Shown: in pieces, positions 1 to 64,000 of the stretch
How the letters are laid out: each line of letters opens with the position of its first letter
Numbering within the stretch: the stretch's first letter is position 1
DNA from: Pedobacter sp. FW305-3-2-15-E-R2A2
Lineage (GTDB): Bacteria > Bacteroidota > Bacteroidia > Sphingobacteriales > Sphingobacteriaceae
DNA length: 64,000 bases
NCBI RefSeq assembly: GCF_038446955.1
Contig: NZ_CP151803.1
Coordinates: 496,001 to 560,000 of the forward strand
Direction: 5' to 3'
Made by a program: the position numbers and the translations under genes
Notes under the pieces: generated by a model
The model's input: only the letters and a program-made list of their open reading frames with translations
Told to the model about the DNA's origin: nothing
Database searches by the model: none

Positions 1-1
1 C

Positions 2-220
2 CGCAAAGATATCCTGCAAACGGTAACCCGTGTAATCGGTGCCATCGCTAAACCGGATAAAATTCTTTTTGTTACGGGATTGCCTAAAACACGTTCCGGT
101 AAAATTATGAGACGTATTTTAAGAAAAATTGCAGAAGGAGATACTTCAAATCTTGGAGACATCACTACTTTATTAGATCCCGCTGTAGTAGAAGAAATCA
201 TCGAGAAATCTCAGAAATAA
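2..220 (+). CDS. acs: acetyl-CoA synthetase, C-terminal end (partial)
   Basis: The reading frame enters from the left edge and ends at a TAA. The 72 visible residues match the C-terminal domain of AMP-forming acetyl-CoA synthetases. The diagnostic part is the motif [15 protein letters not shown], which carries the conserved catalytic lysine that is acetylated to control activity in this family. The enzyme converts acetate, ATP and CoA to acetyl-CoA, AMP and pyrophosphate in the cytoplasm. The start and the adenylation domain lie outside the window. Another acyl-CoA synthetase of the same family cannot be fully excluded from the tail alone, but the [15 protein letters not shown] stretch is typical of Acs. 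Confidence 0.9.
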
Positions 221-256
221 GTTTTTTTCGTAGTTCAGAAAGAAACCCTTAATGCG

Positions 257-292
257 AAATGCCCCTAATAAACAGACTTATTAGGGGCATTT
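257..292 (+). terminator. intrinsic terminator after acs
   Basis: A perfect 15-bp stem (257-271 with 278-292) encloses a 6-nt loop. It lies 36 bp after the acs stop. The T-tract is short, so it may act together with the next hairpin. Confidence 0.75.
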
Positions 293-311
293 CAATATTC
301 AAAAAGAACAG

Positions 312-343
312 GGGCCTCTTTTATGGATTAGGCCCGTTTTTTT
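312..343. terminator. second terminator hairpin, probably bidirectional
   Basis: Arms GGGCCT (312-317) and AGGCCC (330-335) are followed by G and seven T. On the minus strand the same stem follows the stop of the lipoprotein gene ending at 370, so it can serve both converging genes. Confidence 0.65.
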
Positions 344-369
344 GGGATTAATCAGGATATTCAGGTTTT

Positions 370-1059
370 TTACTGCGTAGAAGAGACGCTGAAATTAACC
401 TTGTCAGGATTCTTGTTGAACTGCCCCTGGTACCAGTCCTTTAATAGCTGTGTCTTAAATTTCTCATTGCTGTTTACCCCTCTGACCAATGCTTTTGCAG
501 AAGCAGTCCCGTCTATGCCATTTCTCGCTTCATAAAGTACATAATCAACCAGGGTATGGTCATAAGGCTTTGGCCCCTTAAAAGCGAGCATGGTTCCATC
601 TTTTCCAACAATAAAGGGAACCATAGTGGATTCTTTTAGTGCAGAAAGGAATTTTTTGGATGCTTCGTCATGAACGAGAAAATAATTGTTTTGACCACTG
701 GTTTTTTGATCATCAGCAGTCCAGGCTGCCTGATCTGTCCCGATAAAGAAATCGGCAAACACGACATCAGGGTACTTTTCAAAACGTTTCTTTAAAGCGG
801 TATAATCCTTATCCTTTTCTCCAGGAGGGCGATTTGACGGACTGGTCCATACATAGAAATAGACCGTCTTACCTTCGTATAAACTGGCAAAAGTATGTTT
901 CTTTCCTTGCTGATCCATTAGCTGAAAAGAAGAAACGTTCATGTCGGTATGGTCATTGTATCCTTTCACTACTGCTTTGACCAGACCCTTGACCATCATG
1001 GTGCAGGAACTTTGAGACAAGGAAAGTAAAATAAGGGAGGCGTAAAATAGTTTTTTCAT
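370..1059 (-). CDS. thioredoxin-fold lipoprotein lacking the CXXC pair
   Basis: A predicted lipoprotein of 229 residues. I place the start at the ATG ending at 1059 rather than 24 codons upstream, because it gives a clean signal peptide (MKKLFYASLILLSLSQSSC) with the lipobox cysteine at residue 19. The body looks like a redoxin/thioredoxin-like fold: a GKTVYFYVWTSP strand at the usual active-site position, a DVVFADFFIG strand, and a cis-Pro-like TMVPFIVGKDG segment. Where TlpA-type proteins have WCxxC, this one has TSPSNRPP, and no cysteine follows the lipid-anchor cysteine. It is therefore unlikely to be a thiol oxidoreductase and may be a binding or structural derivative. It stands alone between acs and csbD and converges with acs. 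The fold assignment is from motif order only. Confidence 0.7.
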   Translation of the reverse strand: MKKLFYASLILLSLSQSSCTMMVKGLVKAVVKGYNDHTDMNVSSFQLMDQQGKKHTFASLYEGKTVYFYVWTSPSNRPPGEKDKDYTALKKRFEKYPDVVFADFFIGTDQAAWTADDQKTSGQNNYFLVHDEASKKFLSALKESTMVPFIVGKDGTMLAFKGPKPYDHTLVDYVLYEARNGIDGTASAKALVRGVNSNEKFKTQLLKDWYQGQFNKNPDKVNFSVSSTQ

Positions 1060-1212
1060 ATCAGTTCTATTGGTTTTTATGGGTTGAAAATCGGAATGTC
1101 CCCTATATACCAGATGAACAAAACAGGCCAAAGGTTACATGAAATCAAACAAATATTTTCAAAACCTGTTATTATGGTATCTATTTATTGTTAAACATTA
1201 AAAAAACGGATC

Positions 1213-1398
1213 ATGGATAAGTTAGAATTAAAAGGAAAATGGAATGAGATCAAGGGTAAAGTAAAACAAGCTTATGCGGATCTTACCGATGATGATTTGA
1301 AATATGAAGAGGGGAAAGATGAGGAGTTGTATGGAAAGTTACAACAGAAAACCGGGAAGACCCGTGATGAACTGGTCACCTGGATCAAATCATTGTAA
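1213..1398 (+). CDS. CsbD family stress-response protein
   Basis: A 61-residue, highly charged helical protein with the CsbD family pattern: an N-terminal [24 protein letters not shown], followed by an acidic linker and a second amphipathic helix ([20 protein letters not shown]). The length is the family norm. CsbD proteins are general-stress genes of unknown molecular function. The gene is monocistronic: a long AT-rich leader precedes it and a terminator follows within 20 bp. The start ATG is preceded by an A-rich stretch without a Shine-Dalgarno sequence, as is usual in Bacteroidota. Confidence 0.92.
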
Positions 1399-1408
1399 TA
1401 ATGGAATA

Positions 1409-1449
1409 AAAAAGCCCCCAATAAGTATCTAACTTTTTGGGGGTTTTTC
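1409..1449. terminator. terminator between csbD and the M16 protease
   Basis: An A-rich arm containing AAAAAGCCCCC pairs with GGGGGTTTTT, with T-runs on the plus strand and the mirror on the minus strand. It sits between two converging genes and can serve both. Confidence 0.75.
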
Positions 1450-1500
1450 AAGCAAGGGCTTTTTCGTTAAAGGTCATCACCAGACCTCTGAAATCAGTTT

Positions 1501-4434
1501 TTAATAACCAAATATCTGTTCTAGGGTCAATTTGTTCACTGTTCCAAATTTCTGCATGTCCTCTGATTTTACATTTTTCTCGGAAGCAACAATACAATAA
1601 TTGTAGGGCTTATTGGCCACATTATTGGTATGGAAAGCTTTGATATCTGTAAAGGTTAAAGGCTTCAGCTCCTTGTATTCATCAATTCTTGAATCATGAT
1701 CCAATCCTAGTTTTTTATTGGCAAAGTAGCTGGCAATGATGTCATCTTTGGTGATTCTGTCGGTTTCAATCGCATTCATTGCATTGTACTTAGAGGCTTC
1801 GAATGATTTTGCAGATTCAGGAAGATCATTTAACAATTCATTCATTCCTTTTACGGCATCGTTCATTTTATCAGCCTGACTACCTACGTAAGCTACCATT
1901 GCATATTGTTTATCTGCTCTGTCTGGTGCGGAATAAACGGCAAAAGTAGAGTATGCCAATGCTTTGGATTCTCTGATGGTCTGGAAAACGATAGAACCCA
2001 TACCGCCGCCAAAATAGCTATTGAAAAGGTTTACTTTACCCGCAAGGTCTGCTTCATATTTGCCGGCATTTCTTACCCATCTGATTTCCGACTGCACCAT
2101 ATCATAATCGGCAAAATAAACCTGGTTTGTTGCGTTGTTGGTATAAACAAACTTTTTTACCGGAGGCTCAGGTGTGAACGTAGCCGGAAGTTTATGCAGC
2201 TTGCTGATGTTTGCGGTAAATTCAGGCAAGCTTTGCGGACCATAATACGTAATCGTATGCTCGTAGTTATTCACATTGTGAAGAATGGCCAGTAAATCTG
2301 CTGAAGTGATGTTGTTCACCTCATTATTGGTCAGGGTATAGTTCGAAGGATTACTGGCGCCATATTGTGCATAGCTCATTAATCCATTCAGAATCATCGC
2401 TTTATTTAACTTATTGTTTTCTCTGGACTTCAGAATTCTGCTTTTCAGTCCTGCTAAAGCGGTTTCGTTAGGCTTACAGTTCGCTAAGATGTGCTCTACC
2501 AGCGTCACCGCCTTATCGAAATTTTCCTGCAATCCGCTGATATTGATGGTAGCCACCTCGTTACTTACCGTGAAGGTATAGTTACAGGCAATGTTGTAAA
2601 ACTCCTTGCTGATCTCTTCTGCAGTATATTTATCTGTAGCCAGGAATGCAAGGTATTGCGCTGCATAAGGCATGAGTTTGTTGTTCCATGCGCCCATTTC
2701 AAAGCGGTAAGACAAACGGAAAATAGGGTTTTCTTTATTTTGCACTTCAATTACATCAGCGATTCCTGCTTTGCCGAAAGAAAGATCTTTCTGGTAATCC
2801 AGGAATTTGGGTGCAATCTCTGAGGAAGGCATTTCCAATAGGTTTTTTGCAAAAGGGGAAGTTTCCGTCGCATTGGTCTTTACCGGGGTGATGGTTGGTT
2901 TCTCCACTTTCGCAATGCTCTTGTCTTCTCCTTTATGCTTGTAAGTAACCACATAATTGTCTTTGAAGAATTGATTGGCGAAGTCTGTTACCTGCTTTTT
3001 AGTCAGCTTTGCCATCGCATCCTGACCGCTTAGAGATTTGTCCCATTTATTGGCACGGTTCAGGATAAATTCATTCGTTACCGCCTCTACACGGAAGCCA
3101 TTGTTATCAAAAGATTGCAATAAGCTTAACTTTTGATTGGCCACAGTAGCTTTAATCAGACTTTCATCAAATTCTCCTTTTTTAAGGATATTGAGCTGGT
3201 CTAACAGCAATTGTTTCGCCTGTTCTAAAGTCTGTCCTTGTTTAGGCTGGGCATTTAAAGTAAAGACCCCATAATCTTTCATTTGCTGATAACCTGCACC
3301 TGCACGAAGCACTTTTTGCTGTTTGTTCAGGTTGATGTCGATTAAACCAGCTTTACCATTGGCAAGGATGCTGGAGATCAGGTCCAATAGTAAACTTTGG
3401 CTGCTGTTCTCCGCGTATCCCCTGTAAGATAATCTGACACTTTCCGCACTTGGACCATAGATGTCCAGTTTCTGAATTTTTGTCAAAGGTTTTTCCGGAG
3501 CAGGGTTATAAAGTACAACCGGTTTATTCTGCATGAAAGAAAAAGACTGGTCTACTTTCTTAATCATTTCATCCGGATTAAAATCTCCCGCCATGGCCAA
3601 TGCCATATTGTTCGGAACATAGTATTTATTGTAATATTTTCTGATTTCTACCAGTGAAGGATTTTTAAGGTGCTCTACGGTACCGATCGTGGTCTGTTGA
3701 CCATAATTATGAGTAGGGAAAAGCAGCTCTGCTGTTTTTTCTTCTACTTTCCAGGCATCCTCATCCAGTCCGCGGTTCTTTTCTTCATAAACAGCTTCTA
3801 ATTCTGTATGGAAAATACGGAAAATTGGGTTGCGGAAACGTTCTGCCTGCAAAGCCAGAAACTTATCTGTTGCATTGGAAGGGAAATCTTCATTGTAAAC
3901 GGTTTCTTCATACCAGGTATGGGCATTGGTAGATTGACCACCAATCGCTTTCATCATTTTATCGTACTCGTTGGCGATAGAATAATTCGAAGCTTCACCG
4001 GAAGTTTTGTCAATCTGCGCATAGATGGCTTTACGTTTAGCAGGATCAGTCGTTTTGTTATACTGCTCATAAAGGCCGTCAATTTTATCCAACAAAGGTT
4101 TTTCCTTTGCAAAATCTAAAGTTCCGAACTTATCGGTTCCTTTAAAAAGAAGGTGTTCCAGATAATGTGCCAGTCCTGTTGCAGTACGGGGATCTGTATT
4201 ACTACCCGCTCTGACACTCATGCGGTATTCAATCTTTGGTTCTTTTGTGTTTGCGGATAAAATAACCGTCAATCCATTTTTTAAGGTGTAAAAACGAGAT
4301 TGAGTAGGGTCATTGGTTACATATTTATACGTATACCCGCCCGAACTGGCCGTTTTCCATTGGAACCCGGATTGAGCCATCATGCTCGTTCCTGCAATCA
4401 AAAAGCAGGCGAACAGTAATAATTTCTTCTTCAT
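1501..4434 (-). CDS. M16 family zinc protease, two-unit, exported
   Basis: A large pitrilysin-type (M16) metallopeptidase of about 977 residues with a signal peptide (MKKKLLLFACFLIAGTSMMAQ), so probably periplasmic. The start at the ATG ending at 4434 is preferred over one 7 codons upstream for that reason. The N-terminal half carries the inverted zinc motif HYLEH (H90, E93, H94). The third ligand is likely a glutamate in the downstream HTELEAVYEEKNRG stretch, which is the typical M16 arrangement. The second half (from about residue 560) is the inactive M16 domain, as expected for a fused clam-shell enzyme that degrades peptides. A -7-like element (TATATTTG on the minus strand, 4453-4460) lies just upstream of the start, without a convincing -33 element. 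The gene is divergent from surE, with 81 bp between the starts. Confidence 0.93.
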   Translation of the reverse strand: MKKKLLLFACFLIAGTSMMAQSGFQWKTASSGGYTYKYVTNDPTQSRFYTLKNGLTVILSANTKEPKIEYRMSVRAGSNTDPRTATGLAHYLEHLLFKGTDKFGTLDFAKEKPLLDKIDGLYEQYNKTTDPAKRKAIYAQIDKTSGEASNYSIANEYDKMMKAIGGQSTNAHTWYEETVYNEDFPSNATDKFLALQAERFRNPIFRIFHTELEAVYEEKNRGLDEDAWKVEEKTAELLFPTHNYGQQTTIGTVEHLKNPSLVEIRKYYNKYYVPNNMALAMAGDFNPDEMIKKVDQSFSFMQNKPVVLYNPAPEKPLTKIQKLDIYGPSAESVRLSYRGYAENSSQSLLLDLISSILANGKAGLIDINLNKQQKVLRAGAGYQQMKDYGVFTLNAQPKQGQTLEQAKQLLLDQLNILKKGEFDESLIKATVANQKLSLLQSFDNNGFRVEAVTNEFILNRANKWDKSLSGQDAMAKLTKKQVTDFANQFFKDNYVVTYKHKGEDKSIAKVEKPTITPVKTNATETSPFAKNLLEMPSSEIAPKFLDYQKDLSFGKAGIADVIEVQNKENPIFRLSYRFEMGAWNNKLMPYAAQYLAFLATDKYTAEEISKEFYNIACNYTFTVSNEVATINISGLQENFDKAVTLVEHILANCKPNETALAGLKSRILKSRENNKLNKAMILNGLMSYAQYGASNPSNYTLTNNEVNNITSADLLAILHNVNNYEHTITYYGPQSLPEFTANISKLHKLPATFTPEPPVKKFVYTNNATNQVYFADYDMVQSEIRWVRNAGKYEADLAGKVNLFNSYFGGGMGSIVFQTIRESKALAYSTFAVYSAPDRADKQYAMVAYVGSQADKMNDAVKGMNELLNDLPESAKSFEASKYNAMNAIETDRITKDDIIASYFANKKLGLDHDSRIDEYKELKPLTFTDIKAFHTNNVANKPYNYCIVASEKNVKSEDMQKFGTVNKLTLEQIFGY

Positions 4435-4515
4435 GTTTAATAAGTTATAATTCAAATATACTTGGAATGTGCATTATTCCTGAACATTCTCTCGAAATCT
4501 TGTATTTTTACAGAC

Positions 4516-5304
4516 ATGATGAAGCAAAAGTCTAAACCTAATATTTTAGTGGTAAATGATGATGGAATCACTGCACCGGGAATTAAAAACCTGATTGATG
4601 TGATGAAAGAGCTGGGCAACGTGGTTGTTGTTGCTCCTGATGGCCCGCAATCCGGAATGGGGCATGCCATTACCATCGGAAAACCATTGCGTTTTGATCA
4701 CGTTGATCTTTACGAAGGCGTAGAAATGTACAAATGCTCCGGCACTCCGGTAGATTGTGTAAAGCTGGCAGTAAATAAAATTTTTAAAGGCAAAAAGCCT
4801 GATTTATGTGTCTCCGGAATTAACCATGGCCTGAACAATTCGATCAATGTGATCTATTCAGGAACGATGTCTGCTGCGGTGGAAGGAGCGATTGAAGGAA
4901 TTCCTTCTATCGGTTTCTCTCTGGATGATTTTTCTGAAGGTGCAGACTTTAGCCATTGCAAAAAATTCATTAAATCTATTTCTGAAGAGGTGCTGAAACA
5001 TGGTTTGCCACAGGCGACGCTATTGAATGTCAACTTTCCAAGAGGAGCAGAGCTGAAAGGGATCAAAATATGCAGACAGGCAAATGCAAAATGGGCAGAA
5101 GAATTTGATGAACGTAAAGATCCATATCAACGCCCGTACTACTGGTTAACAGGCGTATTCCAGAACAATGATAAAGGAGAGGATACGGATGTCTGGGCTT
5201 TGGAAAATGGCTTTGTATCCGTTGTTCCGGTACAGTTTGACCTGACTGCACACCATGCCATCCCTATTTTAAACTCCTGGACATTTGATGTTAAAAAAGA
5301 TTAA
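4516..5304 (+). CDS. surE: 5'/3'-nucleotidase SurE
   Basis: A 262-residue protein with the SurE signature: NILVVNDDG at the N-terminus (N14, D15, D16 metal-binding region), GPQSGMGHAIT, the CSGTPVDCVKLA loop and SGINHGLN. SurE enzymes are metal-dependent phosphatases that remove phosphate from nucleoside monophosphates in the cytoplasm. The annotated start is the first of two consecutive ATGs at 4516; an in-frame extension to 4462 has no homology-like content and runs into the divergent promoter region. It is the first gene of a three-gene cluster. Its stop codon lies inside the next gene (17-bp overlap), which suggests translational coupling. Confidence 0.95.
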   Translation: MMKQKSKPNILVVNDDGITAPGIKNLIDVMKELGNVVVVAPDGPQSGMGHAITIGKPLRFDHVDLYEGVEMYKCSGTPVDCVKLAVNKIFKGKKPDLCVSGINHGLNNSINVIYSGTMSAAVEGAIEGIPSIGFSLDDFSEGADFSHCKKFIKSISEEVLKHGLPQATLLNVNFPRGAELKGIKICRQANAKWAEEFDERKDPYQRPYYWLTGVFQNNDKGEDTDVWALENGFVSVVPVQFDLTAHHAIPILNSWTFDVKKD

Positions 5305-5554
5305 AGATTCGGTATTTATAGGTCTGGGGATCGGAATTATGGTCCCCGGAATTCTGGGCAGCATCGTCTGGTTTCTCATGCACCGTTACCCTTTCCTTGC
5401 GAAAGCAGATCTGCTGCTGATTGCCTGTATTGCGGTAAATGCAGGATTACTCCATTATTTCTTTAAATTGAATAAAGAAAACCTTGGAAGAGGCATTATC
5501 AGTGCCACATTCATATGGGCTTTTGTGTTCTTTTTCTATAAAATTAACCAATAA
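5288..5554 (+). CDS. small membrane protein between surE and lpxB
   Basis: An 88-residue protein with three hydrophobic segments (about residues 10-30, 40-57 and 68-85) and little else, so probably an inner-membrane protein. It starts at an ATG that overlaps the end of surE, and its TAA lies 3 bp before the lpxB start. The gene is thus locked into a surE - membrane protein - lpxB transcription unit. I do not recognise a family. The position suggests a minor role in the envelope or lipid A pathway, but that is inference from context only. Confidence 0.8.
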   Translation: MLKKIKDSVFIGLGIGIMVPGILGSIVWFLMHRYPFLAKADLLLIACIAVNAGLLHYFFKLNKENLGRGIISATFIWAFVFFFYKINQ

Positions 5555-5557
5555 ATT

Positions 5558-6664
5558 ATGAAATACTACCTAGTAGCGGGAGAGGCTTCCGGAGATCTGC
5601 ACGGCGCTAATTTAATGAAGGCCATTAAAGCGGAAGACGAGTCTGCTGATTTTCGTTACTATGGTGGAGACAAGATGCAGGCAGAAGGCGGGGAATTGAA
5701 AAAGCATTACTCAGAAATGGCCTTTATGGGCTTTACCGAAGTATTGCTCAACATTCGTACGATCTTCAAGAACATGAAGGCATGTAAAGCGGATGTCCTT
5801 GCTTACCATCCTGATGTATTGATCCTGATTGATTTTCCTGGTTTTAACCTTAAAATTGCAGAATTTGCGAAAGCAAATGGCCTTAAAGTATGTTATTATA
5901 TTTCTCCCAAAGTATGGGCCTGGAATCAGAAAAGAGTGCTTAAAATAAAAAGAATTGTGGACAAGCTATTCTGCATTCTGCCTTTCGAAGTAGACTTTTA
6001 CAAGACCTGGGGAATGGAGGTCGATTATGTGGGAAATCCATTATTGGATGAGATCGCACAATTTGTTCCTGATCTGGATTTTCGCAGCAAATACCAGCTT
6101 GATAAAGACATCATCGCGCTCTTGCCGGGAAGCAGGAAACAGGAGATCGAACGCCTGCTGCCGGATATGTTAAGCGTCACCGCGGATTTCCCTGAACAGC
6201 AATTTGTAGTGGCAGCAGCGCCAAGCTTCGAGGAAGCCTATTACCGGCAGTTTATCAACGCTGCAAACGTGACCCTTGTTTTCGGACAAACTTATCAGCT
6301 GCTCCATGTCGCAAAAGCCGCTGTGGTGGCCTCAGGTACGGCGACTCTGGAAACTGCGCTGTTTCATGTGCCGCAGGTTGTGGTCTATAGGGGAGGAGCA
6401 ATCTCTGTTGCAATCGCCAGAATGCTGGTCAAGATTCGTTTTATTTCCCTTGTGAACCTGATCATGGATAGGAAAGTCGTTACAGAACTTATTCAGGAGG
6501 ATTGTAATACTTTACAGATCAGTACGAACCTGAAAAATCTGCTGGAAGGTGCCGAACGCGGGCAAATGCTACAGGATTATGCCGAATTATCCGGTAAAAT
6601 GGGAACCGCAGGTGCCTCAGAAAGAACAGCGAAGCTCATCATGCGCTTCCTCAAAGGGCTTTAA
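5558..6664 (+). CDS. lpxB: lipid-A-disaccharide synthase
   Basis: A 368-residue glycosyltransferase of family GT19. It begins with the LpxB hallmark YYLVAGEASGDLHGANLM and continues with YYGGDKMQAEGGE, the ISPKVWAWNQKRVLKIK segment and the donor-site motif LLPGSRKQEIERLLP. Near the C-terminus the VASGTATLETALFHVPQVVVYR stretch matches the family. It joins UDP-2,3-diacylglucosamine and lipid X to form the tetraacyl disaccharide of lipid A at the inner face of the cytoplasmic membrane. The length is normal (family about 370-390). It is the third gene of the surE cluster, 3 bp after the small membrane protein. Confidence 0.97.
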   Translation: MKYYLVAGEASGDLHGANLMKAIKAEDESADFRYYGGDKMQAEGGELKKHYSEMAFMGFTEVLLNIRTIFKNMKACKADVLAYHPDVLILIDFPGFNLKIAEFAKANGLKVCYYISPKVWAWNQKRVLKIKRIVDKLFCILPFEVDFYKTWGMEVDYVGNPLLDEIAQFVPDLDFRSKYQLDKDIIALLPGSRKQEIERLLPDMLSVTADFPEQQFVVAAAPSFEEAYYRQFINAANVTLVFGQTYQLLHVAKAAVVASGTATLETALFHVPQVVVYRGGAISVAIARMLVKIRFISLVNLIMDRKVVTELIQEDCNTLQISTNLKNLLEGAERGQMLQDYAELSGKMGTAGASERTAKLIMRFLKGL

Positions 6665-7219
6665 ATCCACCAAAACCCTGAATTACATTTAGTTTCAGAT
6701 ATTGTTTGAAATTTAGGATTTATTCTTTAATATTGGTTTAGTAAAACGTATTAGTTCGAGCCTGATGCTTTACCGAAATTATTAGCTAACCTAAATATAA
6801 CCAAATATGAATGTCTTTACTATTTCTAATAGAATACCCTTAGCGAAATTATAAAACGTATTAGCCTTTAGTTTTCAGCAATTTATAGCCTTTTATCTTC
6901 AAAGGAGTGCCGACGTATGGGCAATCCAATTCAACCGGCATTTCTGGAATTAATCGCATACCTGACTCCAAACTCTTTTTTTGGAGGAATTGATAAAACG
7001 TATTACTATTTGCCAAATAATCAACCCGAGTATTCACCCCTAACGCAAAGCCCATGAATAAATAAGCCAACTCAACATTGATATTAAATTATTAAAACGG
7101 TTTAGTATCATTCAATACCAATCCCTGCTTCGGCATCCGCCATCATGAACCATTGATGTTGAAGCAGCAGGCATTCCCAAATGCCCAACCCATAATTTAC
7201 TAACCTAAAAACAACAAAA
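6665..7219. other. 555-bp intergenic region upstream of susC 1
   Basis: No convincing gene. A minus-strand frame of 69 codons (6861-7070) exists but has no recognisable motif or leader. A 15-codon plus-strand frame starts at 6807 behind a susC-like A-rich leader (CTAACCTAAATATAACCAAA) and may be the relic of a leader. The region holds four LacI-operator-like repeats, listed separately. No full TTTG-N19-TAnnTTTG promoter was found by eye. Confidence 0.6.
6742..7105. promoter_or_regulatory. four LacI-operator-like repeats upstream of susC 1
   Basis: The sequence TAAAACGTATTAG occurs at 6742-6754 and 6852-6864. TAAAACGTATTA occurs at 6994-7005 and TAAAACGGTTTAG at 7093-7105. All are imperfect palindromes around a central CG, the layout of LacI/GalR-family operators. 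Spacings are 110, 142 and 99 bp. No LacI-family gene lies in the window, so the regulator would be encoded elsewhere. The assignment rests on the motif shape only. Confidence 0.45.
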
Positions 7220-10200
7220 ATGAAAATTAAACACTTAGTTCTGGCAGGACTTCCTATGTTCTGCCTAACGGGAATTGGATCCTTTGCTGCGATGGCAGCG
7301 GGAAGCAGTTCCGGTGCCAATTCACATGCTTCTTTTTTCTTTCAGGGGGTATCACAAAAAATAACCATCAGCGGAATAGTGCTGGATGAAAAGTCTCAGC
7401 CTGTCCCGGGTGTGGGAATTAAAGCCTTAAAAACAAATAAATCAACCGTAACAGATGCTTCAGGCCGTTTCAGCATTGAAGTAGAAAGTGCTGCGGAGCA
7501 ACTATCTTTCAGTTATATCGGTTATACAACACAGACCCGTGCTGCGGGATCTGGTGCAACACCTTTGAGCATCAAACTGGTGCCTGCTGAAGGTGTAAAC
7601 CTGGACGACGTGGTCGTGGTAGGTTACGGAACAAGAAGGAAATCTGATGTTACCGGTGCAGTAGGATCTGTAAAAGAAGAACAACTGAAGGAACGCCCTG
7701 CAGCTTCTTTAAACCAGGCCTTGTCCGGACGTATTTCAGGAGTACAGGTGAATTCAAATTCTGGTCGCCCGGGTGGTCAGACCAATATCAGGATCCGTGG
7801 TTTCAGTTCCATCAAAACCACCAATAACCCATTGTACGTTATCGATGGTGTTATTCTTCCGGTAGGTTCACAAACACAGAACAGCAATGCGATAGACTTT
7901 TTAAACCCAGGGGATATTGCCTCTGTAGAAGTGCTTAAAGATGCTTCTTCGGTTGCGATCTATGGAGCAAGGGGTGCAAATGGGGTTATTTTAGTAACCA
8001 CCAAAAAAGGGTCTACGACGGGTGGTAAAATCAGTTATGATGTTGATTTTAGTGTGCCGACCATTGGACCAAAAAGAGTAGAAATGCTCAATGCCAAAGA
8101 ATTTATCGAAGTAGAAAACCTGGCTTTCGAAAATTCCAAAATCTACGATCCTGAAGGCTTTGCCGCAGGAAAATATGTCGACCCAAGAATTAAAAGAAAA
8201 ACCCTGCCGCTGCTTTTTGATTCCAATGGCAATCCTTTGTACGATACGGATTGGTTTAAAGAAGCAACACAGAACAAACTTTCCCAAAATCATCAGCTTG
8301 GATTTACAGGCGGTAATGCGGAGAACAGTTATGGTTTGTTCTTGAATTACCGCGATGACAATGGTTTGTTAAAAAACTCTTACCTGAAACGCTACTCGGG
8401 AAGATTTACAATGGATAGCCAGATCAAGAAATGGATGAAAGTGGGTGGAAGCTTAAACTATACCAATCAATCAGAAAACCTGGTGGATATAGGCACAGGA
8501 GGATTAAACTCTGTAAGGATGATCACGGAAAGTTTCCCTTTTTTACCGGTTAAATATCCTAATGGATCCTGGGCAGATAATCAGAATTATCCAGGCGCTG
8601 AAGGAGGATCCAATCCGGTTCATATCCTGACAGACCGTAAATATATCTTGCAAACACAAAATACACTTGGAAATGCTTATGCCAATATTAACCTCGCCGA
8701 GGGATTGGAATTCCGCAGTGTTCTTGGGGCAAATATTGTGACCAGAGGTCGTTCAGAATACAACGGACGTGGTTTGTATGGCATCTCTTTTGATCAGAAA
8801 GGAAGTGTTACTTTAGACAATAACAGGGAAACTTATTGGTCTTTTGAAAATTACCTGACCTATAACAAGCGTTTTGCCAAGGACCATGCGATCACCGCAT
8901 TGTTGGGCTTGTCATGGCAGGAAACCAATATTTTTGGCTTCGCAGTAGGCGGGGAAAATTTTTCAACGGACTACCTGTTGTATAACAATTTGGGAGCGGC
9001 GAGTAAGCCGATTCCGGGAAGTTCCAGAGCGGATCGTTTTGCGTTTAACTCTTACTTCGGACGTTTAAATTATAGCTTTAAAGATAAATATCTGTTTACA
9101 GCAACCGGACGTATGGACGGTTCTTCCAAATTCGGATCAAACAATAAATATGCGTTTTTCCCTTCAGGAGCAGTGGCATGGAAAGTTTCCGAAGAAGAGT
9201 TTCTTAAAGGGAGTCCGGTGGTGTCTAACCTGAAACTTCGTGCCAGTTACGGTTTAACCGGGAATTCTGAAATACCGAGCTTTTCTTCACTAGGAGTTTT
9301 AGGAACCGGATATGCGGCGATTTTCAACAATACAAGATTTGCCGGCGTGGGAACGAACAGACTCGGGAATCCTGATCTCAAATGGGAGAAAACAGGTCAA
9401 TCTGATATTGGTGTAGAATTGGGATTGTTTAACAATAGGATAAACATCGAGGCGGATGTATACTACCGTAAAACTACCGATATGTTATTGGATGCACCAG
9501 TGCCATTGACCAGCGGATATGGTACTATTACGAGGAATATCGGGAGCATGGTAAATAAAGGACTGGAGTTTGCCATCAATACGGTGAACATCCGTACGGA
9601 GAACTTTACCTGGAATACCATGTTCAATATTTCCATGAACAGAAATAAAGTGCTTTCACTGGCGACTCCGGCAGACATTTTTGGCGTAGGAAACCCTGGT
9701 TTTACAAATGAAACCGGAATTATCCGCGTTGGCGAACCAGTAGGCTCTTTCTGGGGATTAACCCGTCTTGGAACATGGAGTGAAAGCGAACGTGCCGAAG
9801 CAGCAAAATACAACTACAGAGGAAAAACGATATTACCAGGCGATGTTAAATATTTGGACGTAAATGGCGATTATCAGATCAATGATGCCGATCGTATGAT
9901 CATCGGAAATGGTAGCCCAAAAGCCTGGGGATCATTTTCCAATACCTTTAAATACAAAAATGTAGACCTGACCGTAGAGCTTCAGTATTCTGCGGGTAAT
10001 GATGTGCTCAATATGACGAAGCACTCTGCCGAAGATCGTGTTGGACTGGCCAATAGCTACAGTTCTGTGTTAAATGCCTGGACGCCTCAAAATCAGAATA
10101 CACCGATCGCAGCAATCCGTGATACCAGAGCCGGATATGTGACAAACGTGGATACCCGTTGGGTAGAGGACGGATCTTTCATTCGCGGCAGAAACCTTTT

Positions 10201-10414
10201 ATTAGGTTATAACTTCCCTGAAAAGATCACGAAAAAGCTGAAATTAAGCAGACTTAGGGTCTATTCAAGTGTGCAGAATTTCTTCCTGGCCACTAAGTTC
10301 TCCGGAAATGATCCTGAAGTAACTACTTATTCCAACGCTTTTGCACAGGGACAAACCTTTTTCGATTATCCTAAGCCAACAACCTATATGCTGGGCTTAA
10401 ATGTCGGTTTATAG
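7220..10414 (+). CDS. SusC/RagA-type TonB-dependent transporter 1
   Basis: A 1064-residue outer-membrane receptor. In order: a signal peptide (1-27), a carboxypeptidase-regulatory-like domain (about 46-125), the SusC signature LDDVVVVGYGTRRKSDVTGAV (VVVGYG at 132-137), a plug domain with GRISGVQV, IRIRGFSS, NPLYVIDG and LKDASSVAIYGARGANGVILVTTKKG, and then a 22-strand beta barrel ending in an aromatic-containing strand. SusC proteins import oligomers through the outer membrane using TonB energy, with a SusD lid. The SusD partner follows after 33 bp. No glycoside hydrolase, kinase or regulator is attached, so the substrate cannot be named. The upstream region has four LacI-like operators, which hints at a carbohydrate. 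The start follows the standard A-rich leader. Confidence 0.95.
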   Translation: MKIKHLVLAGLPMFCLTGIGSFAAMAAGSSSGANSHASFFFQGVSQKITISGIVLDEKSQPVPGVGIKALKTNKSTVTDASGRFSIEVESAAEQLSFSYIGYTTQTRAAGSGATPLSIKLVPAEGVNLDDVVVVGYGTRRKSDVTGAVGSVKEEQLKERPAASLNQALSGRISGVQVNSNSGRPGGQTNIRIRGFSSIKTTNNPLYVIDGVILPVGSQTQNSNAIDFLNPGDIASVEVLKDASSVAIYGARGANGVILVTTKKGSTTGGKISYDVDFSVPTIGPKRVEMLNAKEFIEVENLAFENSKIYDPEGFAAGKYVDPRIKRKTLPLLFDSNGNPLYDTDWFKEATQNKLSQNHQLGFTGGNAENSYGLFLNYRDDNGLLKNSYLKRYSGRFTMDSQIKKWMKVGGSLNYTNQSENLVDIGTGGLNSVRMITESFPFLPVKYPNGSWADNQNYPGAEGGSNPVHILTDRKYILQTQNTLGNAYANINLAEGLEFRSVLGANIVTRGRSEYNGRGLYGISFDQKGSVTLDNNRETYWSFENYLTYNKRFAKDHAITALLGLSWQETNIFGFAVGGENFSTDYLLYNNLGAASKPIPGSSRADRFAFNSYFGRLNYSFKDKYLFTATGRMDGSSKFGSNNKYAFFPSGAVAWKVSEEEFLKGSPVVSNLKLRASYGLTGNSEIPSFSSLGVLGTGYAAIFNNTRFAGVGTNRLGNPDLKWEKTGQSDIGVELGLFNNRINIEADVYYRKTTDMLLDAPVPLTSGYGTITRNIGSMVNKGLEFAINTVNIRTENFTWNTMFNISMNRNKVLSLATPADIFGVGNPGFTNETGIIRVGEPVGSFWGLTRLGTWSESERAEAAKYNYRGKTILPGDVKYLDVNGDYQINDADRMIIGNGSPKAWGSFSNTFKYKNVDLTVELQYSAGNDVLNMTKHSAEDRVGLANSYSSVLNAWTPQNQNTPIAAIRDTRAGYVTNVDTRWVEDGSFIRGRNLLLGYNFPEKITKKLKLSRLRVYSSVQNFFLATKFSGNDPEVTTYSNAFAQGQTFFDYPKPTTYMLGLNVGL

Positions 10415-10447
10415 TTGTAATAGTTGTCTACATTAATTAAAGATATT

Positions 10448-11983
10448 ATGAAATTAAATATAAAATATACCGGAAAAATTCTCCTTGTTGCCTTAGTGGT
10501 ACTTGGAGCGGGATGTAAAAAATTCCTTAGTGAAAGCGATCCCTCCAACTTAACCCCGGAAACCTATTATACCATTCCGGAACATGCAGAAGCTGCCGTC
10601 GCTGCCGCTTATGCACAAACCCGTTTTATTGGAAGTGGCGCAGGTATTTTTGCCGCAAATTTTTCTATGCTGGAATTGGTGACAGGAACAGCAAGAACGG
10701 AGACCGGACAGAATTCAGATTTGAACAACCTGCTTGGCTTGTCTTTTAACGGGGAAAATCTGTTGGTTAGAAATTGGTGGGCAGGTTTATATAATGTCAT
10801 CGCACAAACCAATTTGGTGACGGAAAGGGTACCTGGAATTGAACCTATGGACGGGACGCGGAAGGCACAGATTATCGGTGAAGCAAAGTTTTTGCGTGCC
10901 TGGGCTTACTTTTACCTGGTAAGGTTGTATGGAGATGTTCCATTAATTACAACTCCTCAAAGTGCGGGTTCTAAAGATTTTTATCCGACAAGAACAGCTA
11001 CAGAGCAAATTTATAAACAGATTACTGATGATCTGATTGCTGCTGAAGCGGCTGGACTTCCATGGCAGGATGCAAGTGGCAGGGTGAGTAAAGGAGCCGT
11101 AAAGTCTCTATTGGCTAAAGTATACCTGACTATGGCGGGGCAACCTTTAAACAAAGGAGCAGCTTATTATAAACTTGCAGCAGATAAATCTCTGGAAGTA
11201 ATGACCAGTAGTGGTTATGGCCTTTTTTCCTCTTATGCAGACCTCCATAGTCTAAGTCAGGAAAATAAAGGGGAACATATTTTTGAAATTCAATACCTGG
11301 CATCGGTTACTGGCAATCCAATGCAACAGTTACTATTGCCAAATTTTAAAGATGTTTCTGCCTATAGTGATGAAATGGGAAGTACCGTTCCGACAAACGA
11401 GTTTTATCAATCTTTTGAACCGGGAGATTTAAGGGCCAAAGATAGAGAAGGTTTCTTCTACACCTCCTATTATACTGGTGGAGATGGCGCATTGAAACCG
11501 TTAAATGCCCCTTATATTTTTAAACACTTTGATATCGTTGCCAATGGAACATTCGGCACGAAAGGAACAACACAAAGTGATTTAAACTGGCCTCAAATCC
11601 GATTTGCAGAGGTGCTGTTAGTTTATGCTGAAGCACAGAACCGAGCAGACGGATCGCCAAACGCTGCTGCCTATGAAGCGGTGAATAAGATCAGAAGACG
11701 TGCCCTGTTGCCAGAGCTTTCAGGTCTTTCCCAGACGGCATTTGAAGAAGCCGTATGGCGCGAACGCTGGCATGAGCTATGTTATGAAGGCATTACCTGG
11801 TTTGACATGGTGCGCCTAAGAAAAGTGTACAATGAAACCACCAATGGCTTTGATAACTTTGTCGGACATGCATTTGCTGGTAGTCCATCCACCAAACTTG
11901 CAGAAAAACACCTGTTATTCCCACTGCCAAGTGTGGAGATTAAAAACAATTTAAATCTGAGACCTCAGAATCCGGGGTATTAA
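10448..11983 (+). CDS. SusD/RagB-type nutrient-binding lipoprotein 1
   Basis: A 511-residue surface lipoprotein. The ATG at 10448 is preferred over one 8 codons upstream because it opens a signal peptide with the lipobox VVLGAGC (KKF follows, as in most SusD proteins). The N-terminal SusD-like helices and TPR-type segments are present (GEAKFLRAWAYFYLVRLYGDVPLI, a strong family motif). The C-terminal RagB/SusD motifs QIRFAEVLLVYAEAQNRA, RERWHELCYEGITWFDMVRL and LFPLPSVEIKNN are complete. It captures substrate above the SusC pore. It pairs with the transporter directly upstream and is closed by a terminator, so this is a two-gene operon. Confidence 0.95.
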   Translation: MKLNIKYTGKILLVALVVLGAGCKKFLSESDPSNLTPETYYTIPEHAEAAVAAAYAQTRFIGSGAGIFAANFSMLELVTGTARTETGQNSDLNNLLGLSFNGENLLVRNWWAGLYNVIAQTNLVTERVPGIEPMDGTRKAQIIGEAKFLRAWAYFYLVRLYGDVPLITTPQSAGSKDFYPTRTATEQIYKQITDDLIAAEAAGLPWQDASGRVSKGAVKSLLAKVYLTMAGQPLNKGAAYYKLAADKSLEVMTSSGYGLFSSYADLHSLSQENKGEHIFEIQYLASVTGNPMQQLLLPNFKDVSAYSDEMGSTVPTNEFYQSFEPGDLRAKDREGFFYTSYYTGGDGALKPLNAPYIFKHFDIVANGTFGTKGTTQSDLNWPQIRFAEVLLVYAEAQNRADGSPNAAAYEAVNKIRRRALLPELSGLSQTAFEEAVWRERWHELCYEGITWFDMVRLRKVYNETTNGFDNFVGHAFAGSPSTKLAEKHLLFPLPSVEIKNNLNLRPQNPGY

Positions 11984-11998
11984 GCTGGTATAGCTATA

Positions 11999-12029
11999 AA
12001 GCCTGCCGGAAAAACCGGCAGGCTTTTTT
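11999..12029. terminator. bidirectional terminator after susD 1
   Basis: A 9-bp GC-rich stem (GCCTGCCGG at 12001-12009 with CCGGCAGGC at 12015-12023), loop AAAAA, followed by TTTTTT and preceded by AAA. It separates the susD gene from the convergent response regulator. Confidence 0.9.
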
Positions 12030-12675
12030 ATGCGTTCATAATGAGTTTATTCTTGATCGCGAAATCATAAAGCGCAACGGTAGAATCTCCGATCTCCAAT
12101 TTCCGCATGATGTTTTTTCTGTGGGTATGAATCGTGAATTCAGAAAGGTATAACCGTTCCGCAATTTCCCTGGTTCTCAGATTCTGGCAAACCAGTCTGA
12201 TGATTTCCACCTCACGTTTTGTGAGCTTATGTTTTTTCAGAAAGTCATCAAAATAGGAAAAAGAACCCTGCTCGTTTTGGTCTTCCCCAAGGATGGGGAA
12301 ATAGGGTTTACCCGCCAATACCTGCAAAATGATTCCTGAAAGCAGCTCCAGTTTCCCTGATTTAACCACATATCCACTTGCTCCCTTTGACTTACAATCT
12401 TTAATCAGCTCCGGAGAATTGTAATTGGTCATGATGATAATCTTTGCTTTCAGTGACCTGTTTTTCAGCTCATCAAGTGTCTTTAATCCGTCCAAACCAG
12501 GCATATTCAAGTCAAGTAAGATCAAATCTGCCCGGTGGATGGCTTCGGATTGTAAAAGGGCCAGGCCATTGTATACGCTGTCAACGATGTTAAACTGATC
12601 ATCTTTGCCAAGGTAAGCTTGTATGCCTTCCAGAATCGCCGGATGATCATCTGCAAGAATTATCGAGACCTTCAT
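12028..12675 (-). CDS. NarL/LuxR-type response regulator
   Basis: A 215-residue two-domain regulator. The receiver domain has the acidic pocket D9/D10, the phospho-acceptor D55 in LLDLNMPG, T83 and K105. The C-terminal LuxR-type helix-turn-helix spans about residues 150-210 (LTKREVEIIRLVCQNLRTREIAERLYLS, then FTIHTHRKNIMRKL). It should bind DNA when phosphorylated by a sensor kinase. No kinase gene is adjacent, so it is an orphan here, and its targets are unknown. It sits at the end of a series of minus-strand genes, but a 57-bp gap separates it from the amidohydrolase, so it may have its own promoter. Confidence 0.93.
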   Translation of the reverse strand: MKVSIILADDHPAILEGIQAYLGKDDQFNIVDSVYNGLALLQSEAIHRADLILLDLNMPGLDGLKTLDELKNRSLKAKIIIMTNYNSPELIKDCKSKGASGYVVKSGKLELLSGIILQVLAGKPYFPILGEDQNEQGSFSYFDDFLKKHKLTKREVEIIRLVCQNLRTREIAERLYLSEFTIHTHRKNIMRKLEIGDSTVALYDFAIKNKLIMNA

Positions 12676-12732
12676 AGGGTTGAGTTAACCGTTAATTAAT
12701 CTCTAAATTACTTAATCGAAGTTGTTTTATGG

Positions 12733-14151
12733 TTATAAATTGTTTTTCTTTTTAACATGCTCCAGCATCTGATCCAGTGTAGCTCTGTTCAGTAATTCTC
12801 CTTTTGTAATCACCGCGTATATTTTTTGGGTAGCACTGATGTTTTTTAGCGGATTTTCATTCAATAGCAAGAGATCTGCTCTTTTTCCTGTACTCAGGCT
12901 CCCATAAGCTTTCTTATTCAGAAAGGCCGGAGAATTGACTACGGATGCCTGTAATGCCTGAAGTGGTGTTAATCCGTATTTTACCAATAACTCCAGCTCT
13001 TTGTGTAAACCGATGCCAGGATAGGCATAAGAATTCAGGTATCCTGCATCTGTTCCTGCCATTATTTTTACGCCTGCTTTTTGCAATAATGGCAAGGTTT
13101 TAACGGTTTTCTCAAATAGCTGATGCCTGAATTCAATGGCTGCAGCATCATCCTGTTCTACTCTTTTTACCCTTCCTTCGTAAGTTTTTTGAAGCCCTTT
13201 TCCAATGTATTGAAGGTAAGTATCATGCTTATGGTTGTCTTTCTCGAAATAAGTCAGAATGTAATTTAGCGATAAGGTCGGGGTAATGTACATGCCATGT
13301 TGTGCCATATTGCTGTAGGTCGCCATTGCTGCGGTTTCATCAAAAGTATCCATCACCTTTTGGTTAAATGCCTTGCCTTTTAAAGTCCCTGCTGCCACTG
13401 CTGCGGAAATCTCCTGCTCCACTTTAGATCCTGCTTTAAGGGCATAACCAAGGTGTTCTACGGAACTTAGCCCTGCCGCTGCGATCTGTTCCATGGTCAG
13501 CGCATTCGGGATGTGTGCCGATACGGGATACCCACGCTGGCGGGCCATTCTGATGCTTTCTAAGAAAAGCTCCGGACTCAGGGTATTGTCTGTGATCTTC
13601 ACAAAGTCGACTTTCATCTTTTGCAGAGAATCGAGTGCCTGGCTGATCTCCTGAGTATTGCCTACCTCAATGTCTCCTTTCCAGACCGATTTATAGCCCT
13701 CCAGTTTAGGCCCTGAAGTGAAAATTGTTGGCCCTTGAAGCTTTCCTGCTTCAATCTCTGCTCTCCATTGCAATACACTCGGACTAATATCGGCTGCTGC
13801 ATCGCGAATGGTGGTAATTCCATAAGCAAGGTATAAAGGAAGAAGGTTCTTGTTTTCTTCAATGATTTCCGTTCCGCCGCCAAAATGCATGTGCATATCC
13901 CAAAGGCCGGGCATCACATATTTACCCCGGGCATCCAGGGTCTTTGCTGCAGTATATTTCGCAAGCTGGCTTTCCGGTAAAACAGCGGTGATCAGCCCGT
14001 TTTTAATGGCGATCATCTGTTTAGGGATAATTTTCCCTGTGTTTACGTCAATAATTGTGGCCGACTTAATCAAGAGGTCTGCTGCTTTCTTCTGGGCAAA
14101 TGATACCTGAATGGAGAACAGGCCAAGCAATAGAAATGTTATTTTTTTCAT
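12733..14151 (-). CDS. secreted amidohydrolase (imidazolonepropionase-like family)
   Basis: A 472-residue metal-dependent hydrolase of the amidohydrolase superfamily. The start at the ATG ending at 14151 gives a signal peptide (MKKITFLLLGLFSIQVSFAQ), and a 25-codon upstream extension overlapping the ankyrin gene is rejected. Visible metal-site motifs: DMHMHF (H87, H89), VSAHIPNA, SSVEHLGYAL and the late AGTDAGY aspartate. N- and C-terminal beta-sandwich segments flank the barrel (LIKSATIIDVNTGKII; GKRADLLLLNENPL). Related exported enzymes act as prolidase-like or cyclic-imide hydrolases, but the substrate cannot be read from sequence. It lies 10 bp downstream of the ankyrin lipoprotein gene, so both are probably co-transcribed. 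Confidence 0.9.
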   Translation of the reverse strand: MKKITFLLLGLFSIQVSFAQKKAADLLIKSATIIDVNTGKIIPKQMIAIKNGLITAVLPESQLAKYTAAKTLDARGKYVMPGLWDMHMHFGGGTEIIEENKNLLPLYLAYGITTIRDAAADISPSVLQWRAEIEAGKLQGPTIFTSGPKLEGYKSVWKGDIEVGNTQEISQALDSLQKMKVDFVKITDNTLSPELFLESIRMARQRGYPVSAHIPNALTMEQIAAAGLSSVEHLGYALKAGSKVEQEISAAVAAGTLKGKAFNQKVMDTFDETAAMATYSNMAQHGMYITPTLSLNYILTYFEKDNHKHDTYLQYIGKGLQKTYEGRVKRVEQDDAAAIEFRHQLFEKTVKTLPLLQKAGVKIMAGTDAGYLNSYAYPGIGLHKELELLVKYGLTPLQALQASVVNSPAFLNKKAYGSLSTGKRADLLLLNENPLKNISATQKIYAVITKGELLNRATLDQMLEHVKKKNNL

Positions 14152-14161
14152 CTGTAATCTA

Positions 14162-14848
14162 TTATTTTTTTGAACCTGCTTTTTCCAGGATACTGACGAT
14201 TTCTTTGAAGTTTTTCTGACGTGCATGCATCAAAGAGGTCACACCATCCTTGTCGGCAATATTTACATCAGCTCCGGCATCTACCAGCATTTGTACAATC
14301 TGGACCTGTTTGCTGTTGCCATCGGCTAAGATCACCGCTTCCAACAGCGCAGTCCAGCCTAACCTGTTAATGTGATCTATAGGAAAGGTCTTGTCCTTTA
14401 ACAATTCGGCAACGACGGCCACATGTCCTTTTTCACAGGCAGGAATCAATGCGGTACCGTTGTATCGGTTAAAGATTTTATAATCTGCGCCTGCTGCTAA
14501 GCAAAGTTTAACAATATCCAGGTAACCGGAAGCTCCGGCATAAAGGAAAGGACTGTTTAGCATCTTGTCCTGCGCATTTACGTTTGCTCCCGCCTCAATC
14601 AATAGACGGGCCATTGGGAGCTGGTTTAAATAGGTTGCCGCCATCAGTAGCGTTTCTCCTTTTTCATTTCGTACCTCCAGGTCTTTATGACTGGAAATCC
14701 ATTCTTTAAGTTTCGTTGGGTTTTGTGCTGCGATGATATCGAAGACTCCGGTTTTCGTAGGTTCCATGGTTTTTTCTTGTGAACATGCGGTTAAAGTGCA
14801 TAGGCTGAAGATCAGCAAAGCCACTAAATAGGTAATGCGGTAATTCAT
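14162..14848 (-). CDS. ankyrin-repeat lipoprotein
   Basis: A 228-residue lipoprotein. The start is taken at the ATG ending at 14848; the frame extends two codons to a TTG. The signal peptide ends in the lipobox TLTAC (SQEK follows). The rest consists of about five ankyrin repeats, recognisable by GETLLMAATYLNQLPMARLLIEAGANVN, SPFLYAGASGYLDIVKLCLAAGAD, TALIPACEKGHVAVVAELL, WTALLEAVI and GVTSLMHARQKNFKEIVSIL. Ankyrin repeats bind proteins. Its coupling to the secreted amidohydrolase 10 bp downstream suggests a periplasmic partner or inhibitor role, which is inference. Confidence 0.92.
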   Translation of the reverse strand: MNYRITYLVALLIFSLCTLTACSQEKTMEPTKTGVFDIIAAQNPTKLKEWISSHKDLEVRNEKGETLLMAATYLNQLPMARLLIEAGANVNAQDKMLNSPFLYAGASGYLDIVKLCLAAGADYKIFNRYNGTALIPACEKGHVAVVAELLKDKTFPIDHINRLGWTALLEAVILADGNSKQVQIVQMLVDAGADVNIADKDGVTSLMHARQKNFKEIVSILEKAGSKK

Positions 14849-14906
14849 ATGCAAATGTATATTTCCCTAAAATACCGGAGTAGGACTGTTTAGCACATCA
14901 AGGGTA

Positions 14907-15749
14907 CTAATTATTCATTTTGCGAAATTCCTGTGGACTGCTGTTGGTATATTTCCTGAAAAAGCGGGAAAAGTAAGAAGTATCATTAAAACCCAGTGTA
15001 TAGGCGATCTCTTTAATGTCAAGCGTGCTGAAGGTGAGCATTCGCTTGGCCTCCAGTAAAATCCGCTCCCTGATGTAATCCCCGGCCGTGATCCCCGATT
15101 TTTTTCTGCACACCTGGTTCAGGTAATTTGCGGTGACACTCATCTCATTGGCATAAAAGGAAACTTCACTATGTGTGGCATAATGTGTTTCCAGAAGCGT
15201 TAGGAAACTGTTGATAATGCGGTGATCCGGAGCGAATTCCTGCACTGAAAAATTATCGCTGTACCATCTTTTGATCAATAACAAAGCCACCTGTAAACGG
15301 GATTGAAGTACATCAATATATAAGTCTTCAGAATGAAGGACCTCCTTTTCCATTTTTTCAAGTTCCTGGATCAGCGAAAAGTATTGGTCGTCTGTGAGGG
15401 GAAGAAATGGGGAAGCCGATAGGTTGAAATAAGGGAAACGCTGACTTCCCGGCAAGAGAAATTTCAGGGAAAACATCAGCTGATAGCCTGAGGTATCTTT
15501 TGAAAGTTCCCATTGATGTGCCTGCCCGGGAGCAAGAAAAAACACCATTTTATCCTTTACTTCATGCGCTTTAAAATCTATGGTATGTGTACCGCTTCCC
15601 TTTTCGATGAGTAAAATCATATAAAAATCATGCTTATGGGCATGGGGAATAGAAGGCATGTTGATTGGTTGGTGATGAACTACTTTAAAGTCCTCCCTGG
15701 TATAAGGAAGATTGAAAATTTGTTCAATACCGACAGTAGGTAAAAGCAT
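14907..15749 (-). CDS. AraC-family transcriptional regulator
   Basis: A 280-residue regulator with an N-terminal cupin-like sensing domain (about 20-120; the HAHKHDFYMILLIEKGSGTHTIDF segment supplies the histidine-rich beta strand). The C-terminal double helix-turn-helix is of AraC/XylS type (about 180-280; SVTANYLNQVCRKKSGITAGDYIRERILLEAKRML, then IKEIAYTLGFNDTSYFSRFFRKYTNSSPQEFR). It is transcribed on the same strand as the ankyrin-amidohydrolase pair and lies 58 bp upstream, so it is a plausible regulator of that pair. The ligand is unknown. Confidence 0.93.
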   Translation of the reverse strand: MLLPTVGIEQIFNLPYTREDFKVVHHQPINMPSIPHAHKHDFYMILLIEKGSGTHTIDFKAHEVKDKMVFFLAPGQAHQWELSKDTSGYQLMFSLKFLLPGSQRFPYFNLSASPFLPLTDDQYFSLIQELEKMEKEVLHSEDLYIDVLQSRLQVALLLIKRWYSDNFSVQEFAPDHRIINSFLTLLETHYATHSEVSFYANEMSVTANYLNQVCRKKSGITAGDYIRERILLEAKRMLTFSTLDIKEIAYTLGFNDTSYFSRFFRKYTNSSPQEFRKMNN

Positions 15750-15817
15750 TTTTTAATGATGGTCAATTGTTTTATCCAACTTAAAGATAAGAAATAATTG
15801 TGCCAGCTACGACAATC

Positions 15818-16450
15818 CTATGAAAAGTATTTGACAATCCTTTTATGAAGCTCATCTTTACTTTCAGGGAAAGAAGCTTTTGGATTTCGGTCCCAGTAAT
15901 CAAGCCCTTGCTGCAATGCCCATCGTGCTTTCTCCTTATTGCTTGCAATCAGGAAGAAATCAGCGGCCTTATCATGAAACCAATCTTTGTCCACCAGGTC
16001 CTGCGCTGCATTTTCCCAGTCAGAAAGACGATTCAGATAAGGAATGCCTACGTTAATTACGTTTTCTTTTAAAATACTCATCACTCTTTCACGATGTGAT
16101 TCTGCGATGATCTGAAAATGTAACTCTTGCATGTTGTCAATGACAGGAAATGTCATGCCTTTGATGTTCCAGTCCATTTCAGTGCTCAAATGATCATTGG
16201 TGTCTCCTGTTCCGAATTCTGCTTTGTGCCAGCGGGAATATTCCTTTGAGGAAACGCTGTAGGAGGTCCAGAATTCAGCACATGTATTTTCTTCATTGTG
16301 CCTGTTCAATTGAAAACTGATGGTCTGAACGAATTCCTTAAGTTTCCGTTTAAACGTGAGTGTACTTTTTGAAAACGTAAATCCCAGTTTACTTAGTGGT
16401 TCAACTAAGGTCTGCTCAATGCTGTTGATGATTAATTCCCTTGGTTTCAT
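15818..16450 (-). CDS. DUF4304-like cytoplasmic protein
   Basis: A 210-residue soluble protein without a signal peptide. The N-terminal part (LSKLGFTFSKSTLTFKRKLKEFVQTISFQLNRHNEENTCAEFWTSYSVSS) resembles the DUF4304 family: a helix followed by an antiparallel sheet reading f-x-R-x3-x-f-x-Q-x-I-x-f-q. Members of this family are common in Bacteroidota and Firmicutes and have no known function. They are sometimes found near polymorphic-toxin loci, but no toxin gene is visible here. It appears to be monocistronic, with 68 bp before the AraC gene. Confidence 0.65.
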   Translation of the reverse strand: MKPRELIINSIEQTLVEPLSKLGFTFSKSTLTFKRKLKEFVQTISFQLNRHNEENTCAEFWTSYSVSSKEYSRWHKAEFGTGDTNDHLSTEMDWNIKGMTFPVIDNMQELHFQIIAESHRERVMSILKENVINVGIPYLNRLSDWENAAQDLVDKDWFHDKAADFFLIASNKEKARWALQQGLDYWDRNPKASFPESKDELHKRIVKYFS

Positions 16451-16833
16451 TATAATAAATATATCCGTCCCTATTTGTTATTGTTGAGAATCTGAAGATA
16501 GGAAAAACTTTAAATGTTTTGTTACAACCTGTTATCCTATAGTAAAAAAGACATTTGGTCATGTCCGACTGGTATCGTCATCCTGGAAGGGCCTATACTA
16601 AGCTTCCAGTTGCGCCTATTTTGTTTCTTTATTGAGGGTAGGTTGCTAGGGCCTATGAGGGCCTGTAGCCCCATCAACCCTTGTTCTTCTCACGTGAAAA
16701 TTATTTGTAAAATAAAAGCAATTGGTAACTTGATGTACGCTTATTATTCACTTTAATAAAATTTATTGCTTATATTGGTATTGTTGATATAAAACTTATT
16801 AACTGATGTCACTGAATAATTAACCTGTTAAAT
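16451..16833. other. 383-bp intergenic region, no gene seen
   Basis: Apart from an unconvincing 80-codon plus-strand frame (16514-16756, no family resemblance), I see only a loosely repeated AGGGCCTA/T sequence, near 16588, 16648 and 16657. The last 80 bp are AT-rich and presumably hold the promoter of the DUF6266-like gene. Confidence 0.5.
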
Positions 16834-17655
16834 ATGGCAAAAGCACCAAATGGCCCTCTGGGGGCCTTAAATGGAAAATTACACAACCTGGTTTTTTACA
16901 TGCTGAACGGACAGCCTGTTGTTCGTATGATCGGCGATCCGGGTAAACCAAGCAGGAATCAGCTGGCTAACCGTCAGGCGATGTCCGTGACTATGGAAAT
17001 GGTGAGCAGGATCTCTGAGTTTACCAATGTCAGCTTTGAGCTGGAAGCAAGAGGAACGGTTCGAAATGCCCATAACCTCGCGACTTCTTATATTAAAAAA
17101 CACGCTTTAAAGGGGGAATACCCTAATATTTCTGTGGATTATAGTAAGGTCATACTCAGCAATGGTAATTTACCAGGTGCAAATGATCTTAAAATCGAAA
17201 AGAAGGAAAAAGGAGTATTGGTGAGCTGGGATCCGAGTGGTCAGTACAACGACACGGTGATGATTCTTCTTTATCACCCGCTGGAAAAAACGGCAATGTC
17301 TGTGATTAATGCCTGCAGGAGAGATGCCGGGAGTTATTTTATCGATTTGTACGAGCAGCGGGTTGAGGAACCGATTGAGGCTTATATCTGCTTTAAATCC
17401 GCCAATGGCAAGGCCATTTCAGACAGTGCTTATATTGGAAATTTGAACGGAGCAGTAGAAAGTAAGGAAAAACAGCAGGAAAAACAGAAATATGCGCTGG
17501 TAAAGCAGCGGTTTGATGTACTGGAAGCCGATTATTTAAAACAAATGGCAGATAATGACGGAAATCCCGTCAATACCAAAGCCTTCCGGAATTTGGAAAG
17601 GGAATACGAGGTGCTGAAGTATAAACTGGAAAATCTTCCGGGGAAACCGGGTTGA
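16834..17655 (+). CDS. DUF6266-like protein
   Basis: A 273-residue protein whose N-terminus (NGPLGALNGKLHNLVFYMLNGQPVVRMIG, then a PSRNQLANRQ-like segment) matches the pattern of the DUF6266 family, which is abundant and strongly paralogous in Pedobacter and related genera. There is no signal peptide. The middle (about 120-210) looks like a fibronectin-like beta domain (GVLVSWDPSGQYNDTVMILLYHP). The C-terminus (about 210-273) is a charged helical coiled coil (EKQQEKQKYALVKQRFDVLEADYLKQ). The function is unknown. It is monocistronic; the N-terminal family has been compared to phage-like structural proteins, but nothing phage-related lies nearby. Confidence 0.8.
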   Translation: MAKAPNGPLGALNGKLHNLVFYMLNGQPVVRMIGDPGKPSRNQLANRQAMSVTMEMVSRISEFTNVSFELEARGTVRNAHNLATSYIKKHALKGEYPNISVDYSKVILSNGNLPGANDLKIEKKEKGVLVSWDPSGQYNDTVMILLYHPLEKTAMSVINACRRDAGSYFIDLYEQRVEEPIEAYICFKSANGKAISDSAYIGNLNGAVESKEKQQEKQKYALVKQRFDVLEADYLKQMADNDGNPVNTKAFRNLEREYEVLKYKLENLPGKPG

Positions 17656-17708
17656 TGACCGATGGAAATTATGGCTTCTTCCTAAAGAAACCTATCTTAG
17701 TTTAAGAT

Positions 17709-17737
17709 CAGGCAAGATTTGTATGCCCTGTTTTTTA
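17709..17737 (+). terminator. possible terminator after the DUF6266-like gene
   Basis: Arms CAGGCA (17709-17714) and TGCCCTG (17724-17730, one bulged base) are followed by six T. The stem is short, so the call is tentative. Confidence 0.4.
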
Positions 17738-17778
17738 TGAAGCAGCCAAATAGCTGTATATACTAATGTAATTAATTA

Positions 17779-18342
17779 ATGAGCAATATCTTTTTTACTT
17801 CAGACCATCATTTCGGACATACAAACATTATTAAGTTTAGCAATCGGCCATTTTTAAATGTGGAAGAGATGAATGAAGTCATGATTGCAAGATGGAACGA
17901 GAAGATTGGACCCAATGATGAGGTCTATCATCTTGGTGACTTTGGAATTACCACACCAGAAGATTTTCAAAATATAGTCAGCAGACTAAACGGCATTATT
18001 TACCTTATCGTTGGAAATCACGAAGGTTCGGCTTTAGGATACCGGAAAAGATTCAAGTGGATAAAAGAATATCATGAAGTTAAGATCAAAGACGAGGAAC
18101 GTGGAAACGGGGTTCAAAGGATTGTTCTTTTTCATTATGCCATGAGAGTATGGAGAGGGGATTCAAGGGGTACATGGCATCTATATGGACATTCTCATGG
18201 AAATCTGCCTGACCTGGCTCATCGGCTTTCTTTTGATGTCGGCGTGGATGCACACGACTTTTATCCGCTATCTTATGATGAAGTTAAAGCGATCATGAAA
18301 ACGAAAAGCTGGGCCCGCTCTGTCGAGGATGAAGAAATTTGA
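17779..18342 (+). CDS. calcineurin-like metallophosphoesterase
   Basis: A 187-residue small phosphoesterase. The five metallophosphoesterase blocks are visible in order: SDHHFGH (D9, H11), VYHLGDFG, IVGNHEGS, LFHYAMRVW and YGHSHG. This subgroup of small phage- and bacterium-type phosphoesterases hydrolyses phosphomonoesters or cyclic phosphodiesters in the cytoplasm; the substrate is unknown. It is translationally coupled to the next gene by a 14-bp overlap, which argues for a two-gene operon. Confidence 0.93.
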   Translation: MSNIFFTSDHHFGHTNIIKFSNRPFLNVEEMNEVMIARWNEKIGPNDEVYHLGDFGITTPEDFQNIVSRLNGIIYLIVGNHEGSALGYRKRFKWIKEYHEVKIKDEERGNGVQRIVLFHYAMRVWRGDSRGTWHLYGHSHGNLPDLAHRLSFDVGVDAHDFYPLSYDEVKAIMKTKSWARSVEDEEI

Positions 18343-18715
18343 AATCAATGTTCTATACGAACAGGCAATTGAAATCAGGGTAGAATTCCCTGTTTCTATA
18401 CTTTGTGAATATAATGGTCCTTCAAATTTAGATGTGACCTGGGACGATAACCTGATGTATCTGATCAACGATGCACTGAATAAGGCTGGAGTCTATATTA
18501 AGGATAGCAAGCTGGAAACCTATCCTGTGCCGGAAAAGAATGACGAGATCCTGAGTTATCAGTTAACGTTGATTGTGAAACCGCCCGGACTGGATTTATA
18601 TGGTATTGCAGCAAATCTGATCAGTGAAAACTTCGAAAAAGGGTTGTGTATTAAATTGAAATCTGAATATCATGGTTTTGAAATTGTATATGCAGCTGCC
18701 TTTGCCCTGACCTGA
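18329..18715 (+). CDS. hypothetical protein coupled to metallophosphoesterase
   Basis: A 128-residue soluble alpha/beta protein with no recognised domain, signal peptide or membrane segment. Its ATG lies inside the end of the phosphoesterase gene (14-bp overlap), so it is probably made in stoichiometric coupling with it. The sequence is moderately acidic, with alternating strand and helix segments. Function unknown; a partner of the phosphoesterase is the simplest inference. Confidence 0.75.
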   Translation: MKKFEINVLYEQAIEIRVEFPVSILCEYNGPSNLDVTWDDNLMYLINDALNKAGVYIKDSKLETYPVPEKNDEILSYQLTLIVKPPGLDLYGIAANLISENFEKGLCIKLKSEYHGFEIVYAAAFALT

Positions 18716-18833
18716 CATTGCCATCTTCGTCTATGGCTAAAATAATGGTTAATAAAAAATATTTTCATCATCGATAGTACTACTTCTTTAAATAGGTGTT
18801 TAGCTTATTACACCACCGGACATTTAAGGAAAA

Positions 18834-19862
18834 ATGGAGCAACCTATCAACAAAACCGAGTTATTACAATTTTTAAATGGAAAATGTTCCAGTGAAGAAT
18901 CTTTAAGGATCAATGAATTCCTGAAGACTGCTATGGGACAACATTTATTGGATGAGCTGCTGAATGAACATTTGGACTTTGCCAGCCAGGGAGAGGTTGA
19001 TCCGGTTAAACTCTCGGAATGGAAAAAGGAATGGAGTTCAAAGTTCAGCACAGCATCCGAAGCTGTTCCTATAGAAAGTGATCCCATCAATACCGGAAGG
19101 AAAATAACAAAGCTAAATGTGATATTGCGTTATGCTGCTGTCCTTACGGCTTTAGTTTTAGGTGTTGGAATTTATAGCATTTCCACCAGGAAAAATAAAT
19201 CAACTCAACCAACGTCCCTTGACTTGGTTCAAAGCAATCCTTTGGGCCGCCGCTCCAGTTTCAGCCTGGCCGATGGAACCAAAGTTTATCTTGGCCCTGG
19301 CAGTGCGCTATCTTATTCTGCAGATTTCTCCGGAAATAAAAGAGAAGTGATCTTGAAAGGTGAAGCCTATTTTGAAGTCACAAAGAATAGGGAAAAGCCG
19401 TTCATGATTTATACTGAAAATTTAAGAACCCAGGTATTGGGGACGACCTTTAAGGTCAGCTCATTTCAGGGAAGCCCGATTTTGGTTTCTGTAACCAGTG
19501 GTAAAGTAAGGGTCGACCGGCTTACTGAGGAGGACACCCAGGAATTGGCCATCCTGAATCCTGGCGAACAAGTATCCTATCACCAGCATTCCGGAGTACA
19601 AAAATCCAGTTTCAATATTGAAAATGTAAAGAACTGGAAGCAAGGTCACCTGGTTTTTGATGGGACCCCACTTTTAGAGCTCACCAACCAGATCAGCAGG
19701 TGGTATAATGTATCCATAAACATCAACTCAGAAACATTAAAGCAAATTCCTATTACGGTAACATTGGATGGTAACATGCCGGTTTATCAATTCCTGGATG
19801 GCTTAAGCGCTTCGTTTGGGTTCAACTATAAAGTAAAAGACAAGGTAATTACGATCTATTAA
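18834..19862 (+). CDS. FecR-type anti-sigma factor
   Basis: A 342-residue single-pass membrane regulator. Order: an N-terminal cytoplasmic anti-sigma region (1-90), one transmembrane helix (about 101-120, VILRYAAVLTALVLGVGIYSI), a FecR domain (about 140-240, SSFSLADGTKVYLGPGSALSYSADFSGNKREVILKGEAYFEV) and a C-terminal DUF4974-like domain (LTNQISRWYNVSI...ITVTLDGNMPVYQFLDGLSASFGFNY). In this family the periplasmic part senses the signalling domain of a TonB receptor and controls an ECF sigma factor. The TonB receptor with an STN domain follows directly. Unusually, no sigma gene is adjacent; the likely partner lies at 40745-41332 on the other strand. Confidence 0.93.
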   Translation: MEQPINKTELLQFLNGKCSSEESLRINEFLKTAMGQHLLDELLNEHLDFASQGEVDPVKLSEWKKEWSSKFSTASEAVPIESDPINTGRKITKLNVILRYAAVLTALVLGVGIYSISTRKNKSTQPTSLDLVQSNPLGRRSSFSLADGTKVYLGPGSALSYSADFSGNKREVILKGEAYFEVTKNREKPFMIYTENLRTQVLGTTFKVSSFQGSPILVSVTSGKVRVDRLTEEDTQELAILNPGEQVSYHQHSGVQKSSFNIENVKNWKQGHLVFDGTPLLELTNQISRWYNVSININSETLKQIPITVTLDGNMPVYQFLDGLSASFGFNYKVKDKVITIY

Positions 19863-19905
19863 CCTAAAACCAGAAAACTATGTAAAAATGCTACACTAAA
19901 CGCAA

Positions 19906-19980
19906 AAATCGCCCTCCATCTAAGGAGAACGATTTCAAATGGGTCAATAACCAAAAGATTTGGACGTCACATTGGTTATT
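19906..19980 (+). other. two hairpins in the fecR-TonB receptor intergenic region
   Basis: First stem: AAATCG (19906-19911) with CGATTT (19930-19935), extended by CTCC/GGAG inside. Second stem: a perfect AATAACCAA (19946-19954) with TTGGTTATT (19972-19980) and a 17-nt loop. Neither has a T-tract. They may modulate or process the mRNA between a low-level regulator and a high-level receptor. Confidence 0.55.
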
Positions 19981-20034
19981 TAATTAACAGATTCTTTCGG
20001 AAATCCGAGAGTAACCTTCTAATTCTATAAAAGT

Positions 20035-23000
20035 ATGCAAAAAGGATTTATTCCTTATCCATCCGTAAGATTTTTTTTAATTAAAAATGATAGAATCAAG
20101 TTTCTAATGAGATTTTCATTTGTTTTAACGGTAACGACATTAATATTTGTAAGTCTCTTGTTTGCCCGTGAAGGGCATAGCCAGGGTTTAGATCAGACGA
20201 TCAGGCTATCTGTTAAAAATGCGGGTATGAAAGAGAGCATACTTGCAATTGAAAAGGAAAGTGGGATTCGCTTTTTAATGAGAGATGACCTCATCAAAGG
20301 TTATGAAAAGAAGTTAACCATCTCTTCTCCAAAAATTACCGTCAGACATGCTTTAGAACAGGTATTGTCGGGTACGCCGCTTACCTATGTGGAGCTGAAC
20401 GGCTTTGTTTCTGTCGTGACCAGATCTGCGCAATTTCTGGTTACAGGAAGAGTAATCGATGAAAAAACGAAAGAATCATTAATTGGAGTCTCCGTACGGA
20501 TCAAAGGGGCGCAGGCGTCGACATTCACTGACAATCAAGGCAATTTTTCTTTGAAGATTCCGGGTTATGGGGTAACCCTGCAATTTCAATCGATAGGCTA
20601 CCAGTCTGCAGAGGTACGTGTAGATGATGCCAGATCTGTACAAAATGTAGGTCTGAAAATTTTGAGTACCGCTTTAAAAGAAGTAACGGTACATGCAAGG
20701 AGAAAGGCGAACACGGAAGCTGCGGTCCTGGATGAAAGAAGATTATCTGGTATTGTACAGGATGCGATTTCTGCGCAACAAATAGAAAGAACAGCAAGTA
20801 TCACGACTACGCAGGCCCTGCAAAGGGTCACAGGGGTAACGGTAACAGATGAAAAGTTTGTAGCAATCAGGGGATTAGGTGAACGAAGTGTCATCGCACA
20901 GCTGAATGGCGTGCGATTGGCATCTTCGGATCCGGATCGTACCTCTATTCCTTTAGACCTTGTTCCGGCATCATTGCTGGATAACATTACCGTCTATAAA
21001 ACCGTAACTCCGGATAAGCCGGCAGATGCAGCATCCGGAATTATTGAATTAAAGACTAAATCTATCCCCGAGTCTCAGACATTTGAGGTGGTTGCGCAGT
21101 CAGGATTCAATTCCAATGTCGGTTATCGTGGGAACTACAATAGTTTCTACAATAGTGATCTGGGGATTTTGGGAACCAAAATAAACGATAAAAATCTGAG
21201 ACCTGATTTCCTGGCACTTTCTGAAAAATATCCCGACGGATTGGGCTCAATCCAGAAGCTGATTGCCAATACCAATTATAGTCTGGAAACTCAGAAAGAA
21301 GTAAACCGTATTAATTCCATTATGCAGAGCTTCGATCCTGCTTTAAAAACGGGGTATAAAAAAGCACCCTTGAATCAATTGTATTCCATGACGTATGGCA
21401 ATAATTTTAAGGTCTTTAAAAAACACAAAATCGGATTGATCCTCGGAGGGAATTATTACCGTCGCATTACCGACACTTATCAGGGAGATTTAACCCAATA
21501 CAGCATTTACCAGGGGGTAATTACCGGTAATAAGGATGTATATAGCTTTCGGAATATCCCCAACTATGTAACCCCAAACGGTTTGTACATGGGTAAATAT
21601 CAGACTTATAAAGAGAATACCGGTGCTGAAATTTTAAACTATGGGGTGCTTGGAGGCCTGGCTTACCGCTTCAATGAACGGCATGAAATCAGTGCACAGT
21701 ATATGGGTAGCTGGGGTGGCGAAAGTACGGCGACAAATTTAGCGGGTGGATATCAATATTCAGGACTACCGGGAACGGTATCCAGCGATATCTATTCGAT
21801 TAAACAATCTTACCGGACCTTAAATATCTTTAACATCCAGGGAGAGCATAAAATTACTAAAGGAGCAAATGCACCACAGCTAAGCTACAATATCGCTTCT
21901 TCAAATTCCAGTCAGAATGAACCGGATTATCGTTTTGTAACCCTTGCCAATTATACGCCAACAGGTGGTGGCTGGTACATGAGGCCCCAGATTGGGGAGA
22001 CAAGTATTGGCGGTATAAAAACTTATTCCAAGCATTTATATGCACTTAGCTCCGGATATGTAAATGGATTTGGTGCCTATGGCATTATTCAGGCAGAGCC
22101 AAACGGACGGAGATGGCGTAAACTGGAGGAAAAGAATTACAATTATAAAGCCGACTTAAGCATTCCGTTTAACCTCTTCGGACAAAAACAGGAATTTAAA
22201 ACAGGGGTCAATTACCTCTTCCGGGAAAGAAGTTTTACAGAGAACCATTTGTTATTGCCGGGTTCAAATTTCACCAAATACGGGGCATTGCCGCTGTATG
22301 ATGTGGAAGGCGACCTGGACCGTTTGGTGAGCAATGAGGTGATCGGCGTTCATGCTCCCTTGTCTGGACAAGGGGAGGGAATGATGCCTATGGGTGGCTT
22401 TTTATACAACAGCCAGAAATCGCCAAACAACTATAAAGGATATTATGAAACAAATGCGGTATATACCATGCTGGATGTCCGCCTTTCGGAAAAGATCAGA
22501 CTTGCAGGGGGAGTCCGCTTTGAAATGACGAGCATAGGATCGGTGGTCGATACCTCGAATGTCTTTCTGGATCCTGCATTGTCTGCACCTACAGCAGAAG
22601 GGTCAAAGATTCCATTGATCCTGGTGGAGCCAAACTCTGTTCACAATGTCAATTATAAACCTTATTACTCCCTGAACTTAAACTATTCCCTTCATAAGAA
22701 TATGAATTTCAGAGCGGCCTTTAATACGACTTTAGCAAGGCCGGAACTGAGAGAAATTACCAATGTTTTTGAATTTGATGCCTTTCAAATGGGACTCGTG
22801 ATCGGAAATCCAAAGCTGGTGAATCAGCATACGAAAAACCTGGATTTCAGATGGGAATGGTTTCCGAATTCAGGCGAAGTACTGGCTTTCTCGGTATTTG
22901 GAAAACAAATTGATAACCAATTGGTCAGGGTATTCAATTTAAAAACAGACGGACTGGCAGCTACTTATCCCGAGTTTCCTACAATACAGTATCAGAATGA

Positions 23001-23544
23001 TGAGAATACCGGTAAAGTCTGGGGAATAGAGATGGAAATCGTCAAAGACCTGGAAAGAATCTGGTATCCGCTTAAAAATTTCTTTGTCGGCTCCAACATG
23101 ATGCTGGCAAGAAGCCTCATCAATAAATCAACAGCACGTTATAATGCCGGTAAATCCTTAGACAGGCATACGCCCAAAAACAGCCCTTTATTTGAACAAG
23201 CGCCTTATTCTATCAATTCCTGGTTAAACTATACCAATAAAAAAACAGGTACCGATCTGACCACTTCTTTCAACATGGTAGGGGAAAGGCTGGTGCAGAT
23301 TAACCTGACAGGAGAACCTGATTTATACACCCGTCCGGTACCGATGCTGGATTTTGTATTCAGTCAGCGGTTAGCAAAGAAGATTCTCTTTAAGGGCTAT
23401 GCAAAAAATATCCTGAATCCAAATATCCAGACTGTTTATGCCAATCCGGGAACCGGGGGGAAATGGTACGGCAATGAATACCTGAACCGTAGTTTTAAAA
23501 GAGGAATGGAAGTAATGCTTGGTTTTACCTATAATTTATTTTAG
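20035..23544 (+). CDS. TonB-dependent receptor with STN signalling domain
   Basis: A 1169-residue outer-membrane receptor. Order: a long N-terminal leader with signal peptide (to about residue 50), a secretin/TonB N-terminal (STN) domain (about 57-125, IRLSVKNAGMKESILAIEKESGIRFL...LEQVLSGTPLTYVELNG), a carboxypeptidase-regulatory-like domain (about 135-210), a plug (QIERTASITTTQALQRVTGVTV, IRGLGERSVIAQLNGVRL) and the barrel. The STN domain marks it as a transducing receptor of the FecA type that signals through the FecR protein encoded just upstream. It lacks the SusC signature and SusD-like partner, so it probably handles a different ligand or acts mainly as the sensor. The next gene begins 2 bp after its stop. 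Confidence 0.95.
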   Translation: MQKGFIPYPSVRFFLIKNDRIKFLMRFSFVLTVTTLIFVSLLFAREGHSQGLDQTIRLSVKNAGMKESILAIEKESGIRFLMRDDLIKGYEKKLTISSPKITVRHALEQVLSGTPLTYVELNGFVSVVTRSAQFLVTGRVIDEKTKESLIGVSVRIKGAQASTFTDNQGNFSLKIPGYGVTLQFQSIGYQSAEVRVDDARSVQNVGLKILSTALKEVTVHARRKANTEAAVLDERRLSGIVQDAISAQQIERTASITTTQALQRVTGVTVTDEKFVAIRGLGERSVIAQLNGVRLASSDPDRTSIPLDLVPASLLDNITVYKTVTPDKPADAASGIIELKTKSIPESQTFEVVAQSGFNSNVGYRGNYNSFYNSDLGILGTKINDKNLRPDFLALSEKYPDGLGSIQKLIANTNYSLETQKEVNRINSIMQSFDPALKTGYKKAPLNQLYSMTYGNNFKVFKKHKIGLILGGNYYRRITDTYQGDLTQYSIYQGVITGNKDVYSFRNIPNYVTPNGLYMGKYQTYKENTGAEILNYGVLGGLAYRFNERHEISAQYMGSWGGESTATNLAGGYQYSGLPGTVSSDIYSIKQSYRTLNIFNIQGEHKITKGANAPQLSYNIASSNSSQNEPDYRFVTLANYTPTGGGWYMRPQIGETSIGGIKTYSKHLYALSSGYVNGFGAYGIIQAEPNGRRWRKLEEKNYNYKADLSIPFNLFGQKQEFKTGVNYLFRERSFTENHLLLPGSNFTKYGALPLYDVEGDLDRLVSNEVIGVHAPLSGQGEGMMPMGGFLYNSQKSPNNYKGYYETNAVYTMLDVRLSEKIRLAGGVRFEMTSIGSVVDTSNVFLDPALSAPTAEGSKIPLILVEPNSVHNVNYKPYYSLNLNYSLHKNMNFRAAFNTTLARPELREITNVFEFDAFQMGLVIGNPKLVNQHTKNLDFRWEWFPNSGEVLAFSVFGKQIDNQLVRVFNLKTDGLAATYPEFPTIQYQNDENTGKVWGIEMEIVKDLERIWYPLKNFFVGSNMMLARSLINKSTARYNAGKSLDRHTPKNSPLFEQAPYSINSWLNYTNKKTGTDLTTSFNMVGERLVQINLTGEPDLYTRPVPMLDFVFSQRLAKKILFKGYAKNILNPNIQTVYANPGTGGKWYGNEYLNRSFKRGMEVMLGFTYNLF

Positions 23545-23546
23545 TC

Positions 23547-25352
23547 ATGTTTAAAGAAGTAAATCACAAAGTGAGCAGTCGGTATTCCCCAAAATGGGTT
23601 TATGTAGCTGTGATCAGCTTACTACTGTCTTACTCCTGTAAGAAAGAAAAAATTAATTTTCAAAGGGATACTGCTATAGAACGCATCACTGAAAATTTAT
23701 CCGGAACAAGGATTGTTGATTTATTTGGTTATGACCATGTGATCGCGAATGGCGATAGCTTAACCAATTTTGTGATTCCAATTCATCCCAGTGACCCCGC
23801 TTATAAAGAAAATCACTATAAATTTCCCGGCACCAAATATTTCCCTCAGGATGGCCGTATGGGAAACAGCTGGTGGAGTGTCGAAAATACAGATGCAAAA
23901 GTCGGGGCGATATGGCAGGTTCCTGCTGCTTTGTTCGGCAGCGATCATACGCTGAACCTGACGCTGCAGAACCTGGACACCGATGGCAACCCCTACGAAA
24001 TGGCCAACTTCTCAATTGGCCTGGAGAACAATAAACCTGTAGATTATTATGTGGTCAATAGTGCAGTAATGGACGGAAAGGCCGACTACCTGATGACAGA
24101 ACGCGATGAAACGGAGCCTAAAAAGGGCTATTTTAAGATCAGGGTGATCAACCTTTCCTTTAAAATCGGCCCGCGCTCTAATTTTAACGGACCCTTTGAA
24201 GAACATTATGGGAAAATTTCATTAGCCTATGCGGATGGTCGTCCGGTGAGCAATGCCACGAGCAATGTTGATCCGCTGAAAAAGGTTTCCGATTATGTGG
24301 AAATCCCATATGGGACCTATCAGTTTAAAATTTTAAACGAAAAAGGAAGAGAAATCGCAGGGGCGACGGGCAATACGCCTAATAGAATTATTGATCCACC
24401 GAGCTCATCGATGCCCCGCAGTATTTTCGATCCTTCGTACATTGTCTATGCACCAATACAGACTTATCAGCCCGGAGGGGTGTATACCATCGTGGTCAAC
24501 CCGTTTGGCTGTGAGTTTTTCAAAAATGAACTGAATTATACCGATTTTAAATATCAGAATTCCTTTAAAATTATTGTCGATAAGAAACCAGAGGTCAACC
24601 AATCTTTCGCCCGGATACAGGCGGTAAATGCCTTGCCGGAACAAACGGTTAGTTTCCGCCTGAATGGCGAAACACTTACTGAAAACTTAAAATATGCAGC
24701 AGCAAGCGCCTATCAGACAAAGTCAACTGGTAAACATCAGATTGAAGCGGTAGATCAGACGGGAAAAGTGCTGGCACAAATGGAACGAACGCTTGATCCG
24801 GGGATGAATTATACCTTATGGCTTTACCCGACACCGGAAGGGCCTGCCAAAATAGTCGTTACCAATAACGATCTGAGCGGGGTCCTGCATGCCGGAACCA
24901 GTGAAGAAGATGCTTCGTATGATTACCGGTATTTTGCCATGCCATTCAGTAAACGCTTCCTGAATCTTTGTCCAGATGTTCCTTATCTGACGGTAACGGC
25001 AAAGAATGGACAGGTTTTAGGCGATAAAAAAGACAATCCCGCGGTCTATAACCTCAAACCGGGGCAGGCACCTGAGCGCTTTCCTTATACTTGGGGAGAC
25101 TGGTCAAGCAGGGAATATGAAATCCTTGCTTACCGGTCTACCCCTCAGGTAACACCGGGAGTATGGGCAAGTGACATCAAAATCCTGACCAATGAAAACT
25201 TCATTGCCCGGAAAGAACTCTACACCTCGGGTGCCAAGAAGATGCCTTTTCATGAACCGGGCATTTATAGTGTGGCTCTGATCGGAAGAACCGGGAGTCA
25301 GGTTCCGGAGGCATTTAAAGCAAAGATGATCGTGGTTAAACATAACCTCTGA
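23547..25352 (+). CDS. DUF4397-like surface lipoprotein
   Basis: A 601-residue lipoprotein with a signal segment ending in the lipobox LLLSYSC (KKEK follows). Segments such as IRVINLSFKIGPRSNFNGP and ARIQAVNALPEQTVSFRLNGETL resemble DUF4397-type beta-sandwich repeats (the f-R-x-x-N-x-x-P pattern). At least three such units are suggested, around residues 190-275, 340-420 and 450-560. The start codon is 2 bp after the TonB receptor stop, indicating tight coupling. It is presumably a surface-exposed accessory of the receptor. Which ligand it binds is not visible. The family call is moderate. Confidence 0.75.
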   Translation: MFKEVNHKVSSRYSPKWVYVAVISLLLSYSCKKEKINFQRDTAIERITENLSGTRIVDLFGYDHVIANGDSLTNFVIPIHPSDPAYKENHYKFPGTKYFPQDGRMGNSWWSVENTDAKVGAIWQVPAALFGSDHTLNLTLQNLDTDGNPYEMANFSIGLENNKPVDYYVVNSAVMDGKADYLMTERDETEPKKGYFKIRVINLSFKIGPRSNFNGPFEEHYGKISLAYADGRPVSNATSNVDPLKKVSDYVEIPYGTYQFKILNEKGREIAGATGNTPNRIIDPPSSSMPRSIFDPSYIVYAPIQTYQPGGVYTIVVNPFGCEFFKNELNYTDFKYQNSFKIIVDKKPEVNQSFARIQAVNALPEQTVSFRLNGETLTENLKYAAASAYQTKSTGKHQIEAVDQTGKVLAQMERTLDPGMNYTLWLYPTPEGPAKIVVTNNDLSGVLHAGTSEEDASYDYRYFAMPFSKRFLNLCPDVPYLTVTAKNGQVLGDKKDNPAVYNLKPGQAPERFPYTWGDWSSREYEILAYRSTPQVTPGVWASDIKILTNENFIARKELYTSGAKKMPFHEPGIYSVALIGRTGSQVPEAFKAKMIVVKHNL

Positions 25353-25420
25353 CAAAAAATGATGAGCACACCAGGCCATTAACCAGGGCCTCCATATCAA
25401 AGAACCTAAACCACAACTAA

Positions 25421-26620
25421 ATGAAAAAAATAAGCATAAATTACCTGATCATTTTATTGTTCTGCCTAAGTGCCTGTGGTAAGATCGAATATACTAAGAT
25501 GGACTCCCCGGCTTACCTCAGGGTGTTCAATAACTTTACCTACAACCTTACGGTAGAGAATAAAAATGAACAATTTCCGATTTTCACCATGCTCATTGAG
25601 CCTAAGTTTGATGGGAGCGGGGTGGTCACGGGGGCGGAAGTTATTGGCGATTTTTTGGACAAAAGAGACTATTATGCGCCACCTTATCCTTCCCATATCG
25701 GGAACAGTACTTCGGTATTTAACCCTGAATACCCCGGAAAAGAAAATGTACTCGTTGGGCCGGTACTGAATGGTTATGACCTGAGCAGCTGGGCGCAGGT
25801 ACCCTCAGGAAAAAGAAGGGTGATGTTTGTTTACCGCCCAAAAAGTGAAGTTCCCTTTTTGCAATTGCCTAAACAGTTGAGGAGCAAAGTGCTGGTTGAT
25901 ACCGTTTTGAACCTGGAAAAGGGGGAAGTCTTTACCCTGCACCTGCTGCAGAAAGATTTCAATACCCGTGAGAACGGGATGATCCTGAGGCAGGAACAAT
26001 TTCATAAAATGCCTTTATCAGATTCCCTGGTGTACGTCAATATCTATAACATGAGTTCCAAAGGATTCTGGAGTGCAAATGCAGGGTTTAAAGATAAATT
26101 CGAGCGAATGGGGATGTTGAATTTCGGGATTAAAGATGTGATGAACGTCTATTATTCGCTTGTAAATTATGACCAGGGACAAGGGCAATGGTTTGACCGG
26201 GCGATTAACGGACATAATAAAGCTTTTATGGGCACCGTCCACCGGGATACTGAGTCCAGTAAGGTACATCCTTATTTTAGTTTTCCGGTTTTCGCGGATG
26301 CAGGAAGCAACAACATCTCCACTAAAATCTGGCAGCGTTTCTTTTTCCTGCCTCCGGGAAACTCCTTGGAGAACTACCTGCACTACGAGCTTTATAACGA
26401 CAATGAAGGGAATTTTGCGATCGTCAATTGCTTTGAAAATGGACTGGTAAGGCCATTTGCGGACTGGGGAGGCGCAGCCATGTTGCCCAATCTGTTGGTC
26501 AATGTTCATTCAGGAACCTATAATCCAAGAACATTTGGAACGGTCAATACCCTGGAAATCGTAAATGGAAAAGTTTTCTTAACCACCGTACAGCGGAAAT
26601 ACGCACCTCCTGTATATTAA
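25421..26620 (+). CDS. hypothetical surface lipoprotein (DUF4397-like N-terminus)
   Basis: A 399-residue lipoprotein with a clear signal peptide and lipobox (LIILLFCLSAC, GKIE follows). The opening DSPAYLRVFNNFTYNL is reminiscent of DUF4397 first strands. The remainder is beta-rich without a recognised domain. The internal patterns FVYRPKSEVPFLQLP and DSLVYVNIYNMSSKG suggest a second beta-sandwich unit. It sits between the larger DUF4397-like lipoprotein and three fasciclin lipoproteins in the same direction, with a standard A-rich leader. Function unknown; a surface assembly with its neighbours is inferred. Confidence 0.7.
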   Translation: MKKISINYLIILLFCLSACGKIEYTKMDSPAYLRVFNNFTYNLTVENKNEQFPIFTMLIEPKFDGSGVVTGAEVIGDFLDKRDYYAPPYPSHIGNSTSVFNPEYPGKENVLVGPVLNGYDLSSWAQVPSGKRRVMFVYRPKSEVPFLQLPKQLRSKVLVDTVLNLEKGEVFTLHLLQKDFNTRENGMILRQEQFHKMPLSDSLVYVNIYNMSSKGFWSANAGFKDKFERMGMLNFGIKDVMNVYYSLVNYDQGQGQWFDRAINGHNKAFMGTVHRDTESSKVHPYFSFPVFADAGSNNISTKIWQRFFFLPPGNSLENYLHYELYNDNEGNFAIVNCFENGLVRPFADWGGAAMLPNLLVNVHSGTYNPRTFGTVNTLEIVNGKVFLTTVQRKYAPPVY

Positions 26621-26628
26621 AAAACGAA

Positions 26629-27672
26629 ATGATGATGAAACAATATAGCCTGAAATTTATGGTTTTTCTGCTGCTGGTGTTGAACCTGGCCTGTAAACAT
26701 GAAAGGGTAGTTCTTTTTGCACCCAATCTTAACTTAAGGCCCGCAGGAGAATTTATCAATAACAATTATGAGTTTAAACTATTTAATGCTGCCCTGAAAA
26801 TCACCGGATTATCAGAAGTACTGAATGGTCAGGGGCCATTCACGGTTTTTGCACCAAGCGATCTGGCATTTAACAATATGGGCATCAGGACGCCCGCTGA
26901 TTTTCAGAAAATGAACCTGGACAGTCTGCGGGATGTGATGAAATATCATATCGTTACGCAAAGAATGAGCAGTATGGATGTGGCTAAGAAAACAGTAGAC
27001 AATCCATTTAATACGCTGCTGGGCCATCCGGTCTTATTAAGCCTTGGTAATGATATCGACTATGATTTTTATATCAATGGTTCCAGGATCATCAGAAAAG
27101 ACATTGACCTCGCTAATGGGATATTAAATACGGTGGATAAGGTGATTAAATACCAGCCTGTTACGGTTAAAAAGTATCTCGAGAGCCAGGAAAGGTACCG
27201 CATTTTCACTGCCGCCTTAAAAAAATTCGGTCTGTTGGATCAATTGGATATGCAAGGTCCATGGACGGTAGTGGCTTTGCCAAACTCCGCATTTGAGCAG
27301 ATGAACATCAGTGAGGATGATATTGAAAAATTAAATCCGGCTTCTTTTAAAAAGCGGCTTTTTGGCACTTACATTTTCAAGCTTCAGTTTTTCCGTTCCG
27401 ATCTGCTCATTTTAACGAAAAGCGGAGGTTCAGGAGGTTATGACCCTTCCGGTGCTGCTGTGCGTGTTCCGATACCGGGAGATGAAGAATATAGTCATGG
27501 GATGGCAGGCTATAACCTGTTTGTCATTAAAACGGACTATGGGAATTATCCGATTGTCAGGGAAACCACAACAGGACCCGCCGACAGGATTGATTTATTA
27601 TTTAAGAATGGGATTATACATGAAGCCGGAGAGCTGGTCATCTATCCCGAAGAGGCATTAATCAGACCCTAA
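26629..27672 (+). CDS. fasciclin-domain lipoprotein 1 (two FAS1 units)
   Basis: A 347-residue lipoprotein; a run of three Met codons starts it, and the lipobox is LVLNLAC. The first FAS1 domain (about 40-180) shows the family hallmarks: FKLFNAALKITGLSEVLNGQGPFTVFAPSDLAFNNMGI, YHIVTQRMSSMDV and NGILNTVDKVI. A second unit (about 185-340) is more divergent (FTAALKKFGLLDQLDMQGPWTVVALPNSAFEQMNI). FAS1 domains mediate adhesion and protein binding outside the cell. The gene starts 8 bp after its neighbour and is the first of three tandem fasciclin genes. Confidence 0.88.
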   Translation: MMMKQYSLKFMVFLLLVLNLACKHERVVLFAPNLNLRPAGEFINNNYEFKLFNAALKITGLSEVLNGQGPFTVFAPSDLAFNNMGIRTPADFQKMNLDSLRDVMKYHIVTQRMSSMDVAKKTVDNPFNTLLGHPVLLSLGNDIDYDFYINGSRIIRKDIDLANGILNTVDKVIKYQPVTVKKYLESQERYRIFTAALKKFGLLDQLDMQGPWTVVALPNSAFEQMNISEDDIEKLNPASFKKRLFGTYIFKLQFFRSDLLILTKSGGSGGYDPSGAAVRVPIPGDEEYSHGMAGYNLFVIKTDYGNYPIVRETTTGPADRIDLLFKNGIIHEAGELVIYPEEALIRP

Positions 27673-27693
27673 ACACGATTTAAAACATTTAAT

Positions 27694-28926
27694 ATGAAAC
27701 TACATTTACTGGTAATTTCAATGATGGTGCTGCTTTTATCTTCCTGTTCAAAAAAGGAATTTATGCCGGCACCAGAGGGGGAGAATATCCCGTATCATGA
27801 AACTAAAAAGACAATTCAGGAGAACCTGGAAAGTTCTGCCTATACCTGTTTTTATACGGCATGGAGAAAAAGCAATATGGATAAAATCCTGAAAACCTTA
27901 AATCCTAAGATCGCCGTTACTGTTTTTGTTCCGGACAATAAAGCATTTGAAGCTTTGGGATACAATATTGCGACCATTAACAGGACACCGGCCGCTGTTT
28001 TAGACAGCTTATTGCTGTTCCATACGGCTAAAAATCAGGTATTACCGGAAACGCTGGATCCACAATCGGCAAATTACCTCTTCATGAGCTTGCTGGAAAA
28101 TAAAAATTACATTGAACGGTATGGGATGATGAATGGGGAATTTCGTTATTACCTCTATCGCCATTACTTTAATATAGAAAATAACAAAGTGCTGGTTAAC
28201 GGTAAAGTATCCGGCAATGCCGCAGACATCTTGATCGGGACCAATGGTACACTGATTCCGATCGATAAAGTGCTGAACAGACCCGTCAAGGACATCAGAC
28301 AAACGCTCCAGGAAGATGGAAGATTCGGTTTGTACCTGAGTATTCTGGAGCATGATGACCAGTTTTATACCGAAATCTCGGGGTTTCCGGGCAATCAGCT
28401 AGACCGGTTTTTTAATAAAGAACCTTATGTCAGCTTTTCTTCTGTTTTTGCACCCACGGATGAAGCTTTTCATAAGGCAGGGATACATTCGCTGGCTGAT
28501 GTTCAAAAATTAAACAGCCGGAGTGTTCCCTACATCCTGGAGGATTATTTTACAGTATCTAATTATTTGCCTGTGGATTCCATATTAAACAACCATTTCT
28601 GGCAGTACAGCGGGATTTATGTGAGAAATATGGACCTATCCTATAACAGCAGATACATTTCGCCGGAACCGAATCCGATTTGCTTCTTTTCAAATGACCT
28701 TAAAAATGAAATTCTCGGTTCTTATGTCACCTTGTATAATAGTGAGCGTGCCCGTGTGATTCATTTAAATAACCTGGATTTTATCAGGAACGGGACTACC
28801 CTTAAGGTCAGGGTTAAGGGCTCAGATGCAGAACCTGCCACTGTGATCGCTTCTGATATCCAAACTTTTAATGGAACCATTCATGTAGTAGACCGCCTGT
28901 TGCTTCCTAAAGGGTTTAAAATTTAA
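27694..28926 (+). CDS. fasciclin-domain lipoprotein 2
   Basis: A 410-residue lipoprotein (lipobox LLLSSC, then SKKEF). Two FAS1-like units are visible. The first (about 35-195) has CFYTAWRKSNMDKILKTLNPKIAVTVFVPDNKAFEALGY and the closing GTLIPIDKVL. The second (about 205-408) has SVFAPTDEAFHKAGI and ends with TFNGTIHVVDRLLLP. The second unit contains a longer insertion than usual. It is 21 bp downstream of fasciclin protein 1 in the same operon. Being divergent from the neighbours (not a recent copy), it probably binds a different partner. Confidence 0.82.
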   Translation: MKLHLLVISMMVLLLSSCSKKEFMPAPEGENIPYHETKKTIQENLESSAYTCFYTAWRKSNMDKILKTLNPKIAVTVFVPDNKAFEALGYNIATINRTPAAVLDSLLLFHTAKNQVLPETLDPQSANYLFMSLLENKNYIERYGMMNGEFRYYLYRHYFNIENNKVLVNGKVSGNAADILIGTNGTLIPIDKVLNRPVKDIRQTLQEDGRFGLYLSILEHDDQFYTEISGFPGNQLDRFFNKEPYVSFSSVFAPTDEAFHKAGIHSLADVQKLNSRSVPYILEDYFTVSNYLPVDSILNNHFWQYSGIYVRNMDLSYNSRYISPEPNPICFFSNDLKNEILGSYVTLYNSERARVIHLNNLDFIRNGTTLKVRVKGSDAEPATVIASDIQTFNGTIHVVDRLLLPKGFKI

Positions 28927-28946
28927 CCTATTTTATTCAAGATCTC

Positions 28947-29936
28947 ATGATTAAAAGAAAAGAACTATTTGCGATTTTACTGACAGGAATCTGTTTGCAA
29001 TCTTGTATAAAAGAAGCTGATTTTATCAGCCCGGTAGATTACAATACGCTTGGTTATAAAATATCAGACAATTTCAATTTATCGCTGTTTAGTGCCGCAC
29101 TGAGCAGGAGCAGCAATGATAAAAAATTATTGGAACCTGGTCCTTTCACTGTTTTAGCGCCGTCAAATCTGGCCTTTCAGAATTTTGGTTATTCCACTAC
29201 TACTGCAGTAAAGACGGAAAGCCTGACCAGGATGAGCAAAATTGCCACCTACCATATTCTGGAAGGTAAGTTTGAACTGGACAAGCTTCCCTACTTATTC
29301 AATCAGCAGATCGAATCCCTGGGCGGGAAATTATTTGTCACGCATTGGATTAAGGGTACCGATACGGTCATCACGATAAATGGGGCGAAGCTGATCTTAA
29401 ATAATATTCCGGGGTCGAATGGATTGATTCAGGTAATCGATAAGGTGCTGGAGCCTTATCAGTTTGACGAACTCAATGATGCGATCGCCTCAGAAAATTC
29501 CATCACTTTATTTTCTCATGCGCTTCGCAAAACAGGCTTGACCAGCCTTCTTCAGAAAAACGGATCATATACTGTTTTCGCACCTTCCAATGCAGCAATG
29601 GCAGCGATCGGCTTCCGTAGCATCCAGGATGTCAATAACGCGCAAACCAAAGTGCTGGAAGATCTGATCAACTACCACATCGTCGCTGACCGGAAATTCG
29701 TGTACGACTATATCTTAACTGCAGGAAAGTCCAATTCCAGTAAGCAAACCATGCTGAACGGTTATAGTGTGAACGTTAACCTGATGAGCACTGCTCAGGA
29801 TCCCCCGGGTGTTTTCAGTAAGATCAGCCTGCAGGGTCCTGGAAATACAGTTCCGGTGCTGGTTGACCGGGCAGATCTGCTCAGCGGAAATGGGGTATTG
29901 CACATTATTAACGGCGTATTTAAAATTATCAGATAA
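28947..29936 (+). CDS. fasciclin-domain lipoprotein 3 (two FAS1 units)
   Basis: A 329-residue lipoprotein (GICLQSC lipobox) with two well-formed FAS1 domains. The first (about 35-170) reads FNLSLFSAALSRSSNDKKLLEPGPFTVLAPSNLAFQNFGY, with YHILEGKF and NGLIQVIDKVL. The second (about 180-328) reads ITLFSHALRKTGLTSLLQKNGSYTVFAPSNAAMAAIGF, with YHIVADRKF and NGVLHIINGVFK. It is the most canonical of the three tandem fasciclin genes. Its stop TAA shares one base with the ATG of the TIG/NHL gene, so translation of the two is coupled. Confidence 0.9.
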   Translation: MIKRKELFAILLTGICLQSCIKEADFISPVDYNTLGYKISDNFNLSLFSAALSRSSNDKKLLEPGPFTVLAPSNLAFQNFGYSTTTAVKTESLTRMSKIATYHILEGKFELDKLPYLFNQQIESLGGKLFVTHWIKGTDTVITINGAKLILNNIPGSNGLIQVIDKVLEPYQFDELNDAIASENSITLFSHALRKTGLTSLLQKNGSYTVFAPSNAAMAAIGFRSIQDVNNAQTKVLEDLINYHIVADRKFVYDYILTAGKSNSSKQTMLNGYSVNVNLMSTAQDPPGVFSKISLQGPGNTVPVLVDRADLLSGNGVLHIINGVFKIIR

Positions 29937-32182
29937 TGATTCAGAAACGAACTTATTCCTCATTATACCTAATGAGTTTTACCACAGTTATTTTTATGAT
30001 CGTGTTATTTACCCTTTCCTGTAAAAAAGACAAAGAACTGAAAGGGGAACAAATACCTTTTAAAGTGGATAGTTATTATCCAAACAGTGGCAATGAAGGA
30101 ACACTGGTTACGATTTTAGGAACCGGATTTGACACCAAAGCTGAAAATGTTTCCATCACTTTTTCCGGTCAGCAGGCAGATGTTATCACGCTTCATGAGG
30201 ACAAGATCATCGTAAGGGCTCCTAAGGGAGGTGTGTCCGGAATGATACAGATGAAGAGTGGATCCAATCATTCAGATGTCGGATCGTATAAATACCAGCA
30301 GCTGAGCTTAAAGGAAATTTTCCCTACCAATGGTTCCGCAGGGTCACATATCAGAATAATGGGCGAAGGATTTAGCAGCATCAGTAGTCCGGCAGCAGTG
30401 TTAATCAACGGAAAAGAAGCCATTGTCGTGAGTGTAAGTGATACGGTATTGGTGGTAGAAGTTCCCGAAAATGTAGGGACCGGCGCCGTTCAGGTCAAAG
30501 TAAATGGATTTGAATCTACAGGTCCTGTGTTTTATTATCAAACGATAACAGGTATTAAACCGTTAACAGGAGGCAAGGGGACCCGTGTGACCATCACCGG
30601 ATCGGGCTTTGCTGCGGAAATTGCCGGAAATACCATAGATTTTAACGGAAAGCCAGCAACGGTCGTTTCTGCGAAAGAAAATGAGATTGTGGTGATTGCT
30701 CCCGAGGGGGTGGAAACGGGACCGGTTTCATTAACGGTCAATAAACAAAGAACATCAGGGCCAGATTTTACGGTAGTTCCTTTACCAACGATCGAATTTG
30801 TCAGCCCGCTGAGTGGACCGGGAGGAATAGAGATGGTGATAAAAGGGTTGACTTTTAGTCCAAACAAGGAGGAGAACAAAGTATTGATCAACGGCGTACC
30901 TGTGCCGGTAACATCGGCAACAAATAAAGAGTTAAAGCTGATTATCCCGGGCAATACAGGGAGTGGCGAGATCAGGGTGTCTGTGAATGATCAGGAGGTG
31001 ACCGGACCAAAATTCTTTGACCAGAGCCTGGGAATAAAAAGCATAACTCCCGATAATGGCCTGTCAGGTACAGAGGTTACGCTTACAGGAACAGGCTTTA
31101 GCAGTAATCCTTCGGGAAACATCGTTACATTTAACAACATCGCAGCAACAGTACTCTCGGCCACAGAAACAAAAATAACCGTTAAAGCTCCGGCGAGTTT
31201 ACTGACCGGGAACTTAAAAGTAAAGGTGGGTAACCTGGAGGCTACTGCGCCAAAACCATTTAGAAGGGCCGGGGTGCTCACCCTGGTTGGTGGTCCGGGA
31301 AGTACCAATGTCGACCTTTCCACCAATGGTAGCATTGTTGTAGATGCCTCAGGAAATGTTTTTGCGATAGAAAACACCAAAAACAGGGTGCTTAAAATAT
31401 CTGCTTCCGGACAGGTTTCTGTTTTTGCAGGGAGTTCAGGCGGACAGTCCGGTTTGCAAAACGGAACGGGAACAGAAGCGCGCTTCAGGTTTGAGAATTT
31501 TGGCTCCCTTACCATCGATAAAAACCAGAACTTATATGTAGCGGATTATGGAAATCAGCTGATCAGAAAAATAAGTCCTCAGGGATTGGTTTCTACTTTC
31601 ATGACGGGTGTAGGGAATGTTTTTGCCATGACTACCGATGCTGCAGGAAATATCTATGCCATGAGGGGCACCCAGAATGCCATGAGGATGACGCCGCAGG
31701 GAGATTTATCTTCTCTAAATGTTTCTTCCAGAAATTATACGCATCGTCCAGCCTTTGATCAGGAGGGTAATTTATATATGAGTCCTGATGATTTTGAGGT
31801 CTATATCAGCAAATATCCTTACCGGGCTGATGGAACGATACCCCAGCCTCCGGTAAAACATTGGGCTGGGAATCCTGCTGAAACCGGTTATGCTGACGGG
31901 ATAGGAAGGCAGGTTAAGTTTACCTGGCTGAGGGGGATGCAGGTTGCAGATCAAAAGCTCTTCATTCTGGATTCTGATAATGCATTCAATATCTCGATTC
32001 GTCAGGCAAATCTGCAAACCGGAGAAGTGGCTACGGTGATGAAATCGGTAAGAGGTTATCAGGATGGAAACCTTGATGTGGCCAGGTTCATCTCACTCCA
32101 GGATCTGGCCATCGATAAGGAGGGAGTCCTTTATATACTCGATAACTGGAATAACGCCATCAGAAAAGTCTATATAAAATAA
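29936..32182 (+). CDS. five-TIG plus NHL-repeat lipoprotein
   Basis: A 748-residue lipoprotein (lipobox LFTLSC, then KKDKE). After the anchor come five IPT/TIG immunoglobulin-like domains. Their openings are regular: SYYPNSGNEGTLVTILGTGF, EIFPTNGSAGSHIRIMGEGF, GIKPLTGGKGTRVTITGSGF, FVSPLSGPGGIEMVIKG and SITPDNGLSGTEVTLTGTGF, spread over about residues 45-440. The C-terminal 300 residues form an NHL-type beta propeller (NVFAIENTKNRVLKIS, NLYVADYGNQLIRKIS, VLYILDNWNNAIRKVY). The architecture, a rigid stalk bearing a propeller, fits a surface-displayed binding protein. The ATG overlaps the preceding stop by one base. Confidence 0.9.
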   Translation: MIQKRTYSSLYLMSFTTVIFMIVLFTLSCKKDKELKGEQIPFKVDSYYPNSGNEGTLVTILGTGFDTKAENVSITFSGQQADVITLHEDKIIVRAPKGGVSGMIQMKSGSNHSDVGSYKYQQLSLKEIFPTNGSAGSHIRIMGEGFSSISSPAAVLINGKEAIVVSVSDTVLVVEVPENVGTGAVQVKVNGFESTGPVFYYQTITGIKPLTGGKGTRVTITGSGFAAEIAGNTIDFNGKPATVVSAKENEIVVIAPEGVETGPVSLTVNKQRTSGPDFTVVPLPTIEFVSPLSGPGGIEMVIKGLTFSPNKEENKVLINGVPVPVTSATNKELKLIIPGNTGSGEIRVSVNDQEVTGPKFFDQSLGIKSITPDNGLSGTEVTLTGTGFSSNPSGNIVTFNNIAATVLSATETKITVKAPASLLTGNLKVKVGNLEATAPKPFRRAGVLTLVGGPGSTNVDLSTNGSIVVDASGNVFAIENTKNRVLKISASGQVSVFAGSSGGQSGLQNGTGTEARFRFENFGSLTIDKNQNLYVADYGNQLIRKISPQGLVSTFMTGVGNVFAMTTDAAGNIYAMRGTQNAMRMTPQGDLSSLNVSSRNYTHRPAFDQEGNLYMSPDDFEVYISKYPYRADGTIPQPPVKHWAGNPAETGYADGIGRQVKFTWLRGMQVADQKLFILDSDNAFNISIRQANLQTGEVATVMKSVRGYQDGNLDVARFISLQDLAIDKEGVLYILDNWNNAIRKVYIK

Positions 32183-32205
32183 CAACCCACATATAAAGGA
32201 TTTTC

Positions 32206-32234
32206 CCCCTTGATTTTGACAAAAAATCAAGGGG
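32206..32234 (+). other. strong hairpin in front of susC 2
   Basis: A perfect 12-bp stem, CCCCTTGATTTT (32206-32217) with AAAATCAAGGGG (32223-32234), and a 5-nt loop. A palindrome GGGGATCCCC (32237-32246) follows. There is no T-tract, so it may act as an mRNA processing or stability element that sets susC/susD levels apart from the upstream genes. Confidence 0.7.
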
Positions 32235-32290
32235 CTGGGGATCCCCTTGTCCAAAATTTTAGAATTAATACTTATAAACCATAAAACAAC

Positions 32291-35200
32291 ATGAAAATTA
32301 ATTTAATCAGAGATCACCTGTTCAGGGGGATGATCCGAAGCTGTTTTTTGCTTGCCCTTCTTGGGGTTTGCCGGCAGGAGGTGCAGGCAGGTCCCCAAGG
32401 ATACCCGGCGAAATTGGTACAGCAAAACATCAGGGGAAAGGTGACCGATGCACAGGGATTGCCCGTAGTTGGAGCAACAGTGAACATCAAAGGCTCAAAA
32501 GTATATGCCATTACCGATAAAGATGGTGCTTACAGCATCCAGGCATCTGATAATTCCATACTTATTATACGTTCTATCGGTTTTATTACTCAGGAAATCC
32601 TGGTAGGCACCAGGACTATCGTAAATACCACGCTGATAGAAGAGGTAGGTAAACTGGGAGAGGTTGTGGTTACCGGTTATCAAACGGTAAAGAAAAGACA
32701 GTTTACCGGAGCTTCCACCACGATCAAAGCTGCGGATGCCAAACGGGAAGGAATAACGGATGTCAGCAGGATGCTCGAAGGCCAGGTTGCCGGGGTATCG
32801 GTACAAAACGTTTCCGGAACATTTGGTGCGGCACCTAAGATCAGGATCCGCGGGGCGACTTCCATCAGCGGGGATAACAAGCCTTTGTGGGTGGTAGATG
32901 GAATCATCCTGGAGGATGTGGTGAATGTGTCCAATGAACAATTGTCTACCGGAGATCCTTCTACCTTAATCGGGTCCTCTGTTGCCGGCCTCAATCCGGA
33001 CGACATTGAGAGTTTCGAAATTCTTAAGGATGCGGCAGCAACTTCATTATATGGCGCAAGGGCGATGAATGGCGTAATCGTTATCACGACAAAAAAGGGG
33101 AAGGTGGGCACGTCAAAAGTTTCTTATACCGGAAACCTTTCCACGTATTTAAAGCCTTCTTACGACCAGTTTAACATTATGAATTCCTATGACCAGGTTT
33201 CCATGTATGCGGAGATGGAGCGTAAAGGATGGTTAAATTTTGGAGCAACATCAAGGTTTGCCAATGGAGGGATTTATGTAAAGATGGCCGATTTGATCAA
33301 TCAGTATGACGAGTCAAATGGGCAATTCGGACTTAAAAACGATCCTTTAAGCAGAAGGTCTTTTTTAGAAAGGTATGCAAATGCCAATACGAACTGGTTT
33401 GATGTGCTTTTTAAAAACTCCATGATGCAGGAACATGCGGTAAGTGTGTCTAACGGTACCGATAAAGCCCAGCTGTATATCTCGACAAGTTATCTGAAAG
33501 ATAATGGATGGACCGTCGGAGATAAGGTGGAGCGGTTCACTGGAAATGTGAGGGCTACATTTACCCCTAACGACAAGCTCAGTTATGGATTAATTACACA
33601 GGGATCCGTTAGAAATCAACGGGCACCGGGAAGTTTGGGACGGGTGAGTGATCCGGTATCCGGACAGTTCAACCGCGACTTTGACATCAATCCATTTAGT
33701 TATGCTTTGAATACCAGTCGCGCGCTAACGGCTTTTGATGAGAACGGAAACCGGGAATATTTCAGAAGAAACTTTGCCCCTTTCAACATTTTGAATGAAT
33801 TGGAAAATAACAGCATCAACCTGAATTTCCTGGATTTTAAAGTTCAGGGAGATTTGAAATATAACCTGCTGAAAAACCTGAAGTATGCTTTTGAAGGTGC
33901 CTACCGGTATGCGAAAACGAATCAGGAACACAGCATCACTGAAAACTCAAATATGCCGATGGCCTATCGTGCTGATGGTGATGCGACCATCCGTGCAGCC
34001 AATAAATTTTTATATAGGAATCCCGAAAATCCGGAGGCCGAACCGATCGTTGTATTGCCTTATGGAGGATTTTACAATACAAATGATACTTATTTAAAAA
34101 GCTATAACCTTAGAAATTCCCTTGAATTTAACGAGCGCTTTAATGACCTCCATCAGCTTAGGGTGTATGGTTTTTCTGAACTGAGGTATGCGGACAGACA
34201 GTTTAAAAACTTTAGCGGCTACGGTTATCAGTTTGACAAAGGTGGGATTCCTTATTTAGATCCCAATTTTGTAAAGATGATCGTAGAAGGCAATTCCGAT
34301 TATTACGGAATGGAGCGGAGGAAAGACCGCTTTCTAGCCTATGGTTTGAATGCGGGGTATACGTTTAAGGACCGGTATAATGTTGCGGGAACGCTCCGAT
34401 ATGATGGGTCCAACCTGATGGGGAAAACGAGAACTGCCCGTTGGCTTCCCACCTGGAACATTAGCGGATCATGGAATATTGATGGCGAGTCTTTCTTTAA
34501 AAAGCAAAGCTTCCTGACCCGTGCCACTTTAAGAGCCAGTTATGGCCTTACCGCGAGCAGTGGTCCGGCAACAAACTCCAGTGTGGTGTTGCTGAATGCG
34601 GCAACGAACCGTCCCTATTTAAGTGAACGGGAATCGGCAATCAATATTATGAACCTGGAAAACTCAGAATTGACCTGGGAAAAGCTCTACAAAACCAATA
34701 TTGGATTTGAGGTGAGTATGGCCAATAACCTGGTGACCCTCGGAATGGATTATTACAACCACAAGAGTTATGACCTGATTGGCTTAATCCGGAATGGCGG
34801 TGTTGGTGGTGAGGCCGTTAAAGTGGCCAACTATGCAGATATGGACGCACACGGCGTTGAGTTTACGCTGGGAACGAAAATCCTGGACCATGGTACTTTA
34901 AAATGGAACGCACAGCTGAATTTCGGATATAATAAATCGGTCATTACCAATCTGAGAAATGAACCCAATATCTGGTCTTTGATCGGGCCCGATGGAGGTG
35001 CGAAAGAAGGGTATGCGCAAAGAGGGTTATTCTCTTTAAAGTACGAAGGTCTGAATAAAGAAACGGGGGTGCCGAGATTTTTAAATGAGGATGGAGCGGT
35101 AAGTGACGCGGTGTATCTGCAAAGCTTAAAAACAAGCAATTTAGTTTACGAAGGTTCGATCGACCCTAAGCTCACCGGAGGCTTTTTTAATAATATCAGT

Positions 35201-35668
35201 TATAAGGATTTTAAACTATCTGTCCTGATGACCTTCAGTGCAGGAAATGTGATTCGTTTAAATCCGGCTTTCAGCAGTACGTATTCTGAGTTGAATGCCA
35301 CTCCGGAAGAGTTTATCAACCGATGGATCCTGTATGGAGATCAAGCTACTCCCTCGGTCTTAGACAGAAGAGGCGAAGCTCAGCTGATCAATTCGTTTCC
35401 ATATAATAATTATAACTATTCCACAGAACGTGTAGCGAAGGGCGATTTTATCAGACTCAAACAGGTCAACCTTTCTTATAACCTCCCTGCGAAGCTGAGC
35501 TCCAGGTTAAAGCTGTCCAACTGCTCTTTAAGTCTGGTGGCGAACAACCTGTGGTTAATCTATTCAGATAAGGCATTAAACGGTCAGGATCCGGAATTTT
35601 TTAGTTCAGGAGGGGTCGCTATGCCTATTCCCAAACAGTTTACATTATCCTTAAAGGTCGGACTATAA
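32291..35668 (+). CDS. SusC/RagA-type TonB-dependent transporter 2
   Basis: A 1125-residue outer-membrane receptor. Order: a signal peptide (about 1-33), a carboxypeptidase-regulatory-like domain (about 46-118), the SusC signature LGEVVVTGYQTVKKRQFTGAS (VVVTGY at 125-130), a plug with GQVAGVSVQ, IRIRGATSI, KPLWVVDG and LKDAAATSLYGARAMNGVIVITTKKGK, and a complete barrel ending in FTLSLKVGL. The SusD partner begins 10 bp later. Within the locus it is the second TonB receptor, and together with the metallopeptidase and DUF4302-like genes it forms the actual uptake module. The 108-bp upstream gap contains a strong hairpin. Confidence 0.95.
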   Translation: MKINLIRDHLFRGMIRSCFLLALLGVCRQEVQAGPQGYPAKLVQQNIRGKVTDAQGLPVVGATVNIKGSKVYAITDKDGAYSIQASDNSILIIRSIGFITQEILVGTRTIVNTTLIEEVGKLGEVVVTGYQTVKKRQFTGASTTIKAADAKREGITDVSRMLEGQVAGVSVQNVSGTFGAAPKIRIRGATSISGDNKPLWVVDGIILEDVVNVSNEQLSTGDPSTLIGSSVAGLNPDDIESFEILKDAAATSLYGARAMNGVIVITTKKGKVGTSKVSYTGNLSTYLKPSYDQFNIMNSYDQVSMYAEMERKGWLNFGATSRFANGGIYVKMADLINQYDESNGQFGLKNDPLSRRSFLERYANANTNWFDVLFKNSMMQEHAVSVSNGTDKAQLYISTSYLKDNGWTVGDKVERFTGNVRATFTPNDKLSYGLITQGSVRNQRAPGSLGRVSDPVSGQFNRDFDINPFSYALNTSRALTAFDENGNREYFRRNFAPFNILNELENNSINLNFLDFKVQGDLKYNLLKNLKYAFEGAYRYAKTNQEHSITENSNMPMAYRADGDATIRAANKFLYRNPENPEAEPIVVLPYGGFYNTNDTYLKSYNLRNSLEFNERFNDLHQLRVYGFSELRYADRQFKNFSGYGYQFDKGGIPYLDPNFVKMIVEGNSDYYGMERRKDRFLAYGLNAGYTFKDRYNVAGTLRYDGSNLMGKTRTARWLPTWNISGSWNIDGESFFKKQSFLTRATLRASYGLTASSGPATNSSVVLLNAATNRPYLSERESAINIMNLENSELTWEKLYKTNIGFEVSMANNLVTLGMDYYNHKSYDLIGLIRNGGVGGEAVKVANYADMDAHGVEFTLGTKILDHGTLKWNAQLNFGYNKSVITNLRNEPNIWSLIGPDGGAKEGYAQRGLFSLKYEGLNKETGVPRFLNEDGAVSDAVYLQSLKTSNLVYEGSIDPKLTGGFFNNISYKDFKLSVLMTFSAGNVIRLNPAFSSTYSELNATPEEFINRWILYGDQATPSVLDRRGEAQLINSFPYNNYNYSTERVAKGDFIRLKQVNLSYNLPAKLSSRLKLSNCSLSLVANNLWLIYSDKALNGQDPEFFSSGGVAMPIPKQFTLSLKVGL

Positions 35669-35678
35669 AATTATTAAA

Positions 35679-37154
35679 ATGATCAAGATTAAATTCAAAA
35701 ACAGCATTGTAATGGGAATTGCGGGTTTATGCCTGTTCTCCGGCTGCAATAAATTCCTGGATGAAAGTCCGGACATGCGGACAGAACTGAATTCTCCGGA
35801 AAAGATTGGAGAGTTACTGGCCACCGCTTATCCTCAGGCGAGTTATATCCCTTTTACAGAATCTATGTCGGACAATGTAGCTGATAAAGGCTCCGGTAAT
35901 GTCGACCTCGCTAATAGTTCACCTTACTTCTTTAAAGATGATAAAAGCCCGGAAGCGGATGCCCCGATCGGGTATTGGAATGCTTCCTATAAAGCGATCT
36001 CAGCAGCAAATCATGCTTTGGAGGTAATTGAAAAACAGACGGATATTGAAAAATACAAAGCCTATAAAGGTGAGGCTTTGGTTGCCAGGGCATATGCACA
36101 TTTTATGTTGGTGACGCTGTTTTCAAAACCCTATTCGCCACAAACTTCCGGTGTTGATCCGGGGATTCCTTATGTAACTGCGACAGAAAAGATTGTACTG
36201 GGGCATTACCAGCGGAAAACCGTAGCCTATGTGTATGAGATGATTGAAAAAGACCTTAAAGAAGGTTTGCCGCTGATCAATGACGCGAAGTATAAGGTGC
36301 CGAAATATCATTTTACACGTGCTGCGGCAAATGCTTTCGCCTCCCGTTTTTATCTCTTTAAAAAGGATGCGGTAAATGCGGTCAAACATGCGAATGCCGT
36401 ATTTTCAAGTGCCAGTCTGAGTGCTTATTTAAGGCCAATAAACAGTACCGCCTACCGTAGTTTTCAATATCGGGAATTGGAAGCGCAATATACCAGGGCA
36501 GACAATCCGGCAAATATTTTATTGATCGAAACCCCTTCTGCATGGGGAAGAAGTTATCCCTCTTTCAGGTATGGGTTTACGACTGATCTGATGAGTAAAC
36601 TCACCAGTAGTCCAAATGTGACCGGTGGTACCTGGTCCTATAACATTTATGGAAACGAAACGAGCCTCAATATTCCAAAATTCAGGGAGCATTTTGTCCG
36701 CCTGACTTTAAACGCGGAAAGCGGAATTCCTTACAACATGATCCCTGTTTTTAGTACAGAGGAAGTGTTGTTCAACAGGGCGGAAGCCAATGCGATGATA
36801 GGCAATTATGAGGCCTCCCTGGCAGACCTCAATGATTATATCGCCAGTCGGTTTATCATCAGTTTCAGCAATCCTGTTTATGATCCGGGAATGGCCATTA
36901 CTATGGATAAACTGATCACATTTTATAATTCGGCCGACCGCGAGCAGGTATTGATCAATTGTATCCTTGAATTTAAACGGGTGAATTTTCTCTTTGAAGG
37001 ACAACGCTGGTTTGACATCATCAGACATGGACTACCTGTAGAACATAAAACCTCAAAAGGAGAAATTTTAATCTTAGGCCCGCAGCACCCACAAAGGGTA
37101 TTTCAAATTCCTGAAGAAGCACAAAGCTCTGGTCTGGAGCTGAATCCACGATAA
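35679..37154 (+). CDS. SusD/RagB-type nutrient-binding lipoprotein 2
   Basis: A 491-residue lipoprotein with the lipobox GLCLFSGC (NKFLDESPD follows, a typical SusD start). The conserved TPR-like segment YKGEALVARAYAHFMLVTLFSKPY and the C-terminal motifs VLFNRAEANAMIGNYEASLADLNDYI, FLFEGQRWFDIIRHG and RVFQIPEEAQ are present. The proximal N-terminal region is shorter than in SusD 1 and 3. It pairs with the SusC gene 10 bp upstream and precedes the metallopeptidase gene by 14 bp. Substrate unknown. Confidence 0.95.
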   Translation: MIKIKFKNSIVMGIAGLCLFSGCNKFLDESPDMRTELNSPEKIGELLATAYPQASYIPFTESMSDNVADKGSGNVDLANSSPYFFKDDKSPEADAPIGYWNASYKAISAANHALEVIEKQTDIEKYKAYKGEALVARAYAHFMLVTLFSKPYSPQTSGVDPGIPYVTATEKIVLGHYQRKTVAYVYEMIEKDLKEGLPLINDAKYKVPKYHFTRAAANAFASRFYLFKKDAVNAVKHANAVFSSASLSAYLRPINSTAYRSFQYRELEAQYTRADNPANILLIETPSAWGRSYPSFRYGFTTDLMSKLTSSPNVTGGTWSYNIYGNETSLNIPKFREHFVRLTLNAESGIPYNMIPVFSTEEVLFNRAEANAMIGNYEASLADLNDYIASRFIISFSNPVYDPGMAITMDKLITFYNSADREQVLINCILEFKRVNFLFEGQRWFDIIRHGLPVEHKTSKGEILILGPQHPQRVFQIPEEAQSSGLELNPR

Positions 37155-37168
37155 AAAAAGAATTCGAT

Positions 37169-38029
37169 ATGAAACTAATGTATATATACGCACCCTTTAT
37201 TGTTCTCATTTTGTGTGTGTTGAGTTGTAAAAAAGACGAGGCCTTACCAACAACACCTATTGTTGGTCTGGGCGGGGAAACCTGGACAAAAGCCCCTTTA
37301 GATTTTTGGGTGGACAAGAACTTTGTAGAACCCTACAATATAGAGGTGAAGTACAAATGGGACCCCTATGAGTTAAACTATGCTAAAAACCTGGTTCCGG
37401 TATTGGAGAGCAGGGTAGAGCCGGTCATGTCGGCGGTGAGGGATATTTATATCAAACCTTATGAGGCGGTTGCCGGTGCGGATTTTATTAAAAAATATTC
37501 ACCCAAATTGTTCCAGCTAGCCGGAAGTGCGGAGTATAACAGCGATGGGACGATTGTACTCGGACAAGCAGAAGGTGGACGGAAAATCGTACTGATGGTG
37601 GTCAATCAATTTGATAAAAAGAATGTAGCTGAAGTCAAAAGAATGCTCCATACCATTCACCATGAGTTTGCCCATATTCTTCATCAGATCCGGGCATATC
37701 CGGTAGAGTGGAAAGGACTAAATCCGGATAGGATTACCGCAACCTGGTTTAACACTACAGACCTCGAAGCCAATACGCAGGGGCTGGTGACCGCTTATGC
37801 AAAAGCAAGTCCGGATGAAGATTTTGTAGAAACAGCAGCGATACTTTTGGTCTATGGGCAGGCGTATTTTGATGACATTGTGGACGACTTCTTTGTTCCT
37901 GAAGCGTCAAAAAAGATCCTTAGGCGGAAGGAAGCCATTATTGTAGATTATTATCAGCGCGTATACAACATTGACTTTAGAAAATTACAGGAAGCCACGA
38001 GGCTAGCCATTATCAATTTCACCAAGTAG
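37169..38029 (+). CDS. zinc metallopeptidase lipoprotein (Mx1-like)
   Basis: A 286-residue lipoprotein with the lipobox ILCVLSC (KKDE follows). The motif HTIHHEFAHILHQI gives a zinc-binding HExxH with a further histidine three residues on (H165, E166, H169, H172). A downstream DEDFVETAAILLVYG segment matches the putative zinc-binding metallopeptidase family (Peptidase_Mx1) commonly encoded beside SusC/SusD pairs in Bacteroidota. It probably trims a protein or peptide at the cell surface before import by the neighbouring SusC/SusD pair. It lies 14 bp after susD 2 and is followed by two DUF4302-like genes. Confidence 0.88.
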   Translation: MKLMYIYAPFIVLILCVLSCKKDEALPTTPIVGLGGETWTKAPLDFWVDKNFVEPYNIEVKYKWDPYELNYAKNLVPVLESRVEPVMSAVRDIYIKPYEAVAGADFIKKYSPKLFQLAGSAEYNSDGTIVLGQAEGGRKIVLMVVNQFDKKNVAEVKRMLHTIHHEFAHILHQIRAYPVEWKGLNPDRITATWFNTTDLEANTQGLVTAYAKASPDEDFVETAAILLVYGQAYFDDIVDDFFVPEASKKILRRKEAIIVDYYQRVYNIDFRKLQEATRLAIINFTK

Positions 38030-38054
38030 AGTGCTTTACTGATTACGAACGAAA

Positions 38055-39359
38055 ATGAAAAAAATACTTTTATACCTACTGCTGTTTCCTTTGATTTTTT
38101 CTTGCAAAAAGGATGAAATCGCAGATGAACAGCGTCCTGATTATAGATTAACAGAGGCGCTGGCCAAATACAATGATCTTTTGAGTGGATCGGCCAATGG
38201 CTGGAAAGGGCATCTTTTCCCTGCTGCCGGTGGTGGATATGGATTTCTGTTTAATTTTAACGGAAAGAACCGGGTGGAGATGCTGGCTGATATTGATGAA
38301 GAGAGCGGGGCCAACCTTTTTGAAAGCTCTTATCGCCTAAAGGCAACCATCTTGCCATCCATTTATTTCGATACTTATTCTTACCTGCATTTATTGGCAG
38401 ACCCTGATCCCGGAGTGAATGGCGGTCAGCCCGGATGGGGACTATATTCTGATTTTGAATTTTCAATTCTTGAAAGTAGCGCAGATACGATCAAATTGAA
38501 AGGAAATTTGAATGGGAGTACCTTAATCCTGGTCAAAGCATCTGCCACTGAGGCTGCGGCGTATAAAGCAGGTCATTTAAATGTGCTTAAAAAAAATATC
38601 GCTGATTATGTAAATGCCAATTCCTTTAATTACATCGAAACGGCAAAGCACAATACCATCGCATTCAACCTAAACCTAAACAGCAAAGAACTGATGTTGA
38701 GTTATGACAGTTCAGGTGTATTGAAGACGAAAGATATTGGATTTGCTTTTTCAGGGATGAATGACCTGGTTTTGTCAACAACTGTAAATATTGAAAATCT
38801 GGTGTTCAACAAGATCCGGATTGCTGAAGATAAGGGTTCTTTATCGCTGATCCATAAAGATCAGATCATACCGGTACAGGTTTCCAATGCTCCTTTATTT
38901 TCTTTTGATCAGATGCTTGGTGTACAATTCAGCAATATTGTTCTTCCGTTTGAAGAAACGGTAGCGGGTACCGGATCGGATTATAACGCGGTAAGGAACA
39001 TCGTGCTCCTGAGCGCAAGAAATGCGTTGTCGCCAGGCAGTACATTTCCGGAGCTGAGAATGTCATTTAATACGGTCGAAAAGACCATGGCACTGGATTT
39101 AATCATCATACAGGGCGCTGAGGTGTTTCATGCGAGGTATGCTTTTTACTATACCAAAAAGGGGGAATCTTATGCCTTTGAATATGTAGGGGCCATTGAT
39201 GGAAATGCCAGCTATCTGGAAACCGCCTTTAAACCCTTCATTACCAGTGTTACCGGAGGAACTTTCAAATTCGACTATGAACACGGGCAGGCAAATTTAA
39301 TGGGCTCAGGAACGAATTCTGTAAAGCCTGAATTTAAGTTTATAGGTTATTTACGCTAA
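38055..39359 (+). CDS. DUF4302-like lipoprotein 1
   Basis: A 434-residue lipoprotein (lipobox LIFSC, then KKDEIADEQRPD). The family pattern is visible: a short helix region ALAKYNDLLSGSANGWKGHLFP, then GGGYGFLFNFNGKNRVEMLADID and a long beta-rich body with GLYSDFEFSILESSADTIKLKGNLNGSTLILVKAS. DUF4302 proteins are surface lipoproteins of Bacteroidota found with SusC/SusD and Mx1 peptidase genes. Their role is not established. Here it follows the peptidase by 25 bp. Confidence 0.85.
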   Translation: MKKILLYLLLFPLIFSCKKDEIADEQRPDYRLTEALAKYNDLLSGSANGWKGHLFPAAGGGYGFLFNFNGKNRVEMLADIDEESGANLFESSYRLKATILPSIYFDTYSYLHLLADPDPGVNGGQPGWGLYSDFEFSILESSADTIKLKGNLNGSTLILVKASATEAAAYKAGHLNVLKKNIADYVNANSFNYIETAKHNTIAFNLNLNSKELMLSYDSSGVLKTKDIGFAFSGMNDLVLSTTVNIENLVFNKIRIAEDKGSLSLIHKDQIIPVQVSNAPLFSFDQMLGVQFSNIVLPFEETVAGTGSDYNAVRNIVLLSARNALSPGSTFPELRMSFNTVEKTMALDLIIIQGAEVFHARYAFYYTKKGESYAFEYVGAIDGNASYLETAFKPFITSVTGGTFKFDYEHGQANLMGSGTNSVKPEFKFIGYLR

Positions 39360-39376
39360 CAAAAAACAGTATACAA

Positions 39377-40708
39377 ATGAAAAATATATGGATCATCATC
39401 TTTTTAGGGAGCTTATTATTTAGCTCCTGTAAGAAAGACAGCAAGGATGCCTATGCAGTAGAAAAGGTATTTCCAAATTCAGAGGAAGTATTCAACGACT
39501 TTAAAAAGGCGATAGTAAACGGACAGTCTGTATGGAAGGGTACTTTAAGGCCGAAATCGGGTAAAGTATATAGCCTCTACATCAATCTGACTGCTAAAGG
39601 GGTGGTGAGTATGATGGCTGATCTGAGTCCGGAAAGCGGATCTGTTTCCAAAACAGCGACGTTTAGCTTAAGGTCGGAAAAAACAAATGCGATCATCAGT
39701 TTTTCTGAAGGCACTTATCTGGATTCCATTTATGTGAAGAAAGGAAGAGAAGTGATTGCTGCGGATACGAGCTATTCCTTTAGTTATAAAAAAGGAGATA
39801 CGATTATGCTGTTGGGAAATAGGTATGGTGATGAATTGCAGTTAACTACTGCAAATGTTCAGGAACGCAATGACTTTAATGCAGGCGAGCTTGGAAAATC
39901 ATTACGGTCTGTAAGCCAGTTCTTTTACAATAAGCCTTTTTATTCTGTCATTACGGCCAGTGGCTACGCGGTTCAATTTGCGGTTAATCAGGTTAACCGC
40001 TCAGTGATTGCGAGTTATGTGGATAAAAATCAGGTGCAGTCGACCTCTGCAGACTTTGCCTATGGCATCAATAAGATTCAGTTTAAAAAACCGATCCGCT
40101 TAGGTAATAAATGGGTTTATGAATTGTTTTTTGATCCGGTTAAAGCGGTATTTTATCTGGAAGATGGTTCGGAGCGGATCTCCTTTCTGGGTTCTAATAT
40201 GCCAGTCATCCCTTTGCATCTTTTTATGGGAAATGGTTTCCCTTCTGAATTGTCGATACCTTCTCCTTTTTATGTGACACAACTTCCGGGCTGGTCGGAA
40301 TCTTACTATTACGCCTGGGCAATTGCGACCTCTGAATTAAATTACAGTCCGTATCAGGGATTTTTGCTCGTGACAGATTTTGATTTTTCAGACAAAAATA
40401 AGGTGATGAACTTTAATGTCTATTTCGATATCAATGGCACGCTTTACAAAGGAGCATTCCCCTTCGCTTATACAAAAACAACAGATGGGACTTTTACATT
40501 CAAGGCACTGCCTCTGGACCTGAAAAACCCAACTCAGGCAAATGCAGATCTGATCAAAACCTATGTAGAAATTCTGGTAAGAATTGTGGGCAATCACCGC
40601 TTTAAGCTAGACTACTATGATACGCCAAATGGTTTGTTAGGACAGTTTATCAGTCAGGACGACCCGGATATGTATTTTACAGGAGTGATTGGAAGCATGG
40701 TAAATTAA
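39377..40708 (+). CDS. DUF4302-like lipoprotein 2
   Basis: A 443-residue lipoprotein (lipobox LFSSC, then KKDSKDAYAVEK). It is a paralogue of the preceding protein by architecture: VFNDFKKAIVNGQSVWKGTLRPKSGKVYSLYINLTAKGVVSMMADLSPESG aligns with the corresponding opening of DUF4302-like protein 1, and DTIMLLGNRYGDELQLTTA with its DTIKLKGNLNGSTLILVKA stretch. Identity looks low, so the duplication is old. It is the last gene of the locus; a convergent hairpin and the sigma factor gene follow. Confidence 0.8.
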   Translation: MKNIWIIIFLGSLLFSSCKKDSKDAYAVEKVFPNSEEVFNDFKKAIVNGQSVWKGTLRPKSGKVYSLYINLTAKGVVSMMADLSPESGSVSKTATFSLRSEKTNAIISFSEGTYLDSIYVKKGREVIAADTSYSFSYKKGDTIMLLGNRYGDELQLTTANVQERNDFNAGELGKSLRSVSQFFYNKPFYSVITASGYAVQFAVNQVNRSVIASYVDKNQVQSTSADFAYGINKIQFKKPIRLGNKWVYELFFDPVKAVFYLEDGSERISFLGSNMPVIPLHLFMGNGFPSELSIPSPFYVTQLPGWSESYYYAWAIATSELNYSPYQGFLLVTDFDFSDKNKVMNFNVYFDINGTLYKGAFPFAYTKTTDGTFTFKALPLDLKNPTQANADLIKTYVEILVRIVGNHRFKLDYYDTPNGLLGQFISQDDPDMYFTGVIGSMVN

Positions 40709-40721
40709 TCCCCCGATGCGC

Positions 40722-40757
40722 TTTAAATGGTGAGACAAATTGTTTCACCATTTAAAA
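40722..40757. terminator. convergent hairpin between DUF4302 gene 2 and the sigma factor
   Basis: TTTAAATGGTGA (40722-40733) pairs with TCACCATTTAAA (40745-40756), extended inwards to a 3-nt loop. It overlaps the sigma factor stop codon (40745-40747). There is no long T-tract, but the position between converging genes fits a bidirectional terminator. Confidence 0.6.
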
Positions 40758-41332
40758 TACATGATAAACAGGATTTTAGAGATATCGCCGAAATGCTTGC
40801 GGAAATATCGCACTGAAGAACTCATCTGATTACGTACAGTATGCACGGATAAGTTCATCTTTTCTGCAATTTCTGCATAAGACAGGTTTTCATTCCTGCT
40901 TAAATGGAAAATTTTTCTTCGCTGCTCCGGTAAATTATTCAGAATATCATTATAGCTTTTCTCCAGTTCTTTAAAGACAAGGTTGCTGTCTGCAGAAGGG
41001 TGTGAGTTTTCCAGATTGTCTTCAAATAGCTCTAAAGGTTGGGTAATGATCCTGGCCTTTCTCCAATGGTTATATACCGCATTTTTTACAGACCTGAAAA
41101 GATAGGGCAATAACTCGTTTTCTATCACCAGGTCCCCCTTTTTCTGCCATAAGCGTAGCATCACATCCATTGCTAATTCTTTCGCGATGTCTTCATCCTG
41201 AATTAAACCATATCCGAAACTATAAAGTAGTTTAAAGTAGCGGTCAAACAAGAGATTAAATGCTTTTTCGTCGTTTAACCTGCACCTGTTTAAAAGCTCC
41301 TGGTCGGATAGATGATTTAATGGTTTATTCAT
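40745..41332 (-). CDS. FecI-type ECF RNA polymerase sigma factor
   Basis: A 195-residue ECF sigma factor. Region 2 (about 20-90: FNLLFDRYFKLLYSFGYGLIQDEDIAKELAMDVMLRLWQKKGDL) and region 4 (about 125-180: LNNLPEQRRKIFHLSRNENLSYAEIAEKMNLSVHTVRNQM) are complete. This is the Bacteroidota FecI-like group that works with FecR anti-sigma factors. No anti-sigma gene is adjacent. The FecR gene at 18834 on the other strand, at the far end of the locus, is the likely partner. A vegetative promoter is recognised upstream, so the sigma itself is probably made constitutively and controlled by its anti-sigma. Confidence 0.93.
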   Translation of the reverse strand: MNKPLNHLSDQELLNRCRLNDEKAFNLLFDRYFKLLYSFGYGLIQDEDIAKELAMDVMLRLWQKKGDLVIENELLPYLFRSVKNAVYNHWRKARIITQPLELFEDNLENSHPSADSNLVFKELEKSYNDILNNLPEQRRKIFHLSRNENLSYAEIAEKMNLSVHTVRNQMSSSVRYFRKHFGDISKILFIMYFKW

Positions 41333-41381
41333 ACGCTTTTAATTATAGTGCGGATTTTTTTAAGTAAAATGGGGGCTTTCC

Positions 41382-41412
41382 CAAACATACAAAATTATAA
41401 GTGTTTTTCAAG
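41382..41412 (-). promoter_or_regulatory. vegetative-type promoter of the ECF sigma gene
   Basis: On the minus strand CTTG (41409-41412) and TATGTTTG (41382-41389) are separated by 19 bp, a near-perfect match to the Bacteroidota consensus TTTG-N19-TAnnTTTG. It leaves a leader of about 45 nt before the sigma start codon. Confidence 0.7.
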
Positions 41413-41429
41413 CTTTGCTTTCAATTATA

Positions 41430-41582
41430 ATGCGGTTAAAAGTATGTTTAGGAGGGGGTTATGAAGAAATTGCAAAAGGGAAAGTGCCGGGGTTAAAACC
41501 TGATTTAACAGAGAGGATAACGGATCTTTTGAGGAGAGAAAATCTAAAGAAAAAAGCCTATTTTAATATTAGTTTGGAATAA
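41430..41582 (+). CDS. possible 50-residue small protein upstream of tRNA-Ala
   Basis: An ATG at 41430 opens a 50-codon frame ending at a TAA. The translation is hydrophilic and looks protein-like (EEIAKGKVPGLKPDLTERI, then LLRRENLKKKAYFNISLE), with a charged helix in the middle. There is no recognisable domain. The tRNA promoter -33 element overlaps its last codons. It could be a small gene, a fragment of a lost gene, or chance. Confidence 0.3.
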   Translation: MRLKVCLGGGYEEIAKGKVPGLKPDLTERITDLLRRENLKKKAYFNISLE

Positions 41583-41603
41583 ACAAACTAATTGCTATTT
41601 TTG
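41573..41603 (+). promoter_or_regulatory. promoter of tRNA-Ala
   Basis: TTTG (41573-41576), 19 bp, then TATTTTTG (41596-41603): an exact match to the Bacteroidota vegetative consensus TTTG-N19-TAnnTTTG. The tRNA begins 18 bp later. Confidence 0.85.
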
Positions 41604-41620
41604 CCACCCACAAGCCACGA

Positions 41621-41694
<74 letters not shown>

Positions 41695-41700
41695 CCCTTC

Positions 41701-41735
41701 AAAAGCCTTTCAGTTTATGCTGAAAGGCTTTTTTG
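41701..41735 (+). terminator. terminator of tRNA-Ala
   Basis: AAAAGCCTTTCAG (41701-41713) pairs with CTGAAAGGCTTTT, loop TTTATG (41714-41719), then a T-run. Confidence 0.88.
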
Positions 41736-41973
41736 TTGAAGTTGGTTGGTTTCTCGAGATGGAAATAAGAAGGTTATAAGCCATTAACTGGTGTATATGG
41801 TATTGGAATCATTACGATAAGAATAAAGTGCCCATAGAACAAAATAGGGTAGTTTATTGTGATAGGTTTTTTTACATAAGAAGTGATGCATTGTCCTCCG
41901 ATAGGATGTTTTTTGGGTTTAACAGCCAGCTAATGGCATTTTTAGAATAAGCTTAAGGTTCTGAATGGGATGC

Positions 41974-43074
41974 TCATTTGAGTTTTAATTGCTGTTGTAC
42001 AAAACGTACTTTGTCTTTTTCAAGAGGATTAATTTTTACATCAGGAGGAATTCCAATGTTGTCAATTGGATTTTCTGGTAAGCGCTTAGATCTGGAAATG
42101 GCGATAGCCAGGCTATAGTCGTCGCAGGGGATGTCAAAGTACTGGGTATTTGCATAATCCAGTGAACCGCCTGAGTTTTCTCCAAACAGCGTCACTTTCT
42201 TACTTTGTTTTGCAATGAGCAGAAAGGATTCTGCCGAACTCAAGGTTTCCCTGCTGATCAGGATCCCTATTTTCTTGGGGTAGGTATAGCTGCTGTCTAA
42301 TGTGTTGCTAAAGGTATCCTTCCCTAAAGGATTTATAAACTGCCCCGGATGTTTCTTCATCAAAGAGATGATGGCCTTCAGGAAGTTCCCCTGAGGGGAG
42401 ATCGGATTTAGACCTTTTAAGTTCTTTTCCAGAATGGCGATATTGTCTTCGGAAGACCAGTATTCATCGGGCTTTCCAATATAAGCCTGTGTATACAAAT
42501 AAGGAATCAGCGATTGAAAGGTGTAATCTGTTCCGCCTCCGTTTCCACGGATGTCTATGATCCAGTTAGGCGTTTTTTTCAATAATGCCTGCTGACTTTT
42601 GAGTAAACTGTCAATCATCTTTTTTTCTGACCATTCAAAAGAAGGAAGTCTCAGCAATAGCGTCTGTTCGTCAAGTTGTTGAATTTCCGTTTGTCCACTT
42701 AGCTGCTCTGAAACGATTTCTTTCTTCTGTGAAAAATAGGCGTTAATCTCCTTCGTCTGCGCTGGATTCGCCTTTTTATAATCTCCGTTAAGCTGAACTT
42801 TTAAATGCTGATCCTGGAAATAGTTTGTCCAGGTTTTTAACACAATAAAACAAGCATCTGTTGTCTTTATAGCCGATGCTTTTTCCCTTAATTCCTTCGT
42901 GAAAAGTGTAAACTTCTCCTTGTTTCCTGCGTTAATCTTATCCCGATATCCTGAATAATTTCTGCTCACCTTTGAAGTCATATAGTCAAAGTTGACCCGG
43001 CAGTTACAGTCTTGTGCAAATAGTTTTAATGAGTTGGTTAACAAAAAGATAAGGAGGAGATTTTTCATGGACAT
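41974..43074 (-). CDS. S41 family (C-terminal processing-type) peptidase, secreted
   Basis: A 366-residue exported serine protease of family S41 (tail-specific protease group). The signal peptide is MSMKNLLLIFLLTNSLKLFAQ; the start could be either of two ATGs two codons apart. Motifs: IIDIRGNGGG (about residue 175), the nucleophile in ETLSSAESFLL (about 282) and LFGENSGGSLDYANTQYFDIP, the last being the general-base loop region of the family. There is no PDZ domain, so it belongs to the short subgroup. The exact substrate is unknown. It is divergent from the glutaminyl cyclase gene, with 96 bp between the starts. Confidence 0.92.
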   Translation of the reverse strand: MSMKNLLLIFLLTNSLKLFAQDCNCRVNFDYMTSKVSRNYSGYRDKINAGNKEKFTLFTKELREKASAIKTTDACFIVLKTWTNYFQDQHLKVQLNGDYKKANPAQTKEINAYFSQKKEIVSEQLSGQTEIQQLDEQTLLLRLPSFEWSEKKMIDSLLKSQQALLKKTPNWIIDIRGNGGGTDYTFQSLIPYLYTQAYIGKPDEYWSSEDNIAILEKNLKGLNPISPQGNFLKAIISLMKKHPGQFINPLGKDTFSNTLDSSYTYPKKIGILISRETLSSAESFLLIAKQSKKVTLFGENSGGSLDYANTQYFDIPCDDYSLAIAISRSKRLPENPIDNIGIPPDVKINPLEKDKVRFVQQQLKLK

Positions 43075-43170
43075 TTGAGGTGATTTGAATGCAAGATGCT
43101 TTTTTTAGAATTAGTTGCCTCATTGTATGTAAAGAATAAGATGGTTTTCTTTTATTTGCTTTGAGATCAT

Positions 43171-43992
43171 ATGAAAAGAAAAATTATTTGCCCGATTCTT
43201 CTATTACTGGGTTTGCAAAGCTGCCAAAACGGTAATCATGCGGAGAAAACTACTGTTGTAGTGCAGGCGCTTTCGACTCCTGTACTCAGTTATTATGTAA
43301 CAAACAATTTCCCGCATGATACCACGCTGTTTATTGAGGGTTTTTTATTTTATCAGGGAAAATTGTTTGAAAGTACGGGCTCTCCGCTCGACATGACCAG
43401 TACGCGTTCTTTAATCGGTATTCAGGATCTAAAAACAGGTAAGCTTGATATTAAGGTAGAGCTGGACCGGTCAAAATACTTTGGAGAGGGGATTGTGATC
43501 CTGAAAAATAAACTCTATCAACTCAGTTATAAAAATCAGCTTGGATTCGTATATGATGCGAGCACCTTTAAAAAACTCGCTGAGTTTAAGTATGCGAATG
43601 CGGAAGGCTGGGGGCTCACAACAGACAGTGTTTCCTTAATCATGAGTGATGGTACGGATAAATTAACTTTTCTTGATCCCGAAAAATTATCGCCGGTCAA
43701 GACAATTTCCGTGACTGAAAACGGGCTTCCTTTGGATAAGTTGAATGAACTGGAATTTATTAAAGGATTTATTTACGCCAATGTTTGGGGAACCAATGAT
43801 ATCGTTAAAATTGATCCGGCTACGGCCAAAGTGGTAGGTAAACTGGATTTTAACGCTTTGGCACTGACGGAGAAAAACAATAATCCTGGCGCTTTAGAAA
43901 TGAATGGGATTGCCTACGACCCCGATAATGATAAGATATACATTACCGGGAAGCTGTGGGCCAATATTTACCAGATTGAACTTAATAAATAG
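43171..43992 (+). CDS. glutaminyl-peptide cyclotransferase, lipoprotein
   Basis: A 273-residue lipoprotein (lipobox LGLQSC, then QNGNHAEK) of the plant/bacterial-type five-bladed propeller cyclotransferases. Recognisable segments: FIEGFLFYQGKLFESTGSP, RSLIGIQDLKTGK, EFKYANAEGWGLTTD, LNELEFIKGFIYANVWGTNDIVKIDP and ALEMNGIAYDPDNDKIYITGKLW. It converts N-terminal glutamine of exported proteins or peptides to pyroglutamate, in the periplasm or at the outer membrane. A bidirectional terminator follows. Nothing in its neighbourhood names a specific target. Confidence 0.9.
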   Translation: MKRKIICPILLLLGLQSCQNGNHAEKTTVVVQALSTPVLSYYVTNNFPHDTTLFIEGFLFYQGKLFESTGSPLDMTSTRSLIGIQDLKTGKLDIKVELDRSKYFGEGIVILKNKLYQLSYKNQLGFVYDASTFKKLAEFKYANAEGWGLTTDSVSLIMSDGTDKLTFLDPEKLSPVKTISVTENGLPLDKLNELEFIKGFIYANVWGTNDIVKIDPATAKVVGKLDFNALALTEKNNNPGALEMNGIAYDPDNDKIYITGKLWANIYQIELNK

Positions 43993-44044
43993 CCACCTAT
44001 TCTATGATGTTCTTGATGAATTGAAGATCCTGAAGAAATAAATA

Positions 44045-44072
44045 GAAAAAGCGCTTAACTAAGCGCTTTTTC
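44045..44072. terminator. bidirectional terminator after the cyclotransferase and TPR-like genes
   Basis: A perfect 12-bp stem GAAAAAGCGCTT (44045-44056) with AAGCGCTTTTTC (44061-44072), loop AACT, with built-in A- and T-runs. It overlaps the stop codon of the minus-strand gene ending at 44055. Confidence 0.85.
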
Positions 44073-45128
44073 TATTTGAAGGGAAAAGTTTGAGTTCTTG
44101 TTGCGTTCGTCAAACTCGACCGCATATTGCTGAGCCTCTTTGTAATAATGGTTGTACAAATCCTTTACTTTATAAGAGTTTGTGCTGGTATATAGCGGAT
44201 GTTCATGTGGCAATTCTATGCTGACTTCCTTCTCCTGATCTTCCTGTTTTAAGGCTTCTGCCATATTCAGGGAGAAAAAGAAACGGCGGCTTGTTTTGGT
44301 AGAGTCTGCCCATGGAAGGTACTTCTCTATATAATGCCAGCCTTTATCTTTATCGGTATGGAACAAATACACGATCAATGCGCCGATGGAAGTGATCAGC
44401 GAACTGTCGTCTTCCACTTCCTGTAATCCTTCTTCTGCCTGATGGAACAATTCTGCCGCCTTTTCTAATTCATTGTTTCTGATGGCCATATAGCACAATT
44501 GACAGAACGTAATTACCGGTACATGGGCACAGGTAAACTGTTTTTGAAGCAAGGGGAGGGCTTTGGTGTAGGCCTTCCCAAAATCACCCTCATTGATGAG
44601 GTAGGTAACCTCTGTATCCATCTCACAGGCGTTACAGTCGCTCAATTCATCCCTGGGTACTGCATTGACCAGGTCAAGAAAAGTAGTGCTTTTGGCAGCA
44701 TCCTGCTGATACAGGGCTTCGTTCAGTTGTTTGGAATAATAAGAGCGAATGCCCAGGCCTTTTTCTTCCAGTCTGCGCTTATAATCTTCAAGAACGAGCT
44801 CGATTTGTTCCAGTGGAACATCCGGATTGGAATACAACTCATTAATGATCCATTTGTATTTCCAAAGCAGATCTTCTATCTCGTAGTTTTCAGGATCGGC
44901 ATCATAGGCGTTTAACATCCAGCTGAAAAGGCTGACAAATTCTGTTCTGTCAGACAGTCCCCATTCTTTATCCATTAAGTCCGACCTTAGTTCATATCCC
45001 AACTCTACATCTTCGTTCGCATCGGCAATCTGGATCGCCTGAACCAATAGTTTTCCTGCATCCTTTGGGTGAATGTTTTCCTGGTTTGCACGGTTTAATA
45101 ATTTCTGTACTTCTAATGTATACCTCAT
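44055..45128 (-). CDS. TPR-like helical protein, third gene of the Hsp90-like operon
   Basis: A 357-residue soluble protein predicted to be almost entirely alpha-helical, with TPR-like spacing (LLVQAIQIADANEDVELGYELRSDLMD; ELEKAAELFHQAEEGLQEVEDD). I do not recognise a named family. Cysteine pairs CNAC (about 165-170) and CAHVPVITFCQLC (about 205-217) could bind a metal, or may be structural. There is no signal peptide. It lies 7 bp after the Hsp90-like gene, so the two are co-expressed, and a direct co-chaperone role is the obvious hypothesis. It ends in a terminator hairpin. Confidence 0.8.
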   Translation of the reverse strand: MRYTLEVQKLLNRANQENIHPKDAGKLLVQAIQIADANEDVELGYELRSDLMDKEWGLSDRTEFVSLFSWMLNAYDADPENYEIEDLLWKYKWIINELYSNPDVPLEQIELVLEDYKRRLEEKGLGIRSYYSKQLNEALYQQDAAKSTTFLDLVNAVPRDELSDCNACEMDTEVTYLINEGDFGKAYTKALPLLQKQFTCAHVPVITFCQLCYMAIRNNELEKAAELFHQAEEGLQEVEDDSSLITSIGALIVYLFHTDKDKGWHYIEKYLPWADSTKTSRRFFFSLNMAEALKQEDQEKEVSIELPHEHPLYTSTNSYKVKDLYNHYYKEAQQYAVEFDERNKNSNFSLQIEKALS

Positions 45129-45135
45129 GGTGTAA

Positions 45136-46917
45136 TTAAATGTTAATAAAATGCTCCATTCCCATAATGATCAGGCTATGGAGTGCCTCGTTAAATAAAT
45201 TCATTTCTGTATCACTTACAGGATACTTTCCCAGTAATAAGGATTGCACGTATAAAATATGAACAATGGAAGGAAAAACATAAGGGTCTTTAATTCCAAT
45301 CATACTTTTGACCAGTTTATTGTCTGCATTGAAACACAATACCGGCTGTATGGCTTTCTTTTTGGGTGCAAAGGCGCTAAGCGTTGCGGTGAGCGGATTG
45401 CTCGGAGAGACTGGTTGTTTTGCATTGATCTCGTCCTGAGGGGCAACATATATCGCCGGGGTGTCTTCAGGACTAAAAATCTTCAGGCTACAGCTGCAGT
45501 TTAATTTTTTTAAGACTTCAGTCGCCCGGATTTCAAAATCAGCCAGTGCAGGGTCCAGGGAAGTGTCGATTGCGTGGAAGCTGTTTAATAAGCTGCCCGG
45601 AGAGATCTGTTCGATCTTGAGACTGCTATCCAGACGTTGAATTTTTTTCAGCAGCTCCTCTTCAAAAGTGTAAGCTGCATTGATGATCAGGGTTCCCTGA
45701 GCACCGGCAATGCGGCGGACCTGTTTGAAATCGTCAATATTTGGGGTGTAGAAAATGGTATGCTCCAATTCTCTGATGTTTCTAAAGGACCGGATTCCTT
45801 TGTTTGTTTCAAATGGAAGGTCATCGATAAAGACCTGTAGAAGCTCATTGTCTTCCGCTGCAATTGCTTTGAGGTGAAGGTAATGGGTGCTGATCAGTTT
45901 CTGATAAATGTTGTGGTTAATCAGACCGATAGATTTAAGGTACGCCTTAATGGTGGTTCCGATTTCTTTTTTCGCTCCTTTTAGAGCGTCATTGTAAACC
46001 AGTGCTTCTCTGGAGGCGATGGCATCCAGTCCGTCTGCATTGAGGATACAACGAATAAAAAATGCCCATTTTGGAAGTAACCGGCAATCATCATCGCTCA
46101 GAAACATCCGTTTTAAAAATAGTTTATGGGTTTGTTTTCCACTAAATTGTGTTTTATAAGGAAGGATATAGGCCACTCCCTTAACTCCGCCATCTGAAGT
46201 TGAAATCGGGAAGGCATCTAAAAATCCGGTATTAAAGGCTTTTCTGCCAATGGCAAGCAGCTCTTCCTTCGTGGTCGCGGATTCCAGCCAAAGAGCCCCG
46301 GCTTCATTTATCCAATGGATAGTTTCTTCGTAATGAAGGTAAATCGGCATGGGCAAAGCCTCTCCGTAATATTCAAGGTTTTTGCGGAACACATCAGCCT
46401 TGAACAGGTACTTAAATTCATCTTTAGGATAAAGGATCACCTTTGATCCAATGGGACGTTCCTCTTCTATAGGGCTAATGTGGTAGGTGCCATCAGACTT
46501 TCCGGTCCACCTTACGGCAGTCTCGCTCAGCGCTGATCTGGATTCCACAATGATCTCATTGCTCACTACAAAGCAGGAGAGCAGGCCAATACCAAATTTG
46601 CCAATATAGTCTTTGGCTTCAAAAGCTTCGCGTTTGGAGCTCTCCCCGATAACGGCCAAAAATTTATGAATCTCATCTTCTTTAAGTCCGATGCCATTGT
46701 CTTCAAAGATCAGTTCAGCCCGCTTGCTATCCGGCAGGTGAATTCTGATGCAGCCTTCATGGTGTTCATCCATGGTTCGTAAAGCGGTGATGGCATCGAC
46801 CCCATTCTGAAGAAGTTCTCTTACGAACGTGTTCGGATTGCTATACAAATGTTCAGATAAAAGGGAGATCATCCCTTTTAGGTTGACCTGAAACAAGTAT
46901 TGCTGATTTTCATCCAT
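45136..46917 (-). CDS. divergent Hsp90-family ATPase (HtpG-like)
   Basis: A 593-residue member of the Hsp90/GHKL family. The N-terminal ATPase has RELLQNGVDAI (catalytic-type E34, N38, D41), DNGIGL (73-78) and the lid GKFGIGLLSCF (106-116). The middle domain keeps LPKWAFFIRCILNADGLDAIASREALV, corresponding to the SRE arginine region of HtpG. The C-terminal dimerisation part is short and divergent, so total length is about 30 residues below normal HtpG. It is clearly a paralogue rather than the housekeeping chaperone. The gene starts one base after the stop of the 828-residue Sel1-repeat gene, and a TPR-like gene follows 7 bp later. Confidence 0.9.
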   Translation of the reverse strand: MDENQQYLFQVNLKGMISLLSEHLYSNPNTFVRELLQNGVDAITALRTMDEHHEGCIRIHLPDSKRAELIFEDNGIGLKEDEIHKFLAVIGESSKREAFEAKDYIGKFGIGLLSCFVVSNEIIVESRSALSETAVRWTGKSDGTYHISPIEEERPIGSKVILYPKDEFKYLFKADVFRKNLEYYGEALPMPIYLHYEETIHWINEAGALWLESATTKEELLAIGRKAFNTGFLDAFPISTSDGGVKGVAYILPYKTQFSGKQTHKLFLKRMFLSDDDCRLLPKWAFFIRCILNADGLDAIASREALVYNDALKGAKKEIGTTIKAYLKSIGLINHNIYQKLISTHYLHLKAIAAEDNELLQVFIDDLPFETNKGIRSFRNIRELEHTIFYTPNIDDFKQVRRIAGAQGTLIINAAYTFEEELLKKIQRLDSSLKIEQISPGSLLNSFHAIDTSLDPALADFEIRATEVLKKLNCSCSLKIFSPEDTPAIYVAPQDEINAKQPVSPSNPLTATLSAFAPKKKAIQPVLCFNADNKLVKSMIGIKDPYVFPSIVHILYVQSLLLGKYPVSDTEMNLFNEALHSLIIMGMEHFINI

Positions 46918-46918
46918 A

Positions 46919-49405
46919 TTATTTCCCTTTTTTTCTACCTGTTAATTTCATTGCTCTTTCATGGCCATTGTCTGCTGCTTTTTCAAACCAATACATGGCA
47001 GTATCTTCACTTTCCTCCACGCCATCTCCCATGAGGTAGCAATTGCCAAGGTCAAACTGTGCGGTAGCATGCTCTTCCGCTGCGGCTTTATTGAGCCATT
47101 CAATGCCCTGTTCCTTGTTCATGGTTACTCCTTTGCCGTTCAGCAATAAGGACCCTGCGTAGTATTGTGCGGAGGTATTGTCACTCTGTGCTGCTTCATT
47201 GAACCAGCGGAAGGCTTCTTCATGGTTTTCTTTTACGCCGATACCATTCAGGTAACAACGTCCGGTATGGTACATCGCAACAACATAATTGTTGTTCGCA
47301 GCCATCTCATAATATTTAAATGCTTCCGAATTATTGGCCTCTACGCCAATCCCGTATTCATAACATAAGCCCAGTCCTTCATGAACAATTTCTCCCTCCG
47401 ATGCTTTCTGATAATAAGCAAAAGCTTTATCAGCCTGATCAATCTGATCGTAATCATACATATAATAATCGCCGATTTCAAGCATGGCATGAGGATAACC
47501 TGCCTCAGCAGCTTTTTCAAGCCATTGAAGGGCTTTCTCTGTATCTTTTTCTATTAGACCATGCATGTAATAGTAACCAAGTTTGTAGGCACCATAATAA
47601 TAGCCCAGGTCTGCAGCCTGCTGCATATAGCCGAAAGCTTTCTCTGCATCAAATTCAACCCCATATTCATGCTCGTAACATAAACCGAGTTCTACCATTG
47701 CTTTTGCATTGCCGCCTTCTGCTGCCTGCAGGTAATACTCCAGCGCTTTGTCCGGGTTTTCTGCGATTCCGGTACCAAAGCGATAGCAGCGGCCAACTTC
47801 AAATTGACAGTTGGCATAATTCAGCGCTGCGCCTTTCAGGTAATAAGGGAAAGCAGCTTCAGGGTCCGGGTTCTGGTTATGGTAACCATTCTCGAGGTAA
47901 GTACCTGCGGTATGAATGGCAAAAGGGTAGTCGAGATCAGCAGCCTGATTAAACAGATCGAATGCTTTTTGAGAGTTCTCTTCAATGGTGCCATCCTCAT
48001 ACATGAAGCCGAGTTCAGTCATGGAATAGGTAGAATTCAGCGCTACTCCCTTTTCAAAATATTCCTGTGCTTTTTTCTGATCCGGTTCTCCAAGAATGCC
48101 ATAGCGATAGAAACGGGCTGCATTATTTATTGCTGTCGGGAAATTCAGTGTTGCCGCCTCTTCATAATGGGAAAGGGCTGCGGTAAGGTCAGGTGTATCG
48201 GTGATGACAATGCCGGTCTCATAGAGATAGCCTAGTCTGTTTAAAACATGAGGCAATTTCTTTTCCGCTGCTTTTTTTAACAGTTCTCCTCCTTCCTGTT
48301 CATTCTTTTCTGCAAGTGTGCCTTCGATCAGGATTTCAGCCTTTTCTACCATGGCGTCTAAAGACCCGTTTTTAATGGCTTCATCGAGGTAATACATGCC
48401 TTTTTTGGCGTCAAGAACCGATGGCGCATATAGGTAAAGTAATGCCAGGCGATAAGCGGAAAAATAGCTATGGTATAAACTTCCGAGTTCAAACCAATAA
48501 ATGGCCTGGGTTACGGAATCAGTATCTACATCAGTAGGAAGGGAATGATAGCCTAAGTGGTTGGCTGCTTCTATTGTTCCGCGCTCAAAAGCCCCTTTCC
48601 ACAATTCAAAAGCTGCTTCTTGTGCAGCTGGTTCTTCAGATTGAGAGAAAATGATCGATCCCAGTCTGAACATTGCGAAATCCGCTTCATCGGTGTCAAC
48701 AAGCTGTTGATAAAGGGATTTTGCAGCTTCGATCTGCTCTGTATGGTCTAAATAATTTCCTTCAAACAGCAATACATTTTTCTTCAGTAAAGGATCGTTC
48801 GTTTCTTTGAGCGCTGCAATTAAAGCCGGAATACCATCCATTTCTCCTTTGTTGATCGCAATGTAACCCCGGTATAGTTTATTCCATACCGCATCTGAAC
48901 TGTTTAGCAAACGAAGTCCGGTCTCTTCGTCTTTTTCTAAAATCACACCATAATAAAGGAGGTACCCTTTTACAGCTATTGCAAGGTCCACCTTTTTTTC
49001 AATCGCCTTATCTAAATACAAGGCGATCTTTTCTGCATCTCTGCGTGTGCCCCTTGCTTCACGATATTGAAAGGCAATTTGTGAATAGGCAACGGGAAAA
49101 TGAGTTGCCAGTTGTTCCAGGACGCTGATGACAGTATCCAGATGGAAATTATAATCGGCTTCATCCAGATATACACTTGCTTTGAAGTCAAGGCCTCCCA
49201 TAAAAAGCATTTCATAAAGCGCAAATACCTGTTGGCTATTCGCAGGAAGAAGTCCCGTGGCATGCTCCAGAAAAGCAAATGCCTGATGCCAGGTTTCCGG
49301 ATTTTTTAGGTCATCTTTTGTGAATTTTTGCAGATCCTGAAGTAGTGGAAGGTCGCTATGCTGTGCATTTTGCTGAAAAGTAGTGTAAGTGGTTTTAAGG
49401 CTCAT
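46919..49405 (-). CDS. Sel1-repeat protein, first gene of the Hsp90-like operon
   Basis: An 828-residue cytoplasmic protein. Residues 1-180 are helical and without clear repeats. From about 190 to the C-terminus there are more than a dozen Sel1-like repeats, with the pattern A-x2-LG-x2-Y-x2-G (for example YSMTELGFMYEDGTIEENSQKAFDLFNQAADLDYPFAIHTAGTYLENG and TAQFDLGNCYLMGDGVEESEDTAMYWFEKAADNGHERAM). Such solenoids act as scaffolds for protein complexes. Its stop is one base from the Hsp90-like start, so the two proteins are translationally linked. The 590-bp upstream gap presumably holds the promoter; none was identified with confidence. Confidence 0.93.
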   Translation of the reverse strand: MSLKTTYTTFQQNAQHSDLPLLQDLQKFTKDDLKNPETWHQAFAFLEHATGLLPANSQQVFALYEMLFMGGLDFKASVYLDEADYNFHLDTVISVLEQLATHFPVAYSQIAFQYREARGTRRDAEKIALYLDKAIEKKVDLAIAVKGYLLYYGVILEKDEETGLRLLNSSDAVWNKLYRGYIAINKGEMDGIPALIAALKETNDPLLKKNVLLFEGNYLDHTEQIEAAKSLYQQLVDTDEADFAMFRLGSIIFSQSEEPAAQEAAFELWKGAFERGTIEAANHLGYHSLPTDVDTDSVTQAIYWFELGSLYHSYFSAYRLALLYLYAPSVLDAKKGMYYLDEAIKNGSLDAMVEKAEILIEGTLAEKNEQEGGELLKKAAEKKLPHVLNRLGYLYETGIVITDTPDLTAALSHYEEAATLNFPTAINNAARFYRYGILGEPDQKKAQEYFEKGVALNSTYSMTELGFMYEDGTIEENSQKAFDLFNQAADLDYPFAIHTAGTYLENGYHNQNPDPEAAFPYYLKGAALNYANCQFEVGRCYRFGTGIAENPDKALEYYLQAAEGGNAKAMVELGLCYEHEYGVEFDAEKAFGYMQQAADLGYYYGAYKLGYYYMHGLIEKDTEKALQWLEKAAEAGYPHAMLEIGDYYMYDYDQIDQADKAFAYYQKASEGEIVHEGLGLCYEYGIGVEANNSEAFKYYEMAANNNYVVAMYHTGRCYLNGIGVKENHEEAFRWFNEAAQSDNTSAQYYAGSLLLNGKGVTMNKEQGIEWLNKAAAEEHATAQFDLGNCYLMGDGVEESEDTAMYWFEKAADNGHERAMKLTGRKKGK

Positions 49406-49995
49406 TATCTTATATGGTTATTATGGAAACAATGTTTATACTGGATCGCTTTTGTTGTTAAACAACGTCGGTTAATTTGAATAAATTATTTCACATTGGA
49501 AAATAAAAATTCTTTATTCCTTTTTTTACCTGATCACAAAGCTTTGCTAGAGCAACAATTAGTCCATTTGAGAATAACAATAAAGCTTATTCGATAATAT
49601 CAGAGAAAACAGCCTGTAGTTATACATGCTAAATCTTCAGGAAGGGAACTAAGCCATTCAGATCGAGCAGGGTATGGAATGGAATAAGAAAAGCGGTGAT
49701 CGGAAAAAAAAACGTGAATATGACGGTTGTAGTTGCTTGGTTATAGGTCATTTGTAATGCAAATGAGACATAATTCCGGTATAGTAGTAATAAAAAAGGG
49801 CTCTATTCCTATAAAAAGACCTGTTTTAAAAAAATTTCTTAAAAGTGTGATAAGTGCTTGTGTATTAGTTACACTATGTTTATATTGTATCTCAGATAAG
49901 TTACAATTAACCAAATTATTTTCATCCTTAAATCTACGTCTATGTAAAGTAAGCTTAACTAACCGAAACTATTAACTATCCTAACCAAATATCTT
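49406..49995. other. 590-bp intergenic region between two divergent operons
   Basis: No gene supported. An 80-codon frame (49733-49975) has a hydrophobic stretch but no leader or family. AT-rich throughout. A weak promoter-like pair, TTG (49858-49860) and TATATTG (49881-49887), could serve susC 3. The last 40 bp are an A-rich leader typical of susC genes. Confidence 0.5.
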
Positions 49996-52900
49996 ATGTT
50001 TAAAACGATCCTAAATCTCAGAAGGAGGTCTCTCCTTTTGCTGGCCTGTCTGTTCCTATATTTTGGAGCCAGTGCCCAAGTCAAAATCTCTGGTAAAGTA
50101 ACCAGCAGTGACGACAAATTACCCATTATCGGTGCTTCAGTAAAAGTCAAGAACACGAAGGTTGGTACCCTAACCGACCCGAACGGAGTTTTTGCCATCA
50201 TTGCAAAACCTGGTGATGTGCTTTCCATTTCCTTTGTAGGTTATGCAACACGGGAAATTACATTGGGCGCGCAAAACACCATTGATGTGGTGCTTCAGCC
50301 TGATGCAAACAGTTTAAGTGAAATTGTAGTGACCGGTTATACCAGTCAGCGGAAGAAAGATTTGACCGGTTCCGTTGCCGTGGTTAACATCACCCAGCTC
50401 AAATCGCAACCCGCGGCGAGTGCAGTGGAAGCCCTTCAGGGGAAAGCTCCGGGGGTGCAGATTGTAAATGACGGTGCTCCTGGATCTACGCCGCAAATCA
50501 GGGTCCGTGGAGTAACGACCATCAATAACAATGACCCCTTATATGTGATTGATGGGGTGCCTTATGAAGGAAAACTCAGTTGGTTCAATCAAAACGATAT
50601 AGAGAGCATGCAGGTGTTAAAAGATGCCTCCTCTGCTTCTATTTATGGAGCCAGAGCCAATAACGGGGTAGTGATCATCACGACCAAAAAAGGAACACTC
50701 GGTTCGCCCAAAGTAACGTTTGACACCTATTATGGTACCCAGCGGCCAAGGAAAGGTACTTTTCCCAAAATGCTGAATCCGATGCAGTACGCCGAATACC
50801 TCTTCTCCGCTTACAGAAATGCAAATGAGGCTCCGGCCACAGGGGATAATTATGGAAATGGTGCCACACCAACACTTCCGGAATACCTGGTGGCCGGGAA
50901 GATTGCCGGACAGAAAATTACCGCTGCCGATGCAGATCCCTCAAAATATAATTATAGCCGTGATCCGGCAACATTCTATCAAATTACAAAGGCAAACCAG
51001 GAGGGAACCAATTGGTTTGATGAAATTACAAAAAATGCTCCTGTACAAAATTATCAGCTGGGGGCTTCTGGCGGCGGGGAAAATGCAACCTATAGCTTTG
51101 CCATTGGACATTTGAATCAAAAAGGAACGATTGACTACACTGGTTTTAAACGATATAATGTAAGGGCAAACACCACTTTTTCAGCCCTGGACAAAAGACT
51201 TCGTTTCGGGGAAAATATGCAGTACAGTTATTCCGAAGGCTTTGGCTTTGGGGTTAATCCAAATGTTTCAGGGGAGTACCAGGATGAAGGGAGTGCCATT
51301 AGCTGGGCTTACCGGATGAACACGATTATTCCTGTATATGACATCAAAGGTAATTTTGCGGGTAGCCGCGGAAGTCAGCTGGGAAACTCAGAGAATCCTC
51401 TGGCCTTCCTCTTTCGGGCAAAGGATAACCTGAATAAAAGCAATTTCTTCTTTGGGAATGTTTTCAGTGAGCTCGATATTGTAGATGGCCTTACCGCCAG
51501 AACAAGCTTCGGGATGCGCTATGAAAATTTTAACGGTCTGAGCATGCGTTATCCCAATCTTGAATTTTCGGAAGGTAACAATTCAAACAACCTGAATGAG
51601 TACCAGGGGTACAATACCGAGTGGACCTGGACGAATACCTTAACTTATAATAAGGTTTTTGCGGAGAAACATCGTTTAAATTTATTGGCAGGGACCGAAG
51701 CGATTCGCTCTAATACACGTCGCCTGGATGCAGGACGAAATGAGTTCTTCCTTTTAGGCGATCCCGACTACTATTACCTTGGTGGAGGTTCTAAAAATAT
51801 CAGCAATATGAGCATCGGGACCCTTGGATCTCTGTTCTCCCTGTTTGGTCGGGCTGATTATTCTTATAATGACCGTTATCTTGCCAGTGTAACCATTCGC
51901 CGTGATGGCTCTTCTAACTTCGGGCCAGAAAACAAATACGGTTATTTTCCTGCCGCAAGTGTGGCCTGGAGACTCTCAGAAGAAGGTTTTATTAAAGATA
52001 ACGCCAAGTGGATTGACGATTTTAAGTTGCGTGTAGGGTATGGAGAAACAGGAAATCAAAGGATTCCGGGATTTCAATATGCCAACCGGTTCCAATCTTC
52101 GATCATCAACTCTGCGTATAGCTTTGATGGAAATAACAATGTTACCCCCGGAGTGTGGCAAAATAACTATGAAAATCCTGCCATCAAATGGGAATCTTTA
52201 AGTTCCATCAACGTGGGGATTGATTTTACCCTCTTCAAATCAACCATCGACGGTTCATTCGACTGGTACAATAAAAAGACCAGCGACATGCTTTATCCGA
52301 TTCCTTTGCCTGCAACAGGAGTAGGGCTTGGTGCTTCACCTTTCGTGAATGTGGGCGATATGAGCAATAAAGGGATCGAGCTGACTTTGGCTTATCATTA
52401 TGGGAAAAATGACGATAAACCGTTCAAATTTGATGTAGGCGTTAACTTCTCCAAAAATGTGAACAAAATTGTGAAACTCGCGCCTGGAATTACAAAACAG
52501 CCTTATGGTACCTTCCGGACGTTACAAACAAGTATCCTGCAGGAGGGACAACCTTTCGGCTCATTCTATGGCTACGACATTCTGGGAATTTATCAGGATG
52601 CGGCAGAAATTGCCGGAAGCGCTTCTTATACAGGGGCACGTGTCGGGGGCTTTAAATTCAGAGATGTCAATGGAGACAATAAAATAGATCCGGGAGACAG
52701 GACGATTATTGGAAATCCGAATCCTGATTTTTTATATTCCCTGAATTTCAATGCTTCCTATAAGAATTTTGATATTTCCATGTTTTTCAATGGGGTTCAG
52801 GGAATTGACCTTTATGAGGCAACCCGGTATTTTACGGATTTTTCTACGTTTAATGGCGCCAAAAGTACCCGGCTTCTGGATGCCTGGAGCCCAACAAATA

Positions 52901-53229
52901 CAGGAAGTAAAATTCCTTCGGCAAACATTCGTGCTTCAGATCTGGAGTATGCATCTTCCAGTTATTATGTTCAGGACGGTAGCTTTTTACGCATGAAAAA
53001 CTTACAGATCGGTTATTCACTGCCCACAGAAAAAGTTTTTGGACCAAAATGGGGCGTAAGTAAACTGAGAATTTATGCGAGTGCCACCAATCTTTTTACG
53101 CTGACTAACTATACAGGACTGGATCCTGAAGTGAGTCAGGAAACAGAAACGTTTTCTGCTCTTGGTGTAGATCGCGGTATTTACCCAAGTCCACGTCAGT
53201 TTCTATTGGGTTTAAGTGTAGGTTTTTAA
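49996..53229 (+). CDS. SusC/RagA-type TonB-dependent transporter 3
   Basis: A 1077-residue outer-membrane receptor. The order is a signal peptide (1-28), a carboxypeptidase-regulatory-like domain (about 30-102), the SusC signature LSEIVVTGYTSQRKKDLTGSVA (VVTGY at 111-115), a plug with GKAPGVQIVND, IRVRGVTTINNNDPLYVIDG and LKDASSASIYGARANNGVVIITTKKG, and a complete barrel ending in FLLGLSVGF. The SusD gene follows after 23 bp. No regulator, enzyme or sigma gene is attached, so the substrate is unknown. Confidence 0.95.
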   Translation: MFKTILNLRRRSLLLLACLFLYFGASAQVKISGKVTSSDDKLPIIGASVKVKNTKVGTLTDPNGVFAIIAKPGDVLSISFVGYATREITLGAQNTIDVVLQPDANSLSEIVVTGYTSQRKKDLTGSVAVVNITQLKSQPAASAVEALQGKAPGVQIVNDGAPGSTPQIRVRGVTTINNNDPLYVIDGVPYEGKLSWFNQNDIESMQVLKDASSASIYGARANNGVVIITTKKGTLGSPKVTFDTYYGTQRPRKGTFPKMLNPMQYAEYLFSAYRNANEAPATGDNYGNGATPTLPEYLVAGKIAGQKITAADADPSKYNYSRDPATFYQITKANQEGTNWFDEITKNAPVQNYQLGASGGGENATYSFAIGHLNQKGTIDYTGFKRYNVRANTTFSALDKRLRFGENMQYSYSEGFGFGVNPNVSGEYQDEGSAISWAYRMNTIIPVYDIKGNFAGSRGSQLGNSENPLAFLFRAKDNLNKSNFFFGNVFSELDIVDGLTARTSFGMRYENFNGLSMRYPNLEFSEGNNSNNLNEYQGYNTEWTWTNTLTYNKVFAEKHRLNLLAGTEAIRSNTRRLDAGRNEFFLLGDPDYYYLGGGSKNISNMSIGTLGSLFSLFGRADYSYNDRYLASVTIRRDGSSNFGPENKYGYFPAASVAWRLSEEGFIKDNAKWIDDFKLRVGYGETGNQRIPGFQYANRFQSSIINSAYSFDGNNNVTPGVWQNNYENPAIKWESLSSINVGIDFTLFKSTIDGSFDWYNKKTSDMLYPIPLPATGVGLGASPFVNVGDMSNKGIELTLAYHYGKNDDKPFKFDVGVNFSKNVNKIVKLAPGITKQPYGTFRTLQTSILQEGQPFGSFYGYDILGIYQDAAEIAGSASYTGARVGGFKFRDVNGDNKIDPGDRTIIGNPNPDFLYSLNFNASYKNFDISMFFNGVQGIDLYEATRYFTDFSTFNGAKSTRLLDAWSPTNTGSKIPSANIRASDLEYASSSYYVQDGSFLRMKNLQIGYSLPTEKVFGPKWGVSKLRIYASATNLFTLTNYTGLDPEVSQETETFSALGVDRGIYPSPRQFLLGLSVGF

Positions 53230-53252
53230 TGATAAATGATAAATATATTCAT

Positions 53253-54968
53253 ATGAAAAAGATTAATTATATAATATTCAGCATATTCCTGCTTACCGCA
53301 ATGGGTTGCAGTAAGTCTTTTCTGGAAAAGAATCCCCAGGGAGAATTAGTTGGTGAACAGTTGGAAACTCAGGAAGGGGTCGAAGGATTTCTGACGGGTG
53401 CCTATTCTCTTTTGAATGGAAATGTGAACGGTACTTTCGGAAATTACGGCGCGGCACCAAGTCAGTGGTTACTGGGAGAAGTTACCTCAGATAATGCACA
53501 TAAAGGAAGTGATAACGGCGATCAGCCCAATATGAATTTATTGGAAAGACATGCGCCAACAAGTACCAATGATAACCTGGAGAACGTATGGGTCCGATGC
53601 TTTGAAGGAATCCTGCGCTGTAACAATACTTTGAAGTTTTTAAACATTGTGCAAGCCGGAGATAAAAAGTTCCAGGAAGCAAGGGCCATAGAAATTCAGG
53701 CGGAAGCGCGGGTTTTACGTGCGCACTATTATTTCTTTCTGGCCAGAATTTTTAAAAATGTACCCTTAATTACTGAAACGACGACGACAGTGGCGGTAGA
53801 CAATACACCTGATATTTATCCGGCTATTGTGAATGACCTCAAGTTTGGAGTAGACAACCTGGGTATTGTAACTTCAAAAGATCCGGTCACAAGGGTCAAC
53901 AAAGTAGTCGCACAGGCGTATTTAGGAAAGGTTTATTTGTATCAAAAGAAATATTTGGATGCTTTGCCTTTGCTGAATGCGGTAATCGCTGCGAGACCAC
54001 AGCTTGAAACTTTACCTTATACCAATAATTTTGACATCACTACAGAGAATGGACCGGAGGCGATCTTTGCGGTCCAGCATTCGGTTGGAGCAGATGGTAC
54101 GGGAGGAGAAAATGGAAATGTTGGCGACATTCTAAATTTCCCTTATGGGAACGGCTTGCCGATTACCTGTTGTGGATTTTTCCAGCCTTCTATAGATCTG
54201 GCCAATGCTTTTAAAGTGGATGCCGCAGGATTGCCTTACCTGGTAGCGCAGGATTACAGAACTAACCCTTATAAGTCTGATTTTGGCCTTAGCGATGCAG
54301 AGAAGAAGGCATATGAGTTGGACAAAAGTCTCAGGGTAGATCCCCGCATGGACTATACCATGGGGAGAAGAGGTGTCCCTTTTCATGATTGGGGAGTGAT
54401 GCAGGGCGATTCCTGGATCCGTGAACCTTCTAATGGAGGGCCTTTTGTAGCCTATAAAAATGTAATAGACGCTTCACAGGTTTCCAGTGGGACAGGTCCT
54501 GGAAATACCAATGTGACGGGTCTGAATGTAAATATCATCCGTTTGGCGGATGTGTACCTGATGGCTGCAGAATGTGAAGTGGAAGCTGGGAGTGTACCAA
54601 AGGCCTTAATGCTGGTCAACCAGGTACGTGCCAGGGCTGCAAAGTTACCGGCAAAGCAAGTAGGAGGGGTAAATGTCGCTGTCTATCAGGTAAATCCTTA
54701 CCTTTCGTTCCCAAATCAGGACTATGCGAGAAATGCAGTACGCATGGAGCGCAGACTGGAACTTGCTTTGGAAGGACATCGATTTTATGACCTGGTGCGC
54801 TGGGGGATTGCAAAGCGAACGCTGGATAGTTATTTCCAGTTTGAAGGAGATTATTTTCCTTACCTGAAGCCAGTGGTTATGGAAGACCGGGACGAGTATT
54901 TCCCGATTCCGCAAAATCAGATTGATCGTAGCCAGGGAATACTAAAACAAAACTCCGGATACAATTAA
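53253..54968 (+). CDS. SusD/RagB-type nutrient-binding lipoprotein 3
   Basis: A 571-residue lipoprotein. The ATG at 53253 is used because the signal peptide with lipobox LLTAMGC (SKSF follows) begins there; an 8-codon extension overlaps the susC stop. The family motifs are EIQAEARVLRAHYYFFLARIFKNVPLI, IIRLADVYLMAAECEVEAGSVPKALMLVNQVRARA, RRLELALEGHRFYDLVRWGIA and YFPIPQNQIDRSQG. The motif set is complete. It is longer than SusD 1 and 2, with extra loop regions in the middle. It pairs with SusC 3 and is followed by a terminator. Confidence 0.95.
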   Translation: MKKINYIIFSIFLLTAMGCSKSFLEKNPQGELVGEQLETQEGVEGFLTGAYSLLNGNVNGTFGNYGAAPSQWLLGEVTSDNAHKGSDNGDQPNMNLLERHAPTSTNDNLENVWVRCFEGILRCNNTLKFLNIVQAGDKKFQEARAIEIQAEARVLRAHYYFFLARIFKNVPLITETTTTVAVDNTPDIYPAIVNDLKFGVDNLGIVTSKDPVTRVNKVVAQAYLGKVYLYQKKYLDALPLLNAVIAARPQLETLPYTNNFDITTENGPEAIFAVQHSVGADGTGGENGNVGDILNFPYGNGLPITCCGFFQPSIDLANAFKVDAAGLPYLVAQDYRTNPYKSDFGLSDAEKKAYELDKSLRVDPRMDYTMGRRGVPFHDWGVMQGDSWIREPSNGGPFVAYKNVIDASQVSSGTGPGNTNVTGLNVNIIRLADVYLMAAECEVEAGSVPKALMLVNQVRARAAKLPAKQVGGVNVAVYQVNPYLSFPNQDYARNAVRMERRLELALEGHRFYDLVRWGIAKRTLDSYFQFEGDYFPYLKPVVMEDRDEYFPIPQNQIDRSQGILKQNSGYN

Positions 54969-54986
54969 ACAGGAAATATGATATGG

Positions 54987-55013
54987 AAAAAGGGTCTTTA
55001 TGACCCTTTTTTT
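54987..55013 (+). terminator. terminator after susD 3
   Basis: AAAAAGGGTC (54987-54996) pairs with GACCCTTTTT (55002 on), loop of 5 nt, then T-run. Confidence 0.85.
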
Positions 55014-55102
55014 GTTACAGTGAATTCTCCGAAAGGGAATCAAATAATGCTAACTTTGGTTTCTTAGCAACCATAATAATCTATAATTACGACCGCAATT
55101 AC

Positions 55103-56419
55103 ATGAAGAAAATTATTTTATTGTTTTTTGCCCTGTTTCTTAGCATAACAGGGTTTTCACAAGGCGTATTGTCCTTGTTTAATCGCTCAGACGACTTCTT
55201 TAAGCTGATGGAACAGGAGAAATTTACGGAAGCATATGCTTTTTTTGATGAAAGCGCCCAGTCTAAAATTACCACGGAGAATCTGGAAGCGATCTGGAAA
55301 AACCTGCACACAAATTATGGAAAGGTATTGAGTACTGATGTCATTCAAAGTAAAGCGGAAGGTGAGTTTTTTGCCGTTTCTGTAGATGTTAAATTCGAAA
55401 AGGAAACCCAGGGCTTTTTATTGGTCTTTAATAAGAGCGAGAAAATGGTGGGGCTTTTTCCAAGACAGAAATCTAACCAGCAATCGTATTTGAGACCTGC
55501 TTACGCAGATACAAATGCCTATAAAGAAAAAGAGATTTATATTAAGACCGCCGGGCATAGCCTGGTAGGTGTATTAACCACTCCGGCAAAAGGGACCAAC
55601 TTCCCGATTGTTGTTTTGCTGCATGGTTCCGGTCCAAGTGATATGGATGAGACTGTAGGGCCAAATAAGCCCTTTAAAGATCTTGCTGCGGGTTTAGCAA
55701 CCAAAGGTATAGCCAGTATCCGTTATGTGAAAAGGACGCTTGCCTATGCAGGTGAGTTTACTAAAATATTTACGGTTAAGGAAGAAGTAACAGATGATGC
55801 CCTGGCGGCAATTGCATTGGCGAGGACAATTCCCGGAGCAGATAAAAAGAAAATTTACCTGTTTGGACATAGCATGGGAGGTATGCTGGCACCAAAGCTG
55901 GCTACATTGGCTCCGGATCTTAATGGCCTGATCATGGCAGCAGCTCCGGCAAGAAAATTAACGGATATTATTGACGACCAAAACAGGTATTCGGCCTCAC
56001 AGGTGAAAGATACTACAGGCGCAGTAAAGAAACAGCTGGAAGAAGCTTTAAAGGAAACTGCAAAAACCAGAATCACCAAACTTGGCCTGGTTAAACCCGA
56101 TTCTTTACTGTTGGGCTTACCGGCAGCTTACTGGGTTGATTTAAATCTTTATGATCAGGTTGGAACAGCGAAAAAGTTGGTCAAACAGAAGATGATGATT
56201 GTACAGGGAGGCTTCGATTTTCAGGTATCTACACAGGATTATCAAATCTGGAATGCAGCTTTAGGTAAGAAAAAGAACGTGACACTGAAATTATACCCTG
56301 ATCTGAACCATTTGTTGAGTCCCCAAAAAGAAAAGGGAAATATGGTGCAATATGGAATACCGGTCAGTGTTTCAGAAGTATTGGTGAATGATATTGCCAC
56401 CTGGATCAAGGCGAAATAA
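55103..56419 (+). CDS. secreted alpha/beta hydrolase with DUF3887-like N-terminal domain
   Basis: A 438-residue exported hydrolase. A signal peptide (MKKIILLFFALFLSITGFSQ) is followed by a DUF3887-like NTF2-fold domain (about 28-125, FFKLMEQEKFTEAYAFFDESAQSKIT) and an alpha/beta hydrolase domain (about 145-435). The nucleophile lies in GHSMGG (S257), the oxyanion region in HGSGPSDMDE, and candidates for the acid and base are an Asp in MIVQGGFDFQV and the His in DLNHLLSP. This combination is common in Bacteroidota. The substrate is probably an ester or peptide, but this is not visible. It stands alone between two terminators. Confidence 0.9.
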   Translation: MKKIILLFFALFLSITGFSQGVLSLFNRSDDFFKLMEQEKFTEAYAFFDESAQSKITTENLEAIWKNLHTNYGKVLSTDVIQSKAEGEFFAVSVDVKFEKETQGFLLVFNKSEKMVGLFPRQKSNQQSYLRPAYADTNAYKEKEIYIKTAGHSLVGVLTTPAKGTNFPIVVLLHGSGPSDMDETVGPNKPFKDLAAGLATKGIASIRYVKRTLAYAGEFTKIFTVKEEVTDDALAAIALARTIPGADKKKIYLFGHSMGGMLAPKLATLAPDLNGLIMAAAPARKLTDIIDDQNRYSASQVKDTTGAVKKQLEEALKETAKTRITKLGLVKPDSLLLGLPAAYWVDLNLYDQVGTAKKLVKQKMMIVQGGFDFQVSTQDYQIWNAALGKKKNVTLKLYPDLNHLLSPQKEKGNMVQYGIPVSVSEVLVNDIATWIKAK

Positions 56420-56424
56420 CTCAA

Positions 56425-56467
56425 ATGCCTTGGTGACCCCATCAGGTCATCAAGGCATATTTTTTTG
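56425..56467. terminator. bidirectional terminator after the hydrolase
   Basis: A 14-bp stem, ATGCCTTGGTGACC (56425-56438) with GGTCATCAAGGCAT (56445-56458), one G-U pair, and a T-tract. It separates the hydrolase from the convergent anti-sigma-like gene. Confidence 0.85.
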
Positions 56468-56475
56468 TAAGCAGG

Positions 56476-56760
56476 TTAGTCGGATACTTTGTCCAGACTT
56501 AAAAGAATGCTTTGCTTTAAGTCCTCATTCTTAAGCTGAGGAAGGAGGCTTAACTCATCAAAATTGATGACCTGGGCTTGAATAACTTTGTCGAGTAAGA
56601 TGCTTTGCTGCTGATAAATGGTACAGCCATCACAGATATTGGTATGAAGGCGTAATTGCAGCCTTTCTATCCATGATAAGCCAAACAGGGATTTCTTCTC
56701 TATTAATTCTGTCGCCCTTGTGCAGGAAAGTAAGATCAGGTGTATGATTTTTTTCTTCAT
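56476..56760 (-). CDS. small zinc-finger anti-sigma-like protein
   Basis: A 94-residue protein with a putative zinc-binding ZAS-type motif: LHTNICDGCTIY (H-x3-C-x2-C). This is the core of the zf-HC2 anti-sigma family, here in a short form without a transmembrane helix. It lies 5 bp after the sigma gene, which supports a cognate sigma/anti-sigma pair. A redox- or metal-responsive control of the sigma is typical of this family. No receptor or sensor domain is attached. Confidence 0.8.
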   Translation of the reverse strand: MKKKIIHLILLSCTRATELIEKKSLFGLSWIERLQLRLHTNICDGCTIYQQQSILLDKVIQAQVINFDELSLLPQLKNEDLKQSILLSLDKVSD

Positions 56761-56765
56761 TTTCG

Positions 56766-57365
56766 CTATCCGTTAAACCAGTTGATCTGTAAACACTTTC
56801 TGAGTTGCAACTTTGCCCTATGGATGATTTGCCAGTAATTAGTCGGCGTAACTCCCAATTCCTGACACACTTGTTCTGGTTTTTTTTCTTCCAGAAATTT
56901 TAACTGAACTGCCGAAAACCACTTTAAGGGTAATTTCTTCATGCAGTCCTGAAGCGTTGTATTAAAATCAGGATCGTCTAAAAGATGCACAGTTTCTTCC
57001 TGCCATGGTTGGGGGCTTTCTCCTGGATTCCATTCTCCATGGACATTGAATAATTTGTCGAAAAGTGCATCGGATCCATTTTCAATTGTTGTAAGTATTG
57101 CGATGCTGGGATCCTTATATTTTTGGCGGTGATAATCTGTGATTTTATGCCTTAAAATTCCAAATAGCCATGATTTTGGAGTTGATTTTCCTTCAAACTG
57201 ATCAAATGATTTCAGGGCCACCAGGAAAGTTTCCTGAACGAGGTCTTCTGCGGATTCTTTATTTGAGGTTTTATAAAAAGCCCAGGAATATAAGCTGTCA
57301 AAGTATAAGAGGACCCAGGACCTGATTGTTTTTGCCCTTCCTGAAGTATGAATTGAAGGCTCCAT
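56766..57365 (-). CDS. ECF RNA polymerase sigma factor (second)
   Basis: A 199-residue ECF sigma factor. Region 2 includes LYSWAFYKTSNKESAEDLVQETFLVALKSFDQFEGKSTPKSWLFGILRHKITDYHRQ, with the typical DLVQETF core. Region 4 is LEEKKPEQVCQELGVTPTNYWQIIHRAKLQLRKCLQ. The linker between regions 2 and 4 is longer than usual. It is followed 5 bp later by the anti-sigma-like gene. A -7-like TAGATTTG (minus strand, 57370-57377) lies only 4 bp before the start codon, so a near-leaderless transcript is possible, but no good -33 element accompanies it. The target genes are unknown. Confidence 0.92.
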   Translation of the reverse strand: MEPSIHTSGRAKTIRSWVLLYFDSLYSWAFYKTSNKESAEDLVQETFLVALKSFDQFEGKSTPKSWLFGILRHKITDYHRQKYKDPSIAILTTIENGSDALFDKLFNVHGEWNPGESPQPWQEETVHLLDDPDFNTTLQDCMKKLPLKWFSAVQLKFLEEKKPEQVCQELGVTPTNYWQIIHRAKLQLRKCLQINWFNG

Positions 57366-57411
57366 TGTACAAATCTAGTATAATTATGAATGTCGGAAGC
57401 AACAATTGTTT

Positions 57412-57444
57412 CCCGTCATCCCGAAATCAATGCAGGACGACGGG
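57412..57444 (-). terminator. hairpin after the 119-residue protein gene
   Basis: CCCGTCATCC (57412-57421) pairs with GGACGACGGG (57435-57444), with one G-U pair. It follows the stop of the minus-strand gene ending at 57450, with no T-tract. It may terminate or attenuate transcription before the sigma gene. Confidence 0.45.
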
Positions 57445-57449
57445 TGGTG

Positions 57450-57809
57450 TTATTTCTTTCTTGCAGCCAGGATCTGTCTATGCCATTTCTTCATGACTTT
57501 CCTCCCTGCAATCTCTACTTTTTCTGCGTTTTTGTTTCCGTCGTCCAGGTGTTTAAAGACCACTTCTGCAAGTGCATCCATAAAAGGCTCATGAAAAGGA
57601 AGCTCTGCCTGAATCTGGGGACTGCCTTCCATGATCTCATTCAGAAAGAATAGCGTGGCCCAGCGTTCATTGCCATCTGGCCTGCTATAGTAAAAGGGAA
57701 AGGAGACCCTGTTGATGAATTTTTGAATAATCATTTCAGGGTCAACCTGAAACAAGTCGCACAGCATACTGAAGTCTTCCGGAAGACTGACTTTTAAATT
57801 AAGGTCCAT
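57450..57809 (-). CDS. hypothetical protein with an FxxxC...QxF module
   Basis: A 119-residue soluble, mostly helical protein of no recognised family. Its N-terminal part (about residues 13-36) contains the pattern F-x3-C-x11-Q-x-F-[IM]-[DN]-x-[IV]-S. The same pattern, at the same spacing, occurs twice in the protein encoded immediately upstream. This suggests gene duplication and fusion of one small helical domain. The gene lies 15 bp after that protein. No signal peptide or membrane segment is seen. Confidence 0.75.
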   Translation of the reverse strand: MDLNLKVSLPEDFSMLCDLFQVDPEMIIQKFINRVSFPFYYSRPDGNERWATLFFLNEIMEGSPQIQAELPFHEPFMDALAEVVFKHLDDGNKNAEKVEIAGRKVMKKWHRQILAARKK

Positions 57810-57824
57810 AATTTCTGATTTATT

Positions 57825-58565
57825 TTAAACGGAGTGAATGAGCTTGTGGTAATAATTGTCGTATAATTTGTAGTATTTTTCGCGTCGTTTCTCCACACTG
57901 CGAACAATAAATAAGTGAAGGTGCAGTTCCTGGATATGGTCGATAAATTCGACCTGCAGGGCTTTATGGGAAGGGCTGCTGTGGAGGGCATTACATTTGG
58001 TAATGGCCTGGTAGAAAAAGGCCATGGCATGGTTTTCTAATAGATGATGTAAGCCAATTCGGGCATGTGTTTCCGGAAGGGAGATCTGATCCATAAAATG
58101 TTGAAGGTATACTTCCGGCCTGCAATTGTGGGTTTCACACATGATGGAAAAGTCGATCCCCAGCTGAAGGGTATTTACTTCGTCAAGCTCCAGGGTTCGT
58201 GACGTGGTGACTTTAGGCTCCATGAGGTTGAAAATCTTTTTTACAATGGGGATGCACATCTTTCTTCTTTTATTTTCTGGGGTTCTCGGCCTTACGCTCA
58301 TTTGAACAATCTCCCTGACGTATTTTATGATAGCATTCCTATTGGTTTCAAAAGCGGGGCTGACCCCCTCAATGGGTGGATGAGGGTGACTTAACAAAGT
58401 ATTTGTGGCAAAGCGGTAACCATCATTTGATTTATGACTTAGGGAATCGTAGAAGGAAATGTGATCTATGAACAGCTGCAATACTTCTGGTACGGCTAAA
58501 TGATAAGTGGCACAGGCAATTTTAAATTCCAGAGGAATGGTCAATCCGGGGTTGTCTTTTTTCAT
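57825..58565 (-). CDS. hypothetical protein with two FxxxC...QxF modules
   Basis: A 246-residue protein. The open frame extends 48 codons further but overlaps the preceding gene; the ATG ending at 58565 leaves a 16-bp gap and is preferred. Two copies of the F-x3-C-x11-Q-x-F-[IM]-[DN]-x-[IV]-S module lie at about residues 14-37 and 139-162. Each is followed by a helical region rich in His and Asn (RFATNTLLSHPHPP; GLHHLLENHAMAFFYQAI). No family is recognised and there is no signal peptide. It is the second gene of a three-gene minus-strand unit. Confidence 0.75.
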   Translation of the reverse strand: MKKDNPGLTIPLEFKIACATYHLAVPEVLQLFIDHISFYDSLSHKSNDGYRFATNTLLSHPHPPIEGVSPAFETNRNAIIKYVREIVQMSVRPRTPENKRRKMCIPIVKKIFNLMEPKVTTSRTLELDEVNTLQLGIDFSIMCETHNCRPEVYLQHFMDQISLPETHARIGLHHLLENHAMAFFYQAITKCNALHSSPSHKALQVEFIDHIQELHLHLFIVRSVEKRREKYYKLYDNYYHKLIHSV

Positions 58566-58581
58566 GAATGATGTGTTATGG

Positions 58582-59247
58582 TTATTCAAATACTTTCTCA
58601 TACCTGCAGCCATATTCGTTTGATCTGATTCTTTTGAGTTTTGGGAAATCGTTTTTCTTGGTGAGCTCTGACAATGCGGTCTGTATATACCGGGGTTCGA
58701 TACTTTCATTGCCTATGGCACTGCGGCAACGCTGATAAATGACCAAAGGAGTTTGGGGGCTGAAAAACAACCGGCCTTCAAAAAGAACATTTAAAATGGC
58801 CTTTACTTCTGCAGCATTTTCCTTTTCTGCAGTCTGATATCTGATGTAGGCAGGGTTCTCTTCCAGGAGCTGGAAAACCAGCGCCTCAGACTTGTCCTCT
58901 TCTATACGAAACATCTTATGTTCAATCCTGGGGCCTTCGATATGCTTTGTCAGGAGATAATTCTTTGTGTAATTCTGGTGTTCAAATCCGGGAGTCATGG
59001 CCCTTAAAGAAATTTCCTCCATCGCAGATCTGAAACAATGTATATCTTCAAAAGAGAAGCCTATACTTTTTAGCTCTTCCTTTTGTTTGATGAAATCTAT
59101 GTGATAGCCCATTAAAAAGGACGCCTCCGCTGTGGAGTAGCCCTTGGCGATTCTTTTAATCATAAAGCTATATAGCATGGCCAGATGCAAAGCCGACATG
59201 CGCGCAGTAAAAGTTAGCGTGACCGGTTTTTTGTTTTCTTCTTTCAT
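58582..59247 (-). CDS. hypothetical protein, first gene of the unknown three-gene unit
   Basis: A 221-residue soluble protein. The N-terminal third is helical (MSALHLAMLYSFMIKRIAKGYSTAEASFLMGYHIDFIKQKEEL). The C-terminal portion (about 165-220: LVIYQRCRSAIGNESIEPRYIQTALSELTKKNDFPKLKRI, then NEYGCRYEKVF) has the size and pattern of a winged helix, but I do not recognise a family. It is transcribed away from the XRE regulator gene, and its start region overlaps palindromic sites that the regulator may use. It is probably cotranscribed with the two downstream genes. Confidence 0.72.
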   Translation of the reverse strand: MKEENKKPVTLTFTARMSALHLAMLYSFMIKRIAKGYSTAEASFLMGYHIDFIKQKEELKSIGFSFEDIHCFRSAMEEISLRAMTPGFEHQNYTKNYLLTKHIEGPRIEHKMFRIEEDKSEALVFQLLEENPAYIRYQTAEKENAAEVKAILNVLFEGRLFFSPQTPLVIYQRCRSAIGNESIEPRYIQTALSELTKKNDFPKLKRIRSNEYGCRYEKVFE

Positions 59248-59270
59248 ATTTGAGGGTTAAGAAATGAGAT

Positions 59271-59291
59271 TTGTATAGATTATCTATACAA
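59271..59291. promoter_or_regulatory. palindromic operator, divergent XRE / unknown-cluster promoter region
   Basis: A perfect palindrome with 10-bp arms, TTGTATAGAT (59271-59280) and ATCTATACAA (59282-59291), around one T. It partly overlaps the -7 element of the minus-strand promoter. A second partial copy, GTATAGATTATCT (59326-59338), lies 53 bp away, close to five helical turns. A further half site, ATCTATACA, is at 59378-59386. Confidence 0.75.
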
Positions 59292-59320
59292 ACGTATGGA
59301 TAATAGATCAATTTAACCAA
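59289..59320 (-). promoter_or_regulatory. candidate promoter of the unknown three-gene unit
   Basis: On the minus strand TACGTTTG (59289-59296) matches the -7 consensus TAnnTTTG. A TTG (59318-59320) lies 21 bp upstream, two more than ideal. The operator palindrome overlaps the -7 element, consistent with repression. Confidence 0.5.
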
Positions 59321-59365
59321 TTATAGTATAGATTATCTTAGTCATTTATATATTTATCTGTATTA

Positions 59366-59611
59366 ATGTTTAAAAAATCTATACATTTTATGACTAAACT
59401 GGGAGATTATTTAGCACCGCGTTCTGTAAATAAGGCGGAGATCGCAAGAAAGACGGGGTTGACGCGGGCAAGAATGAATGAGTTGACACTAACGGAAACC
59501 TCCAAGCTCAGAGCAGAAGAGCTTTATTTGATTGCGTTGGCAATTAATGTAAAACCCGCAGAGATGCTGGAAGAAATGTATCATGGCCTGACATTGATAG
59601 AAGGGAGTTAA
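59366..59611 (+). CDS. XRE-family helix-turn-helix regulator
   Basis: An 81-residue protein made of a single helix-turn-helix domain: NKAEIARKTGLTRARMNELTLTETSKLRAEELYLIALAINVKPAEML, with the typical Cro/CI helix-turn-helix spacing. The start may instead be the internal ATG at 59390. The divergent region upstream carries a perfect palindrome and repeated half sites, so autoregulation plus control of the minus-strand genes is likely. The gene is 12 bp upstream of the PAS sensor and probably co-transcribed with it. Confidence 0.85.
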   Translation: MFKKSIHFMTKLGDYLAPRSVNKAEIARKTGLTRARMNELTLTETSKLRAEELYLIALAINVKPAEMLEEMYHGLTLIEGS

Positions 59612-59623
59612 ACGGAATTCAAC

Positions 59624-60814
59624 ATGCGGAAAAAATCAGCCTTTATTACGATCATCTATATTGCCCTGGGAGCGGTCTGGTTAAATCTGGGCAGTCATTG
59701 GATAGAAAGACTGGATGAGCGTACTCCAGGAGAGGACATGAGCTTTCTGTATGATTATAAGAACATCATTTTTCTAATCGTTTCTGGTCTGATTCTGTTT
59801 CTGTTGATCGAAATGCACCGTAGAAGTCTTTCCAGTGTAGAGAAAAGTTATAAGCAACTTTTTGAAGGCTCCATTGCGGCCATTTACGTACTAGACCGAA
59901 GCAGTTACCGGCTGATGGAGGTGAACGAAGTGATGGTCAGAAAATATGGCTATAGCAGGAGAGAGCTTTTAGAAATGACGGCACTTGACCTGCGGCCGAC
60001 AGAAGAACGGGCTAAACTGGAAGAATACCTGAATTCAGAACATCCGGAAGGCAGGGCATCGGGAGTCTGGTTGCATAAAAAGAAAAACGGAGATGTTTTT
60101 CATATGCTGATTTCTCATCATAGCACCGTATTTCAGGGGAAACCAGCTTATACTGTAATAGCGGTTGATATAGAGCGGCATGTTAAAGCAGAAGAGCGCA
60201 TTAAGGAGCTGTTGGATGTCTATGAGACGGTAACGAGTGTGACTAATGATGTGATCTGGGAATATTGTCCCGGGACAGACCAACTGGATTGGATGAATGG
60301 CTTTACAGAAATTTTTGGATATACAGCCGAGCTTTCTGAAAATACCAGAGAATGGATCCTGAGTAAAATTCATCCTGACGACAGGGAGCGGGTAGAGCAG
60401 AGCATGGAAGAATCTCTGGCGCAGCTCAGCAATTCCTGGCGCTGTGAATATCGGCTTGCCTGTGCCGATGGAACTTATAAATATGTTTCCAATCAGGCGT
60501 TTATTTTATTGGACAAAGATGGGCAGGCAAAGAAGATGGTGGGTGCATTAAGGGATATTACCCTGCGGAAGAATTATGAGCAACGTTTGTTGCGTAAAAA
60601 TCAGATGCTCAAAGATATTGCCTGGAAAAATTCACATGAACTTCGCAGGCCGGTAAGCAATATCGCTGGCATTCTTAATTTGCTGAAAGCTGATGCTGAA
60701 CGCAATCAGACAGATATTTCCTTACTTGAAATGCTGGAACGGTCGGCCTTGGAACTGGATGAAATCATTACCAAAATAAATGTTTCTACAAAGAATGTTG
60801 ACTTGAAAAACTAA
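59624..60814 (+). CDS. membrane PAS sensor with His box but no ATPase domain
   Basis: A 396-residue membrane sensor. It has two transmembrane helices (about 8-24 and 46-65) enclosing a short periplasmic loop, and two PAS domains (about 73-188 and 200-318, the second with a PAC-like stretch WRCEYRLACADGTYKYVSNQAF). It ends with a DHp-like helix pair starting at KNSHELRRPVSNIAGILNLL, where H338 is the expected phospho-acceptor. It terminates about 55 residues later, with no N, G1, F or G2 boxes of a histidine-kinase ATPase domain. It thus cannot autophosphorylate by itself. The receiver-only protein encoded 109 bp downstream is the obvious partner. The stop codon is a clean TAA and the frame is not visibly broken. 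Confidence 0.9.
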   Translation: MRKKSAFITIIYIALGAVWLNLGSHWIERLDERTPGEDMSFLYDYKNIIFLIVSGLILFLLIEMHRRSLSSVEKSYKQLFEGSIAAIYVLDRSSYRLMEVNEVMVRKYGYSRRELLEMTALDLRPTEERAKLEEYLNSEHPEGRASGVWLHKKKNGDVFHMLISHHSTVFQGKPAYTVIAVDIERHVKAEERIKELLDVYETVTSVTNDVIWEYCPGTDQLDWMNGFTEIFGYTAELSENTREWILSKIHPDDRERVEQSMEESLAQLSNSWRCEYRLACADGTYKYVSNQAFILLDKDGQAKKMVGALRDITLRKNYEQRLLRKNQMLKDIAWKNSHELRRPVSNIAGILNLLKADAERNQTDISLLEMLERSALELDEIITKINVSTKNVDLKN

Positions 60815-60858
60815 TCTTGTTTTTTATGTTAATCGGATTATCGTAACAATTACACTCC

Positions 60859-60880
60859 ATTTTGCAATCTATGGCAAAAT
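60859..60880 (+). other. small inverted repeat between the sensor and receiver genes
   Basis: ATTTTGC (60859-60865) and GCAAAAT (60874-60880) frame an 8-nt loop. It lies in the 109-bp gap and may be part of a promoter or a processing site. Confidence 0.35.
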
Positions 60881-60923
60881 TGTTGCTAGTACTCCGGTGA
60901 AGTTCCATTTAAAACAATTAAAA

Positions 60924-61286
60924 ATGATCAAAAGAATACATGTACTTGAAGACGATGAAGATATCAGATATATAATTGGTGTTTTACTTAAAGATGAGGG
61001 GTATGAATTACAGCTTTCGTCTACTTTTACTGAATTAAAAGAGAAATTGAAAGATTCTGTTCCTGATTTATTCATTTTAGATGTCATGTTGCCGGATGGT
61101 GACGGTGCTGAAATTTGTAAAGACCTGAAATCAGATCTTTTTACTAAACACATTCCAATCATTGTGATGTCTGCAAATGATCAGAATAAAGAACTCAGCA
61201 TTTCTGCCGGCGCGGATGATTACATCAGCAAACCATTCGATATTGATTATATTGTTAAAAGAATTAAAAAGCTGCTGGAAAAATAG
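60924..61286 (+). CDS. receiver-only response regulator (CheY-like)
   Basis: A 120-residue single-domain response regulator; the start at 60924 is preferred over one nine codons upstream. It has all the receiver residues: D10/D11 acidic pocket, D53 in FILDVMLPDGDG, S83 and K103 in SKPF. There is no output domain. It probably relays phosphate or binds a partner protein. It follows the PAS sensor lacking an ATPase domain, with which it likely forms a signalling pair. A terminator is found 20 bp later. Confidence 0.92.
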   Translation: MIKRIHVLEDDEDIRYIIGVLLKDEGYELQLSSTFTELKEKLKDSVPDLFILDVMLPDGDGAEICKDLKSDLFTKHIPIIVMSANDQNKELSISAGADDYISKPFDIDYIVKRIKKLLEK

Positions 61287-61306
61287 TCAGCTTTCCCGAA
61301 TATGAT

Positions 61307-61356
61307 AAAGCCCTTTTTGTGCACACTTAACTGTATGCCCGGAAAGGGCTTTTTTA
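61307..61356 (+). terminator. terminator after the receiver gene
   Basis: AAAGCCCTTT (61307-61316) pairs with AAAGGGCTTT (61343-61352) across a 26-nt loop, followed by a T-rich run. Confidence 0.75.
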
Positions 61357-61380
61357 TTTACAAAAGCTGTAAAAAGAAAA

Positions 61381-61492
61381 CAGGGATAAACCTTGGAGAG
61401 GTATCCCTGTTAATTGATGGTTGGCCCACCACAGACCAACCTAAACCAAACAAACTATGACTATAACGGACTTCATTATAAGAAAGTTTTAA
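61381..61492 (+). other. hairpin and 11-codon frame with typical leader
   Basis: A stem CAGGGATA (61381-61388) with TATCCCTG (61402-61409), then an A-rich ACCAACCTAAACCAAAC leader, then an ATG at 61457 that opens an 11-residue frame (MTITDFIIRKF). It could be a leader peptide, a tiny gene or chance. Confidence 0.3.
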
Positions 61493-61502
61493 TGAATTGA
61501 AA

Positions 61503-61775
61503 TTAAACACTACTATGACAATTGAGGGACTGTATTTCGTAATAAAATCTATTTGTCATACTGGGATCTTCTTTTAGCTCATACTGATAATATAAATCGA
61601 GGTGGGTAATTAGACAGTCTGCTACGGGGTGTGGGAGCCCGGTCTCAACTTTGTAATAAATCCGATCTCCAATATTCAGGAAGGGGTTGAACTGATTTCT
61701 GATGTAGATGATTACAATATCTGAGATTTCATATTCCATGATTAAAGGTATCATGAAAAAATTAATTCTTCTCAT
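61503..61775 (-). CDS. small hypothetical protein
   Basis: A 90-residue soluble protein if the first ATG (ending 61775) is used; in-frame ATGs ending at 61754 and 61739 are equally possible, giving 83 or 78 residues. It has short beta-like segments (DIVIIYIRNQF, DRIYYKVETGL, LDLYYQYELKEDPS) and no recognised domain. The gene stands alone on the minus strand and is divergent from the next gene. Function unknown. Confidence 0.6.
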   Translation of the reverse strand: MRRINFFMIPLIMEYEISDIVIIYIRNQFNPFLNIGDRIYYKVETGLPHPVADCLITHLDLYYQYELKEDPSMTNRFYYEIQSLNCHSSV

Positions 61776-61840
61776 TTCTGTTTTGTTATGACATTAGATT
61801 TTTTAGCTTTAAAAACTTAAATATTCGAAAGGGGGGAATT

Positions 61841-62428
61841 TTGGAAGATGCAATTAAAGGGATCGTACCGCATGTACTGAGCTTTGCGATCAATGAGTTT
61901 TGTAAAAATGGTTTTCTTCTTGCTTATGAGAAGGAGCTTTCCGACCTGAAAGGATTGGTAGATGCAGATTCGAATTCTGATACCGATTATGAATTGCTCA
62001 GATCAGTCGATGATGAGGTGGTCAAGCTATTGCTGTCCTCTGTAGATAAGACCCTCCAATGCTTAAGCACCTATTTTCTGATCAATAACCTGGATGAAAT
62101 GGAGGTTTTAGGCAACGAGGAATATAATTTGCTGGCCTCAGATAATTATTATTGCTACCTGATGGACTGGGGAAGCCAGACTTACGCTGATCTGCTGGAT
62201 AACTTGCCTGGTGTTTATCTGTCCATGGCACAGATGCTGTACCACACGAGTTGTCAGCTTGAACTGATGGTGATTGATGTTCCCGATGAAACTTATGAGG
62301 AGTTTCATGAGCGCTATTATGAGATTCTCGATCAGAAAATAGATAGCGATGATAAGAATGTAGCACTGCTCTATGACCTGATCGTAGCACTGAATGAAGA
62401 CTTGCTGGAAATTAGCCGGCTGTCTTAA
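61841..62428 (+). CDS. hypothetical acidic helical protein with TTG start
   Basis: A 195-residue acidic, helical protein with no family I recognise. No in-frame ATG occurs near the N-terminus; the best start is the TTG at 61841, preceded by an unusually G-rich stretch (GGGGGG at 61831-61836) that could act as a Shine-Dalgarno sequence, which is rare in this phylum. The sequence reads as one helical bundle (PHVLSFAINEFCKNGFLLAYEKELSDL; LLYDLIVALNEDLLEISRLS). It ends 67 bp before the cupin gene, possibly in the same transcript. Confidence 0.8.
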   Translation: MEDAIKGIVPHVLSFAINEFCKNGFLLAYEKELSDLKGLVDADSNSDTDYELLRSVDDEVVKLLLSSVDKTLQCLSTYFLINNLDEMEVLGNEEYNLLASDNYYCYLMDWGSQTYADLLDNLPGVYLSMAQMLYHTSCQLELMVIDVPDETYEEFHERYYEILDQKIDSDDKNVALLYDLIVALNEDLLEISRLS

Positions 62429-62495
62429 TCCCCTGATCAGGAGTTTCATTTTACAGCGATATTATTATATTTGGCATGTAAAATATCAGAACAAA

Positions 62496-62993
62496 ATGTC
62501 AGATCAGAAAAAAGAAATATTCGATGGCGTAGCTCAACGCTTAAAGATTGAAGGATTTAATGTGGTTAATCGTGATGAAACCCGCCCATGGGGAGGATTT
62601 TTTGTGATCGATGAAGACCAGGCGCAGCAGTTTGCCAATGTTTATTTTGACGGATTAAATGTTGATGAGCTGAAGATCTCAGGTAAACTGAGTCCTAAAA
62701 TATTAATTGTAGCTCCTAAAACACGTCTTTCGTGGCAATATCACCACCGTCGTGCAGAAATATGGAGAGTGGTCAACGGTACGGTAGGCGTAAGTACCAG
62801 CGAAACTGATGAGCAAGGTGATGTTCAGCAATTGGCACCAGCACAAACGATCAAGTTAAAACAAGGCGAAAGACACCGTCTGATCGGTCTGGAGGATTGG
62901 GGAATCGTTTCTGAAATCTGGCAACATACTGATCCGGCAAACCCTTCTGACGAAAGCGATATCGTAAGGGTGCAGGACGACTTCGGCAGGTAA
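62496..62993 (+). CDS. mannose-6-phosphate isomerase-like cupin
   Basis: A 165-residue single cupin domain of the type II mannose-6-phosphate isomerase family (as found at the C-terminus of ManC/AlgA). Motifs: ETRPWGGFFVIDE, SWQYHHRRAEIWRVVNGTVGV (H83, H84 and E88 as metal ligands), LKQGERHRL (H127) and IVSEIWQ. Such stand-alone cupins are usually assigned to fructose-6-phosphate/mannose-6-phosphate interconversion, but the activity is not proved for short versions. A 34-codon N-terminal extension of the frame is rejected because it has no family match. A terminator follows. Confidence 0.85.
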   Translation: MSDQKKEIFDGVAQRLKIEGFNVVNRDETRPWGGFFVIDEDQAQQFANVYFDGLNVDELKISGKLSPKILIVAPKTRLSWQYHHRRAEIWRVVNGTVGVSTSETDEQGDVQQLAPAQTIKLKQGERHRLIGLEDWGIVSEIWQHTDPANPSDESDIVRVQDDFGR

Positions 62994-63013
62994 AATCAGG
63001 TGATCTAAGATAT

Positions 63014-63051
63014 AATCCCGTATTGGTAAAACTTTTACGGGATTTTTTTTG
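63014..63051 (+). terminator. terminator after the cupin gene
   Basis: AATCCCGTA (63014-63022) pairs with TACGGGATT (63036-63044), loop 13 nt, followed by eight T. Confidence 0.85.
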
Positions 63052-63109
63052 CTATTTTTACCGTCCAAACATCCGTATAAATCTAATAGCCGTACGTATA
63101 CCAATAAAT

Positions 63110-63838
63110 ATGATCATTTTAGTTTTCTTTCTTTTACACTGGTTCCTCTCTCTATTTTCACAAACTTTCTTTTTACACCGCTATGCTTCACATAAGATGT
63201 TCAAAATGAATGGTTTTTGGGAGAAATTTTTCTATGCCATTACTTTCCTGTCGCAGGGATCCTCTTTCTTAAATCCAAGGGCCTATGCCATTTTACACCG
63301 CATGCACCATGCATTTAGTGATACCGAAAAGGATCCGCACTCTCCACATTTTGTAAAAGATGTTTGGGGAATGATGATCAAAACAAAAAATATCTACCTC
63401 AATTACTCAAAATATAATGTAGAACCTGAAGAACAATTCAGGGATAAATACCCGTCATGGCCATTCATTGATAAGATTGGCGATTCCTGGATGACCAGAA
63501 TTGTATTCATCTCTTTCTATATCTGGTTTTACGTTACCTTCGCTACCGCATGGTGGATGTTCTTATTGTTGCCGGTTCATTTCTTAATGGGACCGCTTCA
63601 CGGTGCTATTGTGAACTGGTGCGGACATAAATATGGCTACTCAAATCACGATAATGACGATCATAGTAAAAACTCATTGCCATTGGATTTCCTGATGCTG
63701 GGTGAATTATTTCAGAACAATCACCATAAAAAACCAAATAACCCGAACTTCGCCTCGCGATGGTTTGAGTTTGATCCAACCTATCCGATTATGAAGGTGA
63801 TGCATTGGCTTCACATCATCAGGATCCGGAAAGTTTAA
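63110..63838 (+). CDS. membrane fatty acid desaturase (delta-9 type)
   Basis: A 242-residue membrane protein with about four hydrophobic helices and the three histidine clusters of membrane desaturases: FFLHRYASH, HRMHHAFSD and ELFQNNHHKKPNN, the last preceding the terminal helix. The ATG at 63110 is preferred; the frame extends 29 codons upstream through the preceding terminator. These di-iron enzymes introduce a double bond into acyl chains using O2 and an electron carrier and so adjust membrane fluidity. It lies upstream of an FAD/NAD-binding oxidoreductase, which may be functionally linked or merely adjacent. Confidence 0.9.
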   Translation: MIILVFFLLHWFLSLFSQTFFLHRYASHKMFKMNGFWEKFFYAITFLSQGSSFLNPRAYAILHRMHHAFSDTEKDPHSPHFVKDVWGMMIKTKNIYLNYSKYNVEPEEQFRDKYPSWPFIDKIGDSWMTRIVFISFYIWFYVTFATAWWMFLLLPVHFLMGPLHGAIVNWCGHKYGYSNHDNDDHSKNSLPLDFLMLGELFQNNHHKKPNNPNFASRWFEFDPTYPIMKVMHWLHIIRIRKV

Positions 63839-63888
63839 AGGTCAGGGAAACGAGGTATCGGTTTTTATGAATTTAAAAAGAATACCTG

Positions 63889-64000
63889 ATGGAAAAAGTA
63901 GCAATCATAGGAACCGGTCTCGCAGGAATGAGCTGCGGGCATTTTCTGCATGAAAAGTATGACCTGACCCTTTACGAAGAACAAGACCATATTGGCGGAT
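63889..64000 (+). CDS. FAD/NAD(P)-binding oxidoreductase, N-terminal end (partial)
   Basis: The ATG at 63889 opens a frame that runs off the right edge. The 37 visible residues form a Rossmann dinucleotide-binding unit: VAIIGTGLAGMSCGHFL (GxGxAG) followed by the strand LTLYEEQDHIGG with the acidic end typical of FAD-binding amine oxidase or NAD(P)-binding proteins. Such genes often accompany fatty acid desaturase or cyclopropane synthase genes. The precise enzyme cannot be told. Confidence 0.85.
   Translation, partial: MEKVAIIGTGLAGMSCGHFLHEKYDLTLYEEQDHIGG

Follow-up and report, generated by a model that had tools for sequence, protein, structure and literature searches.

In eukaryotes, Hsp90 works in teams with TPR co-chaperones, Hop/Sti1 and others. 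A 2025 commentary (PMC12265853) describes prokaryotic Hsp90 (HtpG) as having no known cochaperones. Second bacterial copies of the protein have been reported by Chen et al. 2006 (PMC1525184), who distinguished three HTPG groups and listed two HTPG copies each in S. coelicolor (638 and 615 aa) and B. fragilis (681 and 588 aa). The Pedobacter genome studied here likewise holds two copies, HtpG and a member of NF010683, and the accessible account of the second HTPG copies makes no mention of a TPR-like neighbour. The literature that could be consulted in part, subscription papers and preprints aside, contained no description of an Hsp90-partner pair. We analyzed a 64,000-nucleotide stretch of Pedobacter sp. 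FW305-3-2-15-E-R2A2 (contig NZ_CP151803.1; hereafter the window), in which the following features form one unit:

46919..49405, minus strand: Sel1-repeat protein, 828 aa (PF08238, E 6e-92), lead gene of the unit
45136..46917, minus strand: Hsp90 paralogue, 593 aa (NF010683/PRK14083), with N-terminal ATPase, middle and divergent C-terminal parts
44055..45128, minus strand: TPR-like partner, 357 aa, of an unnamed family (from alignments, motif count, AlphaFold2 model and adjacency to Hsp90)
44040..44077, minus strand: terminator-like hairpin (17 pairs, weak T tail) that overlaps the 3' end of the 357-aa gene

An initial sequence-only reading had described three tightly packed genes in the order Sel1-repeat, Hsp90-like and TPR-like, closed by a terminator. 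The ORF coordinates and the intergenic gaps of 1 and 7 bp agree with this layout, and the hairpin (44077-44040) lies where the terminator had been placed. Terminator-like sites were about as numerous in the region as in shuffled sequence (7 vs. a mean of 5.7); the six others have 5-6 pairs each, compared with 17 for the hairpin at the cluster end.

Family membership and catalytic residues of the Hsp90 paralogue

The 593-aa protein scored 632.1 bits against NF010683, over the curated cut-off of 455, with a full-length match (profile positions 3-597 of 604, protein residues 4-588), whereas its score against the HtpG model NF003555 was 177.7 bits, below the cut-off of 371. In a tree of 14 NF010683-family rows and 10 HtpG rows, a single branch with a support of 100/100 split the two groups. 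By these profile and tree comparisons, the protein is a strong member of the NF010683/PRK14083 "HSP90 family protein" and belongs to a clade apart from HtpG. Two control genomes, those of Deinobacterium chartae and Corynebacterium glutamicum, also gave NF010683 matches over the cut-off; their neighbourhoods are outside the locus counts given below. HtpG occurs in the same genome as the paralogue, and a match in the HtpG range was found in all 35 other genomes sampled from the window's genus.

Using hhalign, the family profile was aligned to HtpG over window residues 10-563 of 593. The C-terminal domain, earlier called divergent and short, is indeed divergent but is not missing, as the alignment with HtpG extends to residue 563. 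E34, N38, D73, G77, G109 and R303 (of ASRE) were identical in all 31 aligned family members, which upholds the nucleotide-site and SRE arginine residues picked out beforehand; we take them to be the catalytic Glu, the nucleotide-binding Asn and Asp, the glycines and the middle-domain Arg of Hsp90. This alignment (A4) holds 31 of the 37 proteins in hand, near-copies having been dropped. At the level of sequence, these comparisons show that the paralogue is homologous to HtpG over almost its entire length and retains the catalytic residues tested. An EEVD tail was found in none of the 31 aligned paralogues, one row of which (L009) is incomplete. The predicted structure of the paralogue was poor (pLDDT 53.7).

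Linkage of the Hsp90 paralogue to a partner gene family

The initial reading expected homologues of the Hsp90-like protein to have Sel1 and TPR-like genes beside them; the TPR-like half of this test was passed and the Sel1 half failed as a general rule, which supports the reading in part. A partner-family gene lay next downstream of the Hsp90 gene, on the same strand, in all 36 PRK14083-clade loci with downstream sequence, a count that related genomes inflate. These loci span three phyla (Bacteroidota, Bacillota and Actinomycetota), with 29 from Bacteroidota (11 from the window's genus, 16 from the genus of G344 and 2 from that of G643) and a thin sampling of 7 beyond it (2 Listeria, 1 Paenibacillus, 3 Streptomyces and 1 gut contig); 18 of the 36 were absent from the profile (A1) that found them. 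The gap between the two genes ranged from -4 to 24 bp, and in Paenibacillus, the gut contig and one Streptomyces the two genes overlap in the ATGA manner, which suggests translational coupling. Each locus had one Hsp90 gene and between one and four partner copies. These counts exclude short phage contigs labelled Listeria, two of which have the Hsp90 gene and four the partner gene.

Among 145 genomes of the window's genus, 11 carried the Hsp90 paralogue, and the partner family was found in exactly these 11. No TPR-family gene was found in the flanks of 27 HtpG-type loci; because these flanks are short, the genus-wide partner search is the real control, and the absence of the family from 134 of the 145 genomes sets the paralogue apart from HtpG. 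Across 29 loci, Hsp90 and partner distances were correlated (Mantel r 0.966, 0/2000 permutations as high). Such a correlation is expected for operon neighbours even without contact. Both protein trees set two members of the genus of G344 far from the Sel1-bearing ones, but the trees agree only in part: the Hsp90 tree unites L059/L121 with L090/L122, which the partner tree, with weak branches here, does not. Taken as genomic evidence, these results show gene adjacency and co-inheritance of the Hsp90 paralogue and the partner family.

The Sel1 half of the test had a different outcome. The Sel1-repeat identity of the 828-aa protein is firm (PF08238, 299.3 bits vs. a cut-off of 30.7, 11 stretches), and it is one of two ORFs, the other of 865 aa, with Sel1 matches at E ≤ 0.001 in the 7.6-Mb genome. 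A Sel1 gene was located upstream of Hsp90 in 22 of the 35 loci tested, which rules out a universal Sel1 partner; it was absent in three members of the window's genus, and six plasmid loci from Bacillota and Actinomycetota had none within 8 kb. The Sel1 protein is thus an accessory, encoded at the head of the unit in one lineage of Bacteroidota.

Relatives of either family without the other nearby weigh against the pairing. The plasmid of Actinomyces oris carries a partner relative with no such Hsp90 in the whole plasmid record, that of Priestia megaterium carries one with no such Hsp90 within 8 kb, and on a Pseudanabaena plasmid a sister Hsp90-like gene stands without a TPR-family gene beside it. 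The phylum sample gave a weak third partner match in G440 (E 5.7e-6, 26.4 bits), in whose short locus L084 neither the Hsp90 nor the partner profile matched at E 0.1. The partner family matches phrog_34905 (E 6e-39 for the window protein, 2e-49 for the Listeria one), a model of unknown function that derives from sequences labelled as viral. Partner matches in the phage collection were limited to Listeria-labelled contigs and one gut contig, all taken to be bacterial DNA. Scanning viral_contigs yielded no relative with the partner alignment and four distant, mostly larger proteins with the Hsp90 alignment, with no TPR-family gene in the stretches around them.

Conserved motifs and predicted fold of the partner family

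The 357-aa protein matched no Pfam family over any cut-off, and no NCBIfam model was over its cut-off for the partner family. Among relatives, the Listeria protein had a marginal TPR_8 match (26.1 vs. a cut-off of 25.7), and a Streptomyces protein had TPR_12 over the cut-off, with its best stretch (714-772) outside the N-terminal part common to the family. AlphaFold2 predicted an all-helical structure for the 357-aa protein with modest confidence (pLDDT 70.9). Foldseek matches to this model had a best E of 0.024, none reaching 0.001, and the 50 listed were non-significant and largely helical-repeat proteins, fold classes that we assigned in part from general knowledge. No close relative of the family turned up among PDB sequences (best E 0.0057). 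The TPR-like label is thus tentative: it draws on the all-helical model, the non-significant Foldseek matches and the weak TPR matches in relatives.

Partner alignment A3 comprises 45 of the 57 TPR-family copies in hand, the Priestia copy aside, near-copies again having been dropped. D340 and R342 (window numbering) were identical in all 45 and N343 in 44. Partner identity between phyla was 19-26%. A C-x-x-C motif (C165 and C168 in the window) was present in 35 of the 45, usually with a third Cys. A universal Cys motif had been suggested by 17 sequences and was weakened by the 10 copies without C-x-x-C, 9 of which belong to multi-copy loci. As a speculation, the Cys triad could be a metal-binding site or a redox sensor.

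Proposed role and alternative explanations

We propose, with a probability of roughly 60%, that the locus encodes a specialised Hsp90 that is distinct from the housekeeping HtpG and works with its own TPR-like partner, the product of the next gene. The ATPase would open and close as an Hsp90 dimer, and the TPR-like protein would bind Hsp90, its client or both as a co-chaperone or client adaptor. Tandem partner copies in some genomes could provide extra specificities, and the Sel1 protein, where present, may be an additional scaffold or help to recruit clients. The module would then work like eukaryotic Hsp90-TPR teams, minus the EEVD tail, and may be the self-contained chaperone machine envisaged at the outset. 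Eukaryotic Hsp90 is also paired with TPR-type proteins, but it has the EEVD tail that the bacterial paralogue lacks, and the partners would be related by fold alone, with low confidence. Because the tail is lacking, any contact between Hsp90 and partner differs from the classic eukaryotic clamp.

The same gene pair could arise if the TPR-like proteins, and Sel1, were private clients, solenoids that do the real work in regulation or sensing and that Hsp90 folds or keeps active. The variable partner number beside one Hsp90 fits this idea, as does the faster evolution of the partner (24-34% vs. 43-47% identity to the window for Hsp90 in Sel1-bearing members of the genus of G344), and the Actinomyces oris and Priestia megaterium relatives would be self-sufficient versions. 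However, the invariant D-x-R and the persistence of the pair across three phyla fit a conserved interface equally, and we consider private clients unlikely. Shared regulation alone, with both proteins serving the same response without contact, is distinctly improbable: operons often group genes linked by function rather than physically, but adjacency within 24 bp at every locus is stronger than is usual for loose links, and the pair occupies the same genomes although partners diverge so far between phyla.

A role in anti-phage defence or inter-bacterial conflict, with the GHKL ATPase and the variable TPR proteins sensing an invader, would account for the patchy distribution (11/145, 16/299 and 2/395), the tandem partner copies of variable number, the match of the ATPase domain to TmtA defence models (best E 2e-13) and the SMI1/KNR4 (SUKH) gene after the TPR genes in Listeria. 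Yet the PADLOC matches are confined to residues 6-130, the ATPase fold in common, and Pfam found no effector domain in any of the three proteins. The site also looks ordinary and fixed, with RbfA and FtsX-type permease genes (Pfam) upstream in L117, gene sizes alike in 13 other Sel1-bearing loci of the same genus (that of G344), and ferritin and HesB-type genes adjoining the Listeria unit. We therefore regard a conflict role as very improbable.

The partner-family gene beside the Hsp90 paralogue in every complete locus examined suggests that some bacterial Hsp90s have dedicated partners, contrary to the stated absence for bacterial Hsp90. A fuller version, to which we give somewhat less than an even chance, is that no bacterial Hsp90 system with its own TPR-type co-chaperone had been recognised before this one. 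The gene pair, maintained in Bacteroidota, Bacillota and Actinomycetota, would then have arisen independently of the EEVD-TPR connection in eukaryotes, its tandem TPR copies would be exchangeable adaptors for clients, and the partner would contain a metal site or sensor built from Cys residues. If a second bacterial Hsp90 does have a conserved partner linked to it genetically, the way in which Hsp90s recruit TPR partners, and the reason why, could be studied in a small and testable system. Genes that now carry a hypothetical annotation would then also gain a role; one of them is the Listeria partner gene, which is taken to be lmo0941 by gene order and its 202-203 bp gap to fri.

The unit and its Hsp90 paralogue

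The unit lies on the minus strand of a host genome that is a single contig of 7.6 Mb.

49405 to 44055, minus strand: three-gene unit, coding first for the Sel1 protein, then for the Hsp90-like ATPase and last for the TPR-like protein; intergenic gaps are 1 and 7 bp
43171-43992, strand opposite to the unit: glutamine cyclotransferase gene, neighbour
41974-43074: S41 peptidase gene, neighbour

The sequence-only reading had described three packed genes sharing one terminator, and the ORFs together with a 17-pair hairpin that ends the unit bear this out. Since both neighbours lie past the hairpin, and the cyclotransferase gene is also on the opposite strand, we took them to be outside the unit. 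Searches at this locus found named relatives in Pedobacter, with identity as high as 98%, and in a single Tannerellaceae MAG.

The 593-aa ATPase is a member of an already known family, NF010683 (PRK14083, 'HSP90 family protein'). It scored 632 bits against this model (cut-off 455, residues 4-588 of 593 covered) and 178 bits against the HtpG model, below the cut-off of 371. A separate HtpG is encoded near 7.13 Mb in the same genome, and when 14 family members, 10 HtpG and one Pseudanabaena protein were placed in one tree, the family split from HtpG with support of 100/100. Second HTPG copies in bacteria are already described by Chen et al. 2006 (PMC1525184). The active-site residues tested were identical in all 31 family members. 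The C-terminal domain had been read as divergent and short; it is divergent, but profile comparison aligned the ATPase with HtpG over residues 10-563, indicating that the C-terminal part is retained. Residue 86 of the 45136-46917 product, equated with N92 of yeast Hsp90, is F, V or L in 31/31 family members. According to a passage of PMC3603443, N92L is one of two changes giving partial geldanamycin resistance and comes from the HtpG of S. hygroscopicus, which may itself belong to NF010683.

Pairing with a TPR-like gene

The Hsp90 paralogue was found in 11 of 145 genomes of the window's genus, its own included, and the TPR family in the same 11. Among 395 genomes sampled across the phylum, it occurred in two, the window's own and G344; the TPR search matched these and, weakly, a third, G440. 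Its frequency was 16/299 in the genus of G344, 1/299 in the order sample and 2/3 in the genus of another sampled genome, G643. In all 28 loci fetched from the genus, phylum and order samples, the window's own set apart, the next gene downstream of Hsp90 on the same strand belonged to the TPR family, with a gap of -1 to 24 bp. The same order was seen in the plasmid collection (two Listeria, one Paenibacillus and three Streptomyces loci) and in a gut contig classed as phage. Overall, a TPR-family gene directly followed the paralogue in 36/36 loci with downstream sequence, seven of them outside Bacteroidota, and 18 of the 36 (14 Sel1-bearing loci of G344's genus plus L090, L121, L122 and L071) had not contributed to the profile by which their TPR genes were recognised. 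A 37th locus, L009 from the Tannerellaceae MAG, is outside this count, as its contig ends before the gene after Hsp90. The expectation that the TPR-like gene accompanies homologous Hsp90s elsewhere thus held throughout these loci.

Tandem TPR copies, two to four, occurred in 12 of the 28 loci; of the Listeria strains, one had two copies and the other one. Of ten multi-copy Sel1-bearing loci in G344's genus six were aligned, and in these a C-x-x-C motif is missing from the first copy and present in the second. L120 has a lone copy without the motif, but its contig ends 32 bp past the last codon of that copy and may have lost another one. In G344, an RlaP-type nucleotidyltransferase gene (RNA repair) follows the TPR gene (L059, 6870-7613).

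The 357-aa protein reached no Pfam model's cut-off, and neither it nor six relatives matched NCBIfam. Its AlphaFold2 model is an all-helical repeat chain (mean pLDDT 70.9, C-terminal half better); the best 50 of 719 Foldseek matches (E up to 10) were mostly TPR or other helical-repeat proteins, none of these 50 significant. Identity to it was 60-90% in other genus members and 19-26% in other phyla, and in Streptomyces the TPR-like part occupies the N-terminal third of a longer protein (~1,030-1,060 aa). D340 and R342 (window numbering) were identical in 45/45 copies, N343 in 44/45, and C-x-x-C was present in 35/45. We found no description of the Hsp90-TPR gene pair in the open-access literature searched; of the Listeria genes, lmo0941 is recorded as hypothetical and as showing signs of selection, and lmo0942 is a fragment adjoining fri and is named in a list of heat-resistance genes. 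The constant partner family appears to be undescribed so far and is the main finding.

A possible co-chaperone

In eukaryotes, TPR co-chaperones bind the C-terminal EEVD tail of Hsp90. By contrast, 0/31 members of the bacterial family end in EEVD, so any contact between Hsp90 and partner must use another surface; on the partner, candidate sites would be the conserved D-x-R-N motif and three aromatic residues, F68, W70 and W93. We consider it most likely, at a probability of roughly 0.6, that the TPR-like protein is a co-chaperone or adaptor of the paralogue. That it is instead the paralogue's private client ranks next and seems unlikely. Pairwise distances of the two proteins correlated closely (r 0.966, 29 loci; 0/2000 permutations as high), although common descent accounts for much of this r, which is no proof of contact. 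L059 and L121, both of G344's genus, lie far from its Sel1-bearing members in both protein trees, which points to two types of Hsp90-TPR pair having reached this genus; the match between the trees is incomplete, in that these loci join L090 and L122 for Hsp90 and stand apart from them, on weak branches, for TPR. As for HtpG, six naming phrases for a co-chaperone retrieved no open-access paper, and a passage of a 2025 commentary (PMC12265853) describes it as without any known cochaperones.

Sel1 gene and relatives outside the pair

The Sel1 protein, also proposed as a companion of Hsp90, proved less constant and is an accessory of the unit: its gene lay immediately upstream of Hsp90 in 22 of 35 loci tested, the gut contig excluded, and not in the remainder. 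By group, it was present in 8/11 loci of the window's genus, 14/16 of G344's and 0/2 of G643's, and within 8 kb in none of six plasmid loci. The 16 Sel1 bearers included in the Hsp90 tree fell in one supported 19-row group with three Pedobacter-type rows lacking Sel1, an apparent loss. L009 also has a Sel1 gene, in two reading frames (67-1946; 475 + 82 aa), perhaps through a frameshift or assembly error. In three members of the window's genus, a 169-aa gene replaces Sel1 upstream of Hsp90 (L061 8490-8999, with equivalents in L062 and L063); the L061 protein matched nothing in Pfam or NCBIfam. The genome's sole other ORF with Sel1 matches (865 aa) is at G000:C1:2358205-2358615 (L124).

Plasmid searches with three TPR queries gave eight records, six with Hsp90. 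Of the others, which count against the pairing, the Actinomyces oris plasmid had no Hsp90 match in the whole record and the Priestia megaterium plasmid none within 8 kb. The A. oris relative (L070, 6244-10961) is a 1,011-aa protein; the genes before its own are one with a YbjN domain and a second that matches YbjN weakly. An Hsp90-like gene of Pseudanabaena, sister to the clade, also counts against the pairing, having no TPR-family neighbour, though an annotated TPR protein is encoded two genes downstream. Its 877-aa product (L048, plasmid, 7225-10577) adjoins a TIR-domain gene, with a DEAD/DEAH helicase gene near, and is possibly a different, defence-like Hsp90 system. Phage records also gave Hsp90-like matches, one of them to a gene annotated htpG in an Acinetobacter phage. 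Prevotella Lak megaphages, among the matches listed, cover residues 19-340, and Prevotella makes up 15 of the 33 records.
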